A stretch of DNA of 29,480 nucleotides, from IMG/VR virus record IMGVR_UViG_3300046007_012088, positions 1-29,480 of that record; one strand, given 5' to 3'. How positions within the stretch are numbered: position 1 is the first letter of the stretch; each line of letters begins with the position of its first letter. Of this stretch, positions 1 through 29,480 are shown in pieces. Both the position numbers and the translations under genes were made by a program. The notes under the pieces were generated by a model. That model was not told the origin of the DNA and did not search any database. It was given only the letters and a program-made list of their open reading frames with translations. Source of the stretch: a virus.

Positions 1-29
1 GCGAGCCGGAGATAGATCACAGGCAATGT

Positions 30-734
30 GTGAAGGCATTGCAGCAGATAGCGCAATTGGCAGACACGGGCAGCAAGGCGCATAAGGAGCGGTTTTGCCC
101 AAACGGTGAGGGCGATGGCATAGCCAATGGGTGGCGAGTCGCTGAAGCTATGCGCGAGGTTGCGAATAATGTGGTTGGTGGCGTCAGTCTGCAACAGCAG
201 CCAAGCGACAGCGAGCCGGAGACGATGGAGGATCTGCGGCGACGGCTGGACGAGTATGCGGTGCTGCTGGCCGAAGCCGAGCGATCAGGCCAGCAGGTCA
301 ACGCAGAACTGCAGCAGTTGCGCGAGCAGGTGCAGACGTTGACGCGGGAACGCGATCGGTACCGCAACCAGCTTGAGGGAGCGATGGAGCATTCGTCGAA
401 GGGTCCGCGTAATTTTCGTGAGCGGATGGTGTTAGAGAAGTACCGAGCGTTTGTGGAGGCGAAGGACGACGATCCGTTGACGTCTGCGTATGTGCAGTTG
501 CGTGCCACGGACCCTAAGGTTTTGGGATGTTCGGAGTTCGTTGTAGAGTCTTTGCATCAGGATGTCGGTGGTGGCCGTTTGTCTGAGTCTGTGCGTGTGT
601 TTCTGAGGCACTATGCTTCGGAGGAGGATCAGGAGTCTCGGAAGGAGAGCAGTGCTCGGACGTATTTTCATGTGAAGACGGTCGGCGACTATGAGCGACT
701 GCTGTCGTTGCTGGGGATTGGGGGCAATGAGTAG
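30..734 (+). CDS. Coiled-coil protein upstream of terminase, possibly partial; small-terminase candidate
   Basis: I do not recognise the family. The reading frame is open to the left edge of the window. GTG at 30 is the first in-window start but has no convincing ribosome site, so the gene may begin upstream. Residues about 65-120 are heptad-rich (MEDLRRRLDEYAVLLAEAE and following) and should form a coiled coil. The C-terminal half is charged and probably globular. Its place two genes before the large terminase, and its size of 234 residues from this GTG, would fit a small terminase subunit, but no helix-turn-helix is obvious. It overlaps the next gene at 727-734. The sequence GCGAGCCGGAGA occurs near both 1 and 212, as a short internal repeat. 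Confidence 0.6.
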   Translation: MKALQQIAQLADTGSKAHKERFCPNGEGDGIANGWRVAEAMREVANNVVGGVSLQQQPSDSEPETMEDLRRRLDEYAVLLAEAERSGQQVNAELQQLREQVQTLTRERDRYRNQLEGAMEHSSKGPRNFRERMVLEKYRAFVEAKDDDPLTSAYVQLRATDPKVLGCSEFVVESLHQDVGGGRLSESVRVFLRHYASEEDQESRKESSARTYFHVKTVGDYERLLSLLGIGGNE

Positions 735-957
735 CAAGACTGACCTCCCGATCATCGACATCAGTGACATGCCGCGATGTCCGGATCACGACGAGGACTG
801 TGAGTGGATGTCACTGTGTGAGGTGGAGCGGTGCATGCTCGGATGCACTATGAGAATTGCTGGCAGGATAGTCGATCTGCAGGCTCTGGTGGGTTTGTGT
901 CCTGAGATGCAGAGGCGACAGGGGGGAATTCGCCGCTTGACACGGAGATCAGATTGA
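727..957 (+). CDS. Small Cys-containing protein, unknown function
   Basis: A 76-residue protein starting at the ATG at 727, which overlaps the stop of the preceding gene (ATGAGTAG), a typical coupled arrangement. The frame is open further upstream, but the overlap start is the best supported. It carries several cysteines in its first half (PRC, DEDC, SLC, RC, LGC) and in GLCPEM, so metal binding is possible. The C-terminus is basic (RRQGGIRRLTRRSD). There is no recognisable domain and I assign no function. The structured RNA element begins about 15 bases after its stop. Confidence 0.6.
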   Translation: MSSKTDLPIIDISDMPRCPDHDEDCEWMSLCEVERCMLGCTMRIAGRIVDLQALVGLCPEMQRRQGGIRRLTRRSD

Positions 958-971
958 CTTAGTGAGCGTGC

Positions 972-1103
972 AGAATGCCTTGTGCGTTGTCGGCAGGAAC
1001 GCACACCGTGACTGGGTGACCTGGCGTTGTGGTGCGAATCCACTGCTGAATGCAGTCAGGAAGCAAGGGCCAGGTTGATGCGGTTCGAATCCGCAGCATT
1101 CTG
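972..1103 (+). ncRNA. tRNA-like structured RNA (acceptor stem plus T-arm, long insert)
   Basis: Bases 972-978 (AGAATGC) pair perfectly with 1096-1102 (GCATTCT), a 7-bp acceptor-like stem. Directly inside its 3' strand is a perfect 5-bp T-arm, 1079-1083 with 1091-1095, with the canonical loop TTCGAAT. A second hairpin, 981-988 with 998-1005 (8 bp, loop GTCGGCAGG), is D-arm-like but too long. A third helix, 1019-1025 with 1069-1075 (7 bp), encloses smaller hairpins, one with a T-loop-like loop TGCGAAT at 1033-1039. At 132 nt it is too long for an ordinary tRNA. It may be a tRNA with an insert in the anticodon or variable arm, a decayed tRNA, or a tRNA mimic. One alternative anticodon hairpin, 1004-1018, would read GAC, but its loop bases are atypical. 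No CCA follows. No amino acid is assigned. Confidence 0.45.
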
Positions 1104-1137
1104 ATTGTGTCTGTAGATCCATGGAGGAAGGGAACAC

Positions 1138-1310
1138 GTGACATCTGAGATCCCGTTGAATCAGATTGTGTGTGGCGACAGTCTGGAGTTTTTGCGAACG
1201 TTGGGGCATGTGTTGCCCGGCAATTTGGTCGAAACTTTGTTGGCTGTGAGTTGAATCCGGAGTATGTTCAGCTCGGCAACGAGCGACTGAATCAGGGAGT
1301 TTTGTTTTGA
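1138..1310 (+). pseudogene. Remnant of DNA methyltransferase (internal deletion plus frameshift)
   Basis: A GTG at 1138 with a strong ribosome site (GGAGGAAGGG) opens a frame whose first 20 residues (NQIVCGDSLEFLRT) match the start of phage N6-adenine/N4-cytosine methyltransferases, where GD...L..L precedes the DPPY motif. That frame stops at 1254. In another frame, from about 1191 to the stop at 1308-1310, lies the typical C-terminus of the same family (VARQFGRNFVGCELNPEYV, then QLGNERL). The roughly 200 residues between them, with the catalytic DPPY motif and most of the SAM-binding FxGxG, are gone. The two ends are therefore joined out of frame, and neither piece can be an enzyme. The stop overlaps the TTG start of the terminase, so the intact gene was probably translationally coupled to it. 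Confidence 0.8.
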
Positions 1311-2737
1311 CCTTACAGATCAGCCAGAAGCAGTATGAGTTGCTGAGCAGTCCGGCGGACTGGGTGCTGTTCGGTGGCGCTGCGGGCGGGGGCAAATCGT
1401 ATGCGTTGATGCTGGACATGTTGCGGCATTGTCAAGGGCCTCACGGGCAGTCGTTGTTCCGTGGGGCGATTTATCGTCAGACGTTCCCGCAGTTGAGTCA
1501 GAGTGGTGGTTTGATCGACCAGACGAAGCTGATCTATGGTGGTCTGGGTGCGGTTTACAACCACACGGCGAACGAGCATCGGTTCCCTGTGGGCGCGAAG
1601 GTCAGTCTGAATACTTTGGACCAGCCGAAGAAGTTGCAGGGGTATCTTGGCGCTCAGTTTGACTCGTTGGCGATTGATGAGGCGAACCAGTTTGAGCAGA
1701 AAGCGGTGCTTTTTCTGTGGGCGAGGTGTCGAAGTCAGTGCGGGATACGGCCGACGCTGCGGATGACGTCGAATCCGGACCACGACAGTTGGTTGTTTCC
1801 GCTGGTATCGTGGTATTTGGACGATGAGGGGTACCCGAGACGCGAGTTGAGCGGGAAAATCCGGCATTTTATGGTGAAAGAGGAGCGTTTTCAGTGGTTT
1901 GACGAGCCTCAGTACGAGGTAAACCCGGAAACGGGGCTGGCGGAGCAGGTGACGAACACCTTTGCGTTCATCCCGGCAAAATTGAGCGACAATCAGGCAT
2001 TACAGAGGAGCGACCCGACGTATCGGAAGCGTCTGATGCAGTTGTCGGAGCAGGAGCGGGAGCGGTATTTGGAGGGATGCTGGCTGGCGAGCAGCCGGAC
2101 GGGTCAGGAGTGGCCGAGGGAGTGCTTCCAGGACGTGACAGTGACGCGGGATCAGTGGCCTCAGGAGGAGCATGCTGGGGACAGTGTGCGGATGTTCGCG
2201 GTGGACCCGAGCAAGGGGAAGAATGAGAAGTCGGGAGACTATTCGGCGATTGTGTGTCTGACGCAGACACGGGAGTTGAAGTACGTGGATGCGGATCTGG
2301 CGAGGCGGCCGCCGGGTCAGATTGTGGAGGATTTGTTTCGGTTTTGTGAGGATCCGTTGCATCGGGTGCGGAGTGGGGATCTGGTGGGGATGGAGGCGAC
2401 AGCGTTTCAGGAGGTGATGCGGGATCTGGTGTACCAGTATGCAGCGGATCACGGTCAGATGGCGTTGAGTCAGTATTTGCTGAGTGGGAATCCGCTGATA
2501 CCGGTGAAGGACATGCTGAAGAAGGAGATGCGGATCCGGAGGCTGGACGGTCCGATCCGGCGGCGGGAGTTGCGGTTTTTGGATACTCCGGGGACGCTGT
2601 TGCTGTTGAGTCAGTTGCGGAATTTTGATGGGATACCGGCGCGTGGTAAGCACGACGACGGTCCGGATGCGTTGGATCAGTGTCAGCAGTTGCCGTTGGC
2701 GTTGCAGCGGTACTGGGAAGAGATGCGGAAACAGTGA
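1307..2737 (+). CDS. terL: Terminase large subunit (ATPase-nuclease)
   Basis: This is the DNA-packaging motor, which translocates DNA into the prohead and cuts concatemers. The 476 residues carry a Walker A motif at 23-31 (GGAAGGGKS), Walker B at 119-125 (DSLAIDE), a motif III-like TSNP at about 154, and the marker segment FIPAKLSDNQ at about 221. The RNase H-like nuclease follows, with D300 in MFAVDPSKG, E363 in GMEAT and the H449-D450-D451-G-P-D454 cluster (KHDDGPDAL). Length and domain order are normal. The start is a TTG at 1307 preceded by AGGGAG (1294-1299). It overlaps the stop of the methyltransferase remnant as TTGA. Confidence 0.95.
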   Translation: MTLQISQKQYELLSSPADWVLFGGAAGGGKSYALMLDMLRHCQGPHGQSLFRGAIYRQTFPQLSQSGGLIDQTKLIYGGLGAVYNHTANEHRFPVGAKVSLNTLDQPKKLQGYLGAQFDSLAIDEANQFEQKAVLFLWARCRSQCGIRPTLRMTSNPDHDSWLFPLVSWYLDDEGYPRRELSGKIRHFMVKEERFQWFDEPQYEVNPETGLAEQVTNTFAFIPAKLSDNQALQRSDPTYRKRLMQLSEQERERYLEGCWLASSRTGQEWPRECFQDVTVTRDQWPQEEHAGDSVRMFAVDPSKGKNEKSGDYSAIVCLTQTRELKYVDADLARRPPGQIVEDLFRFCEDPLHRVRSGDLVGMEATAFQEVMRDLVYQYAADHGQMALSQYLLSGNPLIPVKDMLKKEMRIRRLDGPIRRRELRFLDTPGTLLLLSQLRNFDGIPARGKHDDGPDALDQCQQLPLALQRYWEEMRKQ

Positions 2738-2760
2738 ACGAGCAGGCAAGGGAGTGAGCG

Positions 2761-3027
2761 ATGCCGAGGGGCGGTTGTGCGGGATGTGGGATACCGAGCC
2801 CTGTCGAGGATGCGTTGACGGTGCTGACGTGGGTGTGTGCGGCGGGGTGGTCGCTGGTGCCTCAGGCGGGGCAGGTGAGTCCTGTGGCTCCGGGGAGCAT
2901 GACGAGCCGGGCGCGTCGGGTTGTGCCATTTGCTGGGTTTCGTGATATGCTGCGTGGCTGGGAGACCGGACACGAGAGCATGGGGAGCCTGACAGATGGG
3001 TCGTCGCAGGGGTCGGAGAGAGCCTGA
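2761..3027 (+). CDS. Small protein between terminase and portal, unknown function
   Basis: An 88-residue protein with a good ribosome site (AAGGGAG at 2749-2755) just before its ATG. It starts with a CAGCG knuckle-like segment, then has a moderately hydrophobic stretch (LTVLTWVCAAGWSLV), and ends in a polar Ser/Gly tail. The last 32 bases overlap the portal gene. I recognise no family. Small genes between terminase and portal are common in phages, and the site and ribosome signal support it more than its sequence does. A competing open frame at 2625-2945 lies mostly inside the terminase and lacks a ribosome site. Confidence 0.5.
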   Translation: MPRGGCAGCGIPSPVEDALTVLTWVCAAGWSLVPQAGQVSPVAPGSMTSRARRVVPFAGFRDMLRGWETGHESMGSLTDGSSQGSERA

Positions 3028-4693
3028 GGAGCAGGGTGGCGGGTATGTGGACGCCAGCGAGGGGGCGCGTGGCGCTCGCAGGCAGCGTCCTGAGATCTCG
3101 CTGATGGGTGCGTTGGAGCTGTTGGAGCATCAGAAGGCGACCTTCGCGCGTCAGATTCTTGAGGAACTGGGGACGGGGTGCGGGCTGTCGGGTGATACGG
3201 ACGACCGAGACATCCCGGGGAGCGAGGACCCGTTCGAGAACGCGACGATCGACGACATCCGGGACCTGTTGGACCGTGGGGAGCAGGCGGCCGCGACTCC
3301 GTGGGGGAAGAATGCGTGGCGGAACCGCGCGTGTTATATCGCGGGGCCTCAGGGACACCGGTATGTCGTGAAGCCGGCATCGGAGACGGGATCGTCGGCT
3401 GGTGAGGCTGTGCTGCGGGTGCAGGAGTATTTGAAGCAGTGGATGGCCAGTTCGGCTTCGGGGTACTGGTCGAGCCGGCAGCAGGAGGTGTGCCGGCGGT
3501 TGGACGAGCACGGTGAGTGTCTGGACCTGCTGTATTATGAGCCGGGGAAGCCGTTGCGGCTGAGTTTTGTGGAGCCGAGCGACCTGGACGAGGATCCGAG
3601 GAGTCGGTATCAGCCGGACACGGGTGACGAGCCGTTCGTGGATATTCTGGGGATCCGGCGGACGAACGACGTGCTGTACCGGCCGGTGGCGTATTACGTG
3701 TCGACGGTTAGCGACTCGGTGAGTGGGCAGTGGCTGGGTGATCTGGAGTACCACAAGGCGGAGAAACTGGAGCCGGCGGATTTCACGGCGTTCAGTCCGG
3801 CGACTCGGTGTGTGGTGCAGTACCGTCGCAGGAACGTGGTGAGCGTTAAGCCGAGGGGTCTGTCGCTGTTCTGGGACGTGCGTGAGGAGCTGCGGTGGGC
3901 GAAGGTTTTGCTGGGCAACCTGATGCGGGTGAGTGCGTTTCAGGCGGCGTTTGGAGCGATCCGGACGATCAACACATCGGCAGGGGCCGATGCGGTGAAG
4001 TCGCATTTGCAGAGTCAGAACAGTGGGGCGGCGGGTCAGCCTGCGGAGCGGATGGAGTTTCCGAGCCCGAGCGTGGTGACTGTGCCATCGAGCGTGAAGT
4101 ACGAGTTCCCGGAGACGGGGGCCGGTGTAACGAACCACGCGGAGGTGGAGTTGCTGTTGCTGCGTGCGGTGGCTGCGGGGCTGCAGTTGCCTGAGTTTAT
4201 GCTGACGGCGAACGTGAGCGAGGGGAATTTCGCGAGTACGCTGGTGAGCGAGGGCCCGTTCCACAAGGTGATTGTGGCGGATCAGGGTCAGATGGTGATC
4301 GAGGACCTTCGTCTGGTGTGGGAGGCGTTGGTGTGGGGTGCGTTGGAGGATCCGGAGAGCGGGATTACGATGGCGGACCTGCAGGCGGTGACGATCGAGG
4401 CGAAGCCTCCGAGCGTGCAGACGAGGAACCGGAAGGAGGACTGGGATATTCACTTTGAGGCGTGGAAGGCCGGCCGGATCAGCGCGAAGACGCTGAATGC
4501 GAGTCAGGGGTGGGAGTACGATGAGGAGCAGGACCAGCGTCGTGCTGAGGACGGTGAGCTGGAGCCTCCGATGACGGAGCATCCGGCGACACCGGGCGTG
4601 ACGGGCCCTGATGCGGAGCGGCGGAGTGATCCGTTGGCTGAGCGGGGTGTGATGGCGGGCGACCCGGGGCGAGAGGTTCCGGGGCAGTCCTGA
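2996..4693 (+). CDS. Portal protein
   Basis: It forms the dodecameric ring at the head vertex through which DNA is packaged and to which the neck attaches. The protein is 565 residues, a usual length. The call rests on position directly after the large terminase and before the head protease, and on portal-like segments: a mixed alpha/beta first half with DLLYYEPGKPLRLSFVEP, a central VAYYVSTVSD, and a long helical region in the second half where the crown and stem would lie. The C-terminus is acidic and disordered (EEQDQRRAEDGELEPP), as often seen in portals. The start at 2996 follows GGGGAG and overlaps the preceding small gene. I see no catalytic motif, as expected. Confidence 0.82.
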   Translation: MGRRRGRREPEEQGGGYVDASEGARGARRQRPEISLMGALELLEHQKATFARQILEELGTGCGLSGDTDDRDIPGSEDPFENATIDDIRDLLDRGEQAAATPWGKNAWRNRACYIAGPQGHRYVVKPASETGSSAGEAVLRVQEYLKQWMASSASGYWSSRQQEVCRRLDEHGECLDLLYYEPGKPLRLSFVEPSDLDEDPRSRYQPDTGDEPFVDILGIRRTNDVLYRPVAYYVSTVSDSVSGQWLGDLEYHKAEKLEPADFTAFSPATRCVVQYRRRNVVSVKPRGLSLFWDVREELRWAKVLLGNLMRVSAFQAAFGAIRTINTSAGADAVKSHLQSQNSGAAGQPAERMEFPSPSVVTVPSSVKYEFPETGAGVTNHAEVELLLLRAVAAGLQLPEFMLTANVSEGNFASTLVSEGPFHKVIVADQGQMVIEDLRLVWEALVWGALEDPESGITMADLQAVTIEAKPPSVQTRNRKEDWDIHFEAWKAGRISAKTLNASQGWEYDEEQDQRRAEDGELEPPMTEHPATPGVTGPDAERRSDPLAERGVMAGDPGREVPGQS

Positions 4694-4763
4694 GAAGATT
4701 TTTTGTCGAAAATCAATGGGCTTTGGTTTTGGCAATCGTGATTGATTAGATTGTGAGGGACAG

Positions 4764-4937
4764 ATGTGCCTGTGTCATAGACGGAGGTCAGCGGCTGCTC
4801 GTGCGGCTGAGGCTGCTCGTGCGGCGGCTCAGGCTCAGGAACAGCAGCAGGCTGCGGTGGTGCCTGAGTCTGTTGAGTCGATGGTTGCGGTATCGGAATC
4901 TGAGGTTGCTGATGTCGAAAAGTCAGAAACAGTCTGA
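4764..4937 (+). CDS. Small Ala/Glu-rich protein, unknown function
   Basis: A 57-residue frame that is easily missed. It starts MCLCHRRRSAAARAAEAARA and continues with an Ala/Gln-rich helix and an acidic tail (VPESVESMVAVSESEV). GAGGGA lies 3 bases before the ATG, a tight but usable spacing. The composition (C-x-C at the N-terminus, then Ala/Arg/Glu helix) resembles small phage proteins encoded next to the portal. It fits coding sequence much better than the alternative frame over the same bases, which would give an Arg/Leu-rich N-terminal extension of the protease. It overlaps the protease start by 26 bases. Confidence 0.6.
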   Translation: MCLCHRRRSAAARAAEAARAAAQAQEQQQAAVVPESVESMVAVSESEVADVEKSETV

Positions 4938-5859
4938 GTCGGTGCTGGAGAGCGATGCGTTCGAGCATGATGATTTCGAGCAGGTGTCGACTGCGGAAGG
5001 TGTGACTGAGAGCATTGTGGTCAAGGGCGTGAAGTTGCTGGGGTTGCGGAGCAAGAACCGGCGGAATTACGACACGGACGGTGTGCGGAAGTCGGCGAGT
5101 GATAAGCTGGTTGGTGCTCCGATCTTCATCAATCACCCTGCGGACCCGAGTCAGCCTCGCAGTTACAAAGATCAGTTTGGTGTTGTGGAATCTCATGAGT
5201 ACCGGCCCGGGAAGGGGCATTTTGGTACGATCAAGGTGAATCCGCATCACTCTGAGGCGAAGCGATTTCTGTGGGACGTGAAAAACAACCCGCGAGCGAT
5301 GGGGATGAGCATCAATGCTGTGATTCGTCCGGGTAAGGCGGATCGGAGCGGCGATGTCGTGGTTGAAGAGTTGCTGGATGTGCGGTCGGTCGACGTGGTG
5401 ACACGTCCAGGCACTGCGAGTGGTATTTTCGAACAAGAGGAGAAGACTGTGTCTGAACTGACTGCTCAGGAAGCTGCGGATCTGCGTAAGGCATTGGATG
5501 AGGCTCAGGCTCAGGCGAAGGCGGCTGTTGCTGCTCTGGAGCAGGAGCGTGCGACTCGTGAGAAGGCCGAGAAGAGGGCCAAGCTGACGGCGTCTGTTGC
5601 CAAGGCTGTCGAGGGGACTCCGCTGTCTGATCTGCAGGAGCGGATTGTCGAGTGTGCCTGCCAGATGGCGGATCCGGCTGAGTTTGAGAAGCTGGTCGGT
5701 GATGTGGGTGCGTTGTTCGTCGATGACGGCAAGGACATCACGGCTGCGAAGGAGCAGGATGAGAGTGACGCTGGGAAGCGTGCTCCGCAGGTCGGCAATC
5801 GTGGGCAGAAGGGCAGTTACGGCGGCCTGCGGTCGACGTTGGGTCTGAAGGCTCGCTGA
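4912..5859 (+). CDS. Prohead maturation protease with C-terminal scaffold region
   Basis: It cleaves head proteins during prohead maturation and, through its tail, probably acts as internal scaffold. Residues 35-175 look like the prohead-protease (herpesvirus assemblin-like) fold: NRRNYDTDGVR, then H75 in FINHPADP, S133 in AMGMSINAV and D161 in SVDVVTRPG, the expected His/Ser pair and conserved Asp. Residues 180-235 form an Ala/Glu coiled coil (LRKALDEAQAQAKAAVAALE), typical of scaffold, and the end is basic (GGLRSTLGLKAR). I chose ATG 4912, preceded by GAGG, over an in-frame start 53 codons upstream because the extension is Arg/Leu junk and another gene reads through it. It gives 315 residues and lies between portal and capsid genes, as usual. 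Confidence 0.85.
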   Translation: MSKSQKQSESVLESDAFEHDDFEQVSTAEGVTESIVVKGVKLLGLRSKNRRNYDTDGVRKSASDKLVGAPIFINHPADPSQPRSYKDQFGVVESHEYRPGKGHFGTIKVNPHHSEAKRFLWDVKNNPRAMGMSINAVIRPGKADRSGDVVVEELLDVRSVDVVTRPGTASGIFEQEEKTVSELTAQEAADLRKALDEAQAQAKAAVAALEQERATREKAEKRAKLTASVAKAVEGTPLSDLQERIVECACQMADPAEFEKLVGDVGALFVDDGKDITAAKEQDESDAGKRAPQVGNRGQKGSYGGLRSTLGLKAR

Positions 5860-5903
5860 GTTTTCGTGCTGGTCGTTTCTGAGTGATTTGATGGAGAGAT
5901 GAG

Positions 5904-6431
5904 ATGCCTCAGTGTTTGGATTGCATGTACCAGCAGGGGAACTTCGGCAACGGCGTGATCGACACGGAGTCGATGGCTGCCCCGTCGCCTGCTGTTGATA
6001 TTTGCCCGGGCGATTTTCTGGTGGCCGACACCAGTGCGACGGGCGTGACGGAAGCGAAGTTGCTGTCAGCGTTCACATGGACAACCGATCTGGCGACCAC
6101 GCGAACGAATGCGAAGGCGGCGTTTCGGGGCGTGAGTGCTCAGGAGTACGGGACGGAGGAGTGCATCACGCAGGAAGAGTGCCTGCCGTACTGGCGATAC
6201 AACCAAGGCAACGGCTTCCGGCGATCGTATCTGATTGCGGATGCCGCTGGTGCTTTGGCTCCGACGACGTTCCAGCAGGGCCAGTTGTTCACGTTCGCGA
6301 AGAACCCGAGCAGCAATGCTCTTGTGAACAGCAAGGTTGTGAAGACCAGTGATGCTGCTGTTGCGGTGTTCCGTGCGGTACATGACAGCGGTCCGGACAA
6401 CGTGAGCCGGGCGACTGTCGAGTTTTACTGA
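5904..6431 (+). CDS. Head decoration-like protein
   Basis: A 175-residue protein directly before the major capsid gene, where many phages encode a decoration or stabilisation protein. It begins MPQCLDCMYQQGNFGN with a CxxC pair, followed by short beta-type segments rich in Ala/Thr/Gly (SPAVDICPGDFLVADTSAT) that suit a beta-barrel decoration fold. A second Cys pair lies at TEECITQEECLP. The start follows a GGAGAG ribosome site. I infer the role from order and composition and recognise no catalytic motif. It could instead be a minor head protein. Confidence 0.6.
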   Translation: MPQCLDCMYQQGNFGNGVIDTESMAAPSPAVDICPGDFLVADTSATGVTEAKLLSAFTWTTDLATTRTNAKAAFRGVSAQEYGTEECITQEECLPYWRYNQGNGFRRSYLIADAAGALAPTTFQQGQLFTFAKNPSSNALVNSKVVKTSDAAVAVFRAVHDSGPDNVSRATVEFY

Positions 6432-6475
6432 GTTTCTGGTTTGGTCTCTGATTGGATTGTTTTGGGAGAGTGAAG

Positions 6476-7705
6476 ATGTCGAAAAAAGGGCCGAACCGGG
6501 CGGTGACTCAGCAGATTCTGCGAGACCACAAGAAGCACGGTGATGCGGTGTTCGAGGAGCTGGATCAGATTCTGGAGTCTGGCGAGATCCAGGCGACGGA
6601 ACTGGACCTCGTGTCGTGCCTGGAGCACGACTTCGGTGTGGGCTACCGTCGCGACGTGATGACGATGGGTGACGACGCGATGGAAGCGATAATCACCAGT
6701 GGTACCTTCAACAAAATGGTGCCAAAGATCATCAGGACGGCGTTGGCGGAGCAGCCGAAGGAAGAGTATTTCCTGCTGAATCGAGTGGCGATCGAGACCC
6801 GTGGCGAGTGCGAGGACGGGTACGAGGATCACGGAGTGTTCTCGAATCCGCAGGCTGAGGAGATCTGCGAGTTGCAGAAGCCTCCGATGTTCGGCGTTGC
6901 GACGGACTTCATGACGCACCCGAAGGGCAAGCAGTACGGATTGGGGTTTGCGTTCACTCGTGAGGCGGTGTGCCGCGATCCGAACAGCTTCATCCAGCAG
7001 CAGATCCCGAAGATCGGTGATGCTCACAACGAGCGGTTCGAGAACCAGTTGCTCGACCTTTTTGTTGGCTACACGAACACGTACAACCGGAGTGGGACGG
7101 ATTACGACACCTACTACGCTGCCGACGGCACGTCGACTCCGTTCGGCGATGGCAGTGGCGGCCCGTGGGTGAATGCTCAGGCGAACGACCTGACCTGTCC
7201 TGCGGATTTTCAGTCAGCGCGTAACCTGTTCTACGACTTCCGCGACATGGTTCACGGTCGTCCGATCCCGGTACCGATGACTGGCCTGAGCGTGGTGACG
7301 AGCCCGCAGAAGGCCGATGCTGTTCGTCCGAAGCTACTGGCGACTGCGATTGAGGACGACGTGACGTGCAACGGTGGGGACACCGTGAAATATGTCATGA
7401 CGGCAGCCGTTGCGAACCAGATGACTTTCGACCTGCTGTCCTATCAGCGACTGGTCGACCGGATTGCACTGCGGTGGGGCGTGACGGCCGATGAAGCCCG
7501 GGACTGGTGGTGGTTGGGGAACATCCCCGAGTTCATGTCGTGGGTGTATAACATCCGGCCGACAGTGACTCGGTGCCCGCAGGATGCGGAGTCGTGTCAG
7601 CGACGGATTGTGGCTCAGTACACCAGCCTGTCGAAGGGATACGGGTACATTCGCAACCCGTATCGCGGGATGTGGTTCACACCGGTGGAAGAGAGCGGCA
7701 CCTGA
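6476..7705 (+). CDS. Major capsid protein
   Basis: The main shell subunit. The protein is 409 residues from ATG 6476, which has GGGAGAG at a good distance. An in-frame start at 6452 would add eight residues without a ribosome site. The call rests on position after protease and decoration genes, the strong terminator directly behind it, a helical N-terminal arm (RAVTQQILRDHKKHGDAVFEE), and the mixed fold with segments such as GVATDFMTHPKGKQYGLGFAF and KYVMTAAVANQMTFDLLSYQ, typical of HK97-type shells. It has several cysteines (GECEDG, EEICEL, DLTCPA, DVTCNG, TRCPQDAESC), unusual for a capsid protein and possibly forming disulfides. An HK97-type fold is inferred, not shown. Confidence 0.8.
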   Translation: MSKKGPNRAVTQQILRDHKKHGDAVFEELDQILESGEIQATELDLVSCLEHDFGVGYRRDVMTMGDDAMEAIITSGTFNKMVPKIIRTALAEQPKEEYFLLNRVAIETRGECEDGYEDHGVFSNPQAEEICELQKPPMFGVATDFMTHPKGKQYGLGFAFTREAVCRDPNSFIQQQIPKIGDAHNERFENQLLDLFVGYTNTYNRSGTDYDTYYAADGTSTPFGDGSGGPWVNAQANDLTCPADFQSARNLFYDFRDMVHGRPIPVPMTGLSVVTSPQKADAVRPKLLATAIEDDVTCNGGDTVKYVMTAAVANQMTFDLLSYQRLVDRIALRWGVTADEARDWWWLGNIPEFMSWVYNIRPTVTRCPQDAESCQRRIVAQYTSLSKGYGYIRNPYRGMWFTPVEESGT

Positions 7706-7738
7706 GATTTGCGAGAGATCGCAGATTGAGAGAGAATG

Positions 7739-7774
7739 AAACCGTCCGGATTGACCCGGACGGTTTTATTTTTT
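7739..7774 (+). terminator. Rho-independent terminator after the capsid gene
   Basis: An 11-bp perfect stem, AAACCGTCCGG (7739-7749) with CCGGACGGTTT (7756-7766), has a 6-base loop and is followed by TATTTTTT. It lies 33 bases after the capsid stop and before the ribosome site of the next gene, so it probably limits readthrough from the highly expressed head genes into the neck and tail genes. Confidence 0.93.
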
Positions 7775-7793
7775 GTGGCTGCTGGAGGATAAT

Positions 7794-8075
7794 ATGGCAG
7801 GCAAGAGTTCGATTTGGGCGATTCGGATGCCGGGTGGTCCAACAAAGATCGTGATGAGCGATGTGGGGATTACTGAGGCGAAGGCGAAGGCGGAATACCG
7901 TGCGTCGTTGCCGAAGACGGTGGCATCCACGTCTGACCGGGACAAGAGCATTGAGTGGCCGCTGATCGAGGCGATCGACGAGCAGACACTGACGAACAAG
8001 TACAGCAATTTTCTGCATCCGCATTCTTCGACTGGTCGGTCGCAGTTTGTGGTGGATTTGCGTAAGCCGAAGTGA
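7794..8075 (+). CDS. Small protein after capsid gene, unknown function
   Basis: A 93-residue protein starting at the ATG at 7794 after a strong GGAGG. The first strand-rich segment (IWAIRMPGGPTKIVMSDVG) leads into helices (EAKAKAEYRASLP) and a polar C-terminus. I recognise no family. It is the first gene behind the capsid terminator, a place where head-completion or accessory head proteins are usual. Seven in-frame codons upstream (MWLLEDN) overlap the ribosome site and are not likely to be translated. Confidence 0.55.
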   Translation: MAGKSSIWAIRMPGGPTKIVMSDVGITEAKAKAEYRASLPKTVASTSDRDKSIEWPLIEAIDEQTLTNKYSNFLHPHSSTGRSQFVVDLRKPK

Positions 8076-8082
8076 GGTTGCC

Positions 8083-8397
8083 ATGTCCTGTCTGAGTTGT
8101 GCTGAGCTGGAGTCGAAGATTTGTGAGCTGGCAGAGAGTCTCACGAGCGGCGAGGCCTGCGGTGGCATCACCAGTCAAGGCGGCGTGACCGTCGACACCC
8201 GTGAGCAGATCGTCCAGAAGCAGCGAGTGCTGGAGACATACCGGCAGATGTGGACGGACAAGCGGTGTGGCGAGCAGAACGATGCGGGGCTGTATGAGTT
8301 CATTCATACGGCCTGTGTGACTCCAGCGACCTGCACAGGGCGGTCCTGTCGTGGTTCGAGGGCCAGTCAGCGATCGACGCGGAGATACCGGCGATGA
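8083..8397 (+). CDS. Head-tail joining candidate, small helical protein
   Basis: A 104-residue protein from ATG 8083 with GAGG just upstream. The N-terminus, MSCLSCAELESKICELAESL, is helical with three cysteines. The middle (REQIVQKQRVLETYRQMWTDK) is another helix. This helical pattern, the size and the place between capsid and tail tube suit a connector-type protein, but I recognise no family. The last 20 or so residues are very Arg/Ser-rich and read like out-of-frame sequence. The stop overlaps the next start, so the end is as written unless there is a frameshift. Confidence 0.5.
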   Translation: MSCLSCAELESKICELAESLTSGEACGGITSQGGVTVDTREQIVQKQRVLETYRQMWTDKRCGEQNDAGLYEFIHTACVTPATCTGRSCRGSRASQRSTRRYRR

Positions 8398-9041
8398 GTG
8401 AGGGGTGCTGTCCGGAGGTGCCGTGCGGTTGCCAGCAGTGGCTGGAGTCGTTCTGCGACTTCGAGACTGTCACGCACACGTACTGCGGCACTGAGACGAC
8501 GTTCGAGAAGTGCAAGAGTTACCCGATGCAGACGGAACTGGTGCGTCCGGATGCGGGGATACACCAGCAGGACCGGATGTTTTTCGTGAGCCGGCAGGAG
8601 CAGGACGTTGGGAGTGCTCCGGGGGCTGTGATCGAGACGGCGGACGGGGAGCACTGGCAGGTGTACTCAGCGGAGTACCTGCAGGCGTTCTGTGTGTGGA
8701 AGTTGTGGGGGCGGAACGTGGCGACGTGTTTCAGCCTGACGCACCGTCTGGACATCTGGGACGCGACTGGGTGTGAGTCTGACTGTCAGTCGGTAAAGAT
8801 GCAGAGGGTTGGGACTGTGCGAGGGAAGATCCTGCCTGTTGCTGGTCAGCGGTCTGGGACGCGGAATTCGGACGACATGCGGGTGCGGTGGCAGTGTTCG
8901 GTGGAGCGGTGGACAGTTGGCCCGTATCCGCTGGCGCATCACAGGATATCGAGCAGTCAGGGGATGTTCCGGGTGGTGAGCTTCCAGGACGGCGGCCCGT
9001 ATGTGCCGTTCACGATGGTGCTGGAGCTGATGGATGTTTAG
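8394..9041 (+). CDS. Cys-rich neck or tail-completion candidate
   Basis: A 215-residue protein overlapping its neighbours on both sides (ATG at 8394 inside the previous stop region, stop 8 bases into the next gene). The first 40 residues are strongly Cys-rich (SEGCCPEVPCGCQQW, then SFCDF, TYCGT, EKCKS). The rest is beta-rich with phrases such as GAVIETADGEHWQVYSAEY, which recalls head-closure or neck beta-barrel proteins. Position between capsid and tail tube supports a neck role. No motif decides between head closure and adaptor. The cysteines could bind metal or form disulfides in the virion. Confidence 0.5.
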   Translation: MSEGCCPEVPCGCQQWLESFCDFETVTHTYCGTETTFEKCKSYPMQTELVRPDAGIHQQDRMFFVSRQEQDVGSAPGAVIETADGEHWQVYSAEYLQAFCVWKLWGRNVATCFSLTHRLDIWDATGCESDCQSVKMQRVGTVRGKILPVAGQRSGTRNSDDMRVRWQCSVERWTVGPYPLAHHRISSSQGMFRVVSFQDGGPYVPFTMVLELMDV

Positions 9042-9651
9042 TCTGCGGGTGGCTGATGCTGATGCGGATTACGAGGCTCCATTCAGGCAGGCGGCTGGGG
9101 ATGTCTGCTCCAGCCTTGCGTTTTTGCTTGCGGAAAAGTATCGCAAGTATTTGCTGAAACCGGACGCTCCTCCGCATAGCACTCCGTTTACGATCCCGCA
9201 TGCTTACAACGGATGGAAACCCGGGGGATTTTATTGGGCAGGAGATGCTGACAGTTTGTCTGATGGCGGTGATCTGAGGGATGAGGCGTGGTTGTTTGGC
9301 GATGTGTCTGGCGTGGCTCCTCGACAGCCACCGCCGATGCTGGAAAGCCACAGGAACAATACTGTTGCCGGCGGCAACATCATGGGCGTGCCGTTTGCCG
9401 AGGATCAAACGGTCAGTTTGGCGAATTACATTGAGTCAGAGTATTCTGGTGACTGGGAGAAGGGCTATTATGTGGGGATGTCTCCGAGTCACGTCTCTGG
9501 GCGTGACAACAACTATCTGGTTCTGTTGGATCAGGGGTTGATTCCTGGGATTGCTCCGCGACCGTGGATTGAAGTGATTTTTGATTTCGAGCGTCGCGAA
9601 TTGCTGGCGGCTGCGTTGCAGCCACAGGATGCTTCGCCTTTTGGAGGCTGA
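9034..9651 (+). CDS. Neck or minor tail protein candidate, unknown family
   Basis: A 205-residue protein whose ATG at 9034 overlaps the preceding stop by 8 bases. The N-terminus is helical (YEAPFRQAAGDVCSSLAFLLAEKYRKYLL). The middle is Gly/Pro/aromatic-rich (AYNGWKPGGFYWAGDADS), and the C-terminus has a strand-helix ending (PRPWIEVIFDFERRELLAAAL). The shape of a basic helical start and a beta middle resembles HK97 gp10-like tail-completion proteins, but I cannot confirm this by motif. It lies in the head-to-tail gene block. Confidence 0.5.
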   Translation: MFSLRVADADADYEAPFRQAAGDVCSSLAFLLAEKYRKYLLKPDAPPHSTPFTIPHAYNGWKPGGFYWAGDADSLSDGGDLRDEAWLFGDVSGVAPRQPPPMLESHRNNTVAGGNIMGVPFAEDQTVSLANYIESEYSGDWEKGYYVGMSPSHVSGRDNNYLVLLDQGLIPGIAPRPWIEVIFDFERRELLAAALQPQDASPFGG

Positions 9652-9656
9652 CAGGA

Positions 9657-9794
9657 ATGCACCGGTACAAGATCTATGGCGTTGGCAGTGTGATGGAGTT
9701 CGACGCGGTGAGCCCGGAGGTGGCTGAGGCGATGCTGATCGAAGAGATCCCGCAGTTGCGTGTCGAGCAGATGGTGACCCGGAGGGTCCGATGA
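9657..9794 (+). CDS. Very small protein in neck operon
   Basis: A 45-residue frame starting MHRYKIYGVGSVMEFDAVSP and ending MVTRRVR. It has GGAGG 11 bases upstream, and its stop overlaps the next start as ATGA, exactly the spacing used by its neighbours. The predicted strand-helix composition (YKIYGVGSVMEFDA, EVAEAMLIEEIP) is protein-like. The function is unknown. The gene context is the main support. Confidence 0.5.
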   Translation: MHRYKIYGVGSVMEFDAVSPEVAEAMLIEEIPQLRVEQMVTRRVR

Positions 9795-10210
9795 CCTGTT
9801 GCGTCGAGGATGCGTGGATTGCTGCGCTGCGGGCTCTGGACTGCACTCCGGTGAAGTCTGAGGGCCATTTCGTGCTGCAGCGATCGGGCTCCGAGATCGT
9901 GCCGTATGTGGTGGTCAGCAGTGCGATTTCGAGTGGCCTGCGGACGACTGACACGGTGCAGCGGATCCAGAGTGTGAGCCTGCGCGGGTATTTCAGCGTC
10001 GACCGGATTCAAGATGCGAGGGAGTGGCAGGGGCTGGTTGAGGCGTTGCTGACATGCCGACGTTGCGTGCCTCTTGGAGACTGTGGCTGTTTTTGTGTAC
10101 GATCCGTCGGTCCATCGCAGATGACCCCGGTGGGGACGCTGCTCAGCGTGTTTGTGACTGTCACAGGGAGTTTCATGCCAGCCGAGGAGACGTCCGGGTC
10201 TGGCACATGA
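9791..10210 (+). CDS. Tail terminator or completion candidate
   Basis: A 139-residue protein beginning MTCCVEDAWIAALRALDC, from an ATGA overlap with the preceding small gene and GGAGGG upstream. Its place directly before the tail tube gene is where tail-terminator proteins are encoded. The content fits a small alpha/beta fold: an N-terminal helix, strands (HFVLQRSGSEIVPYVVVSSA), a helix (AREWQGLVEALLTC) and C-terminal strands (TLLSVFVTVTGSF). It has a Cys-rich turn, CRRCVPLGDCGCFC, which is unusual for this family and may bind metal. The role is inferred from order. Confidence 0.5.
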   Translation: MTCCVEDAWIAALRALDCTPVKSEGHFVLQRSGSEIVPYVVVSSAISSGLRTTDTVQRIQSVSLRGYFSVDRIQDAREWQGLVEALLTCRRCVPLGDCGCFCVRSVGPSQMTPVGTLLSVFVTVTGSFMPAEETSGSGT

Positions 10211-10222
10211 GGAGATATTGAG

Positions 10223-10750
10223 ATGCCGTTTTCTGCTGGTGAGTTGTGCTGCTCGAATACTGCGTGCGTGTTGCTGGACACCGCCAGCGGGACTGGTGCG
10301 GTATGGGATCGTATCCCGCATGTGACACAGATTGCGTTTACTGAATCCGCGAACACGCCGAAGTTGACGACCAGTTCGACTGGCGGCCGCGAGACCAGTG
10401 CATGCGGCGTTGTTAGTGCGGCCGGAAACTTGTCAATTGCCTGCCATGGTGGAACTTCTCCCGGATACTTGGCCGTAAACTCAGTTTATCACTTGCGGTG
10501 GTCTCAGGATTGTGATGCCATTTGGACTTCAGGAAATTGTCCAACGGCTGGCACCGTAGTTGCCAGCCCAGTCGGTGGTACTTACTTCGAGGCTTACGTT
10601 CGCATCACGTCTGTGCCTGTCGATTACAACATTTCAGGCAATGCTGCTGTCACTGTCAACTATGCGTTTGACATCGTTGCGTGGGTTGAAGGCCTCAGCG
10701 ACAATGCTCAGACAGCAGAAAGTTCTGTTGCTGTTGGTTTCCTGTGCTGA
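10223..10750 (+). CDS. Major tail tube protein
   Basis: The likely subunit of the tail tube. The protein has 175 residues from an ATG with GGAG upstream. It carries the pattern of siphovirus tube proteins: an N-terminal strand and a loop with TQIAFTESANTPKLTTSSTG (a TP.L.TSS-type segment), then GGRETSACGVVSAAGNLSIAC and a C-terminal strand region (AVTVNYAFDIVAWVE). Order fits: after neck genes, before tail chaperones and tape measure. Several cysteines in ELCCSNTACVL are unusual for a tube protein. A minor tail protein is the alternative. Confidence 0.72.
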   Translation: MPFSAGELCCSNTACVLLDTASGTGAVWDRIPHVTQIAFTESANTPKLTTSSTGGRETSACGVVSAAGNLSIACHGGTSPGYLAVNSVYHLRWSQDCDAIWTSGNCPTAGTVVASPVGGTYFEAYVRITSVPVDYNISGNAAVTVNYAFDIVAWVEGLSDNAQTAESSVAVGFLC

Positions 10751-10765
10751 TAGTGGAGGTGTGGC

Positions 10766-11272
10766 ATGCAGAGAGTTCGAGTGGGCGACCTCGAACTTTC
10801 CATCAGTCCTCGTAAGTTGATCAACTACATCGAGAAGGTGCAGTTCATCAAGAGTCGGCGACCGGCTCCGTGGGATCTGATGAGAGGGGTTCCGAAGACT
10901 CTTTCGGTGGCGGACTACACGGCATACGTGGAGACGGCGATGAAAACCGTCTACACGCATGCCAGTGCAGTTGGGATACAGGAAGAGATGGATTTCGACA
11001 CGTCTGCAGAGGGCTTTTTCTGGTCCTTGTGGAAGTGCATGGTTCCAGACAGGCCTTCGGTGAAACGCAAGGTCACAATGGGCGAGGCTGGAGCACAGCA
11101 GGACCCATGGGAAGCAGGCGTGCTAAAGGCGAAGGCGTTGTGGGAGGCAGCGACTGACGACGAGAAGCGTCAGATTCGTATGGCGATGGATGCCTCTGAC
11201 CAGATGCGGCAAGTAAAAAACTCCGATGGCCCGCCCGAGACGAGCAGTCCGGAGCCGGGCCCAAAACCATAA
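10766..11272 (+). CDS. Tail assembly chaperone (gpG-like)
   Basis: A 168-residue protein from an ATG with GGAGGTG upstream, between tail tube and tape measure genes, the place of gpG/gpT-type chaperones. It is mostly helical (SISPRKLINYIEKVQFIK, DYTAYVETAMKTVYTHASA, GVLKAKALWEAATDDEKRQ). Codons 150-152 contain the -1 slippery heptamer A_AAA_AAC, and the stop follows 17 codons later, so a fraction of ribosomes should continue into the 53-codon frame downstream. That gives a fusion of about 223 residues, as in lambda. Without frameshift the tail ends in a Pro/Ser-rich segment (PPETSSPEPGPKP). Confidence 0.75.
   Translation: MQRVRVGDLELSISPRKLINYIEKVQFIKSRRPAPWDLMRGVPKTLSVADYTAYVETAMKTVYTHASAVGIQEEMDFDTSAEGFFWSLWKCMVPDRPSVKRKVTMGEAGAQQDPWEAGVLKAKALWEAATDDEKRQIRMAMDASDQMRQVKNSDGPPETSSPEPGPKP
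11215..11261 (+). other. Programmed -1 ribosomal frameshift signal
   Basis: The heptamer A_AAA_AAC (11215-11221) is in the correct phase of the chaperone frame. Six bases later starts a 6-bp all-GC hairpin, 11228-11233 (GGCCCG) with 11256-11261 (CGGGCC). The -1 frame stays open from there to 11436. A second possible slip site, C_CCA_AAA, lies at 11260-11266 just before the zero-frame stop. An alternative pairing of 11221-11225 with 11250-11254 could turn the hairpin into a pseudoknot. Confidence 0.72.
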
Positions 11273-11274
11273 AG

Positions 11275-11428
11275 ATGGATGTCCTGCCTGAGGATCCGGG
11301 TTTTCTGGTTCCTCGGTGCAGGTATCGACATTTGGCTGAGGCTCTGTGTCGTGAGCTGCACATTTCGCTAGACTCTGCGCTGCAGTACACGCCATTTGAG
11401 GCGTATCAGGCACTGGGAGCAGAGATCT

Positions 11429-11436
<8 letters not shown>
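11275..11436 (+). CDS. Downstream frame of tail assembly chaperone (gpT-like part)
   Basis: A 53-codon frame, MDVLPEDPGFLVPRCRYRHL and on to EAYQALGAEIYV, in -1 phase to the gpG-like gene. The frame is open upstream of its ATG at least to the slippery site, and there is no convincing ribosome site at the ATG. It is therefore best read as the C-terminal part of a G-T fusion made by frameshifting, rather than as a free protein. Its stop overlaps the tape-measure start by 8 bases, as in phages where the fusion binds the growing tape measure. The helical ending (LAEALCRELHISLDSALQY) is typical of such short T domains. Confidence 0.65.
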
Positions 11437-14655
<3,219 letters not shown>

Positions 14656-14659
<4 letters not shown>

Positions 14660-15864
14660 GTAGGATGACCGCAAATCTGCCGTTCTGCGTGGAGGCTGTG
14701 CATCCTTCTGGAATCCCACAGTATGCTGGCGGTAAGCTAACTGCCACGCGACAGTTTGTCGTCGCTTGCAATCGGGCAGAAGAGCTTGGGCTTCGGTTGC
14801 TCGGAAAATGGAGAAGCAGTAACTCGCAGATTCTCTTCAGCACACCACAACTGCCCGCAAGATATCCATATACTCCTGTTGATCAGATTGTTCCTGGTGC
14901 ATTCACAGATTTGAGGCCATGGCCTTTCAACATGGTCGCTGTGGGGTTCTCTATCAGTCCAAAAAGTGAGTGTTGCTTTAACAATGATTGGTACACACGA
15001 GAAGATCAGAATACGAAAATAAATTACATCGACGATTTGGAAAGCAGAGATCAGGCTGAGCGGTATTACAAAGTTTTGTGGGATGATACGGGAGATGGCG
15101 GAAACGAAGCCGCGATGGGAGATACAACATGCAAGTGTGTTGTCTCTGTGCAATACGAGGAGCCGCCATGGGACTGCACTGGGCCTGATGAAAATTCTGC
15201 AACAGCGAACGTAGATATACTTGCCAACACAGCAATCTCCGTTGAGAAGAATTCGTCCTTCGAGCTGTATACACTGCCGAACAGAAACCTTATTTGGGCT
15301 GATTACAGCGGCGCAGATCAGCAACTAAAGGGTGACAGTTACGCGACAATATACGTACCGACTGCCGATATTGTCGTTGATTGGTACAACATACCTGTAG
15401 CGAAGTTGTGCGAGATTGAATCGCATCTTGCGAAGTTCAGGAACCATGTGAACTGCACGCCATTCACTCTGCTGAGCGAATGCCTTTGTCTTTCGAGTAA
15501 GGAAGAGGTGTGCTCAGAGTCAAGCACGGCCGTCAGCGAGTGTAAGTTCGAGAATGAAACTGTTCTATTTCTAGACTGGGATGAGATTAAGGAGCATCGC
15601 ACCCGGGGATTCCGTCTCATGGATACCACTAGTCTCCGGCTGAATTTCAAGCAAAAGCGAATAATCAACTCTGCTCCAGAAGTTTCGACACCTGAGATTG
15701 TTGGCCACAATCATCTGTATCTCGATTCAAATTCAGACAACATTGGCGAAGGAGGATGGAGGCGAGTTGAGCGAAAATACACTGGCGGCAATCAGCCGCT
15801 GTATTACGGTCGCAACTTCAACAACATGTTTGATCCGGCAAAAAATGCTAACGAAGGGTGCTGA
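14656..15864 (+). CDS. Tail tip or distal tail candidate after tape measure
   Basis: A 402-residue protein starting by ATGA overlap with the tape measure stop. The gene directly after the tape measure usually encodes the distal tail protein or hub. The sequence is beta-rich with many aromatic and Asn residues (TPVDQIVPGAFTDLRPWPFN, LIWADYSGADQQLKGDSYAT). It has a Cys cluster (LLSECLCLSSKEEVC) and ends with turns (RKYTGGNQPLYYGRNFNN). I recognise no conserved domain. The base composition here is more A/T-rich than in the head genes, which may mean a different history. The role is inferred from position. Confidence 0.55.
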
Positions 15865-15875
15865 ACTGATTCACC

Positions 15876-17069
15876 ATGGCTACTCGCAAACCTGCTGAAT
15901 GGAAGATCGGTGAAAGGATCACTGCTGAGCATCTCAATGAGATGCGGCGTGAGTCAATGCGTAGCAGGTCAGCCAGTTTTACTGGGCCAAATGTCTCTGT
16001 CATTGGCTGTAATCTTGGATCTGCATCTGCGGCGCATTTGAAGCCAAATGTTCAGTTGGTCATTGCGAGGGAGGACTTCAGCAACGGTCAAATCACTGAT
16101 GCGTATCCGAACAAAGATCGAACGATGTCAGGCAAGTGCAGCCTGATGAAGTTGGATTCGAGCCAGGATCCTGCGCAATACGTCGACGAGAATGAGAACT
16201 TGTTTCAGCCCTTCCGAGTCTGGGATCCGCTGGCAGAACTGACTGGAGCACCGACGAAGAAGCAGGGCGATATCTTCTACTGTGTCTGGAACAAGGACAC
16301 GCAACGGGCTGAGGTGTTGCAGGCCAGTGGTGTCCAGATCCGGCATGGTCTGGTTGGCGACTGCCTTGGGATGGGATGGTATACGGTCGAGCTGATGGAC
16401 TGCATGCAGTTCGAGCCGCCGGACTGCGAGGATTTTGATCCGTATTCAGGTTCTGATCTTGGCTCTGGGTCGGACTCAGGCTCTGGTGGTGGTGGTGATG
16501 GGTGTGAGCTGTGTGAACCTACGGCCGAGGACGCCTGTGGGGATCCCAGCGGCATTCCTGACCTGGCTTTTGGTTGTGCCCAGGCAGAGGTTGTCACGAC
16601 GATCCGTCCGAGGCGGAACAGCCGATGTTATCCGCTGTACGGAAATAATCAGTTCGTCTATGCACTAGACAAGCGCGTCGTGCCGTTGAAGAAAGACGGC
16701 ATGGTCACCATTGCGTATCTCGGAGATACGTGCAGTGGTGGTTCTGGCTGGGAGACGGGCTGCGGTCCTGCGGGATCTGAGAGTGGCAGCAATCCGGAGA
16801 CAGGAAAAGGTCTGTGGGTTGTCCTGAACGGCGAGTATGAGACGGTCTCGATTCCCTATGAGCGGTACGAGTGCTGCGAGGATGGGACGGTCAAAAGGAT
16901 TCAGTGTACGATGTTCATCGTTGAGGGATCTGTGTGCGTTGGTCCGGTGGATCCATGCCCAACCGACTCTGGTTCAGGGAGCGATTCCGGCTCAGGCTCA
17001 GGCTCAGGCTCAGGATCGGGATCTGGCGGCGGCGGTGGTCCCGGGCTGGAAGGCGGAGAAACACCGTAG
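15876..17069 (+). CDS. Tail-associated structural protein with Ser-Gly linkers
   Basis: A 397-residue protein starting MATRKPAEWKIGERITAEHL, an N-terminal helix pattern (W..G..ITA..LN) common to phage tail-fibre or baseplate attachment proteins. The two globular parts are separated by an Asp/Ser/Gly linker (DPYSGSDLGSGSDSGSGGGG, about residues 189-209) and followed by a C-terminal tail of alternating Ser-Gly (16968-17039). Cysteines occur in pairs (CELCEPTAEDACG, YECCEDG). It lies between the tail-tip candidate and the Cys-rich protein. The linkers are good candidates for flexible joints or O-glycosylation sites, given the sugar-enzyme island that follows. The function is otherwise unknown. 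Confidence 0.6.
   Translation: MATRKPAEWKIGERITAEHLNEMRRESMRSRSASFTGPNVSVIGCNLGSASAAHLKPNVQLVIAREDFSNGQITDAYPNKDRTMSGKCSLMKLDSSQDPAQYVDENENLFQPFRVWDPLAELTGAPTKKQGDIFYCVWNKDTQRAEVLQASGVQIRHGLVGDCLGMGWYTVELMDCMQFEPPDCEDFDPYSGSDLGSGSDSGSGGGGDGCELCEPTAEDACGDPSGIPDLAFGCAQAEVVTTIRPRRNSRCYPLYGNNQFVYALDKRVVPLKKDGMVTIAYLGDTCSGGSGWETGCGPAGSESGSNPETGKGLWVVLNGEYETVSIPYERYECCEDGTVKRIQCTMFIVEGSVCVGPVDPCPTDSGSGSDSGSGSGSGSGSGSGGGGGPGLEGGETP
16968..17039 (+). repeat. Ser-Gly codon repeat
   Basis: Alternating serine and glycine codons (TCA/TCT/TCG and GGC/GGA/GGG), largely tandem GGCTCA units, end in five glycines. They form the C-terminal tail of the tail-associated protein. A weaker Ser/Asp/Gly run lies at about 16446-16500 in the same gene. 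The repeat structure suggests expansion by slippage. Confidence 0.9.
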
Positions 17070-17731
17070 TGGGATTCACGGCGACAAACCCTGCGATTCT
17101 GGAATGCTGCGGCTGCGGCTGTGTGGGCTGCTGTGTCCCGCTGCGCTATGACAGTCCGCAGTACCCGGGCGGGTATATCCCGGCAATCCCGTTTGAAATC
17201 ATGGCTCCCGGTTGTCCTGAAATCGACGGGGCGACAGGGTCCTTTCCGCCGGTCGATCCGACTGCTCCGATCAAAGGCAGGTGCGGTGCCTGTGCGACGT
17301 TCTGCTCGACTGTGCAGGCGGTTTTGGCTGGGACGTTCCGCGTTGAGCTGGGCGGCATGTGCATGACAAGTCCGTGCGGGTTTAAGTTCTGCCTGGCGCT
17401 GGAATGCACCGCCTCTCAGGAGCCTGCCACGGATCCGTTGCTGGAACCCTGCTGCAGTCGTTTCCGGCTGTGGATCGGCACAGACGTGACTCAGGTGGAA
17501 GACAACGGGCAGCGGCCGGCAAGTCTGCTCGACTGTCAGTTGGCCTGCGTAAGCTGGAAAGCCGTTGCCCCGACCAGTTGCGTCTGCCTGCCGGACGGTG
17601 GCGGTTTCAGCGGACGGTTTCCTCTGGCGATCAATTACTACTGCCCGAGCTTCCCGAGTGGACCGTGTGCCGGCCAGCCGAACTGCTGCTTGCTCAACTG
17701 TGATTTGAGCGACGCCGAACTCGTGGTATGA
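17069..17731 (+). CDS. Extremely Cys-rich tail-region protein
   Basis: 220 residues with about 25 cysteines (11%), including ECCGCGCVGCCVP near the start and PNCCLLNCDLSD near the end. The start is GTG 17069, which shares one base with the preceding TAG and has GGAG upstream. The same frame continues 45 codons upstream, but that stretch is the out-of-frame reading of the Ser-Gly repeat (RLRLRLR) and is not protein-like. It resembles no family I know. The phrases SRFRLWIGTDVTQVEDNG and AGTFRVELGG look like small beta domains. It could be a disulfide- or metal-stabilised tip protein. It directly precedes the sugar-enzyme island. Confidence 0.6.
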   Translation: MGFTATNPAILECCGCGCVGCCVPLRYDSPQYPGGYIPAIPFEIMAPGCPEIDGATGSFPPVDPTAPIKGRCGACATFCSTVQAVLAGTFRVELGGMCMTSPCGFKFCLALECTASQEPATDPLLEPCCSRFRLWIGTDVTQVEDNGQRPASLLDCQLACVSWKAVAPTSCVCLPDGGGFSGRFPLAINYYCPSFPSGPCAGQPNCCLLNCDLSDAELVV

Positions 17732-17752
17732 TCGTACCGGAGGGCGACTGTT

Positions 17753-17983
17753 ATGGGCGAACAGTGTCAGTGTCCGCTGGCTGGATATTGTGAACGGCGG
17801 AAAACCCGCATACCGACAGCACACTGGCAGATGTGTCAGCGTGGGCTGGTGGCGCAGGTCGACAAACTGTGGGCACAGGCTCCGGTGCGTCGTGAGTCTG
17901 GCATGACGATCTCAGAAACAGCAGCGCTACCACCGGAGAAGAAATGTGGTTGTGGGACGCGACTGAAGGGTTTCGTGAGGTGA
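17753..17983 (+). CDS. Small Cys-rich, probably metal-binding protein
   Basis: A 76-residue protein with GGAGGG 8 bases before the ATG. The N-terminus CQCPLAGYCERR and later HWQMCQRG give a C-x-C-x5-C...H/C pattern, and the C-terminus has KKCGCGTRL. A small zinc-binding module is likely. I have a general memory of comparable short Cys-rich frames next to glycosyltransferase genes in phage-like clusters, but cannot confirm it. It is the first gene of the modification island and might be an adaptor or a substrate. Confidence 0.55.
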   Translation: MGEQCQCPLAGYCERRKTRIPTAHWQMCQRGLVAQVDKLWAQAPVRRESGMTISETAALPPEKKCGCGTRLKGFVR

Positions 17984-17986
17984 CGT

Positions 17987-18136
17987 ATGCTGCGAGTCTT
18001 TTGTGTGTGGCTACTGGCGATCGGGATTGTCGAGTCGTGGAACGGCATTGCCGGCTACTTCGTGGAGTCTGCTCGAATCCAGCGTGATATCAGGCAGATG
18101 CAGGAGGAGATTGATCGGGGGCTGGGATGGGACTGA
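17987..18136 (+). CDS. Small single-pass membrane protein
   Basis: A 49-residue frame starting MLRVFCVWLLAIGIVESWNG, with GAGGTGA directly upstream of the ATG and only 3 bases after the previous stop. The first 15 or so residues are a membrane segment. The rest is an amphipathic charged helix (ARIQRDIRQMQEEIDRGLG). It overlaps the following gene by 10 bases. The tight packing supports it. It could be a membrane-bound accessory or a small inhibitor, but no function can be given. Confidence 0.55.
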   Translation: MLRVFCVWLLAIGIVESWNGIAGYFVESARIQRDIRQMQEEIDRGLGWD

Positions 18137-19479
18137 GAGCATTGTGGCACAAAAGGCAGCCGTGGTATGTTCCGGCCGCCAGTCCGGTGCAGCCGGCGCA
18201 GAAGACGGCAGGTCGAATGGCAAGAATGCCTGCGGATGTGCCACGGAATCTTGTGTGGCATTTTTATCCTGTCCCGCATGTCTGGCAGTGGCATGCCGAC
18301 AACCTGCGTGAGTTGTTGTCGTCAGGGGCATTTGATGGCGGCAGAGTAATCATCGGGATCTCGACGGACGGCACTACGGATACCGCACAAGATGTGCAGG
18401 ACAGGATTGGCACATCCGGGATTGACTGGATCCTGACACACAACATCAATCACGACGCAGCGCCGTTTGCGTCTGGGCAGCGGTTTGGCGAATTGCAGAC
18501 TGCTATCCCGGCGATGGAGATGCTGAGAGGCGTTGGCGAGTCAGTGACGTTTTATGGACATGCGAAGGGCGTGCGACCGCATACAAAGACATCGGAGGCT
18601 GTGCGTATCTGGTCAGAGATGATGTACGAAACTGTGATGTTCAACGCCGACTTTTGCGTGGACAAGATCTCTGAGGGTTATGATTTTGTTGGGTCTTTTG
18701 TGACAGGCAATTGTCCGCAATTTCGGACGCGGTATTCTTGGCATTACAGCGGAACGTACTATGCGTTTCGTACCAGAAGGATGGTCTCTGAAAGACTGGT
18801 TCTGCCTTATCAGTTAGTTTATGGCGGAACAGAAATGTGGCCGGGAAACCACGTTGCAAGACAGGATGCCTATTGTGTGTTCGCTGACAGCAGCCCTTGC
18901 ATACGACAATACGACATCAGGCAGATGCTTTATGTTACAGACCAGCAGATGTACTGGGAGAGCAGTCGATTCGGAGGTGGTCCCCACATTGATCAGCACT
19001 ATCGGGAATTCCTCTGGCTGATGAATGAGATTTCTGGAATGGGGCGTGGGCTGATCATTGGATCAAACCATGGCGGGCTGGAGCATCACATTCTGAGTCG
19101 TGGCTATGCTGGCGAGATCGTCAGCGTGGACATTGCCCCGAAGCCGACAAATACGGCACCGCGATTGATTATCGGTGATTCGATGTCTGAGACGGTTCAG
19201 CAGCAGGTCAGGGATTGTGGACCGTATGACTGGGTGTTTATCGACGGTGATCACTCTGAGCACGGGGCGAGAAAAGACTTCGAGTTTGCGATTTCGTTGT
19301 CTCCACGTAAAATATTTTTCCATGACATTCTGAAGTCGTCGTTTCATTTGCATCATGGATGTTTGGTCGACATTGTGTGGGCGGATGTGAAAAAGTCTGC
19401 CAGCTCGTTCGGTTGGTCCGTCCGAGAGAAGGTTGTTGGCTGTGGCTGGGGCGGCATTGGTGCCGTGGAATTGAGGTAA
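18127..19479 (+). CDS. Glycosyltransferase-like plus SAM-methyltransferase fusion
   Basis: A 450-residue two-domain protein. Residues about 38-260 resemble a glycosyltransferase-like family often found in unusual phage and environmental clusters: NLVWHFYPVPHVWQWHADNL, TFYGHAKGVRPH, RYSWHYSGTYYAFRTRR and GGTEMWPG. Residues about 300-450 are a class I SAM-dependent methyltransferase of the Methyltransf_24 type: LIIGSNHGGLEHHILS (nucleotide-binding loop), IVSVDIAP (acidic end of strand 2), DWVFIDGDHSEHGARKDFEF, and FFHDI. It may transfer a sugar and methylate it or its carrier. ATG 18127 lies within the end of the preceding small gene. Specificity cannot be read from the sequence. Confidence 0.72.
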   Translation: MGLRALWHKRQPWYVPAASPVQPAQKTAGRMARMPADVPRNLVWHFYPVPHVWQWHADNLRELLSSGAFDGGRVIIGISTDGTTDTAQDVQDRIGTSGIDWILTHNINHDAAPFASGQRFGELQTAIPAMEMLRGVGESVTFYGHAKGVRPHTKTSEAVRIWSEMMYETVMFNADFCVDKISEGYDFVGSFVTGNCPQFRTRYSWHYSGTYYAFRTRRMVSERLVLPYQLVYGGTEMWPGNHVARQDAYCVFADSSPCIRQYDIRQMLYVTDQQMYWESSRFGGGPHIDQHYREFLWLMNEISGMGRGLIIGSNHGGLEHHILSRGYAGEIVSVDIAPKPTNTAPRLIIGDSMSETVQQQVRDCGPYDWVFIDGDHSEHGARKDFEFAISLSPRKIFFHDILKSSFHLHHGCLVDIVWADVKKSASSFGWSVREKVVGCGWGGIGAVELR

Positions 19480-19481
19480 AG

Positions 19482-20501
19482 ATGGCATTACGAGCGAGGC
19501 GGAAACCATCACAAGTGCCTGCGGCAAATCGCCATACTCCTCTGCCAATGCTGGAGTTACCGAGGGATCGGTGGCTTCCTCCGCTGAAGTACGTGCAGAT
19601 TGCCACGCACTCGCGGTGCAACGCGGACTGTGTCTTTTGCCCGTACATTGAGTCGGTGCATCACAAACACCCCGGCATGATGACGGATGAGACGTGGAAT
19701 CTGATCCTCAACAATCTTGTACCGTTCGGTGCCGGCCTGAAAAAGATCTGTCCGTATCTGATGCAGGAGCCTTTGCTGGACAAAAGCATCTATGCAAAGA
19801 TCGCTCAAATTTACGAGCGGTTCCCGCATGTGACTGTCGAGATCAGTACCAATGGTGCTGCACTGACTGAGCAGGCTGTTGAGAAACTGTTTGCTGTGAT
19901 GGAAGGCCGATCTCACGACATCTGGGTGTCGCATCATGGGATCGACAGGGAGACCTTCGAGCACATTATGCAGATTGACTATCAGCGTTCGACTGAGAAT
20001 CTGATACGCATGCTGAAGATGTCGAACGGCCGGTACAACATTAAAATACGCGGTGCAGGGAAATCGAAGGCTGTCAATCGGACGTTCTTCACGAGAGAGC
20101 AGTACGTCGAGTATTGGGAGCGGACGTTCACGGATCATGAGATCAACAGGGCAAATGTTTCTGTTGATGCGTTCGAGTTTCACGATCGGGCAGGATCTTT
20201 GAAGCGTGAGGACCGTGGTGCCAATGAGCTGAATCAGGGGATTGTCCGGCAGATTGGGCCCGGGCATCGGCCGTTCTCCTGCACTCGCATCAATGAATGG
20301 ATCCATTTCATGCACGATGGCAGGATTCGCATCTGCTGCATGGATTACCATCACGAGGTGCAGTTGCCGAGCATCCATGACATGTCGCTGCTCGATTATT
20401 ATCACAGTCCGGAGTACATCGGTTTGGTGAACTGTGTGAGTGGTCGCACAGAATCTCCAGCCGATTTTATTTGCAAGAGATGTACCAGTCCCGGGGGCTA
20501 G
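19482..20501 (+). CDS. Radical SAM/SPASM-type enzyme
   Basis: 339 residues from ATG 19482, which has GAGG upstream. The radical SAM cluster motif is C46-x3-C50-x2-C53 (CNADCVFC). The TIM-barrel region continues with STNGAAL and IWVSHHGID. The C-terminus is SPASM-like, with cysteines in FSCTRINEWIHFMHDGRIRI, then CCMDYHHEV and FICKRC (331 and 334), enough for one or two auxiliary iron-sulfur clusters. Such enzymes modify peptides or sugar-type substrates by radical chemistry. Between glycosyltransferase genes, it may alter a sugar or tail-protein side chain. The substrate is unknown. A longer in-frame start at 19359 lies inside the previous gene and is unlikely. Confidence 0.85.
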   Translation: MALRARRKPSQVPAANRHTPLPMLELPRDRWLPPLKYVQIATHSRCNADCVFCPYIESVHHKHPGMMTDETWNLILNNLVPFGAGLKKICPYLMQEPLLDKSIYAKIAQIYERFPHVTVEISTNGAALTEQAVEKLFAVMEGRSHDIWVSHHGIDRETFEHIMQIDYQRSTENLIRMLKMSNGRYNIKIRGAGKSKAVNRTFFTREQYVEYWERTFTDHEINRANVSVDAFEFHDRAGSLKREDRGANELNQGIVRQIGPGHRPFSCTRINEWIHFMHDGRIRICCMDYHHEVQLPSIHDMSLLDYYHSPEYIGLVNCVSGRTESPADFICKRCTSPGG

Positions 20502-20503
20502 GG

Positions 20504-21505
20504 ATGAACTACAGGAGTAAGCCGGGAGTCATTCTGGCGCACAGTCACAACCTCGGAGCACTGGACGGGCATCGTGGCGTGCGTCCGAGGTGCTGTTACC
20601 GAGACCACTCGATTTCGGAGGGCCCGATTGATCTGGTGGCTGTTGTCAGCAGTTGGAACGATGGTGACATCATCGGGGCAACGGTGCGGAACTGTTTTGC
20701 GCAGGGCTGCAGTCGTGTGCTATTGCTGGATAATGCGTCACAGGATGACACTGTTGAGCAGGCGACGGCGGCCGGTGCTGAGATCGGCGAGATTTACCAG
20801 ACGGATTTCTACGACGACGACCTGCGGATCCGGAAACAGAATCTGCTGGCGAAGGGGATGGTCGAGAAGTCGTCATTGCCAGTCTGCTGGGTACTGTCAC
20901 TGGACGCGGACGAGTTTGTGCATGGTGACCGGTCTGAGACGGTAATTCAGACACTGAGCCGGACGAAGGCCGAGGCGAGGATGGTTGGCACGTACTGTGT
21001 GGACCTGTGCCCTGATTCCCGGGATGGGTATGTGCCGAACACTCATCCAGCGAAGGTCATGACAAAGGGGATCATGAGGCGGACAGACAGTTGTCCGAGT
21101 TGGCACTGGAAGCATGTGGCGATGAAGTATTCCGGTGGGAAGTTCGACATTTCGCAGACTCGTGGCAACCACTTTCCGGCGGCGGGCTGGAACAACAAGA
21201 AACTGACTGAGGACTGTGGCGTACATCTGCCGATGCTGCATGCTCCGTTCAGGAATTACGAGCGATCGCTGTGGCGATTGCGGCTGCTGTGTGGTGGCGA
21301 GGATCGACGGTCGAAGTTCGACGACGACGTGACCGGGAATGCGGGTGCGATCAGACGCCTGCAGATGATCGAGCTGATGTATGAGAAGCGTTATGCTGAG
21401 ATGGAGATGACGCACAATTTCTTCTATGGTCGCTCGATTGTCGGTGCTGTTCCGTATCCGTGGCGGACGTATTGGCCTGAGCTTGTACTGCAGGAGTTGC
21501 GGTAA
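20504..21505 (+). CDS. Family-2-type glycosyltransferase
   Basis: 333 residues. The start, VAVVSSWNDGDIIGATVRNC, then VLLLDNASQDDTVEQATAAG and LSLDADEFVHG at about residue 134, are the signature of a GT-A fold family 2 enzyme of the Glyco_tranf_2_4 kind (DNAS..., then DAD for nucleotide-sugar and metal). ATG 20504 is just after the radical SAM stop, with GGGGG close by. Its product would add sugar to a protein, lipid or glycan chain. It overlaps the next gene by one base (TAATG). The acceptor is unknown; tail or head proteins are plausible given the island's position. Confidence 0.85.
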   Translation: MNYRSKPGVILAHSHNLGALDGHRGVRPRCCYRDHSISEGPIDLVAVVSSWNDGDIIGATVRNCFAQGCSRVLLLDNASQDDTVEQATAAGAEIGEIYQTDFYDDDLRIRKQNLLAKGMVEKSSLPVCWVLSLDADEFVHGDRSETVIQTLSRTKAEARMVGTYCVDLCPDSRDGYVPNTHPAKVMTKGIMRRTDSCPSWHWKHVAMKYSGGKFDISQTRGNHFPAAGWNNKKLTEDCGVHLPMLHAPFRNYERSLWRLRLLCGGEDRRSKFDDDVTGNAGAIRRLQMIELMYEKRYAEMEMTHNFFYGRSIVGAVPYPWRTYWPELVLQELR

Positions 21506-22269
21506 TGTTTGCTCCTGACGGTGTGGTGATGATCTGTGTGGACTTCGCCGACATCCTGGCGCAGACGTTGCCGAGGAACCGCCACCACTTCTCACGTGCC
21601 GTGGTGGTCACGCATCCGGACGACCATGCGACGATTGCGGTGTGTCAGCAGAACAGCGTCGAGTGCCTGCTGACTGAGGTGTTTTATGAGCGGGGCGCGG
21701 AGTTCAACAAGTATGCAGCTCTGGAGATGGGGCTGGACTATCTCGGGCGGCAGGGCTGGATGCTGATCCTGGACTGCGACATCGTGTTGCCGCAGCGGAT
21801 CCCGGAAGTGTTTGCACCGCAGGCGGGGTGTCTGTACACGCCCAGAAGGAGAGATCTCAGGGCGTGGCAGAACGGGATTTTGCCGGATCACCTGTGGAAG
21901 CGGTATCGGTATGTGAACGCGAGGGAGGAGTTCGCAGGGTATTTCCAGTTGTTCCATGCGGACGATCCGGTTTTGGCGGCAAGGCCGTGGTTCGGTCGCG
22001 ACTGGCGGTGGGCTGGGACGGCTGACACCTTCTTTCAGCGGCGGTGGCAGGCCAACAGGCAGATCCGGCCGCCGTTTGAGGTGTTGCATCTGGGAATCCC
22101 GTATGCGAACTGGGCTGGGCGAGTGCAGCCGTATGGGGACGGCCGGATCCCGGAGCAGGCGGAAGAACGGAAGCAGAAGTACGATACGTTTCTGAGGCAG
22201 CGGACGCAGATTGCCGGGCATGATGACCGGTATCAGGGAGAGAAGATATGGACTGGGCTTGCGGAATGA
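21505..22269 (+). CDS. Glycosyltransferase-like, GT-A fold
   Basis: 254 residues, with the start overlapping the previous stop as TAATG. The sequence has a nucleotide-sugar-binding style start (GVVMICVDFADILAQTLPRN, VVVTHPDDHATIAVC) and a DxD motif in WMLILDCDIVLP (D90-C-D92). A C-terminal segment, WAGTADTFFQRRW, resembles the WGGTADT-type acceptor region of small GT-A enzymes. It seems to be a second hexosyl- or pentosyltransferase in the series. The donor cannot be told. Confidence 0.75.
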   Translation: MFAPDGVVMICVDFADILAQTLPRNRHHFSRAVVVTHPDDHATIAVCQQNSVECLLTEVFYERGAEFNKYAALEMGLDYLGRQGWMLILDCDIVLPQRIPEVFAPQAGCLYTPRRRDLRAWQNGILPDHLWKRYRYVNAREEFAGYFQLFHADDPVLAARPWFGRDWRWAGTADTFFQRRWQANRQIRPPFEVLHLGIPYANWAGRVQPYGDGRIPEQAEERKQKYDTFLRQRTQIAGHDDRYQGEKIWTGLAE

Positions 22270-23039
22270 TCGCTGCTCCGAGGCAGAGCAGTGAGAGCAT
22301 TCACCGGAGTTATGAGAGTTGCGTGACGAATGGGTTGAAGCCGCTGATCTTTGCGGAGCCTGGGACCAATGTCCCTGAGGCTGCAGACACGATCTGCAGG
22401 CCGTACACGATTGCGAAACTGCTACAGTATGTAGAGCCTTCGCAGTCTGGGAAGTTTGGGAACTGTCAGAATTATCTGCAATGTGCGTCAGATTTGTTAG
22501 AGGAGTTCAAAACACATGAGGTGATCCTGATTGTGGAGGATGACGCGGTTTTGTGCAGTGGTTCTGTCAGTTTCGTGGATGGTCTGTGCTGGCCGGATGA
22601 GCAGTGTGGGGCGATTAGCCTGTATGCGGCAAATGTGTCGTCTATCAGGGCTGGGATGCGTAGCGAGTTCAGGAGGATGCCACGGAAGTATTTCATGGGT
22701 TCTCTGGCGATTGCGTGGCGTCGGGAGTGTTTGGAGGGCATTGTGCGAGCGGGCGGTTTTAGGGACTGGCATGGTGACGCTGGTCAGCGGGCGAATCCGA
22801 AGATCCCGCGATCGGATATCAAGGGCGTGGATACCATGCTGGCCGTGGAGATGCACAAGCTGAACTATGACTTCTGGACGTTCACCCGAAGTCTGGTGAA
22901 TCACCATGTGCCACGGGGCCTGAAGGACAACAGTGCTTTGAACAACGGGCCGTCCATCGGCCGGCGTGCGACGTTCCGGTATGTCGGTGACAGTCCCGGG
23001 AACCTGCGATCTGTCTTCGGGATTCGGCCGGCGCAATGA
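22248..23039 (+). CDS. GT25-like glycosyltransferase
   Basis: 263 residues from an ATG with AGGGAGA upstream, overlapping the preceding gene by 22 bases. The segment VILIVEDDAVLCSGSVSFVD (E97-D98-D99) is typical of the GT25 (LPS-type) fold, and SLYAANVSS, KYFMGSLAIAWRREC and the distal SLVNHHVPRG follow. The N-terminus, APRQSSESIHRSYESCVTNG, is the usual first strand-helix. It probably acts on a glycan with a retaining or inverting mechanism that cannot be read here. Overlap with both neighbours shows one transcription unit. Confidence 0.72.
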   Translation: MDWACGMIAAPRQSSESIHRSYESCVTNGLKPLIFAEPGTNVPEAADTICRPYTIAKLLQYVEPSQSGKFGNCQNYLQCASDLLEEFKTHEVILIVEDDAVLCSGSVSFVDGLCWPDEQCGAISLYAANVSSIRAGMRSEFRRMPRKYFMGSLAIAWRRECLEGIVRAGGFRDWHGDAGQRANPKIPRSDIKGVDTMLAVEMHKLNYDFWTFTRSLVNHHVPRGLKDNSALNNGPSIGRRATFRYVGDSPGNLRSVFGIRPAQ

Positions 23040-23734
23040 GACTGCTGATCGACGTGCAGAGTGTGTACTGGACTGAGGAGTGCAGTCGGTACCGTCTGGC
23101 GATGTCTGAGGCGACGCTGGTGGAGAGCCTCAAACATCTGGACATGACCGGGATCGAGGCATGCTGCGGGCTTTGGCAGTGCCCGATGGATCCGTGGTGG
23201 AAGCGTCGGCGCGGGGTGCTGCAGATTCCCGGGTGGCAGGTGAACCGGTACAACGGGTGCAGCAAACGGCCGATAGGGAACCAGTGTACGCTGTACGTCA
23301 CTGATGACGTGGTGCTGCATCCTGACAGCCTGCAGGTCTGTCGTGAGATCTGGGAGCGGCAGAGGCGGCGGGATGCGAACGGGTCAATTCTCTGGCATTT
23401 TCGGCATGGCCTGGAGATTGGAGCGGACGTGCAGAGGGTGTGCCTGAAGGATGCTCCTGTGCGGTTTGAGTGCAACGTGGCGGCCGGACCGGTGGCGTCG
23501 CAGGTGGATTTGCGGTGTGATCCGTTGTGGGCTGTGGCGCGGCATGGGATGCGAGAGCATGAGGTGGAGTCGTTCGAGGGGCCCGGGGTTTTGTGGAAAT
23601 CGTGTGCTGTGAATATGATCAGGAGATACTCGAAGACGCGGATGATTACGGGAACGTGGAGTGGTGCGAGGGCGTTCTGGCACAAATCCAAATCCTGCTT
23701 CCGTCGTGCGGGGTACAGGAACTGTCGGCGATGA
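23036..23734 (+). CDS. Weakly glycosyltransferase-like protein at island end
   Basis: 232 residues, starting by ATGA overlap. The middle has LYVTDDVVLHPDSLQVC (D90-D91), which could be a nucleotide-sugar motif, and a distal MITGTWSGARAFWHK. The N-terminus is Trp/Cys-rich (EACCGLWQCPMDPWW). The DD pair and the neighbours suggest a further transferase. A second frame over 23593-23734 is also protein-like (EYDQEILEDADDYGNVEWCE), so the last 50 residues may be overprinted or shifted. This is the least certain member of the series. Confidence 0.55.
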   Translation: MRLLIDVQSVYWTEECSRYRLAMSEATLVESLKHLDMTGIEACCGLWQCPMDPWWKRRRGVLQIPGWQVNRYNGCSKRPIGNQCTLYVTDDVVLHPDSLQVCREIWERQRRRDANGSILWHFRHGLEIGADVQRVCLKDAPVRFECNVAAGPVASQVDLRCDPLWAVARHGMREHEVESFEGPGVLWKSCAVNMIRRYSKTRMITGTWSGARAFWHKSKSCFRRAGYRNCRR

Positions 23735-24075
23735 CTGAGATGCTGTGGTACTGTCTGGTTGTGGCGGGTGTGAGTGTGACGATGGGTCAGATGCACGGGC
23801 CGTTTGGTCTGTGCTATGACTTCCGCCGATGGGTTGAAAGAAAGATCCAGTTTGGCGGTTCCGACAATGCTGTTGAGAGAGCGAAACGCCTCCAGCAGTA
23901 TGAGTGGATTTTGGTGGGCGTGAAGTGTCCGATCTGCTGGTCGTTCTGGGTGTCGATGGTGGCTGCTGTGATTTGGGCCCCGACTCTGGAATGGCGAGTG
24001 TTGTTACAATACTGGCTCGGTGGCATGGGGTTCGTGGCAGTAGTGATGCTGCTGAGTCCCCCGTCGAACGAGTGA
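23731..24075 (+). CDS. DUF1360-like membrane protein
   Basis: 114 residues from ATG 23731, which overlaps the previous stop as ATGA. The core VGVKCPICWSFWVSMVAAVI, with C-x2-C and SFW, is the hallmark of DUF1360 membrane proteins found in phages. An N-terminal membrane segment (MLWYCLVVAGVSVTMGQ) and a last one (WLGGMGFVAVVMLL) make three in all. A longer form from GTG 23593 would add a 46-residue acidic head and overlap the preceding gene by 142 bases. I prefer the short form by start context. The family's role is not known. A strong terminator follows. Confidence 0.72.
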   Translation: MTEMLWYCLVVAGVSVTMGQMHGPFGLCYDFRRWVERKIQFGGSDNAVERAKRLQQYEWILVGVKCPICWSFWVSMVAAVIWAPTLEWRVLLQYWLGGMGFVAVVMLLSPPSNE

Positions 24076-24078
24076 TCT

Positions 24079-24134
24079 GCCCGGGATGCCAGCCGGATGC
24101 CACAGCGGCTGGACGCCCCATCCCGGGCTTTTTT
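24079..24134 (+). terminator. Rho-independent terminator, two-tier hairpin
   Basis: Outer stem GCCCGGGATG (24079-24088) with CATCCCGGGC (24119-24128) is 10 bp and perfect. An inner stem, CCAGCCG (24089-24095) with CGGCTGG (24106-24112), is 7 bp. T6 follows at 24129-24134. It lies 3 bases after the DUF1360-like gene stop and closes the unit that contains the sugar-enzyme island. Confidence 0.92.
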
Positions 24135-24145
24135 AAGGCTTTGCC

Positions 24146-24490
24146 ATGAGTTATGCCTACGAGCATGTGGAAGTGCTTCGGGTTCTGGACGGAGACACTG
24201 TCGAGTTGCGTATCGACATGGGCAACTCCATCCACTGGACCGGGAAGTTTCGGCTTTACGGCGTGGATACGCCAGAACTGCATGGAGACACTCAGGCTGC
24301 CGGACAGATGGCCGCCGATTATCTGCGGGCGTTGATTGCTGCCTTTGGCATACTGGAGGTCCAGACGTTGAAGCCGGACAAGTTCGGGCGGTGGTTGGCG
24401 AAGATGCAGCTCCGGGATGGGCGTGACGTCTCTGAGTGTTTGGTTAATGCCGGTCATGCTGTGGGGTACTGGGGAGGCAAAAAGTCATGA
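24146..24490 (+). CDS. Thermonuclease-like (staphylococcal nuclease fold) protein
   Basis: 114 residues, a single SNase domain (PF00565 type) without an obvious signal peptide. The calcium and catalytic residues match: VLDGDTVELRI (D15, D17), FRLYGVDTPEL (R36, D41, E44) and KFGRWLAKMQL (R82). SNase enzymes cut DNA and RNA. In a phage it might degrade host nucleic acid or act on DNA at entry. AAGG lies upstream of the ATG, and the terminator precedes it, so the gene may have its own promoter, but I see none clearly. It overlaps the next gene by 4 bases (ATGA). Confidence 0.9.
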   Translation: MSYAYEHVEVLRVLDGDTVELRIDMGNSIHWTGKFRLYGVDTPELHGDTQAAGQMAADYLRALIAAFGILEVQTLKPDKFGRWLAKMQLRDGRDVSECLVNAGHAVGYWGGKKS

Positions 24491-24873
24491 CTCCACAGAT
24501 CACAGATGGAAACGATCTTCCGGTTTGCCTGCTGGGTGACCGGCTGGTTTTCTATTCCACTGTTGACTGTGTTGCCTACTGTCCGCTGCGTGTTGTGCTG
24601 GAGTGTCCCGAGGGTGCGAGCTGGGATGGTGCGACGATACCGAAATACTGCTGGTCGCTGATTGGCCATCCGCTGCAGAAAGAGTTTCGCTTTGCGAGTC
24701 TGTTTCATGATAGGTCATGCGAGCGGGCGGAGACTCTGGAGCAGCGAGCGATCGGCGATGCGATATTCCGAGACCTGTTGAGACAGGCCGGTGTGTGTTG
24801 GTGGAGGAGAACAGCCATGTGGTTGGCTGTTCGTATTTATGGTGTGTACCTGATGAGAAAGAGGGCGTTATGA
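24487..24873 (+). CDS. DUF1353-like phage protein
   Basis: 128 residues starting by ATGA overlap with the SNase-like gene. It fits the pattern of DUF1353 (PF07087): an N-terminal strand section (RLVFYSTVDCVAYCPLRVVL), PEGASWDGATIPKYCWSLIG (the FxTDGASIP-type segment), SLFHDRSCE, then a helical ending (DAIFRDLLRQAGV, AVRIYGVYLM). The family is common in phages of many hosts and its function is not firmly known. The next ATG overlaps its stop, so the three genes from 24146 are coupled. Confidence 0.8.
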   Translation: MTPQITDGNDLPVCLLGDRLVFYSTVDCVAYCPLRVVLECPEGASWDGATIPKYCWSLIGHPLQKEFRFASLFHDRSCERAETLEQRAIGDAIFRDLLRQAGVCWWRRTAMWLAVRIYGVYLMRKRAL

Positions 24874-25334
24874 ACGTGTCAAAGTTTTGTGGTCTGGTTG
24901 CCACCAGTCTTGGTGGCGGGAATGTCAAGATGGTTGCCAGCAGTCCGGACGCGGCTCCGCAGACTGTCGGCAATCCGGTGATTCTGCTGATCCTTCAGGG
25001 GCTGCTGCCGCTGATTCCGAGTTTCATCGAAGGCTGCAAGAAGCGACGTGGCGGCATCGACAACACTCAGCCTGTTCAGCCTCAGGTGGCTGCTCGGCAC
25101 ATGGACGAGAAGTCTCGCCGTGATCAGATCATGGCATTGGCTGTGCAGTTGAAGAAGCAGGCGCAGCAGAACATCCGGGAGGAAAAGCGTCGTGCTGGCC
25201 GCAACGGTGCTCCGGACATCGGGCGGTGGCAGTTGACGGACGAGTCGTTTGTCGCGATGGCCTCCCATACCGTCAGCACATACTGCAAACTGAAGCCGGT
25301 GGAGGCGGCTGCACTGGTACCGATGGCTCTGTGA
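24870..25334 (+). CDS. Hypothetical protein with hydrophobic N-terminal segment
   Basis: 154 residues from ATG 24870 (GAGGG upstream, overlapping the previous TGA). The N-terminal half contains NPVILLILQGLLPLIPSFIE, a likely membrane or membrane-associated helix. The remainder is charged (DEKSRRDQIMALAVQLKKQA, NIREEKRRAGRNGAPD) and mostly helical. I recognise no family. It sits between the DUF1353-like gene and the exported protein. The longer reading from 24717 lies inside the previous gene and is not likely. Confidence 0.6.
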   Translation: MNVSKFCGLVATSLGGGNVKMVASSPDAAPQTVGNPVILLILQGLLPLIPSFIEGCKKRRGGIDNTQPVQPQVAARHMDEKSRRDQIMALAVQLKKQAQQNIREEKRRAGRNGAPDIGRWQLTDESFVAMASHTVSTYCKLKPVEAAALVPMAL

Positions 25335-25375
25335 GCGTGTGGTAATTCTGTCTCTGTGGCAAGGGAGTTCGGGCG

Positions 25376-26050
25376 ATGTTCATGTCATTACTGTTGTTGT
25401 TTGCGCTACTGCAGGACGGCGGTAGTGGCATCGAGTTTCCGATGGGGCAGGTGATGCAGGAGGCTGCGCCTGCCCCTCGGCCGATTGATACGCTGTTTCT
25501 GGATGAGTTCTATCTGATCCAGAGCGATGTGCCGTTGCTGATCTTGTCGAGCCCGGTGGGGGTTGTGGATGTGACGGCATCGAAGAAAGGCACGATCGTC
25601 AACTCGAAGTTTGCCGGCGGATCCGGGAAGAACGAGGTTCGGACGGTTGAGCGGGAGTGGGGGTATTTGGTCAATGGGATGGCTGGCGGTGCGGTCGAGC
25701 TGATCGTGATTCCGGCTGGGACGACTGACCTGAGTGCGATGCGGCGTGCTTTACTGCAGGTGCAGGCTCGGAAGGGGCAGACAATCAACCCGGATCCGCA
25801 GGACGAAGTCGATGTGGCGTTCCTGCAGTACGAGCGGGAATGGAGGCAGATTCAGGAGCGGCTGATCGAGAAGCTCGACAACGGCGAGATCAGCAGTCAG
25901 GAGGATGCGGCGAAATGGTTTGGTGCTGAGCATGTGCAGGCGAGGATGCGGGCGTTCGAGCCACTGCTGCAGAAGGAGCAGGAGGCCTTCGGGAAGGCCT
26001 GGACGGCTGCAGGTCATGCGGAGTACATCCGGAGGTATGTCAGGCCATGA
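25376..26050 (+). CDS. Exported hypothetical protein
   Basis: 224 residues beginning MFMSLLLLFALLQDGGSG, which looks like a short signal or membrane anchor. The next region, LFLDEFYLIQSDVPLLILSS with VDVTASKKGTIVNSKFAGG, is beta-rich. The C-terminal half is helical (RREWRQIQERL-like, ending AEYIRRYV). AAGGGAG lies 8 bases before the first ATG. There is no known family. It directly precedes the cysteine-peptidase gene, overlapping by ATGA. An envelope location is the best inference. Confidence 0.6.
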   Translation: MFMSLLLLFALLQDGGSGIEFPMGQVMQEAAPAPRPIDTLFLDEFYLIQSDVPLLILSSPVGVVDVTASKKGTIVNSKFAGGSGKNEVRTVEREWGYLVNGMAGGAVELIVIPAGTTDLSAMRRALLQVQARKGQTINPDPQDEVDVAFLQYEREWRQIQERLIEKLDNGEISSQEDAAKWFGAEHVQARMRAFEPLLQKEQEAFGKAWTAAGHAEYIRRYVRP

Positions 26051-26922
26051 GTGAGAATATCAATGGGCTGGTCGTGCCTCAGGAGCACGAGATCAAATGG
26101 TTGACCGGGGTTCGCACTGTCAGGTCGTGGGCGAAGTCTGACTTCCCGAACTGGGATCAGGTCCTGATGGACCCGAAACTCAGTCCCGTCGGTGTGATGG
26201 AGATTGAGAATCAGGAGCGGTCTGACTGCAACGGGAACACCTGTGCGAACAATCTCGAATGGCAGGATTATGTCCTGTCTGGCCGAGCGAATATGCAGAG
26301 GGCATCTGAGATCGCAGCGTACACGCTGTGTGAGTTTCTGATGGACCCGTCAGGCCGTGGAGTTGGTCTGGACCGTGGCACGAGCATTCACAGCGCGACG
26401 CGGCTTCTGATTGGCGGTGTGCCGCAGTTCGGGCTGGATCCGGGTGTTCCGTATGAGGCTCAGTGGCCGTATTCACGGTACTGCCGTTCGCTGCGTGAGC
26501 TGAGGTCCTTCGCCCCGGGTAAGCCGGTCATGCCGTCTACGGTGGCTCAGGTGGACGACATGCCACCATGGGATGAACTGCTGCCGAGTCTGGCTGCCGG
26601 CTGTGTGTGCCAGATTGGCACAAAGTGGCCGCCGAGGTTCAAGACGCCGGGCGGTCAGTTTGGCAGGTTCCGTCTGATGGATGACGCTCCGACGGGTGCC
26701 GGCGGGCATGCGACTGCGATCCTGTGGGGGATTAAGATTGCTGGGAACTGGTACCTGATCGTGTGGAACAGTCACGGGTACGGTGCCTATTTGATGTCTC
26801 GACGGTGTTATGAGTCTCTGCAGCGGTCTCAGTTTGCTCCGTTCGGGGCATATCTTCTGAGCCCGAAGGATCCGGTGGCTGTTTACAACCGAGTTTTGAG
26901 TGGTGGAGGGTACTATGACTGA
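26047..26922 (+). CDS. Papain-fold (C1-like) cysteine peptidase
   Basis: 291 residues. The papain-type constellation is present: Q56 and C61 in NQERSDCNGNTCANNLEW, where the oxyanion Gln precedes the nucleophile, H221 in GAGGHATAILWGIK, and N241 in LIVWNSHGYG (the usual NSWG). Extra cysteines (C66, C95, C146) might form a disulfide. No signal peptide or propeptide is clear. It could process a virion protein, degrade a host protein or act in lysis. It overlaps both neighbours, between an exported protein and a membrane thioredoxin-like protein. C66 as the nucleophile is the alternative reading. Confidence 0.78.
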   Translation: MSENINGLVVPQEHEIKWLTGVRTVRSWAKSDFPNWDQVLMDPKLSPVGVMEIENQERSDCNGNTCANNLEWQDYVLSGRANMQRASEIAAYTLCEFLMDPSGRGVGLDRGTSIHSATRLLIGGVPQFGLDPGVPYEAQWPYSRYCRSLRELRSFAPGKPVMPSTVAQVDDMPPWDELLPSLAAGCVCQIGTKWPPRFKTPGGQFGRFRLMDDAPTGAGGHATAILWGIKIAGNWYLIVWNSHGYGAYLMSRRCYESLQRSQFAPFGAYLLSPKDPVAVYNRVLSGGGYYD

Positions 26923-27412
26923 AGAACGTGCAAGAGGAATGATCATCGGTTGGGGTCTTGGCATTGTGCTGTGTGCTGTAGTGGCAGGAGTGTTGCATAG
27001 CGGTCAGATGCAGCAACTGCAGGCAGACGAGCAGCAGAAGCCCATAGGCGTCGCTGGTGACGTTGCCCTGCTGTCTGATCGGGTGAAGCGACTGGAGGCC
27101 CGTGTCGACGCTCTGGAAGACGGCTCACGTGCCGAGGAATCCTCGGCATCTGCGGCTCCGGAGGCCTTCGTCGAGGAACTGCCGGTGCTGGAAGTGCAGA
27201 GCGAGAGCTGGTGTGCTGCCTGCAAGGTGTTCGAGGCCGATGTGGCAGCGAACGGGCAGGAGGGGAAAAAGTGGCGACTGAAGCGGGTGAACCTGAAGTC
27301 TTCTTCTATACCTGCATTCAGGTTCACTGGCAAAGTAGGAACACCGCAGACCACTGTAGGGTATACCCGTGGTCGATTGGCGCAGTGGCTTGGTGAGATG
27401 GGAGTGCGATAG
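26915..27412 (+). CDS. Membrane-anchored thioredoxin-like protein
   Basis: 165 residues from ATG 26915 (GGAGGG upstream). The N-terminus has a membrane segment (GMIIGWGLGIVLCAVVAGVL), followed by a coiled coil (LSDRVKRLEARVDALED) and a Ser/Ala-rich linker. From about residue 88 there is a small thioredoxin-fold domain with VLEVQSESWCAACKVFEADV (C100-x2-C103), a strand (RLKRVNL) and the cis-Pro loop GTPQTTVGY (P144). The domain is shorter than a full thioredoxin. With the anchor it should work on the outer face of the membrane, reducing or making disulfides, possibly in the peptidase or in Cys-rich phage proteins. That link is inferred. Confidence 0.8.
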   Translation: MTEERARGMIIGWGLGIVLCAVVAGVLHSGQMQQLQADEQQKPIGVAGDVALLSDRVKRLEARVDALEDGSRAEESSASAAPEAFVEELPVLEVQSESWCAACKVFEADVAANGQEGKKWRLKRVNLKSSSIPAFRFTGKVGTPQTTVGYTRGRLAQWLGEMGVR

Positions 27413-27466
27413 GTACCATCCTGCGTCATTACGCGAAAACGACGACACCTGTTGGTGGACAGTGGG

Positions 27467-27679
27467 ATGACACGGGATGATATTGAAGATCGGGAACAGG
27501 AAGGGCTGTCTGTTGATACACCGACTGTCAGGGTTGGTGCGAGTCAGCAGACGGTCCGTCGTTTTCTGGATCTGGCTGCGAAGCATTCTGGGGCGGCTTG
27601 GCCGTGGCTGGTGTATGCGATCGCATTTGCCCTGGTACTGATATCTGCTGGAGCTGCGTGGAGGCTTGCGACACGATGA
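27467..27679 (+). CDS. Small C-terminal-anchored membrane protein
   Basis: 70 residues from ATG 27467 (a TTG five codons upstream is an alternative start). The N-terminal half is acidic and polar (TRDDIEDREQEGLSVDTPTV). The C-terminus is one membrane segment (AWPWLVYAIAFALVLISAGA) with a short basic tail. The gap before it, 27413-27466, holds nothing I can name. It ends by ATGA overlap with the next membrane gene. A holin or holin partner is possible from size and topology, but unproven. Confidence 0.55.
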   Translation: MTRDDIEDREQEGLSVDTPTVRVGASQQTVRRFLDLAAKHSGAAWPWLVYAIAFALVLISAGAAWRLATR

Positions 27680-28146
27680 GCGCGATGACAAACAATGAGA
27701 TCTGCGGATGGCTGCTCATGGCGTGGGCTCAGATCGTCATGGCGTGGTACGTGATGCGGTTGGCATTGCAGCAGAAGGGCCACTGCAGGCATATCGGCCG
27801 GTGGCTGGGGATTGTGTTGTTCCTGAATTCTCCGGTGTTGCTGACCAGTTTGACCGGGCGGCTGTGGCTGGTGTGTTGTGAGCAGCAGCAGGAGTTGATG
27901 GAGTTGGAGATTTTGGCGAGTGGTCGTGCGATCCCAGTGAAGGAGCAGAGAGATGTCCTTGAAGTTGTTTACACCACCCGAGGACAATTCGGGGAGTACA
28001 GCATCGCCCGAACAGTCTCCGGACAAGTGCGCGGAATTGCGGAATGCACTGGACTCGACGGTCTACGAGATGGATCGTCTGTTGCTGCAGATGGCCGATC
28101 GGTTGCAGAGATTGCACGACTGCGAGCAGCAGGTGCAGCGTACTGA
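27676..28146 (+). CDS. Two-pass membrane protein, holin-like candidate
   Basis: 156 residues starting MSAMTNNEICGWLLMAWAQI by ATGA overlap. There are two membrane segments, WLLMAWAQIVMAWYVMRLAL and WLGIVLFLNSPVLLTSLTGR, with a His/Cys-containing link (GKGHCRH-like). From about residue 93 the frame overlaps the next gene for 194 bases and reads as non-protein-like Gly/Ala/Ser (AADGRSVAEIARLRAAGAAY). The true protein may therefore have a long overprinted tail. A holin-type role is only an inference from size and neighbours. Confidence 0.5.
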   Translation: MSAMTNNEICGWLLMAWAQIVMAWYVMRLALQQKGHCRHIGRWLGIVLFLNSPVLLTSLTGRLWLVCCEQQQELMELEILASGRAIPVKEQRDVLEVVYTTRGQFGEYSIARTVSGQVRGIAECTGLDGLRDGSSVAADGRSVAEIARLRAAGAAY

Positions 28147-28255
28147 TGGGGTTTACAGTGTCGACCTGGCTCCGATCAGCGAGATGCTGACTGCGATGAC
28201 TCGGTTCAAAGAACGGATTGCACCCACACAACAGGCAGTCACAGATGGGAATTGA
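27953..28255 (+). CDS. Small coiled-coil protein before the tail fibre
   Basis: 100 residues starting MSLKLFTPPEDNSGSTASPE, with GGAGCAGAGAG upstream of ATG 27953. The middle is a clear coiled coil (ALDSTVYEMDRLLLQMADRL, QRLHDCEQQVQ), and the C-terminus is a further helix. It looks more protein-like than the overlapping frame of the preceding gene. It overlaps the tail-fibre start by 11 bases. A fibre chaperone or a spacer protein is possible; no family is recognised. Confidence 0.6.
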   Translation: MSLKLFTPPEDNSGSTASPEQSPDKCAELRNALDSTVYEMDRLLLQMADRLQRLHDCEQQVQRTDGVYSVDLAPISEMLTAMTRFKERIAPTQQAVTDGN

Positions 28256-29480
28256 AGCCCTCCTATCAACACAAATCATCGACACCACAACCGTGGGGCG
28301 GTCGCTGATGACTGCCGTTGACGCAGCAGCGGCACGGACTGCAATCGGACTCGGTACACTCGCCACGCAGAACGGCACGATCACCGACTATCTGACGACC
28401 GCTGCAGCAGCCACAACGTATCAGCCATTAGACGGCGATTTGACGGCACTGGCGGCACTCAGCGGAACGAACAACATTTACTACCGATCCGCCGCGAACA
28501 CGTGGAGCAGCGTGACAATCGGAACGGGGCTGACGTTCAGCGGTGGGACGTTGGCGGCGAGCGGAGGCAGCGGGATCGGCGGCTCCACCGGAGCGACGGA
28601 CAATCTTGTATTAAGAGCAGATGGTACCGGCGGGGCAACTCTGCAAAATAGCAACTGGTCTGTCCCTGATGTGTACACGGCCAGCCCTAATGCCACAGTT
28701 AACCATGTGAGCCTGCAGGCGACCGGCAGCACAACTAACGTCTCGGTTTCCCTTGTGTCCAAAGGGACCGGCGCGTTTATGTTGCAAGTGCCAGACGGTG
28801 CGACAGCAGGCGGTAACGCAAGAGGCGCGAACGCCGTCGATTTGCAGACATCACGCAACGCAGCGGCAAGTGTTGCAAGTGGTTCAGGTTCATTTATCGC
28901 GGGCGGTTACAATAACGCAGCAACAGGTTCGCAGTCGTTTGCTGGCGGGTACCAGAACACCTCATCGGCTCAAAGCAGTTTTGTGTTTGGCACAAACTCG
29001 ACAGCCTCCAGCAACGCGACAGTGGCAATCGGACAAAGCTGTAACGCCAGCGGCTATGCCAGCCATACCTTCGGGTTTGGGGCGAACGCTTCGGCGTTTT
29101 TTTCGGGGGCTACCGGGTTTCGGTCCTCAACAGCAATTCCAGCCAGCAAGGTCCACGCAGCAGGATATTTTACCACAGAAGGTGACACTCAAGAATTTGT
29201 CGGGCCACCACTGCGAGCAACAACGACTGACGGAACAACGGCTGTGCAGATGCTGGCAAACAGCACAGATAACGCAACAGCAACGGGGATATCTGTGGCC
29301 TCCGGGCGTGTGATGACGTTGATACTGCAAATCACCGGAGCTAAAAACGGCGGTGCAACTGTAGCGAGATATACACGCGAGGTCACGATAAAAAACGTCG
29401 GCGGCACAACATCGCTCGTCGGAACCGTGAACACGATAGGGACGGATGAAGCGGCAGGAACAACGATTTCGATAACAGCA
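28245..29480 (+). CDS. Tail fibre protein with YadA-head-like repeats (3' partial)
   Basis: The frame runs without a stop from ATG 28245 to the window end (412 codons). The first part, AAARTAIGLGTLATQNGTIT then YQPLDGDLTALAALSGTNNI, is a signature of phage tail fibres. Residues about 210-297 hold loose 14-16-residue repeats of the YadA/trimeric-autotransporter head type (GSFIAGGYNNAATGSQSF, SSFVFGTNSTASSNATVAIG, SHTFGFGANASAFFSGATGF), which form left-handed beta rolls. The last part has strands (VMTLILQITGAKNGGATVAR). It is likely to bind the host cell. The codons are C/A-rich, unlike the G/T-rich head genes. The start has only a weak ribosome site, so coupling to the preceding gene is likely. 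Confidence 0.85.
   Translation, partial: MGIEALLSTQIIDTTTVGRSLMTAVDAAAARTAIGLGTLATQNGTITDYLTTAAAATTYQPLDGDLTALAALSGTNNIYYRSAANTWSSVTIGTGLTFSGGTLAASGGSGIGGSTGATDNLVLRADGTGGATLQNSNWSVPDVYTASPNATVNHVSLQATGSTTNVSVSLVSKGTGAFMLQVPDGATAGGNARGANAVDLQTSRNAAASVASGSGSFIAGGYNNAATGSQSFAGGYQNTSSAQSSFVFGTNSTASSNATVAIGQSCNASGYASHTFGFGANASAFFSGATGFRSSTAIPASKVHAAGYFTTEGDTQEFVGPPLRATTTDGTTAVQMLANSTDNATATGISVASGRVMTLILQITGAKNGGATVARYTREVTIKNVGGTTSLVGTVNTIGTDEAAGTTISITA

Follow-up and report, generated by a model that had tools for sequence, protein, structure and literature searches.

What would bring a radical SAM enzyme and a series of predicted sugar transferases among the virion genes of a tailed phage, and on what would these enzymes act? 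The question is raised by a 29,480-base record of an uncultured virus (the whole stretch is called the window here), in which terminase, portal, a weak capsid match and a tape-measure-like gene follow one another in tailed-phage order. An initial annotation, made from the letters alone, proposed a pathway that places a rare, methylated or radical-modified sugar or peptide mark on the virion or the host surface. The lineage is one of uncultured tailed phages, probably virulent, and its viral relatives are metagenomic contigs throughout, part of them redundant.

Layout of the enzyme run

Genes are named below by their start positions (Table 1). All genes listed in the initial annotation are open frames at the places given for them, and their tight coupling is borne out: from the tail genes (14656, 15876 and 17066) through the membrane-protein gene ending at 24075, spacings range from -22 to +21 bp. 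Promoter-like matches occur at chance level only. The terminator said to close the run is present, but it lies about 350 bp past the end first given, after one more small membrane-protein gene; its stem is kept in two relatives, L002 and L019. The simplest reading of this layout is that the cluster is transcribed together with the virion genes. In the genes compared with L002 or L019, dN/dS is 0.02-0.17, and within the cluster it is 0.04-0.15 against L002, which indicates purifying selection. A second contig, L061, equals the window over 6.8 kb and spans the left junction of the cluster. Because it ends inside the fusion gene 18127, the right junction of that gene is known from the window record alone, where the reading frames on its two sides are tightly coupled. 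A staphylococcal-nuclease-like gene (phrog_452; 24146-24490) begins right behind the terminator.

Table 1 Features of the tail-gene and enzyme run in the window.
Feature	Position	Strand	Evidence
Tail-end protein, lineage marker for the tree	14656..15864	+	3' of tape-measure-like gene; orthologs in ~20 viral contigs
Tail-end protein with Ser/Gly-rich tracts, possible acceptor	15876..17069	+	Densest Ser stretch of the window, 10/20 residues
Cys-rich tail-end protein, candidate acceptor	17066..17731	+	Ortholog directly before Cys-headed transferase in L069/L103
Small Cys-rich protein, putative detached head of the 18127 family	17753..17983	+	Motif fused to transferase in L069/L103, L098, L104, L084
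49-aa protein, one likely membrane helix	17987..18136	+	Hydropathy
Fusion: unnamed transferase-like domain (~residues 35-266) and putative class I methyltransferase (~285-450)	18127..19479	+	
Radical SAM enzyme, Twitch/SPASM C-terminus, BtrN-like	19482..20501	+	Pfam, PDB sequence profile, invariant Cys, model and Foldseek
Family-2 glycosyltransferase, always adjoins the window's radical SAM type	20504..21505	+	Glyco_tranf_2_4 E 5.5e-8, orthologs
GT-A-like protein with DxD, constant core	21505..22269	+	17 viral loci; relative matches Glyco_tranf_2_4 at E 0.07
GT-like protein, EDD motif, usual core	22248..23039	+	Orthologs; no Pfam match above cut-off
GT-like protein, Rhamno_transf-like, constant core	23036..23734	+	Relative matches PF11316 at E 0.07
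Small membrane protein, phrog_781-like, weakly DUF1360-like	23731..24075	+	
Intrinsic terminator at the end of the run	24079..24134	+	-33.7 kcal/mol, z -3.3, T6 tail

Predicted enzymes of the run

The 19482 protein scores above the Pfam cut-offs for both Radical_SAM and SPASM, and it carries the CxxxCxxC motif and partial TIM-barrel fold of the radical SAM superfamily (Pfam, Foldseek). C46, C50 and C53 are invariant in 13 homologues, where the only invariant auxiliary cysteines are C267, C285, C286, C331 and C334. The SPASM label of the initial annotation therefore holds at the level of the Pfam cut-offs, but the seven auxiliary cysteines and two extra clusters of a full SPASM domain are not present in the protein. 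It has instead C267-x17-C285-x45-C331-x2-C334 and a Twitch fold, with BtrN among the top folds, and is predicted to be of the Twitch type with a single auxiliary cluster. BtrN, the 2-deoxy-scyllo-inosamine dehydrogenase, is itself a Twitch radical SAM enzyme and is the best solved relative by sequence (PDB profile search, E 8e-11). The two share the fold, the three radical SAM cysteines and auxiliary cysteine positions readable in the alignment, where HMMER matches C285, C331 and C334 to BtrN cysteines; they differ in that identity is about 15% in the structure alignment and that 19482 has the extra C286 and a longer C-terminus ending CTSPGG.

Foldseek matches of the predicted structure (pTM 0.79) are SuiB (top), MoaA, BtrN (TM 0.67-0.73 by target length), BlsE and DesII. 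The substrates of BtrN, BlsE and DesII are sugars or cyclitols and that of SuiB is a peptide, so the fold matches leave the substrate class undecided. A role in defence was rejected, its sole support being a weak viperin match (E 2e-4).

Cellular relatives with 50-54% identity occur in 3 of 192 SAR324 genomes searched and in 1 of 187 deltaproteobacterial genomes. Sharing of the cluster with host lipopolysaccharide operons had been named at the outset as a point to check; in the part checked, these relatives lie outside any glycosyltransferase operon, with no glycosyltransferase neighbours wherever the neighbourhood was seen. The stand-alone SAR324 and deltaproteobacterial relatives (L008:7938-8927, L010:7887-8936, L063:1498-2583 and L038:1462-2424) and the phage enzymes have the C-terminus C-x2-C-[ST]-SPGG in common. 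SAR324 as host, suggested by these homologues, was not upheld: a search of 98 SAR324 genomes, run without a positive control, did not find the tail protein. Planctomycetota would be no more than a guess at the host.

Three to four genes had been called glycosyltransferase-like. For one of them the call is firm: 20504 is by sequence a clear family-2 glycosyltransferase (GT2), above the curated cut-off for PF13704 (33.6 bits against 27.5). For 21505, 22248 and 23036 the Pfam matches, including those of relatives, stay below threshold and the one fold model, that of 23036, is of low confidence, weak evidence that makes them GT-like at best. The low-confidence model of 23036 resembles GT-A/nucleotidyltransferase folds; we dropped this as a firm assignment and treat it as suggestive at most. 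Comparing the profiles of the GT-like families with one another revealed no link.

The fusion 18127 had been described as joining a glycosyltransferase to a methyltransferase. Its methyltransferase half matches Methyltransf_24 with E 6e-5, at 24.4 bits against a cut-off of 26.3; homologues give repeated matches below threshold, and this half is 43-51% identical in 12 other loci. The N-terminal half has no Pfam or PDB sequence match in 21 members, so that "GT" is here a label by association; in L109 and L120, known GT domains are fused to this same unnamed domain. Very large viral fusions (L109:4153-7236 and L131:4135-6687) combine it with Glyco_trans_1_2, Stealth_CR2 and a methyltransferase in one chain.

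The N-terminal half of 18127 is present in 55 viral loci, forming a Cys-head/transferase/METHYLTRANSFERASE family in which many members begin with a Cys-rich head. Head, transferase and methyltransferase are a single chain in L084, and in L069/L103 the head is fused to the transferase directly 3' of the 17066 ortholog. The strict head motif occurs in 0 of 697 other ORFs. Because the head is fused to the transferase elsewhere and absent from those ORFs, 17753 is most plausibly a domain of the 18127 family that is here encoded separately.

There are phage glycosyltransferases with DNA as their substrate, as cited in PMC12619734, and the transferases of the run might on that model glycosylate modified bases. 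Such DNA hypermodification is disfavoured, and in our judgement very improbable, since the thymidylate-synthase family is absent from 11 related records of up to 57 kb, a Tet/JBP search run without a positive control was empty, and the cluster sits in a tail operon.

Cassette exchange among relatives

Viral contigs were scanned with the cluster genes and a tail gene. The gene order, which the initial annotation had proposed to seek in other phages, recurs, and the same slot is found in about 17 distinct phages. Its right side is constant, comprising 21505 and 23036 and usually also 22248 and the small membrane protein, and its left side holds alternative gene sets, in the window 17753, 17987, the fusion, the radical SAM enzyme and the GT2. 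The right side of L002 is 95.7% identical to the window in DNA, and this relative is without the fusion gene. L019, with flanks about 95% identical, is without the radical SAM enzyme and the GT2 and has other GT-like genes and an FkbM methyltransferase instead. L003, L004 and L005 carry the window's radical SAM type at 68%; the rest of their left side is made up of other genes, among them a cytidylyltransferase in L004.

A different radical SAM family occupies the slot in about nine distinct phages. It matches PF04055 just under the cut-off and is adjoined by methyltransferases and a capsule-synthesis-like transferase. Members of this second family (CDLACSNCTQGSQFGGK, GVFGGNP) lie at L021:8497-9417, L022:8497-9417, L067:14062-15000, L075:14339-15277 and L060:2060-3040; the one member searched, that of L022, has no match in the cultured-phage collection. 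The cluster proteins tested have no relatives in cultured phages or plasmids. In the tail-protein tree, 3300044678_002246, which has the window's radical SAM type, nests in a clade (100/100) of the other type, and at least 3 to 4 changes are needed for each type; row c46005 of the tree, labelled 'none', is a locus stopping short of the cassette.

Every phage with the window's radical SAM type has the same GT2 directly behind the enzyme gene. This pairing, the recruitment of two radical SAM families to one glycosyltransferase slot and the rank of BtrN as best PDB sequence match argue against a peptide or protein substrate (for example the Cys-rich tail protein or 17753), in which case the glycosyltransferases would be a separate function sharing the slot. 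With SuiB as the top fold match and bacterial homologues that are solitary and away from glycosyltransferases on its side, this explanation still appears quite unlikely to us.

Candidate acceptors and proposed role

In 12 of 25 non-redundant loci (14 of 29 before redundancy reduction), a Cys cluster lies early in the gene directly 5' of the transferase; among control ORFs the figure is 4 of 243. The p value of 3.5e-11 is optimistic because the motif was defined after several examples had been seen. Several of the loci counted as negative seem to miss the same pattern narrowly. Tail proteins with an N-terminal CCCxGC ... CCxCxPxxxC are widespread in phages and lie directly before Cys-headed transferases (L084:3611-5317, L102:4326-5618, L106:4349-5632 and L003:5288-7429); we found no family name for them.

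In 11 phages the last tail genes contain a strong Ser-rich stretch, which is missing in L067 and L069. Both of these have GT cassettes, so the stretch cannot be a general acceptor; we rejected it as a required one and keep it as a mere possibility. Ser-rich simple repeats (SSSS, SASAS, SGSGS) of differing sequence are found in the same tail gene of the window and its relatives (L004:1831-3648, L003:4415-7429, window:16900-17060), as if composition rather than sequence were kept across the lineage. Gram-positive serine-rich-repeat adhesin loci also encode a protein with a Ser-rich tract beside glycosyltransferases; the tract of the window's lineage, in contrast, is short and variable, and two relatives retain the cassette without it.

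We propose a late-expressed, exchangeable glycan-modification locus that acts on a tail-end protein, and consider the chance that this is correct to be about even. Soluble transferases would build a short glycan on a tail-end protein, the likeliest being 17066, or possibly 15876, whose genes lie immediately 5' of the cluster. The Cys-rich head 17753 would help the 18127 transferase to find the tail protein, the methyltransferase half of 18127 would cap the sugar, and the BtrN-like enzyme may oxidise or rearrange one of the sugar's carbons, either ahead of the transfer or following it. Since relatives exchange the enzymes of the left side and retain the core on the right, their final marks would differ, and this may change how receptors are bound or protect the tail.

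This proposal is favoured by where the genes lie and how tightly they are coupled, by the constancy of the core and by the pairing with a Cys-rich tail protein. It is further supported by the transferases, in which hydropathy finds no clear membrane helices, and by the presence of BtrN, BlsE and DesII among the nearest folds. It is weakened by the bacterial radical SAM relatives, which are not beside glycosyltransferases, by SuiB as the top fold match, by the loss of the Ser-rich tract in two relatives with cassettes, and by the weak footing of the GT label for three genes and of the transferase assignment for half of the fusion. The best-supported part of the original interpretation is thus a sugar-modification pathway linked to virion genes, through the operon, the slot, the core and the Cys-rich tail protein beside the Cys-headed transferase; a radical-made mark, and the virion rather than the host surface as its site, are our inference.

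Modification of the host surface is the main rival to tail modification. The enzymes would alter host lipopolysaccharide or another surface glycan, blocking superinfection or the sticking of virions to debris, and the pelagimyophage island, rich in glycosyltransferases and situated among structural genes, has been read in this way (PMC7029224). Small membrane proteins recur in the slot and one relative has a capsule-synthesis-like transferase, as might be expected under host modification, but by hydropathy the run contains neither a flippase nor a polymerase-like membrane enzyme, nor the membrane genes of a GtrABC-type module (membrane flippase, membrane-bound transferase, temperate phage). 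No integrase matched in 12 records, some of them fragments, which makes lysogenic conversion unlikely, and lysogenic serotype conversion was rejected. Expression alongside late virion genes would be late for superinfection protection, and the paired Cys-rich tail protein is left unexplained. We judge host-surface modification unlikely, if a serious contender.

The hypervariable host recognition cluster of pelagimyophages, which places glycosyltransferase and radical SAM cassettes among structural genes (PMC7029224), and the two radical SAM families within the present lineage also qualify the initial view that the arrangement is not a usual phage module, which was partly right. Both systems have such cassettes within virion genes, differing between close relatives, a likeness of organisation and not of shared descent. 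Pelagimyophages are large and T4-like, with islands that average 44.6 kb and include tail fibres, whereas the run in the window is compact, at about 6 kb; its core is fixed, its BtrN-like enzyme is tied to a single GT2, and its transferase partners are Cys-headed.

Tail modification also finds a precedent in the mycobacteriophages Che8, Corndog and Myrna, which glycosylate the capsid as well as the tail tube of their virions (Freeman 2023 as cited in PMC12363180). That transferases encoded by the phage act on virion proteins is shown there and is proposed for the window from genes alone; as described in that citing account, the mycobacteriophage system is without a radical SAM enzyme or methyltransferase fusion, unlike the window.

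The general kind of system is thus already known from pelagimyophage islands and mycobacteriophage virion glycosylation. New elements are the lineage itself, the fixed pairing of the BtrN-like enzyme with a GT2, a slot in which two radical SAM types are exchanged, and the Cys-headed transferases as a family, together with the tail protein encoded beside them. We tentatively suggest, at well below an even chance, an undescribed tailed-phage family in which Cys-headed transferases, often joined to a methyltransferase, would have the paired Cys-rich tail protein as their dedicated acceptor, with the BtrN-like enzyme putting a radical-made sugar on the tail glycan and cassette exchange keeping the mark changing.

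The analysis draws attention to a viral protein family that is widespread and unannotated (Cys head, transferase, methyltransferase), and it provides testable pairs of enzyme and acceptor for virion glycosylation in uncultured phages. A radical SAM enzyme is an unexpected element at this position and, if it does act on phage glycans, would be unusual chemistry for a virus. Exchange of the enzymes as cassettes while the tail stays nearly unchanged is what would be expected if the mark were under changing selection.
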